A DNA stretch of 64,000 nucleotides from Arenibacter latericius DSM 15913 (GTDB taxonomy: Bacteria > Bacteroidota > Bacteroidia > Flavobacteriales > Flavobacteriaceae). Made by a program: the position numbers and the translations under genes. The notes under the pieces are model-generated. The model was given only the letters and a program-made list of their open reading frames with translations, searched no databases and was not told where the DNA came from. Where the stretch lies: positions 1 through 64,000 of the forward strand of contig NZ_AUKX01000031.1 in the NCBI RefSeq assembly GCF_000424985.1, given 5' to 3'. This document shows, one piece after another, positions 1-64,000 of this stretch; position 1 is the first letter of the stretch, and each line of letters begins with the position of its first letter.

Positions 1-139
1 AATAGGTGCTACCATTAAAATAACCAAAAGAAGAATTTATTACCGGTTCTCCAAAGCCTTTGTGTACCAGCATCTATTCCAGGAATTGCTCTCTGGCTAA
101 AAGTTACTCATCTCACTGTTTATCAGTCTTGGGATACCT

Positions 140-310
140 ATGCCTTATCGGGAAATTTCAACAATATCAGGACTAAAAATAGTCATATCTGCACTAAAAT
201 TTACAGAAGGTTCATCTAACAGCTGGAAAACTATCCCGGAAAATTACCTTAATCCAGGGAATGCAAAATTTATCCTCAAATTCCTTGAAGAAAAAACTCT
301 TGGTGAATAA
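140..310 (+). other. possible short ORF or gene remnant, unassigned
   Basis: An ATG-initiated frame of 56 codons ends in TAA just 39 bp before the AraC gene. The frame stays open to the left of the ATG for about a dozen codons, and a neighbouring frame upstream (about 65-150) also reads in a coding-like way, so this may be the frameshifted end of a decayed gene entering the window. I do not recognise the product. The rest of bases 1-349 holds nothing else I can support. Confidence 0.2.
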
Positions 311-349
311 TGCGGGTTAAAGTACTTTTATAATTAATGTAAGCATCTA

Positions 350-1189
350 ATGTCAATAGAAAATATCCCAGAAATATATCTTAGCGATCCGAAAGCTACT
401 ACAGACCTTTTTGTTCACGATTTTAAAATGACTAATGATGTTGTAAAAAGCAAGGTTAATCTAAGTATGAATATGTTTAGTTTTTTACAAGTAGGTAAAA
501 AGCAGGTCCATTTTGCCGATACCTCGGTTGCCGTTAATAAAGAGCAATCTTTATTGCTGAAAAAAGGAAATTGGTTATGGACAGAACTATTGGATACGGA
601 GGCCATTTATTATTGTAAGTTATTCTTTTTTTCGGAAACAAAGCTTCGAGAATTTTTAAGTAAATACACAAATGATGTACAACCCTATAAGGAGGAAGTC
701 CCTTATTTTGTTATTGAAAATGATCAGTATATCGCATCCTACATAAGTACGTTGTCTATTGTATGTAAATCTTATAATACTCCTGAGGAGGCATTACTTA
801 ATTTAAAGTTTGAAGAAATAATGCTTTACCTCCTTAATAAGTACGGATCAAAATTTGAATATTATTTGCATTCATTGATAAGTAAAGAAATCTCCCCCTT
901 TAAAAGTGTGGTGGAGAGTAATGTGCATTCCAATTTAAAATTAGAAGAAATAGCCTTTCTCTGTAACATGAGCTTATCTACTTTTAAGCGTCATTTTAAC
1001 TCTGAATATAATGTGGCGCCTGGGAAATGGCTTCAGGATAAACGACTTCAAAAAGCGAAAGACCTGCTGCAAGAAGGTAATTTAACTCCTTCAGATATCT
1101 ACCTAGAGATAGGTTATAACAATCTTTCCAATTTCAGTACTGCCTTTAAAAATAAGTTTGGATTTAGTCCTACAGACCTTAAGAATTAA
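350..1189 (+). CDS. AraC-family transcriptional regulator
   Basis: A 279-residue DNA-binding regulator. The C-terminal ~84 residues (about 196-279) form the two helix-turn-helix units of an AraC/XylS domain: the first is around LEEIAFLCNMSLSTFKRHF, and the second around the conserved IGYNNLSNFSTAFKNKFG, followed by the usual GFSP turn. The N-terminal ~180 residues look like a cupin-type sensor half, similar in layout to ExsA-like regulators. The ligand cannot be told from sequence. The gene converges on a decayed outer-membrane transporter gene on the minus strand, so its original target may be lost or elsewhere. The ATG start gives a full-length family member. The family is certain, the regulon unknown. 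Confidence 0.9.
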   Translation: MSIENIPEIYLSDPKATTDLFVHDFKMTNDVVKSKVNLSMNMFSFLQVGKKQVHFADTSVAVNKEQSLLLKKGNWLWTELLDTEAIYYCKLFFFSETKLREFLSKYTNDVQPYKEEVPYFVIENDQYIASYISTLSIVCKSYNTPEEALLNLKFEEIMLYLLNKYGSKFEYYLHSLISKEISPFKSVVESNVHSNLKLEEIAFLCNMSLSTFKRHFNSEYNVAPGKWLQDKRLQKAKDLLQEGNLTPSDIYLEIGYNNLSNFSTAFKNKFGFSPTDLKN

Positions 1190-1227
1190 AACTAATTTAT
1201 TCGTTTTTTCTTTAGGAGCGAAAGGGA

Positions 1228-1567
1228 TTATAATTCGTAAATCAATCTAAAAAACGAACTGAATTTTTCATCACTTTTAGTTAACGGGAATCCCGTAACG
1301 ATTCCCAACCCAAGGACGTGATCTATCTGTTATTTGGCCTGAGGACGTATTGTCATTTCCAAATTCCCATGCACTCATTCTTTCTTTATTGAACTCTACG
1401 CCTATAAAATGAGATGTATTTGATATTACGTAATGAAATGCAGTGTTAAGTTGCCAATCTACATGGGCGACATCAAAACCTAATAGATGTTTCATTAAGG
1501 GACCTGTTAAAATTAGTGGACGAAGCTGACCTAAGCCTACCCATTTAATCCATTCAAATTTAGCTCG
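1228..1567 (-). pseudogene. decayed outer-membrane transporter (phenol-MetA-like), C-terminal fragment
   Basis: On the minus strand an open frame from about 1567 reads LGQLRPLILTGPLMKH, HVDWQLNTAFHYVISN and SHFIGVEFNKE. The coding signal then jumps frame near 1365-1350, continuing as EMTIRPQAK, an in-frame TAA, then GLGIVTGFPLTKSDEKFSS and FFRLIYEL before a final TAA at 1228-1230. The order (GVEFNKE, then a MTIRPQ strand, a GIVTGFPL strand, a FSSFFRLIYE end) is what I recall of the C-terminal beta strands of MetA-pathway-type outer-membrane transporters. So there is at least one frameshift and one nonsense codon, and the 5' part is missing. The 72-codon ATG frame at 1277-1495 is only a composite of this wreck. 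Confidence 0.65.
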
Positions 1568-1872
1568 TTAAATACTTTAAATGAAAAGCATCTTTATGTA
1601 ACATGCAGATAATTAGTTAGTTGATTGTTAATGAAAACTGCTAATATTCAACACTTCTTATATTGACCTGATTTCATAAGTGTTTGGGCCATAACAATAA
1701 ATAGGAAACTAATAGCGTAACCTACCTTTGTACTGACATTAAAAGTGAACACATGGGTAGGAAGATTAGCTAAGTGATACTGATTAATTATTAGACGATC
1801 TTCGCCAGTTAACCAAATATTGTTGCTTTTATAATTAATTGACACCTAAACCATGAATTTTAAATAATAATA
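1568..1872. other. AT-rich spacer, no supported gene
   Basis: About 300 bp between the pseudogene and the YqhA-family gene. A minus-strand frame of 65 codons (1648-1845) lies here, but it has no recognisable domain or leader. The missing 5' part of the decayed transporter may once have occupied this stretch, but I cannot read it. Confidence 0.4.
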
Positions 1873-2382
1873 ATGAATAAACCTTTTTACGCCTTTCGTT
1901 TTATCAGTTGGATAGCAATATTATTCTCCCTTTTGGGTTCTTTGCTTCTATTTATTATGGGAGCATTAAAAACACTAAATGCGTTTCGGGTGTTCTTTTT
2001 GGGGTATATTCCAAAGGACAAAGTCCATTTGCACAGCGTAGATATTGGTATCACTTATCTTATTAAATCTTTGGATACCTTCTTAATAGCTTTAGTGCTG
2101 TTTATTTTTGCACGCGGAGTGTATACCTTGTTTATTTCCAATACCAATATAAAGGGGAATTCAGGGGTGCTAAGTTGGATTAAAACTCCAAATATTGGCC
2201 ATCTAAAGAATATCTTGGCCGAAGTGATAATTATTATTCTATTTGTAAAGTTCTTGGAGGTTGTATTTGTCAATATTGGAAACTTGAAATGGGAATTGTT
2301 AATCCTACCAATTTCCATTGTATTGATGGCAGTGGGTCTTAAAATATTGAAACTTAACAAAGTAGAAGGAGAAAAGGACTAA
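1873..2382 (+). CDS. YqhA/UPF0114 family inner-membrane protein
   Basis: A 169-residue integral membrane protein with about four hydrophobic segments (roughly 10-33, 62-86, 113-135 and 142-160). The arrangement matches the YqhA/UPF0114 family. A Ser-Leu-Asp followed by a hydrophobic run ending FARGVYTLFIS marks the second helix, and a segment beginning LKNILAEVIIIILFVKFLEVVF marks the third. Molecular function of the family is unknown. Length is typical. It stands alone, followed by a Gre-family gene 137 bp downstream. Identification is by family pattern only. Confidence 0.75.
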   Translation: MNKPFYAFRFISWIAILFSLLGSLLLFIMGALKTLNAFRVFFLGYIPKDKVHLHSVDIGITYLIKSLDTFLIALVLFIFARGVYTLFISNTNIKGNSGVLSWIKTPNIGHLKNILAEVIIIILFVKFLEVVFVNIGNLKWELLILPISIVLMAVGLKILKLNKVEGEKD

Positions 2383-2519
2383 GGATGCGTTTCTATCGAA
2401 GGATTTTATGATGAATAATTCGTTTTATTTGGTAGTATAGATGATATTTAATAAACTGTATATAGCTATCTGTTGAAAGGGGTAGTGATAAGCATGCGTT
2501 TTATTTTAAGAACATTATT

Positions 2520-3020
2520 ATGAGTAGAGGATTTGTAAGAGAAGAAGACCAGGAAGAAATTCCAATAGTACCTCCTAGGGCAGATCTGCCAGATGGGGTT
2601 GCTAATTATGTCACACAAATAGGATTAGACGCTTTACTGACAGAGAAAGAAGTGTTAATACAAGAAATAGATAATGTAGACAGGTCCAATGAGAAAGAAA
2701 GTAGGATTGCTATAAACCATATCAATGCAAAATTGCAATTGCTCAATAATAGGATCTTAACTGCCAAAGTAATTCATTTAGAAGATCAGCCACAAGATGA
2801 AGTTAGGTTTGGAGCAACAGTTACCTTAAAAATCATGGCTACCAACAAAACTCAAAAGTTTCAAATTGTAGGAGTTGATGAGGCCGATATTACAAAAGGA
2901 AAGATTGCTTTTATCTCTCCTTTAGCAAAAATTTTAATCGAAAAGAAAATAGGTGAGAAGGCCATTTTGAAATTGGCAAAAGAAGATAGAGTATTTAAAA
3001 TATCAGATATTAGCTATTAA
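2520..3020 (+). CDS. GreA/GreB-family transcription elongation factor
   Basis: A 166-residue protein with the two-part layout of Gre factors. The N-terminal part opens MSRGFVREEDQEE and then PRADLP and NYVT, as in GreB, and continues into a predicted antiparallel coiled coil at about residues 30-80. The C-terminal FKBP-like globular domain is at about 90-166. Gre factors enter the secondary channel of a backtracked RNA polymerase and stimulate cleavage of the extruded transcript through acidic residues at the coiled-coil tip. Several Asp/Glu residues (EIDNVDR) lie where that tip is expected. Many Bacteroidota carry several Gre paralogues, so whether this is the main cleavage factor is not known. 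Confidence 0.85.
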   Translation: MSRGFVREEDQEEIPIVPPRADLPDGVANYVTQIGLDALLTEKEVLIQEIDNVDRSNEKESRIAINHINAKLQLLNNRILTAKVIHLEDQPQDEVRFGATVTLKIMATNKTQKFQIVGVDEADITKGKIAFISPLAKILIEKKIGEKAILKLAKEDRVFKISDISY

Positions 3021-3111
3021 TTAGACGGTATTAGTATTTTTTGTGTTTTAATTTTCTCAGTTATACGGATACAAACGTCGGATAAATTTTGTCATTTCAT
3101 GAAATCTCAAT

Positions 3112-3139
3112 ACTTAGAGTTATAAGTTCCTTATCTTAG
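3112..3139 (+). promoter_or_regulatory. possible promoter and operator of the first GbsR-like gene
   Basis: An inverted repeat ACTTA-N6-TAAGT (3112-3127) lies five bases upstream of TATCTTAG (3132-3139), a near match to the Bacteroidota -7 element TAnnTTTG. The spacing between repeat and -7 box is like that at the two other sites described at 3929 and 5979, but the half-site sequence differs. Confidence 0.35.
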
Positions 3140-3165
3140 TCTAAATTTTTAAAATTACGATTAGC

Positions 3166-3651
3166 TTGAATATTTCAGAAGAGAAAAAACAGCTTATAGA
3201 ACAAATAGGTATCGGTTTTGGTGATCGCATGGGGGTATCGCCCCTTGCTGCTAGAATTTATGGACTCTTAACCCTATCCTCTTATGATGGACTTACTTTT
3301 GAGGAGGTGCGGGAAGCATTGGGTTCTAGTAAGAGTTCAACTTCAATTAACCTTAACGTACTCACTCAGCTTAATTTTGTTGAATATTATACAAGACCGG
3401 GAGACCGCAAACGATATTTTAAAGTATCTAAATCTTTTCAGAAGAAGTATTTAATGCAATATGCACAGACTTTAAATAGTGAAGCGGAACTTATTTCCAA
3501 AATAAACTATTACAATCTAGAGCATTACCCAGAGAAGTTTGTTAATGAAAAGTCTATGGGTACCTTAATGGAAGAATACATCAAGGCACAGCATAAGCTA
3601 GTGGAAACTACATTGAAAAAAATGACCGCTTTCTTAGAGGGTCAAGATTAA
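3166..3651 (+). CDS. GbsR/MarR-like transcriptional regulator (TTG start)
   Basis: A 161-residue winged-helix regulator of the GbsR type. The N-terminal helix EEKKQLIEQIG leads into PLAARIYGLLTLSS, the winged helix with SSKSSTSINLNVL as recognition helix, and the wing ending GDRKRYFKV. The C-terminal ~70 residues are helical and probably dimerise. It starts at TTG. I accept this because the paralogue at 6032 aligns to it from its first residues, and the next Met is only at residue 22, inside the conserved core. It lies upstream of the META lipoprotein gene, separated by a GC-rich repeat block. GbsR relatives repress osmolyte uptake in Bacillus and efflux genes elsewhere; its target here is unknown. 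Confidence 0.85.
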   Translation: MNISEEKKQLIEQIGIGFGDRMGVSPLAARIYGLLTLSSYDGLTFEEVREALGSSKSSTSINLNVLTQLNFVEYYTRPGDRKRYFKVSKSFQKKYLMQYAQTLNSEAELISKINYYNLEHYPEKFVNEKSMGTLMEEYIKAQHKLVETTLKKMTAFLEGQD

Positions 3652-3699
3652 TAATATCATTTTTCTACTCATTAAGTGAGATAAAAATAAACCAACACT

Positions 3700-3841
3700 A
3701 GCCTTCCCGTACTGTAAAGGCGGGCTTGCCCGATCTGCATGGGCGGGCCTGAACGTATTATTCAAGCGGGGATATTTGTGCCATTTAGACTGGCTTGCCG
3801 ATCGTACTGTTTTCGTACTTGCCTTTCAGTTTAAGGTGGAA
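3700..3841. repeat. GC-rich REP-like palindromic repeat block
   Basis: A GC-rich island in an AT-rich gap (3652-3985). It contains two hairpin-forming units back to back: 3701-3725 (GCCTTCCCG...AAGGCGGGC) and 3728-3748 (GCCCG-N11-CGGGC, 21 nt). The second has the same length and ends as two units at 38645-38665 and 38668-38688, in the same orientation. Looser matches follow to about 3840. A small GTTGTT-cta-AACAAC palindrome lies at the end (about 3844-3858). Such intergenic palindromes resemble REP/BIME elements of other bacteria. Confidence 0.65.
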
Positions 3842-3928
3842 TTGTTGTTCTAAACAACAGTTCTATTCCTCATGTGTAATCCCTTAGGTAATGCACTACT
3901 ATTTAAATTTAACAAAACCTTATCTAGA

Positions 3929-3964
3929 AAGGTTCTAATTGTTACGAACCAAATGATACATTTG
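3929..3964 (+). promoter_or_regulatory. promoter with GbsR-type operator upstream of META gene
   Basis: A perfect -7 element TACATTTG (TAnnTTTG) sits at 3957-3964. Immediately upstream is an inverted repeat AAGGTTCT-N8-CGAACCAA (3929-3952) that covers the expected -33 region. The same layout and nearly the same half-site occur at 5979-6002, upstream of the second GbsR-like gene, with four to five bases between the repeat and the -7 box in both cases. I infer an operator for one of the two GbsR paralogues. Confidence 0.6.
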
Positions 3965-3985
3965 TACTCTAATAAAACATAAACC

Positions 3986-4822
3986 ATGAATAATATGAAA
4001 ATAAAATTAATCCCTATAATGCTAATTGCCATTAGCGCAGTAAGTTGTAAGACTCAAAAAGTAGATTCGGAAACAGTTCCAAATAAGGAAATTGAAATGG
4101 AAGAGTACTCGGGAATAACTAATACAAAATGGATTCTTACAGAACTGGAAGGTGAGAAAATAGAGTTTGATCAAGCCCAAGATAAAAATGTGCGATTTAC
4201 ACTAAATGGCGAGGATAATACTTTTAACGGTTTCTTTGGTTGTAATTCTGGTTTTGGAAATTTTACATTAGAAGAAGGAAATAGAATTCGGTTTAGTGAA
4301 ATGGGGGTAACCCGTATGGCTTGTCCTGATGCGTCTATAAATGAATCTGAGATATTAGAAGTGTTTAATATTGCTGATAACTATACTTTAGATGGGAACA
4401 CGCTTAGGTTAAATGTGGGGAGAAGGGCTCCTTTAGCTGTATTTAAAAAAGCGGAAATACAAAAAGAACTAATTACTGAAAAATATTGGAAATTGAAGAC
4501 CTTGGACGGTAAGGAGGTAGAAATGGCCGATAATCAAGAGGGTGAGATTTATTTTATTCTTAAGACAAATGAAAATAGTCTTACTGGATTTGCTGGTTGT
4601 AATACATTTGGAGGAGGATATACTCTTGAAGAAGGGAATCGCATTAAATTCACTCAAGTATTTTCAACACTTAAAGCTTGTCCAGATGTCGATGTTGATG
4701 AAGCAGCATTTTTAAAAGTTTTTGAACTTACCGATAACTATACTATTGATGGAGATACCTTAATGCTTAATGTGGGTCGAAGAGCTCCTTTAGCAGTTTT
4801 TGAGGCAGTTTATCTAGACTAA
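3986..4822 (+). CDS. lipoprotein with two tandem META (HslJ-like) domains
   Basis: A 278-residue predicted lipoprotein: hydrophobic leader then a lipobox ending SAVSC with Cys21 (Cys18 if the Met at residue 4 is the true start). Two META/HslJ-type domains follow (about 43-156 and 160-278). Each has the NTKW or KYWKL start, the FxGCNxF/G loop with a conserved Cys, a second Cys in MACPD or KACPD, and the same tail NVGRRAPLAVF. The two copies are clearly an internal duplication. META-domain proteins are linked to heat stress and novobiocin resistance (HslJ in E. coli) and sit in the periplasm or outer membrane. The promoter carries the same inverted repeat as the RND operon regulator, so a role in an envelope or drug stress response is plausible. 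Confidence 0.85.
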   Translation: MNNMKIKLIPIMLIAISAVSCKTQKVDSETVPNKEIEMEEYSGITNTKWILTELEGEKIEFDQAQDKNVRFTLNGEDNTFNGFFGCNSGFGNFTLEEGNRIRFSEMGVTRMACPDASINESEILEVFNIADNYTLDGNTLRLNVGRRAPLAVFKKAEIQKELITEKYWKLKTLDGKEVEMADNQEGEIYFILKTNENSLTGFAGCNTFGGGYTLEEGNRIKFTQVFSTLKACPDVDVDEAAFLKVFELTDNYTIDGDTLMLNVGRRAPLAVFEAVYLD

Positions 4823-4891
4823 GGTAATACTATACTACTTATAAACAAGAGGTTAAATTCCATATAAAATAATTAAAGTATAATATTTATT

Positions 4892-4922
4892 AAAAAGCAA
4901 TTGCACAACGCAATTGCTTTTT
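4892..4922 (+). terminator. rho-independent terminator after META gene
   Basis: A perfect 13-bp inverted repeat AAAAAGCAATTGC / GCAATTGCTTTTT with a five-base loop, A-rich on the left and T-rich on the right, so it could act on both strands. It ends only 14 bp before the EamA start codon. TAACTTTA (4922-4929), a weak -7-like box 18 bases after a TTG, overlaps its edge and could drive the next gene. Confidence 0.85.
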
Positions 4923-4936
4923 AACTTTACAGACTT

Positions 4937-5836
4937 ATGGGAAAAATAATTGAAAACAAATGGTTTCTCCTCCTCATTATTGCATTGACCTGGGGTAGTT
5001 CTTTTATTCTGATCAAAAAATCCTTATTAGTGTTTACGCCATATGAAATTGGTGCAATCCGAGTAGGTGTTTCTGGCTTGTTAATGGCATATATTGGAAT
5101 TCCTTCATTGCTGAAGATGAGTAAGAAAGTATTGTTTTGGGTAGTGCTAGCGGGATTTTTTGGGAACTTTTTTCCTATGTTTCTATTTCCATTGGCACAA
5201 ACTCAGGTTAGTAGTTCCCTTGCAGGAATTTTAGATTCATTAGTTCCCGTTTTTGTTCTGGTATTCGGATTTTTGTTTTTTGGAATCCGTAGTAGATGGA
5301 TTCAATTTATTGGGGCAATAATCGGTTTTATTGGGGCGGGAAGTCTTATGTACTTTTCGGAAACTAACACAGAGGATTCTCAATTATTCTATGCCTTTTT
5401 AGTGGTTTTGGCTACTGCATGTTACGCTATTAGTGCTCTTATCATTAAAGAAAAATTACAAGATATTCCTTCTATGCAATTATCGAGTGCTGTATTCTCA
5501 ATATGGATGGTTCCGTCATTTATTATTCTAGTTATATCTGGCTTTTTTCAGAACTTTGAAACCAATCCCCAAACTTACGAAGCTTTGGGATACCTTGGGA
5601 TTTTAACAATAATGGGGACTGCTGTAGCCATGATTTTATATTATAAACTCATACAGAATACTTCCCCTGTTTTTGCTAGTACCGTAACCTATCTACTGCC
5701 CTTGGTGGCTGTAATTTGGGGTTTATTGGATGGGGAACGTTTCACCATATGGTATATGCTAGGTGGGATCCTAATCCTAGTTGGTATCTATTTAATTGGA
5801 AAAAGTAAGAAATCTACAATTCCTACCTCAAATTAA
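4937..5836 (+). CDS. EamA/DMT-family transporter
   Basis: A 299-residue inner-membrane protein with about ten hydrophobic helices in two EamA repeats (about 10-135 and 150-290). The first helix carries the family-typical LTWGSSFILIKKSL, and each repeat ends with the small-residue-rich final helix (the last is MLGGILILVGIYLIGKS). DMT transporters export amino acids or other metabolites, or drugs; the substrate cannot be read from sequence. It begins 14 bp after a strong hairpin and lies between the META gene and the second GbsR regulator, but I see no GbsR-type repeat in front of it. Confidence 0.85.
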   Translation: MGKIIENKWFLLLIIALTWGSSFILIKKSLLVFTPYEIGAIRVGVSGLLMAYIGIPSLLKMSKKVLFWVVLAGFFGNFFPMFLFPLAQTQVSSSLAGILDSLVPVFVLVFGFLFFGIRSRWIQFIGAIIGFIGAGSLMYFSETNTEDSQLFYAFLVVLATACYAISALIIKEKLQDIPSMQLSSAVFSIWMVPSFIILVISGFFQNFETNPQTYEALGYLGILTIMGTAVAMILYYKLIQNTSPVFASTVTYLLPLVAVIWGLLDGERFTIWYMLGGILILVGIYLIGKSKKSTIPTSN

Positions 5837-5978
5837 ATCGTCAATATTTTAAGGGATTTCTGTACTCTTTTAATAGCGGTATACACTAGTTTGCTTCCTT
5901 CTTTGTAGTTGCTTACCTATAGCTTTTCTGGCTTATGTTTTTTTGTTAGTTAAAGTATTAACAAAAAATTATGTTCTA

Positions 5979-6013
5979 TTAGTTCGTAAGGTTGCGAACT
6001 AAGTGTATTTTTG
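5979..6013 (+). promoter_or_regulatory. promoter and perfect inverted-repeat operator of regulator-RND operon
   Basis: A perfect 8-bp inverted repeat TTAGTTCG-N8-CGAACTAA (5979-6002) is followed three bases later by TATTTTTG (6006-6013), a perfect TAnnTTTG -7 element. The TTCG inside the left arm stands 19 bases before the -7 box, where the TTTG-like -33 element belongs, so a bound dimer would block sigma contact. This predicts autorepression of the regulator and repression of the downstream efflux genes. Confidence 0.65.
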
Positions 6014-6031
6014 CCTCAAAATTAAGATGGT

Positions 6032-6520
6032 ATGTCAGATATATTCCAAGAGAAGAAAGTGCTTATTGAAGAGATAGGTCTTACTTTGGAGGAAAGAGCG
6101 GGCCTAGCCCCATTAGCGGCACGTATATATGCCACATTAATACTTTCCTCTAATGCAGGCTTAACCTTTGATGAGATTATAGAAATAACGGAGGCTTGTA
6201 AAAGTTCAGTTTCTAGTAATTTAAATGTTTTATTGCAACTAGACTATGTAGAATTTTATACAAAAACCGGAGACAGAAAGCGTTACTTTAAAACCTCTCC
6301 AAACTTTGTAAAAAATGCGATGAATCACTATGGTGGTTTACTAAAAAAAGAGTTGGAAGTCATTAATAAAGTAAGGGACTTCAATAAATTAAATAATCCT
6401 GAAAAATATTATAGTGATAAGATAGAGGGATTGCTATATCAAGAATACTTGGAAGAGCAGCTCGAATCTATTAATCAAAGGTTACAGGATCTTAATGACT
6501 TACACCGTAAATCTTCCTGA
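6032..6520 (+). CDS. GbsR/MarR-like regulator of the RND operon
   Basis: A 162-residue winged-helix protein, paralogue of the one at 3166: QEKKVLIEEIGL, PLAARIYATLILSS, recognition helix CKSSVSSNLNVLLQLDYV, wing TKTGDRKRYFKTS and a helical C-terminus rich in Glu/Lys. It starts at ATG 18 bp after the -7 box, so the leader is very short. Placement 88 bp before the RND adaptor gene, with no promoter element I can see between, suggests a local repressor cotranscribed with the pump, as with other efflux operons in Bacteroidota. The upstream inverted repeat is its probable binding site. The inducer is unknown. Confidence 0.88.
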   Translation: MSDIFQEKKVLIEEIGLTLEERAGLAPLAARIYATLILSSNAGLTFDEIIEITEACKSSVSSNLNVLLQLDYVEFYTKTGDRKRYFKTSPNFVKNAMNHYGGLLKKELEVINKVRDFNKLNNPEKYYSDKIEGLLYQEYLEEQLESINQRLQDLNDLHRKSS

Positions 6521-6608
6521 TCTACTTTCATACTAACTCGATTTTACCGAAGAAATTTCGAACTACAATTAAATGCACATTTTAAACTAAGAATAATTTA
6601 CTCAGCAC

Positions 6609-7736
6609 ATGAAAACAATTTTTAAAACCACTATTCCCATTTTATTATTAACAATTTTAGCTTCTTGTGGGAGCGATAAATCGGGTCAGAATATGGCGCA
6701 AGCTAGGCCTGCACTTCCATTTCCAGTAGTTGAGGTTCCTATTAGAACAGTAACCTCCTACACCACCTATCCCACCAATATAGAAGGAATAATAAATAGT
6801 GAAGTAAGAGCTAAAATAACTGGATATATAACAGAAGTTTTGGTTGATGAAGGAGAAAGAGTGAAAAAAGGTCAGCCTCTTTTTAGATTGGAAACTCAGT
6901 CCATGACTCAGGATGCAGCAGCTGCAAAGGCCAATGTAGAAGCGGCTCAGGTAGAGGTTAATAAGCTTAGACCATTGGTAGAAAAGAATATTATTAGTGA
7001 GGTGCAATTAGAAACTGCAAAAGCCAAGCTGCAACAAGCAAAGAGTGGCTATAATAGTATTGCTGCTAACATAGGTTACGGTACCATTGTAAGTCCGGTA
7101 GATGGATATGTAGGTTCTATACGTATGCGTGCAGGGGCCTTGGTAAGTCCTACAAATCAAGTTCCATTAACTACAGTTTCAGACATCAGTAAAGTTTACG
7201 CTTATTTTTCCATGAATGAAAAGGCGTATTTAGACTTTTTACAAAATGCAGAAGGAGCCAACAAGGAAGAAAAGATTGCCAACTTTCCCGAAGTAACACT
7301 TCTATTAGCAAATGGAAAGGAATTTGATCAAAAGGGAAAAATAGAAACTATCAACTCCCAGGTAAACCCTAATACAGGAACCATTACTTTTAGGGCGTTA
7401 TTCAATAATGCTAATAGTCTGTTGACAAATGGTAATAGCGGTACTATAAAAGTACCTTCTGTCTTTGAGGATGTTCTTGTAGTTCCACAGGAGGCCACTT
7501 TTGAACAGCAGGAAAAGACTTTTGTTTATGTTCTTTCTGAAGATAATACGGTAACCTCCAAAGCTATTAACATAATAGGTAATGCTGAAAGCATGTACAT
7601 TTTAGAGTCTGGCTTACAAGAAGGGGAGACCATCGTTGCCAAAGGGGTTGGAAAACTAAGAAATGGAAGTCCCATTACGCCACAGAAGGTAGAATTTGAA
7701 CATGTGGCACAACTTAGACAAACTGAGTTTCAATAA
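6609..7736 (+). CDS. RND efflux periplasmic adaptor (AcrA/MexA type)
   Basis: A 375-residue membrane-fusion protein. The leader ends LTILASC with lipobox Cys20, so it is lipid-anchored and periplasmic. A lipoyl-like half (SEVRAKITGYITEVLVDEG, residues ~63-95), an alpha-helical hairpin rich in Ala/Gln (~100-145), the returning lipoyl half (IVSPVDGYVGSIRMRAG), the beta-barrel domain (~175-290) and a membrane-proximal domain up to GVGKLRNGSPI follow in order. It joins the inner-membrane pump to the outer-membrane channel. It is the first structural gene of a three-gene operon, with the pump gene only 24 bp downstream, preceded by a GbsR regulator. Substrates are unknown; drugs, bile-like compounds or lipids are usual. 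Confidence 0.95.
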   Translation: MKTIFKTTIPILLLTILASCGSDKSGQNMAQARPALPFPVVEVPIRTVTSYTTYPTNIEGIINSEVRAKITGYITEVLVDEGERVKKGQPLFRLETQSMTQDAAAAKANVEAAQVEVNKLRPLVEKNIISEVQLETAKAKLQQAKSGYNSIAANIGYGTIVSPVDGYVGSIRMRAGALVSPTNQVPLTTVSDISKVYAYFSMNEKAYLDFLQNAEGANKEEKIANFPEVTLLLANGKEFDQKGKIETINSQVNPNTGTITFRALFNNANSLLTNGNSGTIKVPSVFEDVLVVPQEATFEQQEKTFVYVLSEDNTVTSKAINIIGNAESMYILESGLQEGETIVAKGVGKLRNGSPITPQKVEFEHVAQLRQTEFQ

Positions 7737-7760
7737 TAATATAGGAAATACAGAGAAACC

Positions 7761-10700
7761 ATGATTAAGACTTTTATCACGCGTCCCGTACTATCTACGG
7801 TGATATCTATAATTATTGTGATTTTGGGGATATTAGGGTTGCAATCCCTATCCGTAACCCAATATCCAGATATAGCTCCCCCTACCATACAGGTAACGGC
7901 TAGTTACCCGGGTGCGTCAGCAGCAACAATATTAGAAAGTGTAATAATTCCCATAGAGGAACAGATAAATGGGGTAGAGGGGATGACTTATCTTACCTCT
8001 ACAGCCACGAATAATGGTACTGCAGCGATTACTGTTTATTTTAAACAGGACGTAGATCCAGATATTGCAGCAGTAAACGTACAGAACCGTGTTGCAAGGG
8101 CAAACCCGATGCTACCACAGGCTGTACGGCAAACAGGGGTGCTTACCCAAAAGCAGCAGACAAGTGCTTTAATGTTTATTAGTTTTTACTCCGATTCTGA
8201 GGATTATAATGATGTTTTTTTACAGAACTATCTGAAAATCAATGTGGTTCCTGCTTTTCAGCGTGTTGAAGGAGTAGGAGATGTGAATGTATTTGGTAGT
8301 AAGGACTATGCCATGAGGGTATGGCTGCAGCCTAATAAAATGGCTGCTTATGGATTATCTCCTTCCGATGTTACAGCTGCCATCAATGAGCAGAGTCAGG
8401 AAGCTGCAGCAGGAACTATTGGTGAAAACCATGGAGAGGCGTTTTCCTATGTAATTACCTATGACGGTCGTTTCCGTACCGAGGAACAATATGGAAATAT
8501 TGTAATCAAGGCCTTGGGAGACGGGGAGTATCTCCGATTAAAAGATGTGGCTACTATTGAATTGGATGCACAATCGTATGCCAGTAGTGCCAAAACAGAT
8601 GGTAACCCTAGTGTGGCCATGGCCATTTATCAGACACCAGGGTCCGATGCTCAGAAAATTATTGAGGAGATTAAAACTGAACTGGGTAGTTTGGAAAAAG
8701 GCTTTCCAGAGGGTATCAGCTATGTAATCCCTTATGATACTAATGAGTTTTTGAACGCTTCCGTAAATAAGGTGGTGAAGACGTTTATAGAGGCTTTTTT
8801 ACTAGTTTTTGTAGTGGTCTTTATATTCTTACAGGATTTTAGATCAACCTTAATTCCAGCTATTGCCGTGCCAGTATCCATTATAGGTACTTTCTTTTTC
8901 TTAAACCTTTTTGGATATTCTATTAACCTATTAACGCTTTTTGCCTTATTGCTGGCTATTGGTATTGTGGTGGATGATGCCATTGTAGTAGTAGAGGCTG
9001 TCCACGCCAAGATAGACGAGGGAGCTAAGGATATGGAAAAAGCTACTATTGAGGCAATGGAAGAGATTACTGGAGCAATTATTTCAATTACCTTGGTAAT
9101 GGCCGCGGTGTTTGTACCAGTAACTTTTATTACAGGTCCTACTGGAGTTTTCTACGAGCAATTTGGGATAACGCTTATTGTAGCTATATTAATTTCTGCT
9201 GTAAACGCCCTTACTTTAAGTCCGGCTTTATGTGCTATTCTGTTAAAGCCTCATACAGAGGAAGATAAGAAGAAAACATTTTTACAACGTTTTTTCCATG
9301 CTTTTAACGTAGGGTTTAATGCAACGGTAAGACGTTATGGGAAATCATTAGGATTTTTGTACCGTCATAAGTGGATTACTGGAGCTATCCTTATAGTTTC
9401 TATTGCGGGAATTGTTTGGGCTTCTAATACCACTCCATCAGGATTTGTACCTGATGAAGATAGAGGATTGGTCTTTGTAAACGTAGAATTGCCACCTGGA
9501 GCATCTATTGATAGAACGGCGGAAGTAAACCGTGAAATATATAGTAAAGTTAAAGATTTACCTGGGGTAAATAGTGTTACTCTTATTAATGGGATAAGTA
9601 TCATTAATGGAGCAGGAAACAACTACGGTTTAGGGTTTATTAAACTTGATGATTGGAAAGACCGTGAAACCGATGACCTTTCTACAAAAGCAATTACCGG
9701 GAAATTATTTGGTATTGCAGCAACTATTTCTGATGCTAATATTATTTTCTTTGCACCTCCAAGTATTCCAGGTTTTGGTAACTCATCGGGAGTAGAAGTG
9801 AATCTATTAGATCAATCTGGAGGCGATTTTAGTGAATTAGATCGGGTGAACAAGGAATTTATAGGGAAGCTTATGCAAAGGCCAGAGCTTATGTATGCCC
9901 AGTCTTCTTTTAGTACTGAATACCCACAGTACAAGTTAGATATCAATGTCCCTTTAGCAAAAGATTATGGAGTGAATATTAACAGTATATTTAATACACT
10001 TCAAGGATATATTGGTAGTATTTATGCAGCCGACTTCTCTAGATTTGGTAAGCAGTATAGGGTTTATATCCAGTCTTTACCAGAAAGTAGAGCCGAAAAG
10101 CAAGATTTAAACAGTCTATATGTAAAGACTAAGAGTGGGGAAATGGCACCTATTACTCAATTTGTTAGTATAGAGCGTGTGTTTGGACCGCAATCGGTTA
10201 CGCGTTTTAACCTTTTTAATTCAACAAAAGTTACAGCAGCGGTAAATCCTGGTTATAGTACTGGGGATGCAATTACGGCTGTAGAACAAGTTTCTGCGGA
10301 GCTTCCTGCAAACTTTAGTACGGCCTATTCTGGACTTACTAGAGAAGAAATAAATGCGGGAGACCAAACTACTGTTATATTAATTTTAGTGATTGTGTTT
10401 GTGTACTTCTTATTAAGTGCACAGTACGAGAGTTACTTATTGCCTTTTGCAGTATTGTTCTCATTACCGCTAGGGATTTTTGGTGCCTTTATATCCACTA
10501 AATTCGCAGGCTTGGAAAACAATATCTATTTCCAGATAGCTTTAATTATGTTAATCGGGCTACTAGCTAAGAATGCAATTCTGATAGTGGAGTTCGCTAT
10601 CCAAAGAAGAAAAAGGGGAGAAACTATCTTTAATGCTGCAATTGATGGGGCTAAGGCTAGATTGAGACCTATTTTAATGACCTCTTTTGCCTTTATCTTT

Positions 10701-10904
10701 GGTCTATTACCATTGGTTTTAGCTTCTGGTGTAGGTGCCGAAGGGAACCGTGCTATTGGTACAGGAGCCGTTGGTGGACTATTGATTGGAACTATTTTAG
10801 GAGTTTTTGTAATTCCTATCCTTTACATTCTATTCCAGTGGTTAGATGAGAAAATGAGCAGAAAACCAAAAAAACAGAATTTAGAAATTTCAGAAGAAGT
10901 ATAA
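7761..10904 (+). CDS. RND multidrug efflux pump, HAE1/AcrB type
   Basis: A 1047-residue proton-driven inner-membrane pump, normal length for AcrB/MexB. It opens with the family-typical FITRPVLSTVISI and QYPDIAPPTIQV. Twelve helices are arranged as one, a large periplasmic loop, six, a second loop, then five. Proton-relay residues are in place: Asp405-Asp406 in GIVVDDAIVVVEA (helix 4) and Lys937 in GLLAKNAILIVEF (helix 10). The HAE1 signature GFVPDEDRG is present near the start of the second half. The gene lies between adaptor and outer-membrane factor with 24 bp and 4 bp spacings, so translation is probably coupled. Expected substrates are amphiphilic drugs or toxic metabolites. Confidence 0.97.
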   Translation: MIKTFITRPVLSTVISIIIVILGILGLQSLSVTQYPDIAPPTIQVTASYPGASAATILESVIIPIEEQINGVEGMTYLTSTATNNGTAAITVYFKQDVDPDIAAVNVQNRVARANPMLPQAVRQTGVLTQKQQTSALMFISFYSDSEDYNDVFLQNYLKINVVPAFQRVEGVGDVNVFGSKDYAMRVWLQPNKMAAYGLSPSDVTAAINEQSQEAAAGTIGENHGEAFSYVITYDGRFRTEEQYGNIVIKALGDGEYLRLKDVATIELDAQSYASSAKTDGNPSVAMAIYQTPGSDAQKIIEEIKTELGSLEKGFPEGISYVIPYDTNEFLNASVNKVVKTFIEAFLLVFVVVFIFLQDFRSTLIPAIAVPVSIIGTFFFLNLFGYSINLLTLFALLLAIGIVVDDAIVVVEAVHAKIDEGAKDMEKATIEAMEEITGAIISITLVMAAVFVPVTFITGPTGVFYEQFGITLIVAILISAVNALTLSPALCAILLKPHTEEDKKKTFLQRFFHAFNVGFNATVRRYGKSLGFLYRHKWITGAILIVSIAGIVWASNTTPSGFVPDEDRGLVFVNVELPPGASIDRTAEVNREIYSKVKDLPGVNSVTLINGISIINGAGNNYGLGFIKLDDWKDRETDDLSTKAITGKLFGIAATISDANIIFFAPPSIPGFGNSSGVEVNLLDQSGGDFSELDRVNKEFIGKLMQRPELMYAQSSFSTEYPQYKLDINVPLAKDYGVNINSIFNTLQGYIGSIYAADFSRFGKQYRVYIQSLPESRAEKQDLNSLYVKTKSGEMAPITQFVSIERVFGPQSVTRFNLFNSTKVTAAVNPGYSTGDAITAVEQVSAELPANFSTAYSGLTREEINAGDQTTVILILVIVFVYFLLSAQYESYLLPFAVLFSLPLGIFGAFISTKFAGLENNIYFQIALIMLIGLLAKNAILIVEFAIQRRKRGETIFNAAIDGAKARLRPILMTSFAFIFGLLPLVLASGVGAEGNRAIGTGAVGGLLIGTILGVFVIPILYILFQWLDEKMSRKPKKQNLEISEEV

Positions 10905-10908
10905 TACT

Positions 10909-12315
10909 ATGAATTCAGCACGATTAACGAAATATTTAGTTATTGCCAGTATGCCGGTACTTTTAGTATCCTGCTTTTCGGCAAAGGATTATGTACAGTC
11001 AGACCATGCGGTTATAGATGACAGTGCCTTTAGGACAGATCAACTTTCAAAAGATAGCCTTACCATTGCGGAGGTTTCTTGGAGAGAGCTTTTTACCGAT
11101 CCTATCCTTACTCAGTATATAGAACGAGGATTAGATAATAATATGGATATTAGGGTAGCCTTGCAGCAAATAGTTGCTGCAGAGGCTTACCTTAAGCAAG
11201 GAAAGGCAGGGTATTACCCAACCCTTTCAGCTAATGGTCGATATACGCATCAAGAGTTGGCAAAAAATAGCCCTATGGGCGCTCTTGTAGGTAGTTCCCA
11301 AGACCAATATGAACTAACAGGAAGTTTGGCATGGGAAGCAGATATTTGGGGGAAGATTCGTAGTAATATGAGAGCTTCAGAAGCTTCATATTTACAAACG
11401 GTTGCCGCGCATCACGCAGTTAAATCTAGACTAATCGCCAATATAGCATCGGTCTATTATCAACTGCTAACCGTAGACGAACAAGTTGCTATTACCAAAG
11501 AAACCATCGCTACGAGAAAAAATAGTTTAGAAACTTCTAAAGTATTGAAGGAAGCAGGAAGTATCACTCAAGTTGCCGTAAAACAGACTGAGGCGCAGCT
11601 TTATACCGCAGAGGCCATTTTAGTAGATCTTAATAATCAGGCATACCTGCTAGAAAATACCTTGTCTGTGCTATTAGGAGAGTCCCCAAATGCAAAGGAT
11701 AGAACGGTTTTAGCTGATCAGGAGATTTCTACAGAATTGGTCGTTGGTGTACCAACACAGCTATTGAGTAATCGTCCAGATGTTATGATGGCAGAGTTGG
11801 AATTGCGAAAAGCCTTTGAGCTTACTAATGTGGCGAGAAGTAGTTTTTATCCTTCATTAACGCTTTCAGCAACAGGAGGTTTCCAGAGTATGGATTTTGA
11901 CCAATTATTTAATGCCAACTCACTTTTTGCTAATCTGGTAGGCGGACTTGCGCAACCCATATTAAATGGAAGGAAAATTCGTACTCAATACGAGGTTTCT
12001 AAAGCACAGCAGGAAATAGCTAGTTTAAATTTTAAACAGTCTGTTTTAACAGCAAGTAAGGAAGTTGCAGATGCCATGTATTCTTATGGAACTGCAACCG
12101 AAAAAATAGCGATAAAACAAAATGAACATGAAGCCTATGCCTTGGCAACGGAATATTCTCAAGAATTGCTAAACAATGGTTTGGCAAATTATTTAGAGGT
12201 GTTACGTGCGCAGGAAAATGCACTAAATTCTAGTCTAGATCTTGCAAACGCAAAAAATAGGCAGTTGCAATCTGTTGTAGATTTATATGAAGCATTAGGT
12301 GGTGGATGGAATTAA
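10909..12315 (+). CDS. RND outer-membrane factor lipoprotein (OprM/NodT type)
   Basis: A 468-residue TolC-superfamily channel with a lipobox ending LLVSC (Cys22). It has two repeated OEP units (about 60-245 and 265-460). Family marks include SWRELFTDPIL after the anchor, RIALQQI-like IRVALQQIVAAEA, AWEADIWGKIRS in the first repeat, NRPDVMMAELELRKA at the hinge, and NNGLANYLEVLRAQE near the end. Three copies would form the trans-periplasmic exit duct of the pump encoded 4 bp upstream. The start codon is tightly placed after the pump stop. It completes a self-contained efflux system. Confidence 0.95.
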   Translation: MNSARLTKYLVIASMPVLLVSCFSAKDYVQSDHAVIDDSAFRTDQLSKDSLTIAEVSWRELFTDPILTQYIERGLDNNMDIRVALQQIVAAEAYLKQGKAGYYPTLSANGRYTHQELAKNSPMGALVGSSQDQYELTGSLAWEADIWGKIRSNMRASEASYLQTVAAHHAVKSRLIANIASVYYQLLTVDEQVAITKETIATRKNSLETSKVLKEAGSITQVAVKQTEAQLYTAEAILVDLNNQAYLLENTLSVLLGESPNAKDRTVLADQEISTELVVGVPTQLLSNRPDVMMAELELRKAFELTNVARSSFYPSLTLSATGGFQSMDFDQLFNANSLFANLVGGLAQPILNGRKIRTQYEVSKAQQEIASLNFKQSVLTASKEVADAMYSYGTATEKIAIKQNEHEAYALATEYSQELLNNGLANYLEVLRAQENALNSSLDLANAKNRQLQSVVDLYEALGGGWN

Positions 12316-12319
12316 GTTT

Positions 12320-12327
12320 TATTTTTG
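12320..12327 (+). promoter_or_regulatory. -7 promoter element for MscS gene
   Basis: TATTTTTG matches TAnnTTTG exactly and begins five bases after the stop codon of the outer-membrane factor gene. It sits 30 bp before ATG 12358. The TTG at its end (12325) could be mistaken for a start codon; as promoter sequence it more probably precedes the gene. Confidence 0.55.
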
Positions 12328-12357
12328 GGAATCATATTATCGATACCCAAAATAAAA

Positions 12358-13452
12358 ATGTCAGATTTTTTTGAAATATACAGGTCGCATTTAATTTATG
12401 CGCTCTTAGTTATTATTACAGTATTGGTTTTACGCGGGTTAACTAACTTGCTAAACCGATGGTTATTAAAACAGGGAAGTCAAAAATTCCCAGGGGAAAG
12501 GCCTAAGGCAATTAATTTGGTAAAGCGTATCCTTAATGCGTTATGGATAGTGCTTGGCCTAATTGCCCTAGGCTTTATTTTTGTAGCTGAGAATAAATAT
12601 GCTATTCTAAAGCATAATTTTCTTTTGATATTATATTTAGGCTCGGTGGCGGTAATTACTATAGCGTTAACAGCCTTTGCTAATTTATGGTTTAAACGAG
12701 AAATTCACCGGAAAGCAACTACAAACGCCGATGCAACGAGCCTTAAATTCTTGGGATATGTTGTGGTGTTTGTTATATATACGGTTGGACTGCTGTTTGG
12801 ACTCCTTGCTTTCCCAGCTTTTAGGGGAGTTACACAAGCGGCACTAGGTGGGGCAGGGGTTATTGCTTTAATTGCAGGGGTAGCTTCTCAAGAAGCGCTA
12901 GCTAACCTAGTAGGAGGTATTTTCATCATTAGTTTTAAACCCTTTAAAATTGGGGATATAATAAAGGTTTCAGATACTATGGTGGGTACTGTAGTAGATA
13001 TTACTTTGCGTCATACTATTATCCGAAATTTTGAGAATAAGATGATTGTAATTCCCAATGCCATAATTAATAAGGAAAAATTAATCAACTATAACTTAGG
13101 GGATCCTAAATGTTGTGAACGTATAGAGATCGGTATTTCCTATGATAGTGACATTACTTTGGCAAAGAAAATTATGCAAGAAGAATGTGAGAAACATCCT
13201 TTAATTTATGATAACCGATCCAAACTTGAAAAAAAAGACGGCCAGCCAATGGTAAAGACAGCACTCATCTCATTAGACGACTCTTCTGTAACCATTAGGG
13301 CTTGGGCATGGGCAAGAAATTATAGTGACTCCTTTAGTATAAGATGTGACATTTTGGAAAGTGTAAAAATGCGCTTTGATAAGGAAGGTATCGAAATTCC
13401 TTTTCCCTATAGAACTCTGGTGATTAAAGAGAACATTAAGAAAGAAAGTTAA
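12358..13452 (+). CDS. MscS-family mechanosensitive ion channel
   Basis: From ATG 12358 the product has 364 residues. I reject the in-frame TTG at 12325, because it lies within a -7 promoter box and adds residues that precede the hydrophobic N-terminus poorly. There are about four membrane helices, the last being the pore helix rich in Ala and Gly (AALGGAGVIALIAGVASQ), followed by the MscS beta domain GIFIISFKPFKIGD and NKMIVIPNAIINKEKLINY. The cytoplasmic alpha-beta cage comes at the end. MscS channels open under membrane tension to release osmolytes on hypo-osmotic shock. It heads a run of three ion-homeostasis genes (MscS, ClC, NhaP2-type). Confidence 0.93.
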   Translation: MSDFFEIYRSHLIYALLVIITVLVLRGLTNLLNRWLLKQGSQKFPGERPKAINLVKRILNALWIVLGLIALGFIFVAENKYAILKHNFLLILYLGSVAVITIALTAFANLWFKREIHRKATTNADATSLKFLGYVVVFVIYTVGLLFGLLAFPAFRGVTQAALGGAGVIALIAGVASQEALANLVGGIFIISFKPFKIGDIIKVSDTMVGTVVDITLRHTIIRNFENKMIVIPNAIINKEKLINYNLGDPKCCERIEIGISYDSDITLAKKIMQEECEKHPLIYDNRSKLEKKDGQPMVKTALISLDDSSVTIRAWAWARNYSDSFSIRCDILESVKMRFDKEGIEIPFPYRTLVIKENIKKES

Positions 13453-13500
13453 GAGTGTATTTCAAGAATTGTAGATAGACCTCACCATAAGAATAATATT

Positions 13501-14775
13501 TTGAAGCTTAGACAAAAAAGAAAACTAGTCACCTATCTAAATATTTTAGATCAACCTATACGATTTAATCCCTTTGTCTTTAGTCGTACTTTCCTATTAT
13601 GGGCTTTGTTAGGGTTAATTGGTGGCGTTATTGCTGGACTTTATTGGATTGTGTTAGAATTTTTAACGGTTAAGATTTCATTTTTCGAAGGATGGCTTGT
13701 TATTCCGATTATGGCCGTATGTGGTCTTTTAGCGGGACTCATTATTCATTTTATTGGAGATCCAGGAGAAATTCATCTAATTGTAAATAACATCAGGTTT
13801 AACAAAGGAAAACTAGATCCTAAGAACAATCCTTCCATGATCTTGTCTTCCCTGCTATGTGTTGCATCGGGTGGTAGTTTGGGTCCAGAGGCTCCATTGG
13901 TTCAAGTTACTGGATCTACAGGAACGTGGTTGGGGAAAATTTTCAGATTAAAAGGAGAGGAATTACGGTCTTTAAGTATAGCTGGGATGGCTTCCGGATT
14001 TACCGCTCTGTTTGGAGCTCCTTTAGGAGGTAGTTTGTTTTCTTTGGAAATCTTACATCATAAACATGCCGTTGAATATTATAAGGCAATTATTCCAGCT
14101 TTAGTAGCTAGTAGCTTTAGTTATGTGATTTTTGCTCTAATTATTCAATTGGGACTAGGTGCCACCTGGGAATTAAAATCATACGAATATTCTGGGTTGT
14201 TCGACTTTGGTCTGGCGGTACTATTCGCTATGGTAGCTACATTCGTAGGTTGGGGATTTATCTATTGTGTTAAATTCTTTAAAATAGTATTTGAAAAGAA
14301 AGCGCTGCCTATTTATATAAAAACTTTAATAGGGGGAATCCTCTTAGGAGTCATTTCTTATTATTTTCCTCTGACTCGGTATTTTGGTCATCATGAAATT
14401 AATGAACTATTGGAGTCTAACGTCACATTAACTTTGTTGATCGGAATATTAATTTTTAAAATTTTAGCAATTTCCATTACAGTAACATCCGGGTGGCGAG
14501 GAGGATTTATTATCCCTTTGTTTTTTGTGGGGACAACGCTAGGGCTTATAATTCATCAAATCTTCCCTGAAACTAATGTTACCTTGGCTATTATTAGTTG
14601 TATGGCTGCTATAAATGCTTGTGTTACCCGTACCCCTATGAGTACTACTATCTTATTAGCAACTTTAACTGGATTCTCCTATTTTATCCCAATTTTGTTC
14701 GCTAGTCTAACTGGGTATTTTCTAGCTCCTAGAATTCCTTTTATAGGATCTCAGGGGGAGAGTGAAAAAGCGTAA
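13501..14775 (+). CDS. ClC-family chloride channel/transporter (TTG start)
   Basis: A 424-residue membrane protein of the ClC family. The selectivity signature GGSLGPEAPLVQ is present, with the gating glutamate at residue 130 (equivalent to E. coli Glu148), which favours Cl-/H+ exchange over a plain channel. The conserved GMASGFTALFGAPLGGSLFSLE follows in the next helices, and a TSGWRGGFIIPLFF loop in the second half. Translation begins at TTG, since the next Met is at about residue 76, well inside the conserved helices. No CBS domains are attached. It lies 48 bp after the MscS gene, probably in the same transcript, and would help with ionic balance or acid stress. Confidence 0.92.
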   Translation: MKLRQKRKLVTYLNILDQPIRFNPFVFSRTFLLWALLGLIGGVIAGLYWIVLEFLTVKISFFEGWLVIPIMAVCGLLAGLIIHFIGDPGEIHLIVNNIRFNKGKLDPKNNPSMILSSLLCVASGGSLGPEAPLVQVTGSTGTWLGKIFRLKGEELRSLSIAGMASGFTALFGAPLGGSLFSLEILHHKHAVEYYKAIIPALVASSFSYVIFALIIQLGLGATWELKSYEYSGLFDFGLAVLFAMVATFVGWGFIYCVKFFKIVFEKKALPIYIKTLIGGILLGVISYYFPLTRYFGHHEINELLESNVTLTLLIGILIFKILAISITVTSGWRGGFIIPLFFVGTTLGLIIHQIFPETNVTLAIISCMAAINACVTRTPMSTTILLATLTGFSYFIPILFASLTGYFLAPRIPFIGSQGESEKA

Positions 14776-14976
14776 TTAATTTAATCATTCATTTGTAACA
14801 TCTTTATTATAAAAATCTTAAGTGGCTTAGGCTCTATGGGGAGTTTAATATTGAACTAAAGAGAATTTCATGGTCATTATGAATCAATTACTTCTTTTTT
14901 CATCATCTGTGATAAGGATTTAGAACTATATAATTATCCATTAGAATAACCTTCATCGACCTTATAATAAAAACGC

Positions 14977-15034
14977 CTTTAATTTTAATTAAAGATCATT
15001 TTTTGACCTTATTTATGTAGAAGGGTTATTTTTG
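14977..15034 (+). promoter_or_regulatory. promoter of antiporter gene with adjacent palindrome
   Basis: TATTTTTG (15027-15034) is a perfect -7 box, with TTTTG at 15001-15005 about 21 bases upstream as -33. Just before it lies a perfect palindrome CTTTAATT-TT-AATTAAAG (14977-14994), which could be an operator or a weak terminator of the preceding operon. The remaining gap after 14775 is AT-rich with nothing else visible. Confidence 0.55.
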
Positions 15035-15056
15035 CAAAAACCATAAAGAGGAACGT

Positions 15057-16535
15057 ATGAACTTGACCATTGAAAACATTTTATTAGTTGGATCTTTGCT
15101 CCTTTTTATTAGTATAATTGCCGGTAAAACTTCTTATAAATTTGGTGTTCCTACTTTATTACTTTTCCTAGCCATTGGAATGCTTGCAGGGTCTGATGGG
15201 ATTTTGGGGATTAGGTTTGATGACCCTAAAATGGCTCAGTTTATCGGTATCGTTTCCTTAAATTTTATTCTATTCTCAGGGGGTCTAGATACCAACTTTG
15301 GAGAGATAAAACCCATTCTAAGAGAAGGTGTTGTGCTCTCTACCGTAGGAGTACTTCTTACAGCTTGTTGTATAGGAGGCTTTGTATATTACATTACAGA
15401 CTTTACTATTTACGAGAGTATGTTGTTAGGATCTATTGTTTCTTCTACAGATGCAGCCGCAGTATTTTCCATATTACGTTCCAAAAATCTAGCTCTTAAA
15501 AAGAACTTAAGGCCTACCTTAGAGTTAGAAAGTGGTAGTAACGACCCTATGGCTTATGTCCTTACCATTGCCTTTTTAACCTTGGTAGTGCATCAAGATC
15601 AAAATATATGGTCCGTTATTCCTAAATTTTTACAGCAAATGACAGTTGGTGCCATAGCTGGTTTTGCTTTTGGAAGGATAAGCAAATATGTTATCAATAA
15701 AATTAAATTGAGTTTTGAGGGGCTTTATCCGGTTTTGGTAATAGCCCTTATGTTCATCACCTTTTCCGCAACTGATTTTTTAGGCGGTAACGGCTTCCTA
15801 TCAATTTATATTTGTGCAGTTTATTTGGGGAATCAGGATCTAATACATAAAAGGTCTATTCTAAAAATGTTTGATGGACTGGCTTGGTTAATGCAGATAG
15901 TACTCTTCCTAACCTTGGGGCTTTTGGTTTTTCCATCAGAAATTGTTCCTGTAATGGGAATAGGGTTGCTTATATCTCTGTTCTTAATTATAGTTGCCAG
16001 ACCCGTTAGTGTGCTCCTTAGCTTAATGTTCTTTAAAATGAAGTTTAGAAGAAGGGTATACATTTCATGGGTAGGGTTACGGGGTGCAGTTCCTATTGTA
16101 TTTGCAACTTATCCGTTGTTAGCGGGTATAGACAAGGCTGATATGATTTTTAATATTGTGTTCTTTATTTCCGTAACCTCTGTACTTATACAAGGAACTA
16201 CGCTTTCTATTGTAGCTAAATGGTTAAATGTAGCCCTTCCTGCACAGGAAAAAAGAATGACCGCTACCGATTTATTATTAATGGAGAATCCAAAAACATT
16301 GCTTAAAGAAATCCCTGTAGGAGCCGATTGTTATGCGGTGAATAAACAAATAGTGGAATTAGGCTTTCCCAAGCATGCTATTATTGCCATGATAAAAAGA
16401 GACGGCGAATTTATAACCCCAAATGGTTCTACCAGAATTGAGGATAAGGATACGCTATTTGTACTTGCGGATAAAGATGAAATTATAGATGAGGTGAATA
16501 AGGTTTTAAGAAGGCCGATTAAGAAACCCGCATAA
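15057..16535 (+). CDS. K+/H+ or Na+/H+ antiporter, NhaP2 (CPA1) type with TrkA-C domain
   Basis: A 492-residue protein with about twelve transmembrane helices of the CPA1 exchanger fold. A conserved helix carries STDAAAVFSILRS, followed by LELESGSNDPMAYVLT (the ND transport motif), and later VGLRGAVPIVFATYPLL. The C-terminal ~75 residues (about 418-487) form a TrkA-C/RCK_C regulatory domain with DKDTLFVLADKDEI. This layout matches NhaP2/CvrA antiporters that export K+ or Na+ in exchange for protons and protect the cell volume. It has its own promoter after the MscS-ClC pair. Confidence 0.92.
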   Translation: MNLTIENILLVGSLLLFISIIAGKTSYKFGVPTLLLFLAIGMLAGSDGILGIRFDDPKMAQFIGIVSLNFILFSGGLDTNFGEIKPILREGVVLSTVGVLLTACCIGGFVYYITDFTIYESMLLGSIVSSTDAAAVFSILRSKNLALKKNLRPTLELESGSNDPMAYVLTIAFLTLVVHQDQNIWSVIPKFLQQMTVGAIAGFAFGRISKYVINKIKLSFEGLYPVLVIALMFITFSATDFLGGNGFLSIYICAVYLGNQDLIHKRSILKMFDGLAWLMQIVLFLTLGLLVFPSEIVPVMGIGLLISLFLIIVARPVSVLLSLMFFKMKFRRRVYISWVGLRGAVPIVFATYPLLAGIDKADMIFNIVFFISVTSVLIQGTTLSIVAKWLNVALPAQEKRMTATDLLLMENPKTLLKEIPVGADCYAVNKQIVELGFPKHAIIAMIKRDGEFITPNGSTRIEDKDTLFVLADKDEIIDEVNKVLRRPIKKPA

Positions 16536-16644
16536 AAACCATAACCTAAGTTTTGTTATTTTTATATAGCTCCCTTTTATGTAGTATAAAAATATAATTA
16601 AGGAATTAGGGAAATTATATTAACACACTTCAATTTAAAGGCTT

Positions 16645-18477
16645 CTATAATCTAGTGGTTAAAATGGTAACCCCTTTAGAAGAAAGCCTGATATTATCTT
16701 TCCAAATAAGTGTGGTATTAGATATTATATTTTTCATGGTTATTCCTGTCAATCCAATTTCGGAGAATGGTGTTAGGTTTAGGGAATAAGGCTTTTTGTT
16801 TTTATTGATAATAATAGCCACTATTTCATCTTCAATACTTCGGAATAATACATAAACTCCGTTAAAAGGCACAAAATGGATGGTTTTTCCCTCGTGGATA
16901 GCTTTGCTGCTTTTTCTATAATTTAAAACCCGTTTTATAAAATTCTGCATATCCTTTTGGTCTTGTGTTAAGTTTGCCCCAGTAAAGGCATTTACAGAAT
17001 CCCCTTTCCATCCTCCAGGAAAATCAGACCTAATTAAGCCGTGATCGCCGGGTTTTTCGGAATTATGCATTAAAACCTCTGTCCCATAATATAATTGAGG
17101 GGTTCGAGGTAATAGTAATAAATAACCCACAGCCATTTGTGTGTCTACTAAGTTTTTATTTAATAGCGTAAATACACGATCCATATCATGATTATCTAAA
17201 AACGCCATTAAATCTTTAGGTGAAGCATAAGCAAAATCATTAGCTAGGCCCTCATACATTTTTATTAATCCAGTATCCCAATTCTCTTCTTCTTTTAAAG
17301 CTTCAGTAATAATATTCTGCATGGAGAAATCCATGGTAGATTTTAAATTAGATTTGTAACCATCTCTATTTTGATTACCATCTTGCCAATAGGAGATTAA
17401 AAGTGGATTATAACTCCATTCCTCACCAACGATACTAAAGTTAGGATACTCGTTCATAATAGCTCCCGCCCATTGGGCCATAAAGTCCTTGTCCGAATAA
17501 GAATAGGTGTCTTGGCGTATTCCTCCCAACCCCAAAGTCTCTATCCACCAAATACTATTTTGAATGAGGTATTTAGCCATAAACGGATTTCGCTGATTTA
17601 AGTCGGGCATAGCATATACAAACCATCCATCGGTCATTTCTTTCTTGTCCTTTTCCGAGGCATAGGGATCTTGATTGGAAGTTCTTCTATGATTGGTGAT
17701 AGGAATAGGCTTTTTTTGCTCAAAATTCTCCTGATAATTTATCCAGTCCTTAAAAGGAAGGTCTCTCATCCACCAATGTCTTAATCCACAGTGATTGGCC
17801 ACTTGGTCCATAATCACTTTAATATAGCGTTCTTTTGCCTTATCTACCAGTTCCTTATAATCTGATAATGTTCCAAAACGTGGATACACTTGGTAGAAGT
17901 CTGTTATAGCATAGCCGTGATAGGACTCCTGTTCCATATCGTTAATTAATACGGGGGTAGGCCAAATGGTTGTAAATCCCATATCATCTATATAGTCCAA
18001 GTGTTTGGTTATCCCTTTAATATCACCGCCATGACGTGCATAGTCATTATTGCGGTCTATGGTAGTATCTATTAGGTGAGAGCCTGTATTATTGATAGCT
18101 CCTGAATTTGCAAATCGATCAGGAGTGATTAAGTAAATAACATCAGAACTATTAAACCCTATATATTCTTCACCAGGTTTTACTCTTTCCTTTAATTCAT
18201 AGCGATATGTTTTTGTATCCCCATTTTTAAATTTAAATTCAATTTGGAAATGGCACGGGCCCATCGTATTAGATATTTTTAAGTCAATAAACAGGTAATT
18301 TGGACTACACCCCTCAGTGACCTTTTTAATTGAAATCCCTTTTTGGGAAATTTCAGGGACACTTTTTGCAATGTTGGCTGACCTCACCATTAATTGTAAA
18401 TCAGTACTTTTAAAACCTATCCACCAATTGGGAGGTTCTACACGTACCGATTCATTTTCTACTGCTATGCTATCCAT
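16645..18477 (-). CDS. GH13 maltodextrin hydrolase (cyclomaltodextrinase/neopullulanase type), apparently cytoplasmic
   Basis: A 610-residue alpha-amylase family enzyme. N-terminal beta domain ~10-100 (VEPPNWWIGFKSTDLQLM), (beta/alpha)8 barrel ~115-510, and a C-terminal beta domain to the end. Catalytic residues are visible: nucleophile Asp323 in GGIRQDTYS, acid Glu352 in VGEEW, and Asp431 in FLDNHDMDR. Relatives in SusA-like systems carry a signal peptide before the PPNWW segment. Here it is replaced by a short hydrophilic MDSIAVENES, and an in-frame TGA four codons upstream excludes a longer leader. So I infer action in the cytoplasm on imported maltodextrins. The GH65 gene lies 91 bp upstream on the same strand, probably cotranscribed. 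Confidence 0.92.
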   Translation of the reverse strand: MDSIAVENESVRVEPPNWWIGFKSTDLQLMVRSANIAKSVPEISQKGISIKKVTEGCSPNYLFIDLKISNTMGPCHFQIEFKFKNGDTKTYRYELKERVKPGEEYIGFNSSDVIYLITPDRFANSGAINNTGSHLIDTTIDRNNDYARHGGDIKGITKHLDYIDDMGFTTIWPTPVLINDMEQESYHGYAITDFYQVYPRFGTLSDYKELVDKAKERYIKVIMDQVANHCGLRHWWMRDLPFKDWINYQENFEQKKPIPITNHRRTSNQDPYASEKDKKEMTDGWFVYAMPDLNQRNPFMAKYLIQNSIWWIETLGLGGIRQDTYSYSDKDFMAQWAGAIMNEYPNFSIVGEEWSYNPLLISYWQDGNQNRDGYKSNLKSTMDFSMQNIITEALKEEENWDTGLIKMYEGLANDFAYASPKDLMAFLDNHDMDRVFTLLNKNLVDTQMAVGYLLLLPRTPQLYYGTEVLMHNSEKPGDHGLIRSDFPGGWKGDSVNAFTGANLTQDQKDMQNFIKRVLNYRKSSKAIHEGKTIHFVPFNGVYVLFRSIEDEIVAIIINKNKKPYSLNLTPFSEIGLTGITMKNIISNTTLIWKDNIRLSSKGVTILTTRL

Positions 18478-18568
18478 AATTTCCCTTCAATTCTTTCTAA
18501 GCGATAAAAGATTGTAACCATTACTAGCTAGGTAATAATACTTCCCATATTACCATCCCTTTTAATTT

Positions 18569-20875
18569 TTATATAGTTGTTATATTGTTTTTAGTAATAG
18601 AGATTAATTTTCCGTTTACAGAAACCTGTAGTTCTTCTCCTTGCATTAAAGTGAACTGAGTTTCTTTTGGAGAAACTGTTACTTTAACGGTACGATTTCT
18701 AAAAATCACATTAAAGGAATAGGAGTCCCACTGCTTTGGAATCTTTGGTTGAAAGGTTAAGGTGTTATTAACAACCCTCATTCCACCAAAGCCTTCTACA
18801 ATGCTCATCCAGGTACCCGCCATGGAGGTGATATGTAAGCCTTCTTCTACTTCCTTGTTATAGTCGTCCAAATCTAATCTAGAGGTTCTTAAATAGAAGT
18901 TATAGGCCTGATCCATCCTATCCAATTTTGCGGCTAGGATACTATGAACGCATGGGGACAAGGAGCTCTCATGAACAGTGAAAGGTTCATAGAAATCAAA
19001 ATGACGCTCTAATTCTTCTCTGCTAAATTGGTTTTCAAAAAAGTAAAATCCCTGTAAGGTATCTGCTTGCTTTATATAAGGTGATCTTAGAATTCTATCC
19101 CAAGACCATTTCTGATTTATGGGGCGTTGTGATCTCTCTAAATTATCTACGGTAGTAAGCTCCTTATCCAAGAATCCATCTTGTTGTAAGAATACATTAT
19201 GCTCTTCTGAGAATGGGAAATAGAGATTGTTAGCTACTATTTTCCACTTTTCAATTTCTTTTGGATCAAGTGCCACCTTATTAATAACTCTTTTATAATC
19301 CTCACTATAGTTCGCTTGTATTTTATCTAAGGTTTCCATAGTGAAATTAAGGCACCATTGAGCAATATAATTGGTGTACCAGTTATTATTAATGTTATTC
19401 TCATATTCATTAGGACCTGTTACCCCGAGAATAACGTATTTGTTCTTATGTGTGGAGAAGGTAGCTCTTTGTTCCCAAAATCGAGCAATAGCGATTAACA
19501 CCTCTAGGCCTTTCTCTGGAATATAGGAATAGTCACCCGTATAGCGATAATAGTTATAAATCGCGAAGGCTATAGCTCCATTTCTATGTATCTCCTCAAA
19601 GGTAATCTCCCATTCATTATGACACTCTTCTCCGTTCATGGTTACCATAGGGTATAGAGCAGCACCACCGGTAAAGCCTAGTTTTTCTCCATTCTCAATG
19701 GCTTTTTCTAAGTGATTGTATCTGTATTCCAAAAGGTTTCTACCTACCTGTTGGTTTTTTGTAGCCATATAAAAGGGGAGACAATAAGCCTCAGTATCCC
19801 AATAAGTACTACCCCCATATTTCTCTCCAGTAAAGCCTTTAGGGCCAATATTTAGCCTAGAATCGGTGCCTAAATAGGTCTGATTCAATTGAAAAATATT
19901 GAAACGAATACCTTGTTGTGCTTTTACATCACCCTTAATGGTAATATCTGAGGTTTCCCATATTTGCGACCAAGCAATTCTCTGAGCTTCCAGAAAATTT
20001 TCGAATCCCATATCCATTGCTTTGAATAAAACTTTCTTTGCAGCAGGGATCAGATTATCCTTATCGTGATTTCTATCCGAAGTATATCCCCCATATTTAT
20101 GAATGGTGAAAATTTCGTTCTGTTTTATTTCTGCCGAATATTGGAAAGATATCTTTTTTTCTAATTTTGCAACAGTAGGACTTAGTTTAGTACCTGTACC
20201 ATTAATAAAGCATTGAGATTGCATAAAAGTACAGGTGTTAAAATTTGTTTTAAGGGTATGCGCCTCTATAAAAGCCATATCGTCTTCTTGGGTAATATTG
20301 GTTATTTCCCAAAATTTATCGTCCCAATTGCTATCTTCATTAGTAATTCCCGCATCCAAATAAGGGCTATAAGTAATTTTAGCGTTCCCAGATAGGAGAG
20401 TTATATTATAGGAAATAGCCCCAACCTCATCCAAGGTTAAGCTTAAAAATCGTTTCGTTTCTACTTTTACAGTAGTTTCATTCTTCAAGGTTGCGGTAAA
20501 ACTTCTAGACAGCCAACCTTCTTTCATGTTTAGCTCTCGTTTAAAATCGGATACCGATTTACAGCTGTATAAATCTAAGGCTTCGCCATCTATGGTAATA
20601 TGGATACCAATCCAATTTGGAGCATTTAAGACCTTTGCAAAATATTCTGGATATCCTTTTTTCCACCAACCAACTTTAGTTTTATCGGGGTAGTAGACGC
20701 CTGCAATATAACTCCCCTGAAAAGTTGGTCCAGAATATTGTTCTTCAAAATTGGCCCTTTGTCCCATAGCACCATTACCTATACTAAATAGACTCTCTGA
20801 GGATTTAACCATTTCTGGATTAAATCCCTCTTCTATAATGGACCATTCATTTGGCGTAATATAATCTTGATTCAT
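18569..20875 (-). CDS. GH65 maltose phosphorylase-like enzyme
   Basis: A 768-residue glycoside hydrolase family 65 protein, normal length. It has an N-terminal beta-sandwich (~10-270), a helical linker, the (alpha/alpha)6 barrel (~320-690), and a small C-terminal sheet. The catalytic region ECHNEWEITFEEIHRNGA, with the general-acid Glu in the HNEWEI segment at about 421-423, matches disaccharide phosphorylases. Residues for phosphate binding cannot be told from pattern alone, so kojibiose or trehalose phosphorylase are alternatives. Together with the GH13 enzyme it would convert maltodextrins into glucose and beta-glucose 1-phosphate. The beta-phosphoglucomutase and sugar importer that usually accompany it are not in this window. 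Confidence 0.88.
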   Translation of the reverse strand: MNQDYITPNEWSIIEEGFNPEMVKSSESLFSIGNGAMGQRANFEEQYSGPTFQGSYIAGVYYPDKTKVGWWKKGYPEYFAKVLNAPNWIGIHITIDGEALDLYSCKSVSDFKRELNMKEGWLSRSFTATLKNETTVKVETKRFLSLTLDEVGAISYNITLLSGNAKITYSPYLDAGITNEDSNWDDKFWEITNITQEDDMAFIEAHTLKTNFNTCTFMQSQCFINGTGTKLSPTVAKLEKKISFQYSAEIKQNEIFTIHKYGGYTSDRNHDKDNLIPAAKKVLFKAMDMGFENFLEAQRIAWSQIWETSDITIKGDVKAQQGIRFNIFQLNQTYLGTDSRLNIGPKGFTGEKYGGSTYWDTEAYCLPFYMATKNQQVGRNLLEYRYNHLEKAIENGEKLGFTGGAALYPMVTMNGEECHNEWEITFEEIHRNGAIAFAIYNYYRYTGDYSYIPEKGLEVLIAIARFWEQRATFSTHKNKYVILGVTGPNEYENNINNNWYTNYIAQWCLNFTMETLDKIQANYSEDYKRVINKVALDPKEIEKWKIVANNLYFPFSEEHNVFLQQDGFLDKELTTVDNLERSQRPINQKWSWDRILRSPYIKQADTLQGFYFFENQFSREELERHFDFYEPFTVHESSLSPCVHSILAAKLDRMDQAYNFYLRTSRLDLDDYNKEVEEGLHITSMAGTWMSIVEGFGGMRVVNNTLTFQPKIPKQWDSYSFNVIFRNRTVKVTVSPKETQFTLMQGEELQVSVNGKLISITKNNITTI

Positions 20876-21285
20876 AGTTAATGTTGTATAAAAATTGAAA
20901 CTGGAAAATTGGGTGTGATTACATACAATATACTGTCAAAAACACCTACATAAGTTAATTAAGAAACTGTAGCATTTATATGTAATCAATATATTCAACA
21001 TGTTTTTCTATAGGGTTGAAAGAATTATTAACCGCTTTTTCCCAAAAAAGATGAATATAAAATTTTTTCCTCTTAAAACTGCATTTATTTAAGTTAAGGC
21101 ACTATATGCGTTATAAAAGTGGAGTGATTATTATCGGGTCATTGGTCCTAAACTATAGTAAGATTAACAAATAAATTGATTTTAGTGAGAATATTCTTCT
21201 GATATTCAATGCTTTTAAAAATAATTATTGTGTATTTTTACTAACAACAATCACCCCCACCTAACATTATAATTAAATTTCAACA
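20876..21285. other. intergenic control region with distant inverted repeat
   Basis: Divergent gap between the GH65 gene and a response regulator gene. A perfect 9-bp pair TGATTACAT (20916-20924) and ATGTAATCA (20980-20988) face each other 64 bp apart, upstream of GH65; these could be half-sites for a regulator of the glycoside genes. A weak -7-like TATTTTTA lies about 50 bp before the response regulator start. Nothing else is visible. Confidence 0.35.
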
Positions 21286-21699
21286 ATGATTCCACTGGTT
21301 TACATTATTGATGACGACTTGGTTTCTCAATTCGCAACTCAATACAGGATGAAACAGGCCATAGGTGAGTGTTCTCTAATTAGTTTTGATAGCGGCAAGG
21401 AGGGGTTAAAAGCTATTATAGACCAATTAACAGACGGTAAAAAGCTTCCAGATATATTGTTTTTAGATTTAGAAATGCCTGCTATGGATGGTTGGGGATT
21501 TCTAGAGGAATTCAGTAAACTCCATAATAACAACATACCCACAGATATCTATGTGCTATCTTCATTTGGGGATACAAAAGATCGCGATAAAGTAAAGGTT
21601 CATCCTTTAGTGAAAGGATATTTTAATAAGCCTCTTACGCTATTAGATGCTAAGACAATTATTCAAAATATAAACTCTGTAAAACTATCTTCTAAATAA
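21286..21699 (+). CDS. single-domain response regulator
   Basis: A 137-residue CheY-like receiver with no output domain. It has the acidic triad IIDDDLVSQ (Asp9-11), phospho-acceptor Asp61 in FLDLEMPAMDGWG, the Thr/Ser position at LSS, and Lys115 in YFNKPLT. It is monocistronic, with divergent GH65 genes on one side and a convergent acyl-CoA dehydrogenase on the other, so the partner kinase is not encoded nearby. Such stand-alone receivers in Bacteroidota are commonly paired with orphan multi-PAS kinases. The window's own kinase at 38916 has its own adjacent regulator. Confidence 0.92.
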   Translation: MIPLVYIIDDDLVSQFATQYRMKQAIGECSLISFDSGKEGLKAIIDQLTDGKKLPDILFLDLEMPAMDGWGFLEEFSKLHNNNIPTDIYVLSSFGDTKDRDKVKVHPLVKGYFNKPLTLLDAKTIIQNINSVKLSSK

Positions 21700-21748
21700 A
21701 GTCTAATAACGTTTCTCTTTATTTTATTAAGTTCTTTTAAAAAAAACA

Positions 21749-21779
21749 CCTCTATTCCTTAAGATATAGGAAATAGAGG
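21749..21779 (-). terminator. terminator of the acyl-CoA dehydrogenase gene
   Basis: A stem CCTCTATTCC / GGAAATAGAGG with one bulged base. Read on the minus strand it is followed by GTTTTTTTT, a classical rho-independent terminator for the gene ending at 21831. It could also stop the plus-strand response regulator transcript. Confidence 0.8.
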
Positions 21780-21830
21780 CGCCTTAATTACTCCGAACAC
21801 AAAAGTGTTATATTAGAACCTTACTTTATT

Positions 21831-23321
21831 TTAAACAAAATCATACCAATGGCTATTCTCTTGGTAATCAGCAATCTGAATTACTGTGCTGTTACTATTA
21901 AAAGAATTGATCAAGGATGAGACATCAGCTTTTACAACCTCTATACAGTTAGCAACCAAATCTTTTCTAAATCCTTTTTCTTCCATTTCTAACACAAAAT
22001 TCAAAGAAATAATTCTAGAAAATATTTTCCCCAGATCAACTAATTTCCTTTGCTTTAATCCTGGAGTGATAGAAAAGTCTAATTCATTTTTAAAATAGGA
22101 ATGAGAACGGTCTGTTAAGTTAAATTCTTTTAAAAAGGCATATACGTTATAGTCGTTTTTGCGCTTCATCTGCTTAACAATTATTTCTGCAATCTGCGTG
22201 TACAGCATTTCATTAGATCCTTCAAATATCTGAAACGCCCTACTATCCATTATTCCCCTGCCTGCAATATTTTCCATTTTAAAGCCGGTGGAACCGTATA
22301 ATTGCGTTGCTGTTTGTGCCGCATCTTGCATTAGATCCGTTATATAGGCCTTCATAGAATTAGCTTCTACACCTGCATCGGCAAGATTATTTTCTATACC
22401 ACTATTTGTGCTGCTTCTAAAACACATAGCAGAAGCGATCGTAAAAGCAGATTGGACTTCTGCAATTTGTGATTGAACCATATCTAGTTCAATCAATTTG
22501 CTATTTCCAACAACTCTTTCTTCGCAATGTCGTAAACATTCGTCTAGCATCCGCTTGATAAAACCAAGTGCCATTCCTGGAAACTGCATTCTACTTCTAT
22601 GAAGTATATCTAGCATCATCTTCACCCCAGAAGAGGTAGGCTCTAGTTTATATTGGGAAGGAACGGTGATGTCTACCTTATTCTTCCCATAAGGAATCAT
22701 ATATAGCCCTAGGTTATTGTAATACTCTTCTACCACAATTTGTTGGTTAGGCTGAGTAACATCGCAGATAAAAAAATCAATATCTCTATTTAGGTTCCCC
22801 TTAGCATTTTTTTCACGGGAGGCAATTAACCAATAATCGGCCATTCCTGTTAAACCTTGCCAATGCTTGGTTCCTTTAACCTTATAGCTGTCACCTACTT
22901 TTTCATTATAAGTTTCCATGCCTAAGGCATTACTTCCATAATCGGGCTCGGTAATCATTAGTCCGCCCATATTTTGCTTCTTTAAAAGATGATCAAAAAT
23001 GCTTGCTTTAACATTTTCATTGGCATATTTGGCAACAGGCTCTAAGAATAAGGCAATGTTGATACCAAAAGTTAGGGAAAGGGAAAGCGATTCGTAGGAA
23101 GCGGCAGATAAGATGCCCAAACACTCCTTAACCTTTAACCCTCGGCCTCCAAATTTCTCAGGAATAGCCACAGATAAAGGGGATTTCTCCATAATTTCTC
23201 GGAGTGCAACAGGCGGTATACCTCGTTCTTTGCTAAATTGCTCAATGTTATATCTTTCGTGAAAAACGCTTTTTAAAACTTTTTCGAACTCCTTAATATA
23301 CTCGGGAAAACTTTTATTCAT
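21831..23321 (-). CDS. acyl-CoA dehydrogenase family protein
   Basis: A 496-residue flavoprotein of the acyl-CoA dehydrogenase family. It has the N-terminal helical domain (~1-115), the middle beta domain opening at LMITEPDYGSNALGMET and KVKGTKHWQGLTG (about 125-165), and the C-terminal helical domain with AAQTATQLYGSTGFK and GRGIMDSRAFQIFEGSNEMLY, where family members bind FAD and hold the catalytic Glu (EGSNE). About 100 extra residues at the C-terminus exceed the usual ~385, as in some Bacteroidota relatives. It oxidises an acyl-CoA, but the chain length is not predictable. It is a single gene with no beta-oxidation neighbours here. Confidence 0.88.
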   Translation of the reverse strand: MNKSFPEYIKEFEKVLKSVFHERYNIEQFSKERGIPPVALREIMEKSPLSVAIPEKFGGRGLKVKECLGILSAASYESLSLSLTFGINIALFLEPVAKYANENVKASIFDHLLKKQNMGGLMITEPDYGSNALGMETYNEKVGDSYKVKGTKHWQGLTGMADYWLIASREKNAKGNLNRDIDFFICDVTQPNQQIVVEEYYNNLGLYMIPYGKNKVDITVPSQYKLEPTSSGVKMMLDILHRSRMQFPGMALGFIKRMLDECLRHCEERVVGNSKLIELDMVQSQIAEVQSAFTIASAMCFRSSTNSGIENNLADAGVEANSMKAYITDLMQDAAQTATQLYGSTGFKMENIAGRGIMDSRAFQIFEGSNEMLYTQIAEIIVKQMKRKNDYNVYAFLKEFNLTDRSHSYFKNELDFSITPGLKQRKLVDLGKIFSRIISLNFVLEMEEKGFRKDLVANCIEVVKADVSSLINSFNSNSTVIQIADYQENSHWYDFV

Positions 23322-24281
23322 CCTATATTTTAATATTGATTAATTATCGTAGATTTAATTTTCGCACATTTTATTTAAATAATATACTACCTATAAAGAC
23401 CTTTTAATAAATTATTAGCCATCAATTAAATATCCGTACTCCAGTAGGAATTTAATCGTAAGCTAAATAGCATTATCTCTAAACTGTTCTTAACTTTTAA
23501 GGAACTAGAAAAAACACCTAATTTAAAATTGTTTTAGCCCTAAAATTCAAGGCTAAAAAAATAGACGTGCTCAATTTAACAAAATGTTCCTCAAATAAGC
23601 AAAACTAGGCTATACAAATCAAATTAATGCTGATTTTTATCAGTTTTAATTTCTTAGAATAAATCAAATTAAACAAGTTAAGCACAACCACCTTAAACTC
23701 CTTTAACCATATAGGAGGCAAAACTTGTATATGGATAGATCTCACTTATAACGGTAATGGGCAAGTTTAGAAGCCCAATTGTTTATCTTAAGTTATTATG
23801 GGTATGTTGTAAAATTAGCATTATTAATAGGAGTGTTGTAAATAATGTTTGTTATAAAATGCAAATCATTATATATTTATTAATACTTTTAAGATATTAA
23901 TAATATGGCGGAATTTATCAAAGATAATTTGCCAAAGGTTAGTGTGTATTGCAGATGGTTGAGAGTCATGTATTTAAGTGCTTTTCATTGTTAAATCGGA
24001 TGCTTTATATGAATAAATATCATAATATCTTGGTTCCAATAGCTTGCGATAACGGTTTTACACTTGCCATCAAAGTAGATGATTCCAATAAAGTATGAGC
24101 TAATTTCTTTAATTGGTTAGGTTAATTAGGAAGTAGGATTATTGAGTTATATCGGATTATAAATGAATTTTGTAATAAACACAAGATATACCTTACGCTA
24201 ACATTGCATTCATCAGCCTTATTATCAGTAGGTCTTTTAGATTTAATTAAAATAAGGCACCAATAAATAAATGTAAATGAT
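23322..24281. other. 960-bp AT-rich gap upstream of urease operon
   Basis: No gene of convincing quality. Two tiny ATG frames of 29 codons (23905 and 24009) are present; the latter begins NKYHNILVPI, reminiscent of a universal stress protein N-terminus but too short to claim. The urease promoter must lie near the right end, yet I see no exact TAnnTTTG there. The gap is unusually long for this dense window and may hold a decayed gene, regulatory sites for nickel or nitrogen control, or an unrecognised RNA. Confidence 0.4.
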
Positions 24282-24584
24282 ATGAAATTAACAGAAAGAG
24301 AGAAGGATAAGTTGCTTATTGTGGTTGTGGCCGATTTAGCACGTCGCAGAAGAGAAAGGGGGCTAAAATTAAATTATCCCGAAGCGGTTGCAATTATTAC
24401 TTATGAAATAATGGAAGGTGCTAGAGATGGTAAGACAGTTGCAGAATTAATGCATTACGGTACACAGATCTTAACTCGGGATGATGTTATGGAAGGCGTT
24501 CCGGAAATGTTAGATGTTATTCAATTAGAACCTACTTTTCCCGATGGCTCTAAATTAGTAACCGTACATCATCCTATTAGTTAA
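24282..24584 (+). CDS. ureA: urease gamma subunit
   Basis: A 100-residue UreA, full length. It shows the family pattern [38 protein letters not shown], the central [13 protein letters not shown] and the terminal EVQVEATFPDGTKLV-like [19 protein letters not shown]. Gamma, beta and alpha chains form the (alpha-beta-gamma)3 urease that hydrolyses urea to ammonia and carbamate in the cytoplasm. It is the first gene of the ureABCEFGD cluster, and the three structural genes are separate, unlike the fused forms of Helicobacter. ureB follows after 23 bp. Confidence 0.98.
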
Positions 24585-24607
24585 TTTAAATATTAAAAAA
24601 CACGAGC

Positions 24608-24922
24608 ATGAAACCAGGAGAATATATTTTAAAAGACGAAGATATTTTATGTAATGAAGGATCAGAGGCAATAAGTCTAATGGTAACTAATAAAGGGGAT
24701 CGTCCAATTCAGGTGGGCTCTCATTATCATTTTTATGAGGTAAATAATGCTCTTGATTTTAACCGTGAAGAGGCATATGGAAAACGCTTAGATCTTCCTG
24801 CAGGTTCGTCTGTACGTTTTGAGCCTGGAGATAAGAAAGAAATTAATCTCATCGATTATAAAGGTAAAAGAGAGGTTTACGGTTTTCATAATAAGGTAGA
24901 CGGACCATTAACTAAAAAATAA
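24608..24922 (+). CDS. ureB: urease beta subunit
   Basis: A 104-residue UreB. The sequence begins [18 protein letters not shown] (the usual MIPGE start), then [43 protein letters not shown], and [21 protein letters not shown], all conserved. The beta chain packs around the alpha chain active site flap. It lies 5 bp before ureC, so translational coupling is probable. The Lys-Lys C-terminus is short as in most separate beta chains. Confidence 0.98.
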
Positions 24923-24927
24923 GGATT

Positions 24928-26646
24928 ATGAGTTTTAAAATGTCAAGGGAGCAATACTCCCAAATGTTCGGTCCAACTACTGGAGATTCAGTTCGCTTAG
25001 CCGATACCGATATATTTATACAAGTAGAAAAAGATTATACAACCTATGGCGACGAGGTTGTATTTGGAGGAGGAAAAGTAATTCGCGATGGAATGGGACA
25101 GGATTCTCAAATTACACGTGAAGGAAATCAAGACGTACCAGACACTGTGATAACCAATGCCTTAATTCTTGATTATACAGGGATTTATAAAGCGGATATC
25201 GCAATTCGTGATGGTAAAATTTCTGGAATAGGAAAAGCAGGGAATTCCAATATTCAAGATAATGTAACCATTCATATAGGAGCCTCTACAGATATAATCT
25301 CTGGCGAGGGTAAAATTATCACTGCTGGGGGAGTTGATACGCACGTGCATTTTATTAACCCCGAACAAATTGTGGTCGCATTAAATAATGGAACAACTAC
25401 GTTAATTGGAGGGGGAGCTGGCCCTACCGATGGATCTAGAGCGACAACTGCTACACCTGGAAAATGGCATATTCATACCATTTTAAAAGCTGTAGAAGAA
25501 CTGCCTATTAATATTGGACTAACCGGTAAAGGTCATGCTTCAACAATGGGCCCATTAGAAGAACAGATTCGTGCTGGAGCTATCGGATTAAAAGTGCATG
25601 AGGATTGGGGAGCAACACCTTCTGTTATAAATCAAGCTTTAAAATGCGCCGATAAATTTGATGTACAGGTTACCTTACATGCAGATACTTTAAATGAAAG
25701 TGGATTCTTTGAAGATACCATGAAAGCCGTTGATGGTCGTTTATTACATATGTACCATACTGAAGGAGCTGGAGGTGGTCATGCTCCAGATCTTATAAGA
25801 GCAGCTGGATACAACAATATTATACCAGCTTCTACCAATCCAACCTTACCTTATTCCTTAAATACGGTTGAAGAACATTTAGACATGGTGATGGTAGCCC
25901 ACAATTTAAATCCTTCTATTCCCGAGGACTTGGCTTTTGCAGACTCCCGGATTAGAGCAGAAACTATTGCTGCTGAAGATGTGCTACATGATATGGGGGT
26001 ATTTAGTATCGTTAGTTCCGATTCCCAAGCCATGGGTCGAGTTGGAGAACTTGCACTTAGAACTTGGCAGGTAGCTCACCATATGAAGAATCAACGTGGA
26101 TCTTTGAAAGGAGATAGTAAATACAACGATAATAACCGTGCAAAACGTTATGTAGCAAAATACACCATCAATCCTGCGATTGCACATGGTATAGGTGATT
26201 ATGTTGGTTCAGTAGAAGTAGGAAAATTGGCAGATCTTGTTATTTGGGACCCAAAATTCTTTGCCGCCAAACCAGAAATGATTTTGAAAAATGGCGAAAT
26301 AGTTAGAGCGCAAATGGGGGATGCCAATGCGGCCATTCCAACTCCACAACCTGTTCAACTCCGTGGCATGTTTGGTAGTCTAGGAAAAGCACGTTATCAA
26401 AGTTGTACCACCTTTGTTTCTCAAATAGCCTATGATAATGACATAAAAGGAGAACTCGGTCTAGAAAAACTAATATTACCAGTAAAGGGAATTAGAAAAC
26501 TTACCAAGCAAGACTTAAAGCTTAATTGTGAGACGCCTAATATAGAGGTAGATCCACAAACGTATCAAGTTAAAATAAACGGTGAAGTATTGTCTTGTGA
26601 CCCTGCTAAAAACCTTCCTTTAACTCAACGCTACTTCTTGTTTTAA
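24928..26646 (+). CDS. ureC: urease alpha (catalytic) subunit
   Basis: A 572-residue catalytic chain, full length. Nickel ligands are intact: His139 and His141 in GVDTHVHFI, the carbamylated Lys222 in GLKVHEDWG, then His251 and His277 at a constant offset of +5 from the Klebsiella numbering, and Asp365 in the SSDSQAMGR region. The flap segment [14 protein letters not shown] is present, followed by ASTNPTLPY. Each active site holds two Ni(II) ions bridged by the carbamate. Accessory genes ureEFGD follow directly, so the enzyme can be assembled from this operon alone if nickel is supplied. No sign of truncation. Confidence 0.99.
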
Positions 26647-26669
26647 AATAGTGAAAAAAGATATTTAAT

Positions 26670-27131
26670 ATGATTATAGATAAAATTGTAGGCAATATTC
26701 ATAATATGAATACCTCTGAAATAGGGGAAAGACATATCGAAAAAGTAAGGATAGAAAGTGCCGACTTGGTCAAAAGGATTCAACGGGTTAAAACCGATCA
26801 CAACCGTGATATGGGAATACGCCTTAAAAATGCTGAAGATTTAAAGGATGGTGATATTCTTTTTATGGATGATAAAAACATGATTATTATAGATGTGAAA
26901 ACCGATGATATACTTGCTATACAGCCAAGGAATATTAATGAAATGGGTGTAATAGCACACGAATTGGGTAATAGACACATGCCTGCAAAGTTTGAAGGCA
27001 ATGAGATGCTCGTTCAATATGATTATTTAGTAGAAGAATTATTGCAGCAAAAGGGAATTCCTTTCAAAAGAGAAGATAGAAAACTTAAAGAAGCATTTAG
27101 ACATACGACAGGAGCACATAGTCATGGATAG
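26670..27131 (+). CDS. ureE: urease accessory protein UreE (nickel chaperone)
   Basis: A 153-residue nickel-binding chaperone with N-terminal peptide-binding domain (~1-75, including [18 protein letters not shown]) and a C-terminal metal domain (~80-150). The metal ligand region [15 protein letters not shown] contains the central conserved His. The tail is short and only modestly His-rich ([10 protein letters not shown]), without the long poly-His of Klebsiella UreE. UreE delivers Ni to the UreG-UreF-UreD complex. Its last 8 bp overlap the start of ureF. Confidence 0.96.
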
Positions 27132-27810
27132 TAGTTTATTAGCACTATTTCAATTATGTGACTCCAATTTCCCCAGTGGAGGATTTAGTCACTCTTTTGG
27201 ATTGGAGACCTTTATTCAACGTAATAGAGTCCATAATCGGGATACCTTTTCTCAATGGTTGTCATTGTTTTTAAAGGAGCAGATGGTTAGTTCTGACGGT
27301 CTTGCTATAAAATTAATATACCAAGCTTTAGAAGAGAATGACTTAGATGAGGTATGGCGAATAGATCGCTTATTGACTATCCAAAATATGTCGCGCGAAA
27401 CGCGTGAAGGAACACGATTCATGGGAAGGTCACTAGTTAAAATAGCAGGGACCATTTATGATTCTGAGTTGATTAATTTGTATAGTAAGCGGATTAAAGA
27501 AAAAGATTCTTTTGGTCACCCAGCGGTTTTATTTGTATTGGCCGGGTATCATTTAAAAATCTCTAGAGATACAACAATGTTATATTATTTGTACTCTACA
27601 ATAGTTAATCTCGTCCAGAATGGCGTACGTGCTATTCCAATGGGTCAAACAGACGGACAACGGATAATCTCAGACTTTCAACCAATATTAAAGGATGCTG
27701 TAGAAGCTGTAAATCGGTTAGAAAAAACTGATTTCGGAACAGTAGCTCCCGGAATAGAAATGGCTCAGATGCAACATGAATATGTTAACGTTAGGATATT
27801 TATGTCCTAA
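27124..27810 (+). CDS. ureF: urease accessory protein UreF
   Basis: A 228-residue, all-helical accessory protein. It has the typical opening [24 protein letters not shown], the internal [31 protein letters not shown] and the end region [15 protein letters not shown]. UreF dimers bridge UreD and UreG, gating GTP hydrolysis during nickel insertion into UreC. The gene starts inside the end of ureE (8-bp overlap) and ends 27 bp before ureG. Length is normal. Confidence 0.96.
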
Positions 27811-27837
27811 AACTCGATAATAAAAAATATAACAGAT

Positions 27838-28458
27838 ATGAAACCAATAAAAATAGGAATAGGTGGACCCGTTGGAGCAGGGAAAACACAACTCATCGAA
27901 AAAATAACACGTGCTTTAGATGGAAGGGTAGAGACCTGTGTAATTACCAATGACATTTACACCAAAGAAGATGCGAAAATACTTATTAGAACAGGAATCT
28001 TACCAGCAGACCGTATCATTGGTGTTGAAACAGGAGGCTGTCCTCATGCTGCTATTAGAGAGGATATATCAATGAATGCTGAAACTGTGGATATTTTAAT
28101 AGATAGACATCCAAATGTAGAGCTAATCTTTATTGAAAGTGGTGGCGATAACCTTGCGGCAACTTTTAGCCCAGAATTGGTAGACTTCTCCATTTATATC
28201 ATTGATGTAGCGCAAGGAGAAAAAATTCCTAGAAAAGGAGGCCAAGGGATGATAAAGGCCGATTTGTTCATTATTAATAAAACGGATTTGGCCCCTTATG
28301 TAGATGCTAACCTAGATATAATGGCAGCAGATACTAAAGTATTTCGTGGTGATAAACCTTTTTACTTTACAAACCTTAAAACAAATGACGGCTTAGAAGA
28401 TGTAGTAAACTGGATTGATGAACATGTTCTTTTAACTGGATTGAATGAACTTAACTAG
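27838..28458 (+). CDS. ureG: urease accessory GTPase UreG
   Basis: A 206-residue SIMIBI-class GTPase. It carries the P-loop GPVGAGKT (residues 10-17), the nickel-binding Cys68-Pro69-His70 motif in [15 protein letters not shown], the [15 protein letters not shown] switch segment, and the guanine-specificity motif NKTD. UreG dimerises around one nickel ion and releases it into the apo-urease complex on GTP hydrolysis. The 3' end overlaps ureD by 14 bp. Confidence 0.98.
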
Positions 28459-29281
28459 TGCTAAATGGACAGGTTTTCTAAATATGGAAATAGAAAACCG
28501 CGAAGGAAAATCCATTCCTAAAAGCATTTATTATTATAATGCACTAAAGGTACAACGTCCAATTTATCACGGAAAATCCGGAATGCCATGTTATTATTTG
28601 CTCAATGTGGGCGGTGGCTATATGGATGGGGATACTTACCGCATTGAAATTCGGGTAAGGGAAAAGGCTAAATTAATGCTAACAACCTTGGGAGCAACAT
28701 TGATTTATAAAACGCCTAACAAACCAGTAACACAAGAGTCTGAAATATTTCTAGAAAAGGATAGCTATTTTGTATACTTACCCGATCCAATTATCGGATA
28801 TAAAAACGCTAGATATAAACAGGTAGATACTATACATATGGAGAAGGGGGCAACCCTTCTCTATTCGGATATATTAACGCCTGGCTGGTCTGCAGAAGGG
28901 AGTTCCTTTAGCTATGACAAGCTACAACTTAATACCAATATCTACTTGGAAGGCGAGTTAGTGGTGTATGATAATATAAAGCTAGAGCCAGCTGTGCAGC
29001 AAATTAACGCACTGGGGTTTATGGATGATTATACCCATATAGGAACGTTTATTGTTATCGGTGATAAAACAGATGATGATTTAATAAAACGCTTGCATGA
29101 GGTTATTCATGAACAACCTGGAGAATTTGAAGCTGGAATCTCTCTACTTTCGACTCCTGGTTTTACAATACGTATTTTAGCAAAACTAACCCAGGATATA
29201 GTACGGATTATTTCTGCCTGTCATAAACTTGTCAGTGAAGAATGGTTTGATGAAACACCTAGTTTTCTAAGAAAGTATTGA
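28445..29281 (+). CDS. ureD: urease accessory protein UreD (UreH)
   Basis: A 278-residue UreD/UreH scaffold that holds UreF and UreG on the urease apoprotein. Characteristic segments are [45 protein letters not shown] and [15 protein letters not shown]. It is placed last in the cluster here, although in many bacteria ureD comes first; the order ureABCEFGD is seen in several Bacteroidota. A 135-bp gap separates it from the ABC importer genes. Confidence 0.94.
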
Positions 29282-29416
29282 GCATTCAAAATTAATTTTT
29301 ACACTATTCGATGTTTAATATGTATTGGGTTTATTTTAAATTCAGAGGACTTTACAACGGGTCCAAATAAGGTTATTAACTAAGTATTTATTTTTTTCCA
29401 TTTCTTGTGAATTATA

Positions 29417-31042
29417 ATGATGATGAGAAAACTAATTCCCCCTTTTTGTTTTTTGTTAACTGTGTTGCTAATTTCTTGTGTAAATCAGGATAAAAATAAA
29501 GGTGATAGGAAAGAAGGGCAGAAAGACCAACTGATTTTAGCAATTGGAGGGGAACCAGATAATGGGTTTGACCCCACTACCGGATGGGGGCAATACGCAT
29601 CTCCTCTTTTCCAAAGTACATTATTAAAGTATGATCAGGATTTTAATATTGTTAATGATGCAGCGGTTGATTATAAGGTAAGTGAAGATGGACTAAAATG
29701 GACTGTGCAATTACGGGACGATATTAAGTTCTCTGATGGAGAACCCCTTACGGCTAATGATGTAGTTTTTACTTTTAAAACTGCTAAAAATAGTGCTTCT
29801 ATAGTAGACCTTACTAATTTAAGTGAGGTTGAAGCCATTGATAGCTATACAGTGGTTTTTACATTAAACAGTCGTAATTCTACTTTTATACATCATTTAA
29901 CTAGTTTAGGTCTGGTTCCTGAACATGCTTATGATAATTCTTATAATGAAAATCCAGTAGGTTCAGGTCCATATATTTTAGTTCAATGGGATAGAGGGCA
30001 GCAATTGATTTTAAAAGACAATCCATATTACTATGGTAAAAAACCATATTTTAAGAAGTTAATATTTTTATTTTTATCTCAAGACGCCGCTTTCGCCGCG
30101 GCAAAAGCTGGGCAGGTAGATATGGTGTCGGTAACCCCTTCATTGGCTGAGGAAAAAGTAGAAGGAATGAAGTTATTATCCTTAAAAAGTGTAGATAATA
30201 GGGGAGTGGTACTTCCTTTTGTTCCAAACGAAGGGAAAACAGTTAATGGCCGTGCAATAGGGAATAATGTTACTTCGGATATAGCAATCAGGAAGGCTAT
30301 GAATATTGGGGTTGATCGAGAGGCTTTGGTCAACGGAATTTTAAAAGGATATGGAACGCCAGCTTATTCAATAGCAGACCATTTGCCTTGGTGGAATCCG
30401 GAGTCTGAAATTAAAAATGGCGGAGATTTAGAAAAAGCAAAAGAGATTCTAGAGGATTCAGGTTGGCAAGAAAATAAAAATGGGATTCGTGAGAAGAATG
30501 GAGTTAAAGCAGAATTCACACTTTTATACCCCTCAAATGATCGTACGCGACAATCCTTATCTATAGCATTTGCAGACATGATAAGACCTTTAGGTATAAA
30601 AGTAACAGTCAAAGGTAAAAATTGGAAAGGCATAGAAAAAGAGCTTCATTCTAGTGCAGTTTTATTTGGTTTGGGAAGTCATGATCCTCTTGAGTTATAT
30701 AATGCTTATAGCAGTAAAGTTAAGGGTCAAGGCTATAATAATTCCAACTACTATGCCAACGAGGTTGTAGATGCCTATTTTGAAAAAGCGCTTAGTGCCA
30801 CCTCACAGGAGCAAGCAAATACATATTGGAAAAAAGCACAATGGGATGGCAAGACAGGTTTTTCCAATAAAGGAGATGCACCATGGGTTTGGCTAGTTAA
30901 TATAGATCATTTATTCCTCGTGCGGGAAAATCTGATAATTGGTCCACAAAAATTGCAACCTCACGAACATGATTGGCCTATTACAGATTTTATAGAAAAC
31001 TGGCATTGGGAGGTAAATAAAAAGCGTAGTAAAGAACAATAG
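29417..31042 (+). CDS. ABC importer substrate-binding lipoprotein, NikA/OppA type (probable nickel)
   Basis: A 541-residue solute-binding protein of the peptide/nickel family (SBP_bac_5). The leader ends LLISC with Cys21, so it is lipid-anchored. Family segments include AIGGEPDNGFDPTTGWG, FKYDQDFN-like LLKYDQDFNIVNDAAV, IKFSDGEPLTANDVVFTFK, and VGSGPYILVQWDRGQQL. C-terminal half about 270-520. NikA-type and peptide-type binders cannot be separated from sequence alone. Its place directly after the urease genes and the complete five-gene set argue for nickel or a nickel chelate, as with YntABCDE of Yersinia. The next gene begins at the very next base. Confidence 0.85.
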   Translation: MMMRKLIPPFCFLLTVLLISCVNQDKNKGDRKEGQKDQLILAIGGEPDNGFDPTTGWGQYASPLFQSTLLKYDQDFNIVNDAAVDYKVSEDGLKWTVQLRDDIKFSDGEPLTANDVVFTFKTAKNSASIVDLTNLSEVEAIDSYTVVFTLNSRNSTFIHHLTSLGLVPEHAYDNSYNENPVGSGPYILVQWDRGQQLILKDNPYYYGKKPYFKKLIFLFLSQDAAFAAAKAGQVDMVSVTPSLAEEKVEGMKLLSLKSVDNRGVVLPFVPNEGKTVNGRAIGNNVTSDIAIRKAMNIGVDREALVNGILKGYGTPAYSIADHLPWWNPESEIKNGGDLEKAKEILEDSGWQENKNGIREKNGVKAEFTLLYPSNDRTRQSLSIAFADMIRPLGIKVTVKGKNWKGIEKELHSSAVLFGLGSHDPLELYNAYSSKVKGQGYNNSNYYANEVVDAYFEKALSATSQEQANTYWKKAQWDGKTGFSNKGDAPWVWLVNIDHLFLVRENLIIGPQKLQPHEHDWPITDFIENWHWEVNKKRSKEQ

Positions 31043-32023
31043 ATGATTAAATTTATCCTGAGAAAAACTGGTAAATTAGCTAGTTTACTAATAGCTATCA
31101 GTCTTTTATCATTTATACTAGTTAGTAATTCTCCTGAAGACCCTGTTCAGTCTTATATCGGTGCTGAAATTTCAAGAATAAGCCCAGAACAGCGAAAGAA
31201 CATTGAAGAATATTGGGGGTTAAACCGATCTAAGCCAGAGCAATATCTACTGTGGGTAAAAGCGGTGTTTCAAGGGAATTTGGGAGAATCTTTAATATAC
31301 CGTAAGCCTGTTTCCGAGATCATTTTGGAGCGGTTTTCTGCCTCAATTGTCCTAATGGGTATTTCATGGCTTTTATCTGGGGTTTTTGGCTTTTTACTAG
31401 GGATTCTAGCAGGTATGAATGAAGGGTCAATTCTGGATCGCTTTATAAAAAGTTATAGCTTTATAATGGCATCTACCCCTGCCTTTTGGTTTGGCCTATT
31501 GTTGCTAATGGTTTTTGCTGCTTGGTTAAATTGGTTTCCAGTAGGATTGGCATCACCCGCAGGTAGTTTAGCGGGTGAAGTTAGTCTTATAGATAAACTT
31601 AAACACTTGGTTTTGCCAGTGGCTACCTTGAGTATTGGTGGTGTAGCGAGTATAGCGTTACATACTAGGGAAAAAATAATAGAGGTTCTCAATAGTGAAT
31701 TTATTCGCTTTGCAAAAGCAAAAGGAGAAAGGGGAATAAAGTTATTTTGGCGTCACGGATTGCGTAATATCTCCTTGCCAGCCATATCCTTACATTTCGC
31801 ATCTTTTGGAGAACTTTTCGGTGGTGCCGTCTTAACAGAACAAGTGTTTTCATACCCGGGTTTGGGTCAGGCCATAGTAAAAGCCGGCTTAGGTGGAGAT
31901 GTACCACTTCTGTTAGGAATTACATTGTTTAGCGTTGTCTTTATTTTTGTAGGAAATTTTATGGCAGACCTACTGTATGTGGTCATCGATCCAAGGATGA
32001 AAATTAAACAGACGCATGACTGA
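31043..32023 (+). CDS. ABC importer permease, NikB/OppB type
   Basis: A 326-residue inner-membrane permease. N-terminal helix plus a large periplasmic segment (PEDPVQSYIGAEISRISPEQ, about 30-85) as in DppB/NikB, then five further helices. The EAA loop HTREKIIEVLNSEFIRFAKA and GIKLFWRHGLRN, which contacts the ATPases, is at about 205-245. The C-terminal LTEQVFSYPGLGQAIVKA is conserved. Its stop overlaps the next permease gene by 8 bp. Confidence 0.9.
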   Translation: MIKFILRKTGKLASLLIAISLLSFILVSNSPEDPVQSYIGAEISRISPEQRKNIEEYWGLNRSKPEQYLLWVKAVFQGNLGESLIYRKPVSEIILERFSASIVLMGISWLLSGVFGFLLGILAGMNEGSILDRFIKSYSFIMASTPAFWFGLLLLMVFAAWLNWFPVGLASPAGSLAGEVSLIDKLKHLVLPVATLSIGGVASIALHTREKIIEVLNSEFIRFAKAKGERGIKLFWRHGLRNISLPAISLHFASFGELFGGAVLTEQVFSYPGLGQAIVKAGLGGDVPLLLGITLFSVVFIFVGNFMADLLYVVIDPRMKIKQTHD

Positions 32024-32879
32024 ATTAATCTCTAAATATCTACCACTGAAACGCTCCGAAAAATATAATCGACGAAAACGAGCGTTAGCCACCTCAATCA
32101 TTGGAGCCCTGATATTATTGGCGTTAGTTATAAGCGGATTTTTTATAGGGACAGATGGTTTAGTAGTTAATTTTGAGGCTGCAAATAATGCACCTTCTTT
32201 GCAGCATCCCTTTGGTACGGATTGGTTGGGACGCGATATGTTTGTCCGAACTGTAAAGGGCTTAACGTTGAGTTTTTGGGTGGGATTACTTGCCGCCTTT
32301 ATAAGTGCTCTTATTGCACTTTTACTGAGTTTGTTATTGGTATTAAATAAAACCTTGGATTCACTGGTAACTGGACTTATAGATTTATTCCTAGCATTGC
32401 CTCATATTGTAACCTTAATCTTAATCTCTTTTATGTTGGGGGGCGGACTAAAAGGGGTTGTTATAGCTTTGGCATTAACACATTGGCCGCGATTGGCACG
32501 TTTATTACGCGCAGAAATAATGCAGATAAAAAATACAGAATATATCACTGTCTCCCGAAATATGGGGAAATCTTGGTATTGGATAGCGCGTCATCATATT
32601 TTGCCACACTTAATTCCGCAACTAATTATTGGGTTTATATTAACGTTCCCACACGCCATTTTACACGAAGCTAGTATTACCTTTTTAGGATTTGGGTTAT
32701 CCTCCGATAAACCAGCTATTGGGGTTATCCTGTCTGAAGCCATGGGGTATTTGTCCTCAGGAATGTGGTGGTTGGCTCTGTTTCCAGGTTTAATGCTGTT
32801 GTTAATGGTGGCGGTATTTGATAGCTTGGGTCGTAATTTGCGAAAGGTTTTTGACCCATTTAAAGGCCAAAAAGGTTAA
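32016..32879 (+). CDS. ABC importer permease, NikC/OppC type
   Basis: A 287-residue permease with the short N-terminal cytoplasmic segment and the diagnostic HPFGTDWLGRDMFVR motif near residues 65-80, as in OppC/NikC. The EAA loop (LLRAEIMQIKNTEYITVSRN with the following Gly) is at about 165-185, and HEASITFLGFGLSSD near 220-235. It pairs with the NikB-like permease to form the channel. The ATPase gene starts 8 bp after its stop. Confidence 0.9.
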   Translation: MTELISKYLPLKRSEKYNRRKRALATSIIGALILLALVISGFFIGTDGLVVNFEAANNAPSLQHPFGTDWLGRDMFVRTVKGLTLSFWVGLLAAFISALIALLLSLLLVLNKTLDSLVTGLIDLFLALPHIVTLILISFMLGGGLKGVVIALALTHWPRLARLLRAEIMQIKNTEYITVSRNMGKSWYWIARHHILPHLIPQLIIGFILTFPHAILHEASITFLGFGLSSDKPAIGVILSEAMGYLSSGMWWLALFPGLMLLLMVAVFDSLGRNLRKVFDPFKGQKG

Positions 32880-32887
32880 ATATTAAT

Positions 32888-33847
32888 ATGAATAAGAAAT
32901 CATTTTCCAATACAAAAAATCAAATTCCGCTGTTGGAAGTAAAAAACCTTTCTCTTTTATTTCCACAGTATAAAGAAGGGTTAAAGGAATCTTATATTCA
33001 GGTAATAAGGGATTTTGAATTAACTATTTATCCTGGTGAAATAGTGGCAGTGGTTGGGTCCAGTGGCTCTGGAAAGAGTCTACTTGCCGATTCCATATTG
33101 GGAATATTACCGGACAATGCAGAGATTATGGGAAGGCTGTTATTTAATGGCGAGCATTTATCAACCAAAAGGCAACAGCAACTCCGTGGAAAGTCGATTT
33201 CTCTTATTCCTCAATCTGTAAAAGCCTTAGACCCACTAATGAAAACCAGTAAGCAGGTACAAAGTGTTATTCCTGATAAGAAAGCAAAAAAAAGAATTCA
33301 GGAAGAAGCTTTTATAAAATTAGGCTTACCTCCAGAAACAGGAGATAAATATCCTCATGAACTCTCCGGAGGCATGGCAAGGAGGGTCTTAATTGCAACA
33401 GCAATGGTAAGTGAGTCGGAATTAATAATTGCAGATGAACCTACTCCTGGTTTAGATGAGCTAACTTGGGAGGAAACGCTAACTAATATAAAACAACTCA
33501 GCAAAAGCAATAGAGGTATTATGTTTATAACTCACGATATACATGCTGCTTTAAAAATTGCTGATAAAATAGCGGTCTTTTATGCGGGAGAAACATTGGA
33601 AATTGCAAATAAAGAGGATTTCTCGGGAAAAGGAGAGCGTTTAAGACACCCCTATACTAAAGCCTTATGGTTAGCATTACCGGAAAATAATTTTAAACCC
33701 TTAAAAGGTAATCATCCAGAATCCGATGAGGTTCTAATAGGCTGTGTGTTTGAGAAACGTTGCCCAATTGCTACTGAGTTTTGTAAAACAAATAAACCTA
33801 AGTCGGCTAAGATTAATAATGGAATAACAAGGTGTTTCTATGCTTAA
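32888..33847 (+). CDS. ABC importer ATPase, NikD/OppD type
   Basis: A 319-residue ATPase. Walker A GSSGSGKS, Q-loop SLIPQ, signature ELSGGMARR, Walker B LIIADEPTPGLDE and switch His ITHDI are all present in order. The C-terminal ~60 residues carry the oligopeptide/nickel-family extension with clustered cysteines (GCVFEKRCPIATEFC), which in some members holds an iron-sulfur cluster. Overlap of 8 bp with the last gene. Confidence 0.9.
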   Translation: MNKKSFSNTKNQIPLLEVKNLSLLFPQYKEGLKESYIQVIRDFELTIYPGEIVAVVGSSGSGKSLLADSILGILPDNAEIMGRLLFNGEHLSTKRQQQLRGKSISLIPQSVKALDPLMKTSKQVQSVIPDKKAKKRIQEEAFIKLGLPPETGDKYPHELSGGMARRVLIATAMVSESELIIADEPTPGLDELTWEETLTNIKQLSKSNRGIMFITHDIHAALKIADKIAVFYAGETLEIANKEDFSGKGERLRHPYTKALWLALPENNFKPLKGNHPESDEVLIGCVFEKRCPIATEFCKTNKPKSAKINNGITRCFYA

Positions 33848-34451
33848 AGTAAACAATATAAGTTTCAGATACCAATCGGACCGATGGTTGTTTCACCAAA
33901 TTGACCTTATAATAAATCCAAAAGAAGTGGTTGGATTATATGGGCAAAGTGGTATTGGTAAAACGACCTTTGCGAACATTATATCAGGTTACCTTAAACC
34001 GGATAAAGGATCTATAACTGTAGATGGAAAGGTATATTCACAAAATGGTCGAAATCCAGTACAATTAATAGGACAACATCCAGAAAAAGCTATTAATCCG
34101 CGTTGGAAGATGAGGCAAGTTTTAGAAGAGTCTGGAGAATATAGTGATGAGTTTTTAGAAAAGTTGGGAATAAGTAAAGAATGGATGCATCGTTATCCAT
34201 CACAACTTTCTGGAGGAGAATTACAACGATTTTGTCTTGCTAGAGCGATTGCACCAAAAACAAAATATTTAGTAGCAGACGAGATGACTACTATGCTCGA
34301 TGCCATTACCCAAGCACAGATATGGCAAACTGTTTTGAGCCTTGTAGAGAAGCAAGAACTTGGGGTGTTGGTTATTAGTCATGAGTTACCTTTATTGAAA
34401 AAAATCTGTAATCGTATACTTAATTTTGAGGAGCTTGCAGGAAATAAATAA
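33840..34451 (+). CDS. ABC importer ATPase, NikE/OppF type (short form)
   Basis: A 203-residue ATPase with Walker A GQSGIGKTT, Q-loop QLIGQHPEKAINPRW, signature LSGGELQRF, Walker B YLVADEMTTMLD and switch VISHE. It ends soon after the core fold and lacks the Cys-containing extension of OppF or NikD, which is usual for NikE-like subunits. The Walker B segment is followed by Met rather than Pro (DEMT), a minor variant. Last gene of the urease-importer block; 135 bp of spacer follow with no clear hairpin. Confidence 0.9.
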   Translation: MLKVNNISFRYQSDRWLFHQIDLIINPKEVVGLYGQSGIGKTTFANIISGYLKPDKGSITVDGKVYSQNGRNPVQLIGQHPEKAINPRWKMRQVLEESGEYSDEFLEKLGISKEWMHRYPSQLSGGELQRFCLARAIAPKTKYLVADEMTTMLDAITQAQIWQTVLSLVEKQELGVLVISHELPLLKKICNRILNFEELAGNK

Positions 34452-34586
34452 GGTCACAAGGGTGTTAAGCTTACAATAGGGAAGCGTTTTAGACTCTTTA
34501 GGTCTTATTTAATCTTAACCCCATACTTTATATAAATTAAATTAACTAAGTTGTAAAAAGCATGAAAACAGCATATCTTAGACCGC

Positions 34587-35387
34587 ATGAAAACTAAAAC
34601 ACTTGCAATTGTCGGCTGTGGCAAACTTGCCCATATTGTTGTAGAAGCTATTAATTCTGGATTATTGCCCCATTACCAACTCGTTGGTGCTTATTCTCGC
34701 ACCTTTGAAAAGGCAGAACTACTTGTGGATATGATCTCCAAGTCCCAACCCCAAGAATTGTGCAATGCCTGTAAAACAATCGACGAGTTACTAGCCCTTA
34801 AACCCGACTATATTGTTGAAGCGGCATCACCAGATGCTTTTCGCGAGTTCGCCATACCGGCATTAAAAAACGGATCTTCTATAGTTACACTATCTATTGG
34901 TGCCCTTGCCGATATAGATTACTATGAAGAGGTAAAGAAAGTTGCCAGTGAAAACGATACCCGGGTGCATTTGGTTTCTGGTGCTATTGGTGGTTTTGAT
35001 GTAATGCGTACCATTTCTCTAATGGAAAGTTGTTCTGCAAGTTTCACTACAGAAAAAAGCCCCAATTCCCTTAAGGACACCCCTGTTTACGCGGAATCCC
35101 TTCAAACCGAAAAGAAAACGGTTATGAAAGGAAACGCTAAAGAAGCTATTGCTCTTTTCCCTTCCAAAGTGAATGTGGCGGTTGCTGCTTCGCTTGCTAC
35201 AGTAGGTCCAGATGACATGAAAGTTTCAATTACATCTACACCAGGCTATGTAGGTGATAGACATCGTATAGAAGTTAAAAGTGAGCAAATTGATGCGGTA
35301 ATAGATGTATATAGCAAAACCTCGCAAATTGCTGGTTGGAGCGTTGTGAATACTTTGCGCAATATTACTTCACCTATAGTTTTTTAA
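34587..35387 (+). CDS. nadX: L-aspartate dehydrogenase (NadX-like)
   Basis: A 266-residue NAD(P)-dependent dehydrogenase of the AspDH family (DUF108). It has a Rossmann start IVGCGKLA (residues 8-15), the segment VEAASPDAFREFAIPAL, LSIGALADIDYYEE, SGAIGGFD and KVNVAVAASLATVGPD. The catalytic His is at 226 in GDRHRIEV, as in the Thermotoga enzyme. It converts L-aspartate to iminoaspartate/oxaloacetate; in NAD synthesis it replaces aspartate oxidase (NadB) and feeds quinolinate synthase. A nicotinate phosphoribosyltransferase gene lies 1.6 kb away, but nadA and nadC are not in the window, so the NAD role is inferred. Its 3' end overlaps the convergent gene by 14 bp. Confidence 0.82.
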   Translation: MKTKTLAIVGCGKLAHIVVEAINSGLLPHYQLVGAYSRTFEKAELLVDMISKSQPQELCNACKTIDELLALKPDYIVEAASPDAFREFAIPALKNGSSIVTLSIGALADIDYYEEVKKVASENDTRVHLVSGAIGGFDVMRTISLMESCSASFTTEKSPNSLKDTPVYAESLQTEKKTVMKGNAKEAIALFPSKVNVAVAASLATVGPDDMKVSITSTPGYVGDRHRIEVKSEQIDAVIDVYSKTSQIAGWSVVNTLRNITSPIVF

Positions 35388-36285
35388 GATAACAGTTAAT
35401 ATTTTCCAATACCTTTTTGCTTAATCGGTCAAATGCCTGTCTCGTTCTCCCTACAGAAACTTGCATGCAATAAACATGAGGATGGTGTAAGAATTTTTCG
35501 CTACCTAGCGCCCCTAGGGTATCGGCATATAGTCGATTATCCTCATTTATCCATTTCTCAAAAGGTGCTTCGTCCCAAGCAGGGGAAAGTCCGGTATTAA
35601 AAAGTATTTTTCGGTTTCCCAGATGGGAAAACTCCTCTTCGTACAAGAGGACAGTATTTTTATTGAGGCAGGTGATAACTACTTCACTCTCTGTGAGTAG
35701 GGTTCTTAATGGTAAAAATTGATAACCTTTTGCTCGTGCTTTTGGTTTTTCACTACGTGAGAAATAGGCGATTTCGGCACCTAAAAAATGAAGTGCGTCT
35801 GCTACCATTCCTCCGGAGGCTCCCAAGCCAACAATTCCCACTTTTAATCCAGTAATTTCTCTAGGGACTCCATCCCAAGGTTGTTCTGGCTCACCGTTGG
35901 GCTTGGTGCCAAAACCGTGCAAGCAACGGACTAGCTCACTAATGATATATTCAACCACCCCTTCATCACCATAATCTCGAATTCCCGTAACGGTAATTCC
36001 ACGTGCATTGGCGTATGTGATATCTACATTGGCACTTTCTGGAGAATATAAGGAGCAGCACATGCCAATATATTTAACGTTAGGACACTTTTCTAATGCG
36101 GCCGGGCCAAGATTGGAGGTATAACTTAATAAAACTGAATCCGCATCGCCAATTCGTGTTGCCATTTCTTCATCGTCAGTAGGGATGTCTCTATAAAGTA
36201 CTACTTCTTTTGCATAATTATGAAGTTCTTCTTCTGCTGATGGTGTTAAATTTAACGGCTCTATAGCCACAAGTTTATGGAACAT
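35374..36285 (-). CDS. D-2-hydroxyacid dehydrogenase family oxidoreductase, atypical active site
   Basis: A 303-residue protein with the two-domain fold of D-2-hydroxyacid dehydrogenases: catalytic domain ~1-115 and 275-303, NAD(P)-binding domain ~120-270 with GIVGLGASGGMVADAL. Where family members have N-x-x-R-G-x-x-V-D with the substrate-binding Arg, this protein reads LFNTGLSPAWDEAPFEKWI, so the Arg is replaced. The Asp that fixes NAD at the end of strand two is replaced by YFSRSEKP, which favours NADPH. The final His context is also unusual (HHPHVYCMQV). The substrate is therefore uncertain. It overlaps the aspartate dehydrogenase gene tail to tail by 14 bp. Confidence 0.8.
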   Translation of the reverse strand: MFHKLVAIEPLNLTPSAEEELHNYAKEVVLYRDIPTDDEEMATRIGDADSVLLSYTSNLGPAALEKCPNVKYIGMCCSLYSPESANVDITYANARGITVTGIRDYGDEGVVEYIISELVRCLHGFGTKPNGEPEQPWDGVPREITGLKVGIVGLGASGGMVADALHFLGAEIAYFSRSEKPKARAKGYQFLPLRTLLTESEVVITCLNKNTVLLYEEEFSHLGNRKILFNTGLSPAWDEAPFEKWINEDNRLYADTLGALGSEKFLHHPHVYCMQVSVGRTRQAFDRLSKKVLENINCYLKKL

Positions 36286-36420
36286 TACTCTAATGTATTT
36301 TTAGAATACGCATGATATGGTAACTTTTGTGGAAATACAAATTTTGAAATAATTATATTGGTAATTACCGCTTAAAGTAGATAGTTTATTTATAGTTTAG
36401 CCTCTAAATTTAATAGGAAA

Positions 36421-36876
36421 ATGAAAAAAGCAGTTTTAGCATTAGCTATGTTAGGTTTGTTAGTCTTGTCTTGTAAAAACAATACAAAAAAACAAGAAGA
36501 CACCCCTGAAGTTGAAAAAACTACAGATAAAAATGTTACACCCGATATGCACACTTCACAGATCTCATTAGATTGGGAGGGAGTTTACATGGGTACGCTG
36601 CCTTGTGCCAGCTGTGAGGGAATAAAAACTAGGATATCTCTGAAAGCAGATGGGAGCTATGTTTTGGAAGAGGAATATTTGGGTGAAGAAGATGTTGTAT
36701 TTAAAGAAAATGGCAAATTTGAATGGAATGCAGATGGAAACACTATTACACTTCATAAAGGAAGCGGGGAAAAACAGCTGTTTAAAGTGGTGGAGAATGC
36801 TATAATTCTCTTGAGTTCGGATGGAGAAATAAATACAGAAGAGCTAGCTGATTTTTACAAATTATCCAAACAGTAG
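36421..36876 (+). CDS. NlpE-like copper-resistance lipoprotein
   Basis: A 151-residue predicted lipoprotein: leader ending LVLSC (Cys18), a low-complexity charged linker (about 19-48), then an NlpE N-terminal-type barrel (about 50-150). The barrel carries YMGTLPCASCEGI with a Cys62-x-x-Cys65 pair, as in E. coli NlpE, then a series of short strands (ADGSYVLEEEYL, KFEWNADGNTITL). NlpE in E. coli is an outer-membrane sensor for surface contact and lipoprotein or copper stress through Cpx. Cpx itself is not present in Bacteroidota, so the role here is open. It is not in an obvious operon. Confidence 0.82.
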   Translation: MKKAVLALAMLGLLVLSCKNNTKKQEDTPEVEKTTDKNVTPDMHTSQISLDWEGVYMGTLPCASCEGIKTRISLKADGSYVLEEEYLGEEDVVFKENGKFEWNADGNTITLHKGSGEKQLFKVVENAIILLSSDGEINTEELADFYKLSKQ

Positions 36877-37010
36877 TATTCCTTCTCTTAGTTGTGGCCT
36901 TTGTGAAAATCATTCCACGATGTAATGGTTAAAAAGCATTATATCTTATATTCGTTATGATAGGTTCTTATATTGCCTTTTAACTGAACAAATATTTTAA
37001 TACTGATAGC

Positions 37011-38432
37011 ATGAATTCAACAAACAAGTTTTCAGGATTGTACACCGATCAATATCAACTATCCATGGCAGAGGGGTATTTTTTGGCCGATAGAGGAGAA
37101 GATAGAGTAAATTTCGATTATTTTTTCAGGAAAAATCCCTTTGGAGGTGGATTTACCATTTTTGCAGGATTACAAGATCTTTTTGAATTAATAGGGGACT
37201 TTAAGTTTGATTCGGATGCTATTGATTTCTTACATAAAAGAGGTTTTCAAAGTAATTTCTTAGACTACCTAAAAGACTTTCAGTTTAAAGGAACTTTACA
37301 TGCCCCACAGGAGGGAGAAGTCGTCTTTCCTAATGAGCCTACGATTACGGTAGAAGGAAATATAATTGAAGCTCAACTTTTAGAAACCTTGTTGTTGAAT
37401 ACAATCAATTTTCAATCGCTTATCGCTACAAAAGCAAATCGATTAAGATATGCTGCAGGAGATAAGGGCGTAATGGAATTTGGGATGCGTAGAGCACAAG
37501 GATGGGCAGTAATCCATGGCAGTAGAGCAGCGGTGATTGGCGGAGTAGATAGTACATCTAATGTGCTTAGTTCCTATTTGTACGGATTAGAATCTTCTGG
37601 GACCCAAGCCCATTCTTGGATACAAAGTTTTGATGATGAACTTACAGCTTTTAAAGTTTATGCAGAGACTAGGCCAAAGGATTGCGTGTTGCTGGTAGAC
37701 ACTTACCATACCCTGAACAGTGGCGTACCTAATGCTATTATTGTTGCTAAGGAAATGGAGAGAAAAGGAAGTCGACTTTCGGCCATTAGGCTAGATAGTG
37801 GGGACTTGGCTTATTTATCCAAGAAAGCGAGAAAAATGTTGGATGATGCCGAATTAAATTATGTTAAGATTATAGCATCTAATCAGTTGGATGAATACAT
37901 AATTAAGAGCCTTATAGATCAGGGGGCACAAATCGATGGTTTTGGCGTTGGTACCAGTCTCATTACTGGTAGAAAAGATGGAGCCTTGGATGGTGTTTAT
38001 AAACTGAGTCAAGTTAACCAGAGGGCCACCATTAAACTGTCGGAGGATGTTTATAAACTAACTCTCCCAGGGAAGAAAAAAATTGTAAGATACTATAATG
38101 GAGAAGATAAGTTGTACGCTGATGCCATAGTGATGGCAGAGGAAAACGTAGCTGATATAGATACCATTTACCATCCACAATACTCCGATAAGAAATCTGA
38201 CGTAAGTGGATTAAAAAGTGAGCTGCTAGTTTCCAAAGTTTTTGAAAATGGTGAGGTTCTAGTTCCTAAAAAAGAGGTGAGTGAAATTTCTGAATACAGA
38301 AAACATAGAGTCTCCCAATTATCTGAAGAGCATAAACGTTTCGAATTTCCACATACTTATAAAGTGGGCTTAAGTGATTCTCTCATTAAATTAAGAGATA
38401 AGATGTTAACAGATATCAAGAAGAGACAATAG
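37011..38432 (+). CDS. pncB: nicotinate phosphoribosyltransferase
   Basis: A 473-residue enzyme of NAD salvage that joins nicotinate and PRPP to give nicotinate mononucleotide. The N-terminus reads LYTDQYQLSMAEGYF, then NFDYFFRKNPFGGGFTIFAG, MEFGMRRAQGWAVIHGSRA, the GTQAHSWIQSF segment that includes the family-conserved His, LVDTYHTLNSG, IRLDSGDLAYLS and GFGVGTSLITG. All are typical of the longer bacterial form (like Bacillus), not the short Salmonella form. It is transcribed alone, 134 bp after the NlpE-like gene. With aspartate dehydrogenase nearby it gives the region an NAD theme. Confidence 0.95.
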   Translation: MNSTNKFSGLYTDQYQLSMAEGYFLADRGEDRVNFDYFFRKNPFGGGFTIFAGLQDLFELIGDFKFDSDAIDFLHKRGFQSNFLDYLKDFQFKGTLHAPQEGEVVFPNEPTITVEGNIIEAQLLETLLLNTINFQSLIATKANRLRYAAGDKGVMEFGMRRAQGWAVIHGSRAAVIGGVDSTSNVLSSYLYGLESSGTQAHSWIQSFDDELTAFKVYAETRPKDCVLLVDTYHTLNSGVPNAIIVAKEMERKGSRLSAIRLDSGDLAYLSKKARKMLDDAELNYVKIIASNQLDEYIIKSLIDQGAQIDGFGVGTSLITGRKDGALDGVYKLSQVNQRATIKLSEDVYKLTLPGKKKIVRYYNGEDKLYADAIVMAEENVADIDTIYHPQYSDKKSDVSGLKSELLVSKVFENGEVLVPKKEVSEISEYRKHRVSQLSEEHKRFEFPHTYKVGLSDSLIKLRDKMLTDIKKRQ

Positions 38433-38610
38433 AAGTATAATTTAATAGAAAGAACTTCCTAAAACCTAACCAAAGATTAAGGTAGGTGAGAAATCTCTGA
38501 ATTATTACCAGCTTCAGTTTTGTTATAAGAAATGGATAATGCCCAAATAAAAAAGAAGTAACTAATTATATTAGGATTCTTTTTTACTCGATAATCGAGA
38601 TATAAACCTG

Positions 38611-38690
38611 ACTGCCGTCAGGCAAGTTGCTCCGAGGCTGTCTTGCCCGAATCTTCCAGGCGGGCCTGCCCGAATCCTTCAGGCGGGCCT
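38611..38690. repeat. REP-like GC-rich palindromic repeats in a 480-bp gap
   Basis: The gap 38433-38915 contains a GC-rich island in AT-rich surroundings. Two 21-nt units GCCCG-N11-CGGGC stand at 38645-38665 and 38668-38688 (period 23), each able to form a hairpin; a diverged GACTGCCGTCAGGC unit precedes at 38610 and a half copy follows at about 38728. The same unit occurs at 3728-3748. The island lies between convergent ends of pncB and the histidine kinase gene. The remainder of the gap shows no gene. Confidence 0.7.
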
Positions 38691-38915
38691 CGAAATCAAT
38701 ACGTTTTTTTTTCTTTTAATGCCTTGTGGGCTTGCCCCGAGGTAGTTTACTTTGAAAAAAATAAATTTTAATTACTATCAAAATTCTAATCACCTATTGT
38801 ACTGCAACTAATAGAATAGGTGTAGCATAAATTAATTATAAAAACGTTTTTTAATAGTTGTTCTCAATTTAAGGAAGACCCCCAATGGGAAAGGGCGTAT
38901 TACCGTTATACTTCA

Positions 38916-41900
38916 TTATTCTTCAGTAGGAAGATAAATTTTAAAGGTAGCACCAACGCCCAATTCCCCAACTGCCTCTATAGTCCCATTATGGTTTTCT
39001 ACTATCTTTTTTATTATGGCTAGGCCTATCCCCGTTCCTGGATATTCGGTCTTCCCATGTAATCGTTGAAAAAGTTCAAATATCTTATCACTATACTGTT
39101 GGTCAAATCCAATTCCGTTATCGGATACGGAAATGCAACAATAAGTCTGACTCTCAAGTAGATTTTCATTTGCCAAGGTGCTCCCCTTAACCTTGGTAGT
39201 GCTTATATGGATACGTAAAGGTTCTTCTGCCTTAGAGAATTTTAAGGAGTTGGTAAATAAATTTTGAAATAGTTGTTTAATTTGGAAAGGAATTATATTT
39301 AACTCACTGTTGGTCTCAATAGTTACAGAGGTACCTTTCTTAAATAATTCTTCAGCTAAATCATCTTTTACTTGTTCAATAAGATTTTTTAAAGCTACTT
39401 TCTTAAAGTCTCCCTCCAGATTATGCGTGCGGGAATAGGCAAGCAAATCTTCAATAAGTGTCTGCATACGTGCTGCAGATGATTGCATTCTATTAAAGAG
39501 ATCTAAACCGTACTCCGATAAGGCATCGCCTTCTTTTTCGGCTATACGCGAAGCAAAAATCTGAATTTTCCTTAGTGGCTCTTGCAGGTCGTGACTAGAG
39601 ATATATGCAAAAGATTGTAGCTCTTTGTTCATTTTCACAAGCTCTTTATTCTTTTGTAGTAGTTCTATTTTTTTCTCTTTTAAAGCATCATCTGCCGCTT
39701 TTTTTGCCGTTCTATCGCGAGTAACTTTAGAGAATCCTACCAATTCATTATTAGTCCCATAAACTGCAGTAATAACAACACTTGCCCAAAACAAGGACTT
39801 GTCTTTTCTTACGCGCCAACCTTCATGTGTAGCTTGACCTTTATCTAAAGCCTGTTGTAATAATTTTTGAGGAACTCCGTTTTTTTGATCTTCTTCCGTG
39901 TAAAAATTTGAAAAATTTTTACCAATAAACTCTTCTGCTTTATATCCTTTAATCTTCTCTGCTCCAACATTCCAGTTCTCTACAATTCCGTCCTTGTTTA
40001 GATATAAAATAGCGTAGTCTTGTACTTTTTCTACCATTAGATGATAGCGTTGTTCACTTTCTATTAAAGACTCGTTTAACTTTAATAATTCTGTGGTACG
40101 TTCTTTAACCTGTTTTTCTAACTGGTTAGTGAACATTTTTTGGTCCTGGATGTCTGTACTAGTACCTACCCACATTCGTATTTCTCCTTTTTCATTAAGT
40201 TGAGGTTTTGCTCTACTTAATTGCCAACGATATTCTCCGTCATTACGACGAAAACGATGCTCTAGTAAAAAATCGTTCCCTGATTGTATAGCTTCTTTCC
40301 ATTTTTTTATATTTAACTCCTTATCATCTGGATGTATCATTTGAAGCCATCCTTCTCCATGCAACTGCTTTTTACTTAGTCCCGAAAAGTTATAAACAGA
40401 TTGGTTATAATAAGTTATGTTTCCTTCTGGATCCGTAATCCAAATAAACTGTGGCATAGAATCAGCAAGTAACCTAAATTTTTGCTCATTTTCCTCCAGT
40501 TTTTTTTGAGCTTCTACGTGTTTTGTAATATCTGTATTACTTCCAAACCATTTCGAAATTTCACCTAACTCATTATATACCGGTAAAACGCGTGTTAAAA
40601 ATTGCCTATAGCTATTATCGGCACCTTTAATAGAAAACACCATTTCAAATTGCTTTCCTTTTTTTAAAGAACGGTTCCATTTCGCCATCACTTCTGGTAA
40701 GTCATTTGGGTGAATTACCTTATCCCATTTCCATCCTTCTAATTCTTCCAAGGTGGTTCCCGTATAATCTTGCCATTTTTTATTATACCAATATACATAT
40801 CCATCCGCACGAGACATCCAGGCCATATTTGGTATATTATCTGCTATTGCAGCTAAACGAATAGCATTTTCTTTTATTTTTTCTTGACCTTTAATTTGCT
40901 CAGTAATATCAATTAATGTATTTATCGCTCCTGTAATTTGACCATCATTACCGTATATTGGTTTTGGATGTGGAATAAAATGACGTCTACTACCATTTGG
41001 TCTTTCAACTATTAATATTGGATTTTTTGTTTTTTCTCCCTTTAAGGCTTTAGACATAGGGAGGTCTTCCGATTTAACTGGATTACCATCCATAGAATAA
41101 ATTTTCCATGATCCACACCATAAATCTTTTCCAATAGTTGGTGTGTGCCCCCATAATTTTACGGCTGCCTCATTAAAAAGTTGAATATACCCTTCGGCAT
41201 CGCAAGTATATAGTGCTACTGGTAAACCGTTAACAAGTGTTCTATATTTAGCCTCACTTTCCTCAATTACTTTGCGCGAAACAACATGATCGGTAACTTC
41301 TACACCTAGTGCTAATACACCATCAATAGCTCCGTTAGCGTTTAATAAAGGTTCAAAACTAAAGCTGAGGTAAATGGTTTCTAATTGTTCGTTTCTTAAT
41401 AGCTTCACTTGGAATTCTGATGCAGAAAAAATTTCACCAGTTTTATAAACCTGATCTAGAATTTCCTTTATTCCTTGTGTTTTTAGTTCGTGTAAAACAT
41501 CAAATACGGGTTTGTTTTCTACTTCTTCTGCAGTTCTTCCCCATAATGCCAGTGTCTTGGCATTTGCTATTTCTGTAATGTGTTCCTGCCCTCTAAATAT
41601 AGCTATAGAAACAGGAGCTTGCCTTATCATAGAACGTAACATACGTTCACTCTCCTGCAGTTCATTTTTAGCCATTACATTATCTGTAGTCTCCGTAAAT
41701 GTAATTAGGGTTCCGTTAATCTGCCCAATGTCGTTGAAGGCAGCACTGCAGCAGTAGGTCCAATATCTGTTTTGAGCGGTTTTACTTTTATTAAATGACA
41801 ATACCTCATCATATCTAGAGACGGGCTTAGCACTAGTGATGACCTCATTAATTACTGGGTCTAAGAACTCCCACATATTAGGCCATGCTTCGCTACCTTT

Positions 41901-42164
41901 TTTTCCAATTACTGGATTATAATCTTCTCCTTCTAAGTTTTTCCTAAAAGCATCATTATAAAAACAAATATGCTCTGCCCCCCAAAAATAACACATGGGA
42001 AATGCCGAGTGTAAAATCATGCCAAGTGTAGTTTTTAAACTGGTAGGCCAATCTGTTATATCGCCCAGAGTAGTCTTATTCCAGGCTATTTTTCTTATAA
42101 GTTCGCCCATTTCTCCTCCGCCATTGAGGAATGGAAAATCATCCGCTTTTGGAGTTGTAGTCAT
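38916..42164 (-). CDS. multi-PAS sensor histidine kinase
   Basis: A 1082-residue, apparently soluble kinase. An N-terminal PAS-like domain (~30-160) is followed by five PAS/PAC units (~170-295, 300-425, 430-555, 560-685, 700-825), several with a PAC end such as GSNTDITKHVEAQ or GTSTDIQDQ, then a coiled coil, a HisKA domain with phospho-acceptor His858 in SSHDLQEPLRKIQ, and an HATPase (~960-1080) with N-box NLFTNSLKFS, G1 DNGIGFDQ and G2 GTGIGLAI. No transmembrane helix and no receiver domain. The HisKA type resembles phytochrome-like kinases that signal to separate Rcp1-type receivers; such a receiver is encoded immediately upstream. The sensed signal, possibly light, redox or a small ligand, is unknown. 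Confidence 0.93.
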   Translation of the reverse strand: MTTTPKADDFPFLNGGGEMGELIRKIAWNKTTLGDITDWPTSLKTTLGMILHSAFPMCYFWGAEHICFYNDAFRKNLEGEDYNPVIGKKGSEAWPNMWEFLDPVINEVITSAKPVSRYDEVLSFNKSKTAQNRYWTYCCSAAFNDIGQINGTLITFTETTDNVMAKNELQESERMLRSMIRQAPVSIAIFRGQEHITEIANAKTLALWGRTAEEVENKPVFDVLHELKTQGIKEILDQVYKTGEIFSASEFQVKLLRNEQLETIYLSFSFEPLLNANGAIDGVLALGVEVTDHVVSRKVIEESEAKYRTLVNGLPVALYTCDAEGYIQLFNEAAVKLWGHTPTIGKDLWCGSWKIYSMDGNPVKSEDLPMSKALKGEKTKNPILIVERPNGSRRHFIPHPKPIYGNDGQITGAINTLIDITEQIKGQEKIKENAIRLAAIADNIPNMAWMSRADGYVYWYNKKWQDYTGTTLEELEGWKWDKVIHPNDLPEVMAKWNRSLKKGKQFEMVFSIKGADNSYRQFLTRVLPVYNELGEISKWFGSNTDITKHVEAQKKLEENEQKFRLLADSMPQFIWITDPEGNITYYNQSVYNFSGLSKKQLHGEGWLQMIHPDDKELNIKKWKEAIQSGNDFLLEHRFRRNDGEYRWQLSRAKPQLNEKGEIRMWVGTSTDIQDQKMFTNQLEKQVKERTTELLKLNESLIESEQRYHLMVEKVQDYAILYLNKDGIVENWNVGAEKIKGYKAEEFIGKNFSNFYTEEDQKNGVPQKLLQQALDKGQATHEGWRVRKDKSLFWASVVITAVYGTNNELVGFSKVTRDRTAKKAADDALKEKKIELLQKNKELVKMNKELQSFAYISSHDLQEPLRKIQIFASRIAEKEGDALSEYGLDLFNRMQSSAARMQTLIEDLLAYSRTHNLEGDFKKVALKNLIEQVKDDLAEELFKKGTSVTIETNSELNIIPFQIKQLFQNLFTNSLKFSKAEEPLRIHISTTKVKGSTLANENLLESQTYCCISVSDNGIGFDQQYSDKIFELFQRLHGKTEYPGTGIGLAIIKKIVENHNGTIEAVGELGVGATFKIYLPTEE

Positions 42165-42170
42165 ATTGAG

Positions 42171-42623
42171 TTAATTTTCGGGTTGGATAAGGAAGGTTTC
42201 CTTCTTAGGCTGTAAACCATTGCTTGAAGTTAGTAAAGAAATAGCTTTTTTAATTACCATTTTAAGTTGAGAATAATCCGTGGGTTTACGAATATAATAA
42301 TGAGCACCATTGCCATAAAGCATATCAATCACCTTTGGATTGTATGAGGTAGAATAGATAACTACTGGCAATTTTTTTAACTTTTCACTTTGCTTTATTT
42401 CTGTTAAACACTCAACCCCCGTTTTAAGGGGCATATTTAAATCGAGGAAAAGCATTTGTGGTAGATTAGATAAGTTATGCTCAAGATACCTCATTAACTC
42501 CACCCCATTGTTCATCGTTTTTAATGAGAAGGATAATGATAGTTCTTCTAAGGCATCTTGGAAAAACATCCGATCGTCCTCATCGTCATCTGCGAGCATT
42601 AAATGTATCTTGTTATTTTTCAT
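42171..42623 (-). CDS. Rcp1-type response regulator, partner of PAS kinase
   Basis: From ATG 42623 the product has 150 residues. A start 99 bp further upstream is in frame, but would add an AT-rich N-terminal stretch without homology to receivers, and the true fold begins with MKNNKIHLMLADDDEDD. It is a receiver only: acidic pocket Asp12-14, phospho-acceptor Asp61 in FLDLNMPLKTG, Lys113 in YYIRKPT. The pattern DDDEDDR...F and the extended loop match Rcp1-like regulators used by phytochrome-type kinases. The kinase gene begins 6 bp after its stop, so the two are surely one transcript and probably one phosphorelay. Confidence 0.9.
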   Translation of the reverse strand: MKNNKIHLMLADDDEDDRMFFQDALEELSLSFSLKTMNNGVELMRYLEHNLSNLPQMLFLDLNMPLKTGVECLTEIKQSEKLKKLPVVIYSTSYNPKVIDMLYGNGAHYYIRKPTDYSQLKMVIKKAISLLTSSNGLQPKKETFLIQPEN

Positions 42624-43051
42624 TCTAAAAGCTAATTTAATGAGAACTATTGGTAAGTAATTAAAGATATTTTCCTTGGTTTTAAATGTAACTAAAATAT
42701 AATTAAAACGGATGTTAGGCAAAGATGTATGTTTAATTTTTAGTTATATCCTTATAAGGCCAACCCTTTAAAAGTTTTCACTAGAATTTTTTTTGGTCCA
42801 AAGGCTATCTACTTGAATAATTCAAATTAGATGATGATTAAATTTAGAATAAACATTATTAGATTAAAAAAAGCTCAACACAAACCTGTCGCTAATTGTT
42901 TTTTAGGGGGTAAGTTGTTTATAGATAACTCTTTAAGCTTCTTAATGTGTTGTTGTAATTATAAAGAGGAAATAGATTGTGGATATCTATTCTGAGATTT
43001 ATTTACTATCCTTTTTATTAAATATATATTTGGCATCCTAAAAATATAATT
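42624..43051 (+). promoter_or_regulatory. divergent spacer with -7 element for DUF4494 gene
   Basis: A 428-bp gap between the response regulator (minus) and the DUF4494 gene (plus). TATATTTG at 43025-43032 is a perfect TAnnTTTG element, 19 bp before the ATG at 43052. The minus-strand promoter for the two-component pair should lie between 42650 and 42750 but I find no clear match. No gene is visible. Confidence 0.5.
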
Positions 43052-43603
43052 ATGAGTGTAACTTGGTACGAGTGCAAAGTAAAATACAGAAAAACACACG
43101 AGACAGGAGAACAAAAAGTAACTACGGAGACCTACCTCTTAGATGCTATTTCCTATACGGAGGCAGAAACGAGAATTAATGAAGAAATGGCGGCCTATAC
43201 CAGTGAGGAATTTCTAATTACTAATATTAAGGTTGCAAACTTTTCAGAAGTCCATCCTTATGAAAATTCCGATCGTTGGTTTAAATCAAAAGTTTCTCTT
43301 ATCGCTTTTGATGAAGAAAGTGGCAAAGAACGGAAGACTAATTTATATATGCTAGTGCAAGCTAATGACGTAAAAGAGGCGTACGATAATACCGTAACCG
43401 CTATGAAAGGGACAATGGGAGAGTATTCTATCCCTGCGATAACTGAATCCCCTATATTGGATGTGTTTCCATACTTTACGGGTGAAGAGGAACAATTAGA
43501 AAAATTTAATGCCATTGCAAAAACCGAAACCGAAACCGAATCTGAAGTCGAAACAGAGACGGAAGGGGCTTTAGAAGAGTTGGAAGAGCAAGAAAGTAAT
43601 TAA
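43052..43603 (+). CDS. DUF4494 family protein
   Basis: A 183-residue cytoplasmic protein of the DUF4494 family, common in Bacteroidota and of unknown function. Characteristic segments: TWYECKVKYRKTHETGEQK near the N-terminus, YTEAETRINEEM, YENSDRWFKSKVSLIAFDEESGKE and YLVQANDVKEAYDN-like stretches, which suggest two related halves (about 1-65 and 75-140). The C-terminal ~30 residues are a low-complexity acidic tail of Glu and Thr repeats (ETETESEVETETE). It has its own promoter and a strong terminator, so it is monocistronic. Confidence 0.85.
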   Translation: MSVTWYECKVKYRKTHETGEQKVTTETYLLDAISYTEAETRINEEMAAYTSEEFLITNIKVANFSEVHPYENSDRWFKSKVSLIAFDEESGKERKTNLYMLVQANDVKEAYDNTVTAMKGTMGEYSIPAITESPILDVFPYFTGEEEQLEKFNAIAKTETETESEVETETEGALEELEEQESN

Positions 43604-43610
43604 ATATTTA

Positions 43611-43643
43611 AAAGGCCTCTGATATTGAAATCAGGGGCCTTTT
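43611..43643 (+). terminator. terminator of DUF4494 gene
   Basis: A strong hairpin AAAGGCCTCTGAT / ATCAGGGGCCTTT with a short ATTGAA loop, eight bases after the stop codon, followed by TAAATTT. Classical rho-independent form, symmetrical enough to act on both strands. Confidence 0.85.
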
Positions 43644-43668
43644 AAATTTGCCTATATCTGAGATTAAT

Positions 43669-43939
43669 ATGCTCCGATGCTTTATTAGAATTATTATTTA
43701 TTTTTTAGTTCCCCTTATTACTTGCTAGCCCTAAACATATCGAATTACTACTGTTAGTACCCTATCTTTTAATTCTTAGTATTCAAACGATTCCTCAAAG
43801 AAATGGTGATTATATTCCCAATCCCATAATTAATTTTTTAATAGAAAGTTTCAACTTTTTAGACTTTGTGGTAGTTTCAGCTTTCATTACTTCACTTTTT
43901 ATAGTTATTATCCCTTTGTTTTCTAATTTTGCTCTTTAA
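43669..43939 (+). pseudogene. broken small membrane-protein gene (frameshift)
   Basis: An ATG at 43669 opens MLRCFIRIIIYFLVPLI before a stop. In a shifted frame the coding signal goes on from about 43714 without a start codon through LLLLVPYLLILSIQTIPQ, RNGDYIPNPIINFLIESFN, and DFVVVSAFITSLFIVIIPL, ending at TAA 43937-43939. Together these would give a protein of about 85 residues with two or three membrane helices, disrupted by one frameshift. I do not recognise a family. AT-rich random DNA can also look hydrophobic, so the call is weak. A palindromic repeat begins one base after the stop. Confidence 0.35.
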
Positions 43940-43940
43940 T

Positions 43941-44020
43941 TTTGGGCGTTCGGGCGGGCTATTCGTTGCAATTTCCCATCCTGTTGGCTGGGAGATTTTC
44001 ACTGCTATCCCTAACGCAAA
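43941..44020. repeat. 80-bp imperfect palindromic repeat element
   Basis: A GC-richer element with nested inverted repeats. The outer arms GCGTT / AACGC are at 43946-43950 and 44013-44017, with further imperfect matching inward, and an inner stem around TTCCCA / TGGGAG closes a ten-base loop. The motifs GGGCGTTCGGGCGGGCT, ATTCGTTGCAAT and TTTTCACTGCTATCC followed by AACGC resemble a family of repeats that I recall in intergenic regions of many Flavobacteriaceae genomes. It lies only 20 bp before the start codon of the MFS transporter gene, so it must sit in its leader. Confidence 0.65.
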
Positions 44021-44040
44021 AAAAAACAATTCTCCTATAA

Positions 44041-45207
44041 ATGAAGAACCAATTATCCAATGCTACCTTGTATCTGATGAGTATATCAGCCGGACTCATA
44101 GTAGCTAATCTTTATTATAACCAACCGCTTCTACATTTGATATCAGAATCTTTTGGAGTCACAGAATCTGCGGTGAGTAACGTGGCGCTAGCAACACAAT
44201 TGGGTTATGCAGCCGGATTACTTTTTATTAACCCTTTGGGAGATATGATGTCCAATAAAAAAATTGTACTATACAATTTTATATTAATGATTATTTCTCT
44301 ATTAGCGTGTGCAATATCTTCTTCTCTTTTTTTACTAATTAGTAGTAGTTTTTTCATCGGTTTAAGTTCTTCATTGCCACAATTGTTTGTGCCTATGGCA
44401 GCACAACTTAGTGATGATGAGGGGAGGGGACGCGCAATAGGAATTGTTATGAGCGGACTCTTAATAGGAATATTGGGAAGTAGGGTAATCAGTGGCCTGC
44501 TAGGAGAGCAATTTGGATGGAGAGTAATGTACTATGTGGCTGCAGGTATGATGTTGGTCCTTTTTATATTGCTTCAATTTAAATTACCCAAAATAACACC
44601 TAAGTATCACGGAACCTATAAGGAATTAATAAGGTCGCTTTGGTATTATTTTAAAACAGAACCCGCCTTACGGTTGGCAGCGATTAGAGGAGCCCTAGCC
44701 TTTGCAGGGTTAAGTGCTTTTTGGACTACCTTAGTTTTTCTAATGGAAGATTCTTTTGGATATGGGAGTGGTGTTACAGGAATTTTTGGTCTATTAGGAA
44801 TTGTAGGTGCCTTAGCGGCAACTGTTGTGGGTAAAATGAGTAATAGGGTGAGTAGCAACAAGATTATTTTGTTTTCTAGTATTTTGCTTATCCTCTCATG
44901 GATCATTTTCCTGTTCTCATCCTATTCTTTAGTAGGACTTATTATAGGGGTGATTTTAATAGACCTGGGATTGCAATCTTTGCATATCATTAATCAGCAT
45001 ATTATCTTTTCTAAAAATCCAGAAGCTAGAAACCGTGTAAATACCGTTTATATGGTTGCATTCTTTATCGGGGGAGCCTTGGGGACTACCTTAGGAGCAC
45101 TTGTATGGGAAAACTATAAGTGGACGGGGGTTTCTGTGTTAGGAGGGATATTATCCCTAGGTATCTTGGCAGTTCACTTATTTTCTAGACAGAAAACAAC
45201 CGCCTAA
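44041..45207 (+). CDS. MFS transporter
   Basis: A 388-residue major facilitator superfamily protein with twelve predicted helices. Typical family segments are LYYNQPLLHLISESFG in helix 1 and loop, the loop 2-3 motif PLGDMMSNKKIVL (variant of G-x-x-x-D-R-x-G-R/K-K), and the AMVSGLLIGI-like helix IGIVMSGLLIGILGSR (motif C-like, seen in drug exporters). The second half repeats the fold. The substrate is not predictable; related entries are often annotated as sugar or drug efflux. The start codon follows the palindromic repeat by 20 bp, leaving no room for a promoter between. Confidence 0.9.
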   Translation: MKNQLSNATLYLMSISAGLIVANLYYNQPLLHLISESFGVTESAVSNVALATQLGYAAGLLFINPLGDMMSNKKIVLYNFILMIISLLACAISSSLFLLISSSFFIGLSSSLPQLFVPMAAQLSDDEGRGRAIGIVMSGLLIGILGSRVISGLLGEQFGWRVMYYVAAGMMLVLFILLQFKLPKITPKYHGTYKELIRSLWYYFKTEPALRLAAIRGALAFAGLSAFWTTLVFLMEDSFGYGSGVTGIFGLLGIVGALAATVVGKMSNRVSSNKIILFSSILLILSWIIFLFSSYSLVGLIIGVILIDLGLQSLHIINQHIIFSKNPEARNRVNTVYMVAFFIGGALGTTLGALVWENYKWTGVSVLGGILSLGILAVHLFSRQKTTA

Positions 45208-45293
45208 ACGTTAGGTATAATATCGAGGCTTGGTTATGGGCTTTAAGCCTATAATATGTTTTTAAAAGTAGTAACACTAAAATAATTACAATT

Positions 45294-45806
45294 ATGAATA
45301 ATGCTAAAGATTCGCTTTCAGAAATTGATCTACAACATCTAGCACATTGCCTATCGCTAGCGGAAGAAGCAGTAAATGCTGGCGATAAGCCATTTGGATC
45401 TCTCCTTGTTAATCAAAAAAATGAGGTTATCGCATCGGCCCGAAATAGGGTGAACGAATTAAATAATTTAGCACATCCAGAAATTGAATTGGCACATTGG
45501 GCAGCAAAAAATTTATCGGCCGAAGAACGTAATAAAACAGTGATGTACACTAGTGGCGAACATTGTCCTATGTGTGCAGCAGCCCATGGATGGGTAGGTT
45601 TAGGAGGAATCGTTTACCTAAGCTCCGCTAAACAATTAAAAGAGTGGATGTTGGAAATGAAAGTTCCTGCAGCGCCTATTCAATTTTATCCCATTCAAGA
45701 TATCATTCCTAATATCCAGGTAAAGGGCCCCGCAAGTGGGAAGTTGTTAGAAGGAATAAAAGCCTTGCATAAGAAGTACTATGACTTGCAAGCTGATTTA
45801 GGTTAA
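45294..45806 (+). CDS. nucleoside/guanine deaminase family protein, HPE variant
   Basis: A 170-residue zinc-dependent deaminase of the CMP/dCMP-guanine deaminase superfamily. The metal site reads His61-Pro62-Glu63 (usual pattern H-A/V-E) and Cys91-x-x-Cys94 in GEHCPMCAAA (usual P-C-x-x-C). So the catalytic Glu and the three zinc ligands are kept, but the residue between His and Glu is Pro, and the Pro before the first Cys is replaced by His. The fold matches nucleoside deaminases (FGSLLVNQKNEVIASARN strand, YLSSAKQLKEW). Substrate could be guanine or another purine. It follows the MFS gene by 86 bp; a shared role in purine handling is possible but unproven. Confidence 0.85.
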   Translation: MNNAKDSLSEIDLQHLAHCLSLAEEAVNAGDKPFGSLLVNQKNEVIASARNRVNELNNLAHPEIELAHWAAKNLSAEERNKTVMYTSGEHCPMCAAAHGWVGLGGIVYLSSAKQLKEWMLEMKVPAAPIQFYPIQDIIPNIQVKGPASGKLLEGIKALHKKYYDLQADLG

Positions 45807-45946
45807 GGAAAAATATTGAATGTAATTGTCCTATTTTATAAGATAATTAGAATTGAGCAGCATTTTTATTTGAAAAATAAATTGATGTTTTAATTCTGAA
45901 TAGACAGAAATAGGTAGTAAGATTAGGTTGCAGTAGTCAAACAGAG

Positions 45947-46468
45947 TTAATTGCAGAGACTACAATCAGATTCTCCCACTAATTTACCTTCAAGATTTAA
46001 CTCATATTTACAACATTCATTAAATTTTTTGATAAGGACACTCTTCGCACGTCTAATCCGAGCTTTTACGTTAGCTAGGCTTATTCCTAATTCTGATGCT
46101 GCATCCTTCTGCTTCATCCCTTTTATATAAACCATAGTCATCACCGATTTATATTCTTCTGGTAGGTTCTCCAAAAAACGATCAAAACAACAGAAGTCCG
46201 AATAGCTTTCGGGTTGATCAACTGGAGATGGGTTTAAATCTTGGATTGTTTTATTCGACTTATTGAAATAATCATGTATTTCATTACGGACAATCTGAAA
46301 TGCCCAAGACTTAGCCTTGTCTTGTTGTTTTAATTGATGGATATTTTGGTGGATTTTTAAAAAGGTATTTTGCAATATATCATTAGTAGCATCTTGGTTA
46401 TGTACTTTTTTAAGAATAAAAAAATACATTTGAACATTATACTTACTCCATATGGTAGCAGTTTCCAT
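45947..46468 (-). CDS. sigZ: SigZ-type RNA polymerase sigma factor with Cys-rich tail
   Basis: A 173-residue ECF-like sigma factor. Region 2 (about 10-75) carries DILQNTFLKIHQNI and KSWAFQIVRNEIHDYF, region 4 (about 115-155) LPEEYKSVMTMVYIKGMKQ and DAASELGISLANVKARIRRAK. The C-terminal extension beyond region 4 contains Cys152-Cys153 and a final Cys169-x-x-Cys172 (SDCSLCN), which fits SigZ. Such cysteines could bind a metal or sense thiol oxidation. No anti-sigma gene is adjacent. The gene is preceded on the same strand, 48 bp upstream, by a 14-cysteine peptide gene, so the two are very likely cotranscribed. Confidence 0.85.
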   Translation of the reverse strand: METATIWSKYNVQMYFFILKKVHNQDATNDILQNTFLKIHQNIHQLKQQDKAKSWAFQIVRNEIHDYFNKSNKTIQDLNPSPVDQPESYSDFCCFDRFLENLPEEYKSVMTMVYIKGMKQKDAASELGISLANVKARIRRAKSVLIKKFNECCKYELNLEGKLVGESDCSLCN

Positions 46469-46516
46469 TTCTTATCTTAAAATTTTAAAAAGGTTGGACA
46501 CACGTCCAACCCCTTA

Positions 46517-46630
46517 TTAACAACAATCACATTTGCTGCATTCACACTTATCACACGGACATTGATTCTCTAAACAGTTTCCACAATTACATTTTTTGCA
46601 ATCGCAATTGGTACATTTACAATTATTCAT
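46517..46630 (-). CDS. 37-residue Cys-rich metallothionein-like peptide
   Basis: On the minus strand ATG at 46630-46628 opens a 37-codon frame ending TAA at 46517-46519. Fourteen of 37 residues are Cys, in repeated C-x-C and C-x-x-C spacing: NNCKCTNCDCKKCNCGNC, then LENQCPCDKC and ECSKCDCC. Remaining residues are mostly Asn, Lys, Asp and Glu, with a single hydrophobic residue, as in metallothioneins or other small metal-thiolate proteins. The regular spacing cannot arise by chance. It is complete (ATG and stop), lies 48 bp upstream of sigZ, and has an A/T-rich leader. I infer a metal-binding or thiol-buffering role linked to SigZ; an unusual RNA-level role is not excluded. No homologue search was possible. 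Confidence 0.75.
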   Translation of the reverse strand: MNNCKCTNCDCKKCNCGNCLENQCPCDKCECSKCDCC

Positions 46631-46717
46631 ATTTATATTCTTTAAGTTCTATATAGGTAGACCGAGAAGCTTCTAAAAAGATACAAATAATCCACTCTTT
46701 TTTTTAAATTTGGAATG

Positions 46718-47566
46718 TTAACCTTTAAATGTCCATGCAATAAACCGACTCTTTTTATTGCCTTGGTCCATATTAATGACCTTTACTGAAGTAGGATGGG
46801 TTTTGTTTATAGCGCGCTTTATATCTTTCAAATTTTCCTTTTGAGACACTAAGGAGGTAAACCAATGTATTTGATCTTTAAACTGCAGACTTTCAGTCGC
46901 CATTTTTTTTATAAATGCGGTTTCTCCACCATTGTACCATAGTTCATTGGAGAGTCCGCCAAAATTTTGAGAATCTTTTTCTTTTAGCCCAAGATTATGA
47001 ACCTTGCGCTTGTTGCTGCGTACTGCTTCTGATTTATTCTTAAAAAATGGAGGATTACATACCACAACATCAAATACATCATCAGGGTGCACAATATGTT
47101 CTAATATTTTATTTTTAAAGCGTTGGTGGCGTAATTCTATTTTTTCTAAAACTTGATTATTCTCAATAATGATTTCGGCGTTTTTCAGGGAAGCTAAACT
47201 CACTTCACTTCCGGTACACTGCCAATTAAAGTGTTGGCTACCTAAAATAGGATATATCATACTAGCACCAGTACCAATGTCTAATAACCGAATCTTGCTT
47301 TTTGGAATTAAGTCGGAAACATACAATAGATAGTCAAGCCGCCCTGGTATGGGAGGACAAAGATTATCCTCAGGGATATCCCAAAAATTAAGTCCGTAAT
47401 GCAGTTTTAGTATGGCGGTATTCAATGCCTTTACAGCATTCTTATTTCCAAATTTTATTGTTTTATTCCCATACTTATTTACAAAAACAAAGTCTTTTAA
47501 TTCGGGATGTTTTAAAATCAACCTATCAAAATCATAATCTTCAATAAAGGGGTTTTTTAAATGCAT
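46718..47566 (-). CDS. rlmF: 23S rRNA (adenine1618-N6)-methyltransferase
   Basis: A 282-residue SAM-dependent methyltransferase of the RlmF family that modifies A1618 of 23S rRNA. The N-terminal extension HLKNPFIEDYDFDRLILKHP and KFGNKNAVKALNTAILKLHY, then FWDIPEDNLCPPIPGRLDYL, is specific to this family. The SAM-binding motif is LLDIGTGASMIYP (about 93-105), and the catalytic N-P-P-F is in VVVCNPPFF (about 170). The C-terminal GGETAFIKKM and FTSLVSQKENL complete the match. It is followed on the same strand by the P1 peptidase upstream, with 8 bp between. Confidence 0.94.
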   Translation of the reverse strand: MHLKNPFIEDYDFDRLILKHPELKDFVFVNKYGNKTIKFGNKNAVKALNTAILKLHYGLNFWDIPEDNLCPPIPGRLDYLLYVSDLIPKSKIRLLDIGTGASMIYPILGSQHFNWQCTGSEVSLASLKNAEIIIENNQVLEKIELRHQRFKNKILEHIVHPDDVFDVVVCNPPFFKNKSEAVRSNKRKVHNLGLKEKDSQNFGGLSNELWYNGGETAFIKKMATESLQFKDQIHWFTSLVSQKENLKDIKRAINKTHPTSVKVINMDQGNKKSRFIAWTFKG

Positions 47567-47574
47567 GGATAGAA

Positions 47575-48702
47575 TTACTTTTCACCTATTTTACCGTATT
47601 CGGTCATTATTTTTAACACCTTATCTATGGGGATAGATTTTATTTTGCGTCCATTCTTTCCTGTCATAGTTTCTGCAGCAAACAAGGAGTTTAAAATTGC
47701 TTCTTCAGTGGCTTCTATTGTCGCTAAGAATAAGGGTGTCATCGCCTCATTTCTTAAGAGTTTAACATCATTAAATAAGGTATCACTAGAATAGGGGACT
47801 ACATTATCCTTTGCTGTGGATACCGCTATTATATAATCGCCACTTCCATTTGAAGCAATTCCCCCGGTTCTCCCTAATCCCAGCATAGCTCGTTTTGCAA
47901 GTCGTTCTAAATTCCTAGAATCTAAGGGGGCGTCCGTGAAGACTACTATCATACAGGAGCCATCCGTATCGTAATTGTATTGATTAGGAATAGTGTTTAA
48001 TTCCTTGGCTATAGGAACCCCATTAATCTCTAAGACTCCCCCAAAGTTAGATTGTACTAACACACCAACAGTATATCCTCCTTGTGATTCAGGAATAACG
48101 CGGGAAGAAGTCCCGATACCTCCTTTATACTGAAAACATACCGTCCCGGTACCAGCGCCTACATTACCTTCTGCAACAGTACCAGTCTTGGCATTTTCAA
48201 TGGCACTTAATATATGTTCTTGTTTAATATGTCTTCCCCTGATATCATTTAACCAGCCGTCGTTGGTTTCCCCAACTATAGCGTTTACGGAACCCACATT
48301 TTTATTGCGATCTAAAGTATAAGTGATTAATGCATCAGCAGCTATAGGGACACTTAATGTATTGGTTAAAACTATGGGGGTCTCTATATTCCCTAACTCT
48401 TTAACCTGACTATAGCCGGCTAGTTTCCCAAAGCCATTACCAATATAGATCGCAGCTGGTACTTTATTTTGAAAAATGTTGTGGGAGTGGGGGAGTATAG
48501 CGGTAACACCGGTTCTAACACTATCCCCGTCAATTAAGGTAGTTTGACCAACCTTGACTCCGAAAACATCTGTAATAGCATTATTTTCACCTGTTTTTAA
48601 AACTCCAATCTCTATGCCGTAATCCCTAGCGCGTTTTTTTTGGGAATAAGCTTGAATAGTAATGAGTGAAAATACCAAAACAAATATTCTAGCTAGCTTC
48701 AT
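47575..48702 (-). CDS. P1 family peptidase (DmpA/BapA-like), exported
   Basis: A 375-residue N-terminal-nucleophile aminopeptidase of MEROPS family S58/P1. A signal peptide (about residues 1-20, ending AYSQ) suggests the periplasm. Conserved segments: YGIEIGVLKTGENNAITDV, VKVGQTTLIDGD, TGVTAILPHSHN and the self-cleavage/active site GGIGTSSRVIPE, where the second half would start with Ser in the autoprocessed enzyme. C-terminal: VFTDAPLDSRNLERLAKRA. Family members release N-terminal D- or beta-amino acids or small L-amino acids. Transcribed first of a pair with rlmF. Confidence 0.88.
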   Translation of the reverse strand: MKLARIFVLVFSLITIQAYSQKKRARDYGIEIGVLKTGENNAITDVFGVKVGQTTLIDGDSVRTGVTAILPHSHNIFQNKVPAAIYIGNGFGKLAGYSQVKELGNIETPIVLTNTLSVPIAADALITYTLDRNKNVGSVNAIVGETNDGWLNDIRGRHIKQEHILSAIENAKTGTVAEGNVGAGTGTVCFQYKGGIGTSSRVIPESQGGYTVGVLVQSNFGGVLEINGVPIAKELNTIPNQYNYDTDGSCMIVVFTDAPLDSRNLERLAKRAMLGLGRTGGIASNGSGDYIIAVSTAKDNVVPYSSDTLFNDVKLLRNEAMTPLFLATIEATEEAILNSLFAAETMTGKNGRKIKSIPIDKVLKIMTEYGKIGEK

Positions 48703-49332
48703 AAGGTTGTCTTAGGTTTAGTTGGTGGTATTGCAGCTGCCAAACAGCTGGCTATAATTACTAAAGGGTTAATTTTTTTGTCATTTCAATTATACAACAA
48801 ATTTAAGTTTTCTGTATTTTAAAACAGTGTTATTATATTTTCTGATGATTATAAGGGGAATAGGATTTAAATTAATGCAATAACACAATCTAATATATTG
48901 AGTTGCATTCGGGTATAAATAAAATAAATTCAATAAGTTGTAGTTTGTTAATGGAATTTATAACTCGCTTTTAAAGGGAAAAGAAATATTAAATATTAGG
49001 GTTGTAGTGCTATACCACTGATGATCCTAGTTATCTATTCTTAGAAATAGTTGTAAAATAGGACTATTTTTATTATAATGACCGATTGTAGAATTTACTA
49101 ATTCAGAAAATTAAATATTTATGAAAAGCATTCTCTTCAGCTTGTCTGAAGTTATTCTAATGTCGTATTTACTTTTCCCTATGCTTTTTTGGGATAGGAG
49201 ATATATCAGGTATTATAACTCCTATGATACACGATATCCACTCTAGCTTAAGTATAAATTAAATTTTATTTCTAAGCTTCCAATATTTTATATGGAAGTA
49301 CATCGTATACATTATAAATCCAAAAAAGAAAT
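48703..49332. other. 630-bp AT-rich gap, no supported gene
   Basis: Divergent space between the P1 peptidase and the BCCT gene. One 41-codon ATG frame (49121-49246, beginning MKSILFSLSEVILMS) is not supported by any pattern. No perfect -7 element or hairpin caught my eye. The length is unusual for this dense window, so regulatory sites for osmotic control of the BCCT gene may lie here. Confidence 0.4.
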
Positions 49333-51003
49333 ATGCCAGTAAAAGTTACTAGAAAAGAAAAATCATCCAAGATTTTAGGATTGGTGGTAAATAAGACGGT
49401 TTTCTTAAGCGCTACCTTAATCCTAATAGCAAGTATCCTCTTCACTTTAATTTTTGAGGAGGAGGCCGATTATTATTTTGGAATTGCACAAACTTATGTG
49501 TCCGCTCATGGAGGATGGATTTATACGTTATCAGTTAATCTGTTTATTATATTTTGTCTCTACATGGCCTTTGGTAAGTTTGGAAAAGTCCGTATTGGTG
49601 GGAAAAACTCTAAACCCGAATTTAGTATTTGGGCTTGGTTTGCCATGTTATTCAGTGCAGGAATAGGGAACGGATTAGTACTGTTTAGTATTGCCGACCC
49701 GGTACGTGATTTCTTAAATCCCCCACGTTTAGCTGGTGCAGAACCAGCGCTTATAGCACAAGAAGCTATTAGTTTTTCGTTTCTTCACCATGGAATACAC
49801 GGATGGGCCATTTATTCTGTAGTGGGACTATCTTTAGCCTATTTTACGTATAATCGGAAAATGCCACTTACCCTAAGATCTGCTTTCTATCCGCTTTTGG
49901 GAAATAGAATTCATGGATGGATGGGAGATGTGATTGATATTATGGCGGTTATTACCACATTATTTGGATTGGCTACCACTATTGGATTTGGAGTAGGACA
50001 GATTAATTCCGGGCTAACTCATGTTTTCGGTATTCCAAGCTCACTTTTTTATCAAATAATTATAATTCTTGCGGTTACCCTTGCAGCAACATTATCGGCA
50101 TTTAGTGGGGTTAACAAAGGGGTGCAAATGCTGAGTAAACTTAATGTTAGAGTAGCTTCGGCAATTTTCATCATTGTACTTCTTTTAGGACCTACCACCT
50201 TTATTTTTAAATCTTATATCCAAAACATTGGGAATTACGTCATCAATTTTGTGGATATGGCAACGTGGACAGAGGCCTTGAGAGGTACCGATTGGCAGAA
50301 AACTAGAACCATAATGTATTGGGGATGGTGGATTTCTTGGTCCCCATTTGTAGGTACTTTTATCGCTAGAATTTCTAGGGGAAGAACCGTAAAAGAATTT
50401 ATTCTCTGTGTATTAATCCTTCCTGCTTTAGTAACCTTCCTTTGGTTTAGTGCCTTTGGTGGAATCACTATGCGTGATATTCTTTTAGGTGATACCGCTA
50501 TGATAGCTGCAGTAAACGATAATATCTCTACAGCATTGTATGTGTTTTTTGATAAGTTCCCATTAGCTATGTTACTTAAAGTATTGGGGGTAGTGCTGAT
50601 AAGTAGTTTTATTATTACCTCGGCAGACTCTGGTGCTTTAGTAGTAGATAGTATTACTTCTGGAGGTAAGCTAAAAACACCTCCCTTCCAAAGAGTTATT
50701 TGGGCTGTTGCAACGGGTACAATTGCAGGAGTTCTTATGTATGGAGGTGGTTTAAATGCTTTACAGACAGCAGTTACCATTTCTGGACTTCCATTTGCTA
50801 TTCTTCTTGTGATGATGTGCTTCTCTCTCCATTCGGGAATGAAAGAAGACTATGAACAGGCGGAACGAGAACAGAAGCTACTGGAAAGAGAATCCTATAG
50901 GAAAAATATCCTCCAACTGGTAGATAGAGAACGTCAGGCCAGAAGTCAGAATGCAAAAGAAACTAAAGAAGAACCAACATTAACAGAAACAGATAATAAA
51001 TAG
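49333..51003 (+). CDS. BCCT-family betaine/choline/carnitine transporter
   Basis: A 556-residue transporter of the BCCT family with twelve helices. It begins with the IRIGGKNSKPEFSIWAWF-like segment (RIGGKNSKPEFS), the FSAGIGNGLVLFSIADP helix, HHGIHGWAIYSVVGLSLAYF, and the strictly conserved WISWSPFVGTFIARISRGRT of helix 8-9. The C-terminal ~55 residues (about 500-556) are a charged helical tail with repeated Glu/Arg/Lys, similar to the osmosensing tails of BetP-type carriers. It probably imports glycine betaine or a related compatible solute, and a Usp gene follows 3 bp later. Confidence 0.93.
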   Translation: MPVKVTRKEKSSKILGLVVNKTVFLSATLILIASILFTLIFEEEADYYFGIAQTYVSAHGGWIYTLSVNLFIIFCLYMAFGKFGKVRIGGKNSKPEFSIWAWFAMLFSAGIGNGLVLFSIADPVRDFLNPPRLAGAEPALIAQEAISFSFLHHGIHGWAIYSVVGLSLAYFTYNRKMPLTLRSAFYPLLGNRIHGWMGDVIDIMAVITTLFGLATTIGFGVGQINSGLTHVFGIPSSLFYQIIIILAVTLAATLSAFSGVNKGVQMLSKLNVRVASAIFIIVLLLGPTTFIFKSYIQNIGNYVINFVDMATWTEALRGTDWQKTRTIMYWGWWISWSPFVGTFIARISRGRTVKEFILCVLILPALVTFLWFSAFGGITMRDILLGDTAMIAAVNDNISTALYVFFDKFPLAMLLKVLGVVLISSFIITSADSGALVVDSITSGGKLKTPPFQRVIWAVATGTIAGVLMYGGGLNALQTAVTISGLPFAILLVMMCFSLHSGMKEDYEQAEREQKLLERESYRKNILQLVDRERQARSQNAKETKEEPTLTETDNK

Positions 51004-51006
51004 GAA

Positions 51007-51885
51007 ATGACAAAGAATAAAAGTCTAGATAACGAATTAACTCTTATGGTAGCCTTGGACCTTACAAGAATGGATCCTATTCTGCTGCAGTATGTTAGTT
51101 ATTTATGCGATGTATGGAAGGTAAAACACCTTTATTTCACTCATAATATTAAGCAGTCTAAACTTTATAATCTCTATGAGGATTTTTTAAAGGACGACAT
51201 TACTATAGAAGATATAGTAGAACGCGAATTGGAGCGTAGCATTAAAGAAAATTATAGTGGTAAAGCTTCGCATACCGTTTTAATTACTTCGGATAACTAT
51301 ACCGAGAGTATTCTTGTAGATTTAGCTAAAGAATACAATGTTGATGTCGTGGTAATGGGGAAAAAGGACGAGTTGCAAGGGACAGGAGCATTGCCTCAGA
51401 AACTCGTTCGTATGATGAAAAGACATCTATTGTTGGTCCCCGAGGATGCAAGGCATAGTTTGCGAAAAATGTTGGTTCCTGTAGATTTTAGTTCAAATTC
51501 TGCAAAAGCCTTTACGGTTGCAAATAGTATAAGTAGTGATGATAATAAGGAAATAGAAGCCTTACACGTGTATAATATACCTTCCTTCTATTTTCCCTAT
51601 ATAGATACACAAAAGGCAAAGGATAAGACCAAAGCACATCTACACGCAAGGTTTGATCAGTATCGAAAGAAACATCGACTGTCAGCAGATATCAAGTTTC
51701 TACATATAGATCGCGAAGAAAATTCAGTTGTAGACATAATAGAACGAGAGGCAGAAAAAGGGGAATTCGACATTATTTTAATGTCTGCAAGGGGAGGAAA
51801 TAATATTACCTCACTTTTTATAGGTAGTATTACAAACGACCTATTGCTAAGGAACCGAACAATGCCTTTATTGGTTGTAAAATAA
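51007..51885 (+). CDS. tandem universal stress protein
   Basis: A 292-residue cytoplasmic protein with two Usp units, about 10-140 and 152-290. The second keeps the recognisable MLVPVDFSSNSAKAF start and the GxIGSxxxx-like ARGGNNITSLFIGSIT and NDLL end, with the ATP-type loop partially kept. The first is more diverged (MVALDLTRMDPIL). It starts 3 bp after the BCCT stop. The pairing of a BCCT carrier with a Usp suggests stress- or osmo-regulation of uptake, as inferred for similar pairs; direct evidence is lacking. Confidence 0.88.
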   Translation: MTKNKSLDNELTLMVALDLTRMDPILLQYVSYLCDVWKVKHLYFTHNIKQSKLYNLYEDFLKDDITIEDIVERELERSIKENYSGKASHTVLITSDNYTESILVDLAKEYNVDVVVMGKKDELQGTGALPQKLVRMMKRHLLLVPEDARHSLRKMLVPVDFSSNSAKAFTVANSISSDDNKEIEALHVYNIPSFYFPYIDTQKAKDKTKAHLHARFDQYRKKHRLSADIKFLHIDREENSVVDIIEREAEKGEFDIILMSARGGNNITSLFIGSITNDLLLRNRTMPLLVVK

Positions 51886-51890
51886 TTAAG

Positions 51891-51922
51891 AAAGGGCTTT
51901 GCTAATTGGCAAAGCCCTTTTT
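51891..51922 (+). terminator. terminator of BCCT-Usp operon
   Basis: Hairpin AAAGGGCTTTGC / GCAAAGCCCTTTTT with a TAATTG loop, six bases after the Usp stop codon. A classical rho-independent terminator. Confidence 0.9.
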
Positions 51923-51998
51923 ATATGATTTAGGTTGCTTATTTTTTTTTTGAAAAAATCAACTCCCTTTTATAAAAGTAATTTGAAACTCCCTTTCA

Positions 51999-53315
51999 CT
52001 ATCCAGTAGGATTATCAGCATTCTTTAGATGGTTGTGAACTGTTGAAGGAGCAGGAGTATTGTATACTTCTTTAATTATTTGGTGTAAGTCTGGTATTAC
52101 AGTTCTTGCTAGTTTTGAATTACTGTTTAATAGCACACAGATTCCTAAATCCGAGTCTGGATATACTGCTATTTCATTCCTATAATTATTAACACTTCCA
52201 CCATGATGCCAAACGGTTTTTGGCGTATCGCTTTCGTCTTCTAAAAAAGTGTGAATCCTCCATCCAAAACCATAATGCGATTTTAAATGTCCTGGCCAAC
52301 GTTGGTAGTATTTGCTACTCCCTTTTATCTCTACAAAAGGATTAAAAGTTTCTAATAAAGCAGTTTTATTCATTAACTCTGGGTTGTGGCCCAATAAGAA
52401 ACGCATCCATTTAGCCATATCTAAGGCACTGGCATTTATACCCCCTGCAGCAATAGCATTATAATAGTTAGAATTCAGAGATAAAGTTCTCCAGCCGTTT
52501 TTAATGGGGGAATGTGGCAATGCTACATTATCTTCACTAGCCAAAGCTTCATAATCCATATTGATGTTTTTCATCCCCAATGGCTTAAAGAATCTATTGG
52601 TTAAAGAGGTACTGATATTTTGCCCCGTAGCCTTATAGATGACCTCCTCGCAAAGTGCAAACATGGCGTTTTGATAGCTGTACATCATTCCCGGTTTGCT
52701 TATAGGTACTACATCTTTAAAACGTTCAGCTATTTTGGTAAGTGGTAATCCCGCCTCTACAAGATTGGTGTAGCTATGGTATGGGGTGCCAGAAGTATGT
52801 GATAAGATATTAGCAAGTGTAATATTTTCAGTATTATTCTTGTCTCCTAAACGAAAAGTTGGAATAAAATCACTTACCTTATCTTCCCAATGTAATTTAC
52901 CCTCACTCTTTAAATTAGCCGCTAATACACCGGCGAATCCTTTAGATAGAGAGCCGAGTCTAAATACAGTTTCTCCATCTATGGGATTGTTTTGGTTGAT
53001 ATCGCGTTTACCAAATCCATCAGAAATGACTATGGAATCTCCTTTAACAATACTTACTCCTGCTCCTACAATATCTCCCGCTGCAATTGCCTTTTCAAAA
53101 TATTCTTGTACCGCAATTTGTAAGTCGCGTTGCTGTAATTTATAGAGTTCCACTTCTAGTGGGTCAATTAAGGGTTCCTCTAGGTTAGAGCTGAAATCTG
53201 CCTTATTAGACTCCGTATCGGATTGAGAAGAAATTATTGAAAAACCAATATAAGTAAAAACAATAATTACAAGGATATAAATGGATGTTCTTACTAATAT
53301 ATTGTTACGCAGCAT
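51999..53315 (-). CDS. serine hydrolase, beta-lactamase (class C/PBP4*) family, membrane-anchored
   Basis: A 438-residue protein with a single N-terminal membrane helix (about 8-30). The Beta-lactamase family fold follows (~65-425), with catalytic Ser122-x-x-Lys125 in RLGSLSKGFAG, the Tyr-x-Asn-like YSYQNAMF segment, and the His-x-Gly motif in VWHHGGSVNNYRNE. Serine hydrolases of this type include D-alanyl-D-alanine peptidases, esterases and beta-lactamases; the function is not predictable from sequence. It stands alone between a Usp operon terminator and an unknown membrane protein gene. Confidence 0.88.
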   Translation of the reverse strand: MLRNNILVRTSIYILVIIVFTYIGFSIISSQSDTESNKADFSSNLEEPLIDPLEVELYKLQQRDLQIAVQEYFEKAIAAGDIVGAGVSIVKGDSIVISDGFGKRDINQNNPIDGETVFRLGSLSKGFAGVLAANLKSEGKLHWEDKVSDFIPTFRLGDKNNTENITLANILSHTSGTPYHSYTNLVEAGLPLTKIAERFKDVVPISKPGMMYSYQNAMFALCEEVIYKATGQNISTSLTNRFFKPLGMKNINMDYEALASEDNVALPHSPIKNGWRTLSLNSNYYNAIAAGGINASALDMAKWMRFLLGHNPELMNKTALLETFNPFVEIKGSSKYYQRWPGHLKSHYGFGWRIHTFLEDESDTPKTVWHHGGSVNNYRNEIAVYPDSDLGICVLLNSNSKLARTVIPDLHQIIKEVYNTPAPSTVHNHLKNADNPTG

Positions 53316-53526
53316 GTGAATAATTTTGTAGGTTTATATAAATAGATTAGGTTAAAATTTAGGTGCTTTACATTATTAACGGATGAAATGCATCATTTCT
53401 TATGTAGACAATCGTTATTTGTTTATTATTGAAGAGATATCTTATTTTTTAGCTGGTACATCACAGATTTATAAAGCATTTTAATATAAGTTGAAGATAT
53501 TTTTTTATTTTCTATTCTATATAGCA

Positions 53527-54009
53527 TTACACCGATAGGCCCTTTTCAATCCTCTTCAGAATCTTATAGTTTTGGGCTTTGTCTGGCATAAATTTCATGT
53601 GTTTTTTATAGATTTCGACTACAATATCGTGATCAGATTTTTTAACAGTGAGAATAGAATCTATAATTTTTTGGTGTACTTGAACCTTGATATGATTTTC
53701 CGATTTCTCTAGAACTTCTAGCTTTACGAACTGATTTTTAACCATCTCATTAATGCTCTCCCAATTATCACCTTTATTTATCAACGTTAAACTGTGGCTA
53801 GACTCCAGAAAGTCTTTCATATCTATATTGTCTAACTTTTCATAATCGAAAATATTCCAAAATATGATTCCGAACGATATTACAAATCCTGCTAATATTG
53901 TTATCCCCCAATAATCCAGATTAACCCCATTAATTAAAACCCATAAGGAAAGTCCAATTGGAAGGAGTACTAGGCTCTTTAAAATAGATTTAGATACTTT
54001 CTCGTTCAT
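53527..54009 (-). CDS. unknown protein with two N-terminal membrane helices
   Basis: A 160-residue protein I do not recognise. Two predicted membrane helices are at about 10-28 and 32-52; the C-terminal ~105 residues are soluble, mixed alpha/beta and charged (a beta-rich stretch KLEVLEKSENHIKVQVHQK and VKKSDHDIVVEIYKKHM). Codon composition looks like its neighbours, and the ATG start gives positively charged residues before the first helix. It lies on the same strand as the following unknown gene, 98 bp apart. Could be a small envelope or stress factor. Confidence 0.6.
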   Translation of the reverse strand: MNEKVSKSILKSLVLLPIGLSLWVLINGVNLDYWGITILAGFVISFGIIFWNIFDYEKLDNIDMKDFLESSHSLTLINKGDNWESINEMVKNQFVKLEVLEKSENHIKVQVHQKIIDSILTVKKSDHDIVVEIYKKHMKFMPDKAQNYKILKRIEKGLSV

Positions 54010-54107
54010 GCTTTATTCAAATGAGCGTTTTCTACTGAAAAATCTCAAAACTAAACTAAAAAATAAGTTTTTCATAACTGCCAATAGAATTTAAGTAGCC
54101 TTTTAGC

Positions 54108-54827
54108 TTATTTTTTTATAACAGTATTGTACCCCTTTACATCTCCCATGCTAAAGTTAAAAGGCCCCAATTGGTGGCTATTAGGAAGTAATGCTCCACT
54201 TTTCATAACCTGCCATCCTTCCCAGCTGGCCTCCAAGCCACCAATGGGAATAATTTTCACCCACATTTTAAAACTTTGTGGAATTCCTTTCTCGTCCAAA
54301 ATCCATAAATACGAATCTCCTGGGGTGTCTCCGCCGCTAGTATAAGTAACCATAAGGCCATTAGAACCGTTATTATATGGTACCAAGCTCCGCTGAGTTC
54401 CTTTATCGAATACTTTATAAGGAGCTACTAACCAGAAAGAGTCATTGTTAAAAAGAGTACGGGCCTTTTGCATTATTTCTTTCTTTTCTTCTCCTTCCAG
54501 GAGGGTTTCATTTTTTAAGGCTTTACCTTTACTATGGTCATTTAAATTAAGGGTAACAGTATAGGCATCCCAACGTACTTCCACTTGGTGCTGTTCTTTA
54601 TCCCATAAATAATGATGCTGGTTATTAGCAAAAGACCATTCCAAGAATCGGGTGTTTTTATAGGCCTCATAATTAAGGGCAGTTAGCATTTTGTTTGCTA
54701 GTGCATCTGCTTCCTTGCTTGGAGAGCTTTTTGGGCGCGATTCATGGATAATGGCAAATAGAATTCCTGCTATTCCTAATAGTAGTAATACCGCAACAAC
54801 TAGAATTTTCCCAATTTTCTTTAGCAT
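54108..54827 (-). CDS. unknown membrane-anchored periplasmic protein
   Basis: A 239-residue protein with one N-terminal membrane helix (about 8-28) and the rest probably periplasmic. Several Trp/Tyr-rich strands are visible: NTRFLEWSFANNQHHYLWD, VEVRWDAYTVTLNLND, YLWILDEKGIPQSFKMWVK, and GGLEASWEGWQVMKSGALL. The alternation suggests a lipid- or ligand-binding beta sheet similar to lipoprotein-type carriers, but I assign no family. It lies 9 bp downstream of ggt on the same strand and is probably in its transcript. Confidence 0.65.
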   Translation of the reverse strand: MLKKIGKILVVAVLLLLGIAGILFAIIHESRPKSSPSKEADALANKMLTALNYEAYKNTRFLEWSFANNQHHYLWDKEQHQVEVRWDAYTVTLNLNDHSKGKALKNETLLEGEEKKEIMQKARTLFNNDSFWLVAPYKVFDKGTQRSLVPYNNGSNGLMVTYTSGGDTPGDSYLWILDEKGIPQSFKMWVKIIPIGGLEASWEGWQVMKSGALLPNSHQLGPFNFSMGDVKGYNTVIKK

Positions 54828-54836
54828 ATAAAAATA

Positions 54837-56525
54837 TTAATAGCCTACGGCTGTATCATCTCCGCGGTGGTCTGCACCACCTTCCAATCTTCCATCGGGT
54901 AATACCATAATAGCATCCACTTTTCCTATTATTGGAGTTCTTTCCTCATTTATGATATATCCTTTTTCTTTTAAGGAATTCATTAATTCTGGAGAGAATC
55001 CATTAGGCTCAAAAACCACATTGTCTGGCATCCATTGATGGTGGAAACGTGGTGCATTAACGGCCTCTTGCATGCTCATGTTAAATTCGTACCCATTCAA
55101 AATAGTTTGTGCCACTGCTGTAATGATAGTAGATCCGCCAGGGGTACCCACTACCATCCAAAGTTTTCCATTCCTTTCTACAATAGTAGGGGTCATACTA
55201 CTCAACATTCTTTTTCCTGGCATAATACTATTGGCCTCTGCACCAATTAGCCCAAACATATTAGGAACACCTGGTTTGGCACTAAAATCGTCCATTTCAT
55301 TGTTTAGAAAAAAGCCTAATTCTTCTGAAAATAGTTTTGATCCATAACCACCGTTAATAGTAGTGGTCGCAGACACGGCATTCCCATAACTGTCTACAAT
55401 AGAGTAGTGGGTGGTTTCATCACTTTCTACAATAGTTACATCACCATGAGAAACAGCGCTAGACTTTGTAGCCTTATCAAAACTAAAATCGGCCATTCTA
55501 TCTTGAATATAACTATCGCTCAGCAATTCGTTCATCGGAATTTCTACAAAATCTGGGTCGCCCAAATGATAATTACGGTCGGCATAGGCTCTTCTTGCTG
55601 CCTCTGTAAATAACTGAATGGTCTTGGCCGAATTATGTCCAAATTCAGATACCTTGTAGGGCTCTATCATCTTGAGAATTTGCTGTATAGTAAATCCACC
55701 ACTACTTGGCGGACTCATAGAAATAATATCTAAATCTTTATAGGAGAATTTTAATGGGGTACGCCATTTCGCTTCGTATTGTGCCAAATCTTCAATAGAA
55801 ACAAAGCCCCCCATTTCCTGAATAAACGCACTTAATTTCTCGGCTACTTCACCCTTGTAAAATCCGTCTTTGCCTTCCTCGGCAATCTTTTTCATAACTC
55901 TGGCTAAGGCCTTATATTTTATAGTGTCTCCTTTTTTGTAAGGATGGGCAAAAAACGTGCTATCTCCATTAACTTCAATAAATTGACTCCTATAAGATGC
56001 TAATCTGTCTTCCTGTTTTTGGGTAACTACCACCCCCTTTTTTGCCAGTGCAATTACGGGAGCCAACAATTCTTTTAATGGCATAGTTCCAAATTTCTCG
56101 TGTACTGCCATTACACCAGCTACCGTCCCAGGAACTCCTACAGCGGTTGCACCCACAGTACTCATCCCCGGGATAACATTCCCCAAGGAGTCCAAATACA
56201 TATCTTTATGGGCAGCCATTGGTGCTTTTTCACGATAGTCAATTCCACCAAAATCACCATCAGCCTTTCTATAGATCATAAATCCGCCACCCCCAACATT
56301 TCCTGCGAAGGGATAAGCTACAGCAAGTGCCAACTCTGTGGCTACCATGGCATCAAAAGCGTTTCCTCCCTTTTGTAGGATATCCGATCCAATTTTGGAG
56401 GCTTCCTCGCGGGCAGATACTACCATAGCATTTTCTGTTACCAAACCTGTAGGGACAGGAACAGTTTGCTTACAAGACACAAATGCCATAAGCACTAAAA
56501 CGAAAATAAACTGTTGTAATTTCAT
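54837..56525 (-). CDS. ggt: gamma-glutamyltransferase, lipoprotein form
   Basis: A 562-residue Ntn-hydrolase precursor. The leader ends AFVSC (Cys18), giving a lipid-anchored periplasmic enzyme. The catalytic Thr371 begins TTHYSIVDSYGNAVSATTT, so autocleavage yields a large (1-370) and small (371-562) subunit. Also present: GGNAFDAMVATELALAVA, NVGGGGFMIYRK, PPSSGGFTIQQILKM, and the C-terminal GADHRGDDTAVGY. It cleaves glutathione and other gamma-glutamyl compounds. It is preceded by no obvious promoter motif I can confirm, and a membrane-anchored unknown gene follows 9 bp later. Confidence 0.95.
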   Translation of the reverse strand: MKLQQFIFVLVLMAFVSCKQTVPVPTGLVTENAMVVSAREEASKIGSDILQKGGNAFDAMVATELALAVAYPFAGNVGGGGFMIYRKADGDFGGIDYREKAPMAAHKDMYLDSLGNVIPGMSTVGATAVGVPGTVAGVMAVHEKFGTMPLKELLAPVIALAKKGVVVTQKQEDRLASYRSQFIEVNGDSTFFAHPYKKGDTIKYKALARVMKKIAEEGKDGFYKGEVAEKLSAFIQEMGGFVSIEDLAQYEAKWRTPLKFSYKDLDIISMSPPSSGGFTIQQILKMIEPYKVSEFGHNSAKTIQLFTEAARRAYADRNYHLGDPDFVEIPMNELLSDSYIQDRMADFSFDKATKSSAVSHGDVTIVESDETTHYSIVDSYGNAVSATTTINGGYGSKLFSEELGFFLNNEMDDFSAKPGVPNMFGLIGAEANSIMPGKRMLSSMTPTIVERNGKLWMVVGTPGGSTIITAVAQTILNGYEFNMSMQEAVNAPRFHHQWMPDNVVFEPNGFSPELMNSLKEKGYIINEERTPIIGKVDAIMVLPDGRLEGGADHRGDDTAVGY

Positions 56526-56559
56526 AGTTTACAGTTGTTAAGGTTTGTAATATTTTGTT

Positions 56560-57153
56560 TTATTCTTTAGTTAATTCAATAAACTTCTCCTGAGTATGGA
56601 CCATAAGATCTTCAAAGAAAATTGAAAACTCATTTTCAAATTCGGTATAATGCTCCTTTAAATCTACAATGGCTAAATTCATTTTAGATTTGTTACCCGT
56701 ACGTTGGTTCAAACCCCTAAGGACTCCTGAAATACCTTCTAATTTAGCATAATTAAATAACCAGTTGTCTTTAATCATAAACGGCATCATTCTTTTTGTT
56801 CTTGGAGGAAGTATTTCGTAATTTTTTTCTAAAAGACTATAGAAATTTTCTGTAAATATTTTAAGGGGCGTATCCGAATAATCTAACCAGTTTTTGGCTA
56901 GAAAGTGATCGTAATAAACATCGACTATAACCCCACTATAATGACTATAATTGGGATGTAGACGCTTAGTGCTCTTTCTAAAAGTGGGGTGAGCATCTGT
57001 GAAAGTATCAATGGCACGGTGAAGTGTAATTCCTTTCTGTACTTTTTCGGGCAGGTGAGTGTAATTATTACCCCTGATACTGTCTGCTATAAAATTCCCA
57101 ATAGTAATTTCATCATCATCGCCGGAAAGGAATATATGTGCCAAAAAATTCAT
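56560..57153 (-). CDS. acyl carrier protein phosphodiesterase-like (AcpH/YajB)
   Basis: A 197-residue cytoplasmic protein of the ACP phosphodiesterase family. It begins MNFLAHIFLSGDDDEITIGNFIAD, followed by HRAIDTFTDAHPTFRKS and HYSGVIVDVYYDHFLAKNW, with His and Asp residues that in the family bind a metal. The enzyme releases 4'-phosphopantetheine from holo-ACP; the E. coli reaction is established, here it is inferred. It is divergent from glmM with about 95 bp between starts. Confidence 0.88.
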   Translation of the reverse strand: MNFLAHIFLSGDDDEITIGNFIADSIRGNNYTHLPEKVQKGITLHRAIDTFTDAHPTFRKSTKRLHPNYSHYSGVIVDVYYDHFLAKNWLDYSDTPLKIFTENFYSLLEKNYEILPPRTKRMMPFMIKDNWLFNYAKLEGISGVLRGLNQRTGNKSKMNLAIVDLKEHYTEFENEFSIFFEDLMVHTQEKFIELTKE

Positions 57154-57220
57154 ACTGACAAAAGAAGGATATTAAGGACGAATTTACAACTTAAGGCCAT
57201 AGTAATTAAACCTAACCCGT

Positions 57221-57228
57221 TATATTTG
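57221..57228 (+). promoter_or_regulatory. -7 element for glmM
   Basis: TATATTTG matches the Bacteroidota -7 consensus TAnnTTTG and lies 21 bp before the glmM start at 57250. No good -33 TTTG-like element is visible 19-21 bases upstream. Confidence 0.5.
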
Positions 57229-57249
57229 TATAAACTTATAATTTAAAAA

Positions 57250-58638
57250 ATGACTTTAATTAAATCCATTTCAGGAATCCGAGGAACTATCGGAGGAAAA
57301 CCAGGAGACAATTTAACACCTATAGATGCAGTGAAATTTGCTGCCGCTTATGGAATTTGGTTAAAAGAATATTCCAAAAAAGAAAAACTAAAAGTGGTGA
57401 TAGGAAGGGATGCCCGACTATCTGGTGAAATGATTCAAAATTTAGTAGTGTCTACCTTGGTAGGTCTAGGAATAGACGTAGTAGATTTAGATCTCTCTAC
57501 TACCCCTACGGTTGAGATTGCCGTTCCCTTAGAAAATGCCGATGGTGGAATTATTCTTACTGCTAGCCATAACCCTAAACAATGGAACGCTCTTAAACTT
57601 TTAAATGAAAAAGGAGAGTTTTTAGATGCTGCTCAAGGTGCCAAGATATTAGAAATAGCTGAGGAAGAGGCATTTGTGTTTTCAGAAGTGGACGATTTAG
57701 GAGTAATAACCCGAAACGATGCATACATAGATATTCATATCGATGAAGTATTAAACCTATCCCTTGTAGATGCAGACGTAATTAAAGCTGCTAAATTTAA
57801 GGTGGTAGTAGATGGGGTAAATTCAACCGGAGGTATAGCTATCCCTAAATTGCTTAGAGAATTGGGAGTAGAGGTGGTAGAACTTTATTGTGACCCAACA
57901 GGACACTTTCCACATAACCCAGAACCGCTTAAGGAACATTTGGGGGATATATGTGATCTTGTGGTAAAAGAAAAAGCAGATTTTGGTATTGTAGTAGATC
58001 CTGATGTAGATCGATTGGCTTTTATAACCAATGAGGGGGAAATGTTTGGAGAAGAATACACTTTAGTTGCCTGTGCAGATTATGTGTTGGGGAAAACTAA
58101 AGGAAATACAGTTTCTAATCTATCATCTAGTCGTGCTTTAAGAGATATTACTGAGAAACACGGAGGTAGCTACGAGGCATCTGCAGTAGGCGAGGTTAAT
58201 GTGGTGACCTTAATGAAGAAAAATAACGCAATTATAGGAGGCGAAGGAAATGGTGGTATTATTTATCCAGAGAGTCATTATGGGCGCGACTCCCTTGTTG
58301 GGACCGCACTATTTTTAATGCTGATGGCAGAAAGAGGAGGAACCGTTAGTGAACTTAGGGCAAGTTACCCGAGTTACTTTATGAGTAAAAAGAAAATTGA
58401 ACTAACTCCTGGATTAGATGTGGATGGCATTTTAACCGCTATGGCAGAGAAATACAAGGATGAGGAGATTTCTACTATAGACGGAGTTAAAATTGATTTC
58501 CCCGAAAATTGGGTTCATTTAAGAAAATCTAACACCGAACCAATTATTAGAATATATACCGAAGCAAAGAGTCAGGCTGAAGCGGATACCCTTGCTGATC
58601 GGATAATCGGAGAGATTAAAGCAATAGCTGGATTATAA
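57250..58638 (+). CDS. glmM: phosphoglucosamine mutase
   Basis: A 462-residue alpha-D-phosphohexomutase. The active-site serine is Ser106 in TASHNPKQWNALK, metal loop DPDVDRLAF (about 256-264), sugar loop GGEGNGGIIYPE (about 335), and phosphate-binding RKSNTEPIIRIY near the C-terminus. This set matches GlmM/phosphomannomutase; the GlmM call rests on length and the IRGTIGGKPGDNLTP start, though ManB-type activity is possible. It produces glucosamine-1-phosphate for peptidoglycan and LPS precursors. Transcribed from its own promoter. Confidence 0.86.
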   Translation: MTLIKSISGIRGTIGGKPGDNLTPIDAVKFAAAYGIWLKEYSKKEKLKVVIGRDARLSGEMIQNLVVSTLVGLGIDVVDLDLSTTPTVEIAVPLENADGGIILTASHNPKQWNALKLLNEKGEFLDAAQGAKILEIAEEEAFVFSEVDDLGVITRNDAYIDIHIDEVLNLSLVDADVIKAAKFKVVVDGVNSTGGIAIPKLLRELGVEVVELYCDPTGHFPHNPEPLKEHLGDICDLVVKEKADFGIVVDPDVDRLAFITNEGEMFGEEYTLVACADYVLGKTKGNTVSNLSSSRALRDITEKHGGSYEASAVGEVNVVTLMKKNNAIIGGEGNGGIIYPESHYGRDSLVGTALFLMLMAERGGTVSELRASYPSYFMSKKKIELTPGLDVDGILTAMAEKYKDEEISTIDGVKIDFPENWVHLRKSNTEPIIRIYTEAKSQAEADTLADRIIGEIKAIAGL

Positions 58639-58676
58639 TGAATAGTTTGGTTCGTAAATAATAAAACTATATTTTT

Positions 58677-58704
58677 AAAGGTCCTGGTTCTTTCCGGGAC
58701 CTTT
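58677..58704 (+). terminator. terminator of glmM
   Basis: Hairpin AAAGGTCC / GGACCTTT around a twelve-base loop, followed by TATTTTTTATT. Starts 38 bp after the glmM stop. Confidence 0.82.
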
Positions 58705-58741
58705 TATTTTTTATTCAATTCCTTAATTTAAAAATACCAAC

Positions 58742-59530
58742 ATGAAATTAACCAGGATAAAGCTTTTGATTGTTGTAATCGTGCTTTTGCCAATTTCCCA
58801 AACAATTGCCCAAACAGATACGCTTAGAGTAATGAGTTTTAATATTCTTCACGGGGCAACAGTTAAAAACGATTTTAATTTGGACACCCTTGCTGGGGTA
58901 ATCAATAGTTATCAGCCTCATTTAGTAGCGCTACAGGAAGTAGATTTTAAAACCAAGCGTGCCAAGGAATATGATCTGCCCACAGAACTAGGCTATAGGA
59001 CTAAAATGGCCTCACTTTTTGGGCGTGCTATGTATTATGATGGTGGAGAGTATGGAGAAGGAGTACTTTCTAAATATTCCTTTGTTGAAACCGAAAATTT
59101 TGCCTTACCCCATTTGCCAAGCTCCGAACCTCGGGCTGCTTTGATAACCAAAGTAAGAACTAAAAACGGAAATATTATTCAATTTGTTGCAACCCATTTA
59201 GATCATTTGGAAGATAATAAGGATAGAGTGATGCAAGCGAAAGCCTTGTTAGAAAAACTAAAAGGCTCTCCATATCCTACCATTCTTGCTGGTGATTTAA
59301 ATGCAGAAACTAAGGATGAATCTATAAGACTATTATTAACGGAATTTACAAAACCCGATACACCAAACGCATATTCACCTACTTGGCCGTCGGACGACCC
59401 TAGAATAAATATAGATCATATACTGTATAATGTGCCCCAAAAATGGAAAGTAACAGATTATCAGGTGCTTTGTGAGAACTATGCAACAGACCATTGTGTG
59501 GTAATGGCTACTTTGGTATTTACTCCTTAA
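58742..59530 (+). CDS. secreted endonuclease/exonuclease/phosphatase family protein
   Basis: A 262-residue EEP-fold hydrolase with a signal peptide (about 1-23, ending TIAQ). Core motifs in order: RVMSFNILHG, HLVALQEVDFKT (metal-binding Glu), FVATHLDHLEDN, ILAGDLNAETKDES, and the C-terminal RINIDHILYN and CENYATDHCVV, where the last Asp-His is catalytic. Families with this fold include sphingomyelinases, DNases and inositol phosphatases; short secreted forms in Bacteroidota are often phosphodiesterases. Its 3' end overlaps the convergent sterol desaturase gene by 11 bp. Confidence 0.87.
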   Translation: MKLTRIKLLIVVIVLLPISQTIAQTDTLRVMSFNILHGATVKNDFNLDTLAGVINSYQPHLVALQEVDFKTKRAKEYDLPTELGYRTKMASLFGRAMYYDGGEYGEGVLSKYSFVETENFALPHLPSSEPRAALITKVRTKNGNIIQFVATHLDHLEDNKDRVMQAKALLEKLKGSPYPTILAGDLNAETKDESIRLLLTEFTKPDTPNAYSPTWPSDDPRINIDHILYNVPQKWKVTDYQVLCENYATDHCVVMATLVFTP

Positions 59531-60515
59531 CCATTTGTTCTTGAAGATAGGTGTTACGGACTAATTTAGCGGTCTGGTGCTCCCCGGTATGACTCCATCC
59601 CGGGGGCATAATTAGATATTTTATTTTGTTTTTAAAACCTGGGGCTTTTCTAACATCATGGAATAAAGCAATAAACTCCCCAAAATATACATCAAAGAAA
59701 TTCCCTGAATCCATCTTACGAGTAATTCCATATTCAATAGCCACATCCTCATTTACCTCCTGATAGGTGCCAAAAATCTTGTCCCATATATTTAATAAAT
59801 TACAGAAATTGGTATCCATATACAGTGGATTTCTAGCGTGATGTACGCGGTGATGGGAGGGGGTTAGGATAATTTTGTTTAAAAAGCCTAACTTACCGTC
59901 TTTCATAACATTCTCGCCAATATGTATAAAAGCCCCATAGGTCCCATCAATAAACATTATTAGAAATAAAAGAGCAGGTTCTACTCCCAATAAAATGCAG
60001 ACAGTAGTCCTAATAGCATCTGCATAGGGCGCTTCTAAGAAAAAATGTGCGTGTGTTACAGATAAATTCATTTGTTCCGGCGCATGGTGGGTAGAATGTA
60101 AACACCAGAACAGCCTAACCTTATGGCCCCAATAGTGATATAGGAAGTGACCAAATTCCCAAACAATATATCCATAGATTATCCAGTACCATGTCATTTC
60201 TGTTTGGAATAAAGAATAGGGCTGTAGCCATCCAATAATAAAAGTTACCATCGCAATGGCAATGAAACGCACAATAAACCGGTTGAAAACGTAAATGATA
60301 AAATTTACTTTGTAAACCTTGGTTTGTGGCTTTTTATAAATAAGCCCCAGAATAAACTCAAGTATTAGCAGTAAAGGAATAATGGGATAAATCAGAGATA
60401 CCACTCCGTCATAGGTGGTAAATACACTGTAGTCTCCAGATTGTAATAATTCCCATGCTTTACCAATGCCTAAAAATCCAATTATTTCATTGTATAGGGA
60501 ATTTAAAACATCCAT
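59520..60515 (-). CDS. sterol desaturase/fatty acid hydroxylase family membrane protein
   Basis: A 331-residue di-iron membrane enzyme. It has four to five hydrophobic segments and the three His clusters of the family: HFLYHYWGHK, then HSTHHAPEQMNLS, and HHRVHHARNPLYMDTN. The conserved WDKIFGTYQE near residue 245 matches Bacteroidota members. Activity is probably hydroxylation or desaturation of a lipid tail, but the substrate is not predictable; sterols are not expected in this group. It overlaps convergently with the EEP gene. Confidence 0.88.
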   Translation of the reverse strand: MDVLNSLYNEIIGFLGIGKAWELLQSGDYSVFTTYDGVVSLIYPIIPLLLILEFILGLIYKKPQTKVYKVNFIIYVFNRFIVRFIAIAMVTFIIGWLQPYSLFQTEMTWYWIIYGYIVWEFGHFLYHYWGHKVRLFWCLHSTHHAPEQMNLSVTHAHFFLEAPYADAIRTTVCILLGVEPALLFLIMFIDGTYGAFIHIGENVMKDGKLGFLNKIILTPSHHRVHHARNPLYMDTNFCNLLNIWDKIFGTYQEVNEDVAIEYGITRKMDSGNFFDVYFGEFIALFHDVRKAPGFKNKIKYLIMPPGWSHTGEHQTAKLVRNTYLQEQMVKE

Positions 60516-60595
60516 AATGTGTTAGGATTCTGTGTGTTATAGTGGAATATAGGAAATCCTTCCCTAATTTTATAAAATTTCCTAATAAAAACAGC

Positions 60596-61483
60596 CTACT
60601 TAAACTCGGCTGGGACTTTGTCCCGGTGTTTCCACCTTCTATGGGTCCACAGGTAATAATCTGGTTTTTCCCTTATCTGTTGTTCGGTAAGGCTTAAGAA
60701 TTGCTCAGTAATCTCGTTTTCTTTGGTTTCTTTACCTGATAAGGTGATAGGGATGAACTCTGCTTCGTAATAGCCGCGTTTTACTTTGGAGACTTTTAAA
60801 AACACCACTGCAAGATCTAACTTTCTAGCTAAAGCCTCGGCGCCATTATACACAGGTACCTTTATTCCTAAAAACTCACTCCAATAATGTGCCCGTTGTA
60901 CCATTGGAGATTGGTCACTTACCATTCCATAGACCGATCGTACATTTTTCCGCTCGTTGTAAAGAACAGTTTTTGGTGTTTCGTTGGTGGTAATAGGAAT
61001 AGTGTTCCATTTTGCTCTTATCCTTCTAACTAATCGGTCAAAATAAGGATTTCCTATTTTCTGATATACAGCATATCCTTTGGCGTCTATATAATTATTG
61101 ATACTCACATTCCATTCCCAATTGGCATAATGAGAACATACTACTAAAATGCTTTTCTTCTTTGAAATTTCCTGAAGTAATTCAATATTGGTAATATGAA
61201 AACGTTGTTTTACTTTTTCCTTAGATAAGGCCATGGTTTTTACCATCTCTAAGAACATATCACACATATGGTGGTAGAAGGATTTTCTAATCCGGAATAA
61301 CTCCTCCTTATCTTTATTGGGAAAAACAAGGTTTAAGTTGTTTAATACCACATTTTTACGGTATCCGGCTACATGGTAGACCAGAAAAAATACAAAATCA
61401 GAAAAAGCATAAAACAGTCGATATGGGAGTATGGAAATAAGCCATAAGAAAGGATATACTAATAGAAAAACAAGAAGCTGCAT
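60596..61483 (-). CDS. LpxL/HtrB-type lysophospholipid acyltransferase
   Basis: A 295-residue inner-membrane acyltransferase with one N-terminal membrane helix. Active-site segment CSHYANWEWN (His and Glu in H-x4-E) is near residue 115, and MVSDQSPMVQRAHYWSEFLG with its Gln and Trp is in the middle, as in lipid A late acyltransferases. It ends with YYLWTHRRWKHRD, the family end. It likely adds a secondary acyl chain to lipid A, as LpxL does in E. coli. It is divergent from the rhomboid gene, and their promoters overlap. Confidence 0.9.
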   Translation of the reverse strand: MQLLVFLLVYPFLWLISILPYRLFYAFSDFVFFLVYHVAGYRKNVVLNNLNLVFPNKDKEELFRIRKSFYHHMCDMFLEMVKTMALSKEKVKQRFHITNIELLQEISKKKSILVVCSHYANWEWNVSINNYIDAKGYAVYQKIGNPYFDRLVRRIRAKWNTIPITTNETPKTVLYNERKNVRSVYGMVSDQSPMVQRAHYWSEFLGIKVPVYNGAEALARKLDLAVVFLKVSKVKRGYYEAEFIPITLSGKETKENEITEQFLSLTEQQIREKPDYYLWTHRRWKHRDKVPAEFK

Positions 61484-61509
61484 GCAAAGAGGATTAGTCT
61501 AAATATAAT

Positions 61510-61529
61510 TATATTTGGCGTCAAAGATA
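61510..61529. promoter_or_regulatory. divergent overlapping -7 elements for acyltransferase and rhomboid genes
   Basis: On the plus strand TATATTTG (61510-61517), and on the minus strand TATCTTTG (61529-61522 read in reverse, seen as CAAAGATA), both perfect TAnnTTTG boxes only four bases apart and pointing away from each other toward the genes starting at 61542 and 61483. The two polymerases could not bind at once, so expression of the two genes would compete. Confidence 0.5.
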
Positions 61530-61541
61530 ATCCATTTTAAT

Positions 61542-62192
61542 ATGAATGACATCCATTTTGCCACCATTGCTATTATGGCAATCAACTTAATCGCCTCCCT
61601 AAAAGGTTTTAATGACACTCATTTTTTTGAACGCTATAAATTTGGTGTGGGTGCTATACAAGCAGGACAAAAGGATAGGATGGTTACCTCGGGATTTTTG
61701 CATGTAGATTTCTCGCATCTTTTCTTTAACATGTTTACCTTATTTTTCTTTGCTCCCGTGGTCATCGACTGGTTTGGTCCTGGAAAATTCTTGATAATCT
61801 ATTTTGTGAGTCTTATAGCAGGTAGCCTTTTGGCTTTGTTCTTCCATAAGAAAGAGCCTTATTACAGTGCTGTGGGTGCCAGTGGTGCAGTAACCGGTAT
61901 TTTATATGCTGCTATATTATTGGAGCCAGGTATGCGGTTAGGAATTATGTTTATTCCTATTCCTTTACCGGCCTACGTTTTGGGAATACTATATTTATTC
62001 TACTCTATTTATGGAATGAAAACAAGGTTAGGAAATATTGGTCATACTGCCCATTTTGGAGGTGCAATTGGTGGATTTGTTACAACCTTACTTTTTAAGC
62101 CAGACCTTTTTATTACCGATACATGGATGGTGATATTACTGGCAGTTCCCATTATAATATTATTTATATTGGGTAAAATGGGCAAGCTGTAA
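61542..62192 (+). CDS. rhomboid family intramembrane serine protease
   Basis: From ATG 61542 the product has 216 residues with six to seven membrane helices. The nucleophile is Ser114 in GASGAVTGIL, and the catalytic His171 lies in AHFGGAIGG; the partner helix opens with the family-typical HVDFSHLFFNM and FFAPVVIDW. I place the start at ATG because an in-frame TTG at 61515 falls inside the -7 box TATATTTG. Rhomboids cut single-pass membrane proteins; the substrate is unknown. A strong terminator follows immediately. Confidence 0.92.
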   Translation: MNDIHFATIAIMAINLIASLKGFNDTHFFERYKFGVGAIQAGQKDRMVTSGFLHVDFSHLFFNMFTLFFFAPVVIDWFGPGKFLIIYFVSLIAGSLLALFFHKKEPYYSAVGASGAVTGILYAAILLEPGMRLGIMFIPIPLPAYVLGILYLFYSIYGMKTRLGNIGHTAHFGGAIGGFVTTLLFKPDLFITDTWMVILLAVPIIILFILGKMGKL

Positions 62193-62198
62193 AAAAAA

Positions 62199-62231
62199 AG
62201 AGGTCTAAAACTAACAGTTTTAGACCTCTTC
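62199..62231. terminator. convergent terminator between rhomboid and TlpA genes
   Basis: Perfect 14-bp inverted repeat AAGAGGTCTAAAAC / GTTTTAGACCTCTT with a five-base loop. On the minus strand it is followed by a run of T (from the plus-strand A8), so it is a classical terminator for the TlpA gene ending at 62249, and it may also end the rhomboid transcript. Confidence 0.88.
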
Positions 62232-62248
62232 AATAAGCGTACTTTATA

Positions 62249-63379
62249 TTAATCAAGTAGCTCAGAAATTTTTTCTTCTAAAGCAGGACCACGTAAGTTT
62301 CTGGCTATTATCACTCCGTTTTCATCCAAGATAAAAGTTGCAGGGATAGCATCTACGTTGTACAACTTAGCGATGGCATCATCAAAATAGTCTAAGCTAG
62401 AAATATGATTCCAAGTTAATTTGTCATCGGCAATAGCTTTTTTCCAATCTTCTTCTTTTCGGCCTAAAGAAACACCAATAATATTTAATCCTTTCTCGTG
62501 GTATTTGTTATATACTCTTACTACGTTAGGATTCTCAACTCTACATGGTTTACACCAAGCAGCCCAGAAATCTATAATGGTCACCTTCCCCATAGCTTCT
62601 TTTAGAGAGATTTCCCCGCCTTCAGGAGTTGGACCAGAAAAATCAGGGGCAACAGCGCCAATAGCAGTACTCTTACCTTTTTCTTCTCTTGCTTTAGCCG
62701 CAGTTAGGCTTTTTGCAATTTGTTTACCAGGAACTGTTTCTTTAATCTCTGGAGTAAGAGCATCGTACATTTCTTGTGCTTCGGCACTCTCTATAATCCT
62801 TCCGTTTAAGGCTTTATCTATTAAAAGAGCAGATATAAGGCCATTTGGATTATCCTTAATAAACTGTAATTCGAAATTTTTATACTCTTCTTGTAACTCT
62901 CCAAATTCGTCTTGAAGCGACTTTATTGTGGCTTCGTTTCCGGCCATGCTAGCTTCTTGTAAATCTTTTTGGATAGACATTGCTTTATCGGATAGCGTTC
63001 TAGAGTTATCCAAATAATTAAAGAATATATCGTTTTGTACTGTCCCTTTTACTTTGGCGAAATTTAAACTATCCTTATGGGCTGTTAACTCAATAGTCCC
63101 ATTATCGGCAACTAACGGGGTATACCCCTGAACTTTGTCTATAAATACATAAATTAAATCAGGAGACTCTGCAGTACCAGTAACACTAAACTTTCCGTTC
63201 TGAACAGTAGTAGTATCAATATCAAAAGGCTGATTGTTTTCGTTGATCTTTCGTATAAATACTTGCGTACCGTCCTCAACGTCTCCAGAGATAGAGCCGT
63301 TTAAGACATAGCCGTCCTGTTTGTCGTTACAAGCAACCAGACCGACTAATACGGAAAGGGATAAAAATAATTTCTTCAT
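62249..63379 (-). CDS. TlpA/ResA-type thioredoxin lipoprotein with DUF4369 domain
   Basis: A 376-residue lipoprotein: lipobox GLVAC with Cys17, then a DUF4369-like beta domain (about 20-125: YVLNGSISGDVEDG), a helical linker, and a redoxin domain (about 240-376) with the active site Cys276-Lys-Pro-Cys279 in FWAAWCKPCR and PATFILDENGVI. Such periplasmic thiol reductases keep cysteine residues of exported proteins or cytochrome apoproteins reduced. The mature protein has only lipobox Cys plus the CXXC pair, as usual. It is transcribed toward the terminator at 62199, away from the outer-membrane protein gene. Confidence 0.92.
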   Translation of the reverse strand: MKKLFLSLSVLVGLVACNDKQDGYVLNGSISGDVEDGTQVFIRKINENNQPFDIDTTTVQNGKFSVTGTAESPDLIYVFIDKVQGYTPLVADNGTIELTAHKDSLNFAKVKGTVQNDIFFNYLDNSRTLSDKAMSIQKDLQEASMAGNEATIKSLQDEFGELQEEYKNFELQFIKDNPNGLISALLIDKALNGRIIESAEAQEMYDALTPEIKETVPGKQIAKSLTAAKAREEKGKSTAIGAVAPDFSGPTPEGGEISLKEAMGKVTIIDFWAAWCKPCRVENPNVVRVYNKYHEKGLNIIGVSLGRKEEDWKKAIADDKLTWNHISSLDYFDDAIAKLYNVDAIPATFILDENGVIIARNLRGPALEEKISELLD

Positions 63380-63405
63380 TGTTTTGTTGTTTTTTTAAAG
63401 TGGGG

Positions 63406-63413
63406 CAAATGTA
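63406..63413 (-). promoter_or_regulatory. -7 element for TlpA lipoprotein gene
   Basis: The minus strand reads TACATTTG (seen as CAAATGTA), a perfect TAnnTTTG box, 26 bp before the start at 63379. A terminator for the upstream gene lies just behind it. Confidence 0.55.
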
Positions 63414-63433
63414 CTTATTATATGGTGAATATA

Positions 63434-63470
63434 AAAAGCCAAAAGCTGTACATGAAGGCTTTTGGCTTTT
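63434..63470 (-). terminator. terminator of outer-membrane protein gene
   Basis: Stem AAAAGCCAAAAGC / GCTTTTGGCTTTT around an eleven-base loop. On the minus strand it ends in TTTTT, so it stops the gene at 63489 before the TlpA promoter. Confidence 0.85.
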
Positions 63471-63488
63471 ATTTGTTTAAGGGTTATC

Positions 63489-63998
63489 TTAAAATTGGTA
63501 ACGTATACCTAGTGCAATATCAAAATCAAAGTTATTAGAGAAATTTTTATAACCTACTAATCCAATTTCTGGTCTAAAATCTAATGATAATAATAAGGGA
63601 ATGTCAAAATTGTATTCTACCCCAATATCTCCCGCAGCAAAGACAAAAAGGCCTCCATCAGGGGTGTAGGGCTCTTGATTATTTCCTTTTCTGGTAACAA
63701 AATCTACACTTCCTAATCCGCCTCCAGCACCGTAATACCAGTTAAAATTTCCATCTATAGGAAACATCCATTGGTAAAGCCCAGATACTTTAAAGGCGTT
63801 AAAGTACCTACTATCTCGCCAGCCTAGGTTAGCTTCCAATCTATTGTATTGAAAAAGAGATTTTTGATAAGAAATCTCAGCGCCAAATCCATCACTGTCC
63901 CCCAAACGAAGACCAATGGAGTGATCAGAAATTTCTTGAGCGCTTAGAGAGAACCAAGAGGAACACAATAGCAAAGCAAATAATTTAATGATTTTCAT
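63489..63998 (-). CDS. outer-membrane beta-barrel protein, unassigned
   Basis: A 169-residue protein with a signal peptide (about 1-20, ending SLSAQ) and repeating beta strands rich in aromatic residues: GAEISYQKSLFQYNRLE, WFGWRD-like LGWRDSRYFNAF, FNWYYGAGGGLG, and a final strand DIALGIRYQF, with Phe at the very C-terminus, the outer-membrane targeting signature. Size suggests an eight-stranded barrel (OmpW or porin-like). It faces the end of the window and looks complete. Function unknown. Confidence 0.8.
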   Translation of the reverse strand: MKIIKLFALLLCSSWFSLSAQEISDHSIGLRLGDSDGFGAEISYQKSLFQYNRLEANLGWRDSRYFNAFKVSGLYQWMFPIDGNFNWYYGAGGGLGSVDFVTRKGNNQEPYTPDGGLFVFAAGDIGVEYNFDIPLLLSLDFRPEIGLVGYKNFSNNFDFDIALGIRYQF

Positions 63999-64000
63999 GG

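Follow-up and report, generated by a model that had tools for sequence, protein, structure and literature searches.

CorE and CorE2 of Myxococcus xanthus (former ECF44, now ECF238) are described, in the passages cited here, as metal-gated ECF sigma factors without an anti-sigma factor, with a CXC motif in the linker and a Cys-rich C-terminal domain that controls activity (PMC8999054, PMC3107203); in CorE this domain has six Cys in 38 residues (PMC3107203). In the smtA-smtB (cyanobacteria), bmtA-bxmR and mymT-ricR systems, according to parts of two publications, a metallothionein is controlled by a metal-sensing regulator whose gene adjoins its own or whose regulon includes it (PMC7387436, PMC10141476), and few bacterial metallothioneins, two as of 2020, are listed there as having a studied function (PMC7387436). 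The regulators of these three systems are repressors, whereas at the locus reported here a metallothionein-like peptide shares its operon with a putative activating sigma factor. A literature search of open-licence papers found no description of a SigZ-metallothionein pair: metallothioneins near repressors and metal-gated ECF sigma factors were known already, and what is new with respect to that literature is a metallothionein-like peptide and a putative sigma factor in one operon.

The window, i.e. the whole stretch of DNA analysed (64,000 nucleotides of Arenibacter latericius DSM 15913, contig NZ_AUKX01000031.1), contained on its minus strand a 37-codon gene (46517..46630) for a peptide, MNNCKCTNCDCKKCNCGNCLENQCPCDKCECSKCDCC, of which 14 of the 37 residues were Cys in CxC and CxxC spacing; small size and such Cys-richness are metallothionein traits. 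After a gap of 48 bp followed the gene of a SigZ-like ECF sigma factor of 173 aa with regions 2 and 4 (45947..46468, minus strand). A preliminary description of the window had pointed out this short ORF upstream of a SigZ-like gene, and the ORFs of the window confirmed it. In a codon alignment of 15 sequences, all 14 Cys columns of the peptide were invariant (11 of 14 in a 13-sequence set), and both TGT and TGC were used at 12 of the 14. The variable sites at codon positions 1, 2 and 3 numbered 9, 11 and 33 of 37, respectively, and the median dN/dS was ~0.09 (40 of 105 pairs, with 0<dS<2), indicating that the ORF is a real coding gene. A chance ORF was ruled out by the same codon pattern and dN/dS, together with the presence of this ORF beside the orthologous sigma gene in 16 of 16 genomes. 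Among 80 loci (L088–L167, 830 kb), 49 short Cys-rich ORFs (20–60 aa, at least 9 Cys, at least 24% Cys) were detected, never more than one per locus.

Neither Pfam nor NCBIfam contained a family that matched the window peptide up to E=1, and no PDB chain matched it by sequence; the peptides of L169, L155, L123 and L017 matched no Pfam family, and those of L155, L123 and L017 no NCBIfam family up to E=0.1. The peptide adds a metallothionein-like family missing from the Pfam and NCBIfam copies searched. A dense array of CxC and CxxC is typical of metal clusters, and the peptide would be expected to bind metal.

Among NCBIfam families, SigZ was the best match of the sigma factor and covered nearly the whole protein, yet the scores (143.9 of 212 bits for NF007215 and 131.6 of 168.65 for TIGR02959) lay below the NCBI cut-offs, and so the protein is called SigZ-like only, as it had been from the start. 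PF04542 and PF08281/PF04545 were above gathering, corresponding to ECF regions 2 and 4, and the Pfam scan listed no match to region 3. The protein had a pair of Cys in the linker (C93-C94) and four in the tail (C152-C153 and C169-x-x-C172), its C-terminus ending in ...NECCKYELNLEGKLVGESDCSLCN. Across 50 sequences from 49 of 53 loci (L170, L181, L187 and L221 were omitted), C93, C152, C153, C169 and C172 were invariant and C94 nearly so; L187, one of those omitted, was without the last tail Cys. An AlphaFold model (mean pLDDT 79.1, pTM 0.42) placed, with modest confidence, two short strands between the CC and the CxxC of the tail.

Compared with what the cited passages report of CorE and CorE2, the present sigma factor likewise had no anti-sigma gene next to it and carried Cys in the sigma2-sigma4 linker, where it contained CC or a single C in place of CXC. 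Its C-terminal tail, which may correspond to the CorE extension, was short, with four Cys against six in 38 residues. Another difference is the neighbouring output, a metallothionein-like peptide, and the pair is predicted to be auto-regulated. By analogy, the sigma factor may work like CorE and be gated by metal, though CXC is lacking. From the SigZ family itself (TIGR02959/NF007215) it differed by its CxxC tail, its peptide partner, its position in a separate clade and its scores below the cut-offs.

Whether the pair is conserved had been named as the decisive question, with a search for co-occurrence and spacing as the way to answer it. The answer was yes. All 16 close sigma orthologues (in 15 of 18 Arenibacter genomes and in G048) carried the peptide with 14 Cys. 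Of 349 genomes of the family, 90 had a SigZ-like sigma factor at E<=1e-25 and 42 had the peptide; in 41 of these 42, G278 being the exception, the sigma gene lay 18–128 bp downstream of the peptide gene. The pairing also followed the tail of the sigma factor: of the 117 distinct SigZ-like ORFs found at the studied loci, the peptide was upstream of 74 of the 76 with a CC-x-CxxC tail and of 4 of the 41 without such a tail. In these four, the tail was lost or truncated (L063, L125) or the peptide was a different one of 58–59 aa (L155, L156). The two exceptions among the tail-bearing ORFs were L073 (G281) and L120, the locus of which contained stop codons and a shortened peptide. Re-inspection of six high-scoring sigma genes found the peptide overlapping an over-extended sigma start in five, L073 again being without it.

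The pair was present in 53 of 56 named Bacteroidota/Balneolaceae loci (the non-Bacteroidota matches L219, L222 and L224 were set aside), including Brumimicrobium, Roseivirga, Echinicola, Portibacter, Pedobacter and Balneolaceae. When 296 genomes were drawn evenly from the phylum, nine proved to have the peptide, three of them outside the family; two of these three had both the sigma gene and the promoter described below, and the third, L310, had neither. In a tree of the sigma factors (rows below 90 bits, as well as L120 and L125, were left out), those linked to the metallothionein-like peptide formed one clade (MT clade), except for the long-branch row L030, with two parts bearing 14-Cys and 11-Cys peptides. 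Since they form one clade, the above counts are not independent, and common ancestry accounts for much of the co-occurrence; how deep the association reaches, with sigma factors down to 31% identity, is a stronger argument than the counts. Peptide genes without a sigma gene were seen at L157 (6806–6949), L188 (4001–4144), L208 (4001–4117), L192 (40–159) and L310.

A sequence of the form TG[T/C]ATC[T/C]TTTT, a nearly fixed spacer and GTCT was located ~31 bp before the ATG of the peptide gene. In the window this SigZ-type promoter, assigned by motif match (46657..46685, minus strand), had the -35 sequence TGTATCTTTTT from 46685 downwards and the -10 sequence GTCTAC at 46662–46657, and it was the sole zero-mismatch match to KTATCYTTTN13GTCTMC in its genome (G000). 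A strict pattern matched 93 of 118 rows and the broader TG[T/C]ATC[T/C]TTTT-N-GTCT matched 112 of 117 sigma-linked modules; variants of the promoter were recognisable by eye in the remaining five (L003, L046, L079, L155 and L156). The promoter was found in none of the three sigma-less Bacteroidota peptide genes with enough upstream sequence (L041 = G278, L188 and L208). Of 944 control windows, 12 contained it; these controls were the 140 bp ahead of ORFs of 150 aa or longer from the same loci, with sigma genes not removed. The scan comprised 122 modules, two of which belonged to neither group, L224 with no sigma gene and no promoter and L123 with the sigma gene upstream and the promoter present; L192, with too little upstream sequence, was not counted. 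Within Arenibacter (18 genomes), the exact site was at the module in 14 of the 15 genomes with the sigma gene, G003 having one mismatch, and the three genomes without the sigma gene had no exact GTATC-type site. The -35 sequence differed by clade, TGTATC occurring with 14-Cys modules and TGCATC with 11-Cys modules. Judging from this co-occurrence, the module promoter is probably recognised by its own sigma factor. According to a passage of PMC9723704, a CGT box found at -10 in Flavobacterium psychrophilum was interpreted as pointing to an ECF sigma factor.

A larger Arenibacter regulon was considered and rejected, since sites with at most one mismatch were not above a reversed-pattern control (8 versus 6 in G000, and 112 versus 140 in the 18 genomes). 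Of the seven other sites in G000, five overlapped long ORFs and two were intergenic with no ORF within 150 bp. One of these five (L287, 1569–1596), with one mismatch, lay at the very start of its ORF; divergent genes flanked it, a 186-aa ORF began 140 nt further on, and a near-identical site was present in G007; this is possibly a second target, though a doubtful one, or a chance match. A scan for consensus sigma-70 promoters gave 4 against 5.1 expected. Eleven identical copies of TTATCTTTTAAGAAGACAAACAGTCTAT were seen at eleven places of one genome (G181:C1); they probably represent a repeat that has no relation to the promoter.

Between the two genes of the window (46487..46511, minus strand) was a hairpin, GGTTGGAC-GTGT-GTCCAACC, followed by TTTTT and resembling an attenuator or terminator. 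Its stem covaried: over 15 distinct sequences, 98.7% of the cells of its 10 pairs were paired and four pairs were changed on both sides, compared with at most 60.3% paired in slid controls. The T-run was weak in most relatives, and a consensus terminator scan did not list the hairpin. It may act as a partial terminator or attenuator.

The pair was flanked upstream by rlmF (46718–47566, minus strand, above the NCBIfam cut-off) and downstream by a convergent deaminase-like gene (45294–45806, plus strand). No anti-sigma-like gene adjoined it, which bore out the preliminary description on this point, and no known RNA was found in 45800–46800. Among ORFs of at least 90 codons within 4 kb at the 56 named loci, no third gene was conserved widely across genera; the sigma gene alone recurred widely (53 loci), and other ORFs were found at no more than nine loci (in Arenibacter only) or no more than four across genera. 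A cluster with TonB-receptor genes recurred in 3 of the 56.

Sister SigZ-like sigma factors of Flavobacteriaceae resembled the present one in promoter type, a downstream site being found by pattern at 14 of the 39 SigZ-like genes outside the MT clade (25 were without), and in that many of their tails hold Cys. They differed in that most had no CxxC, their outputs were enzymes or transporters, and the -35 was mostly TGCGTC or TACGTC instead of TGYATC. Genes beside such a site were arsM (above cut-off in scans of L124 and L129, and assigned by resemblance at L137), a DUF2703 gene (found by scan at L140 and by resemblance at L144), genes for an ArsO/YpdA-like flavoprotein (L141) and an ArsE-like thioredoxin (L142), both below NCBIfam cut-offs, phzF (L134, scanned; L138 and L139) and patB (L151). 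ArsI/CadI beside L126 was above cut-off and ArsP_1 beside L146 passed Pfam but not NCBIfam; neither locus had a site by this pattern. In one SigZ-like clade, all 11 rows (L020, L128, L131–L134, L136, L138, L139, L143 and L149) had a phzF-like neighbour, scanned at L134 and by resemblance at the others; a PhzF isomerase as partner has no evident link to metals, and this clade is thus an argument against reading all of these sigma factors as metal sensors. Several sister loci had a TGCGTCTTTTT...GTCT site between the sigma gene and its neighbour, and the sister genes L148 and L028 adjoined arsenic-type, flavoprotein or DUF2703 genes by resemblance only.

Three loci outside the MT clade also had Cys-rich peptides. 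In L123, one site preceded sigZ and a second one preceded the gene, further downstream, for a 45-aa peptide with 11 Cys; L155 and L156 had a variant site before their peptides. As these loci occupied two separate positions in the tree, SigZ-like genes have probably acquired Cys-rich peptide partners on more than one occasion. The sigma gene of G281, which had no peptide, followed a tRNA-Arg gene; here (L297, 5578–7797) an exact SigZ-type site was present 21 nt before the neighbouring convergent gene for a TonB-dependent receptor.

We consider it probable that the pair is a self-regulated, anti-sigma-free, CorE-like metal(loid)-stress module with a metallothionein as output and negative feedback. 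A thiophilic metal(loid) would be bound by the linker CC, the CC after sigma4 and the terminal CxxC of the sigma factor, gating it as in CorE; the active sigma factor would transcribe its own operon from TGYATCYTTTT-N-GTCTMC. Most transcription would serve the first gene, that of the metallothionein-like peptide, and the intergenic hairpin would let only part of it reach sigZ, so that the sigma factor stays low. The peptide would then accumulate and bind metal, free metal would fall and the sigma factor would be switched off. Candidate signals are As(III), suggested by the neighbours of the sister genes, and Cd, Zn or Cu. Against this reading speak the linker, with CC or a single C where CorE has CXC, the 25 sister genes lacking a downstream site, the 11 phzF neighbours, the five peptide genes that have no sigma gene, the weak T-run of the hairpin in most relatives and the part of the co-occurrence that is due to common ancestry.

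A metal or thiol circuit without an anti-sigma factor had been proposed in the preliminary description, and this part is favoured by the CorE-like cysteines and by the arsM, ArsI/CadI and ArsP-type neighbours of the sister genes. It had further been suggested that the peptide takes the place of an anti-sigma protein, buffering or delivering metal or competing with the sigma tail for it; as a direct regulator, it would bind the sigma tail, or give metal to it or remove it. The near-obligate pairing of two Cys-rich partners would suit such direct regulation, but the peptide gene is the one next to the SigZ-type promoter and the conserved hairpin stands before sigZ, so the peptide looks like an abundant output and a feedback sink. 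Other genes replace the peptide in sister clades, the sigma factor at L297 is without it, and five peptides have no sigma factor. Direct regulation by the peptide is therefore unlikely, and less likely than feedback by an output.

A circuit for thiol or disulfide stress, with the sigma cysteines as a redox switch and the peptide as a thiol buffer, not a metal store, appears rather doubtful. The conserved features are indeed cysteines, and sister clades pair SigZ-like genes with the ArsE-like thioredoxin and the ArsO/YpdA-like flavoprotein (below NCBIfam cut-offs), but arsM, ArsI/CadI and ArsP_1 beside sister genes and a CDF cassette (see below) point to metal(loid)s, as does the metal-cluster type of the CxC/CxxC array. 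It is quite improbable that the sigma factor is not metal-gated and is controlled in transcription or stability only, its cysteines being structural zinc ligands and the peptide a zinc store or general stress output. CC-x-CxxC could be a zinc knuckle, to which the two strands of the model might belong; against this, sister SigZ-like sigma factors without CxxC indicate that CxxC is not needed for such a sigma factor, and the site before its own operon would imply auto-activation that needs a gate.

Under the feedback module preferred here, SigZ-like sigma factors gain a concrete, testable signal class, and the pair would be a putative metal sensor that consists of two genes, is defined by its promoter, can be transferred and carries its own feedback. 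More tentatively, and with rather less confidence, the SigZ-like sigma factors of Bacteroidota might form a broad, hitherto unrecognised family of anti-sigma-free, Cys-tailed metal(loid) sensors with matched -35 sequences and one-operon regulons (metallothionein, arsM, ArsI, ArsP, TonB receptor), of which the metallothionein version would be a portable, self-wired cassette moved between orders in an integron-like array.

Signs of mobility were seen in Roseivirga spongicola (L169) and Psychroflexus tropicus (L170), the modules of which were 97.8% identical over 804 bp. The shared piece began shortly ahead of the promoter, near CCGTTGGCA, and ended shortly beyond sigZ, near TGCCAAC. A plasmid home of the module was considered and rejected: 14 plasmid records contained only distant SigZ-like matches, none above 35.5% identity. 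In L169, a tyrosine recombinase gene lay ~100 bp before the shared piece, matching NF040815 'recombinase/integron integrase' with 220.3 of 220 bits and TIGR02249 below cut-off, and the next cassette was a CDF cation-efflux gene with similar ends. The array thus appears integron-like, and its repeated ends presumably resemble attC sites. The stretches concerned were 2701–5793 of L169 and 694–1650 of L170; the array comprised recombinase, module, CDF gene and repeated end sequences. A 152-bp piece, with 87.5% identity, ended different units in the two genomes.
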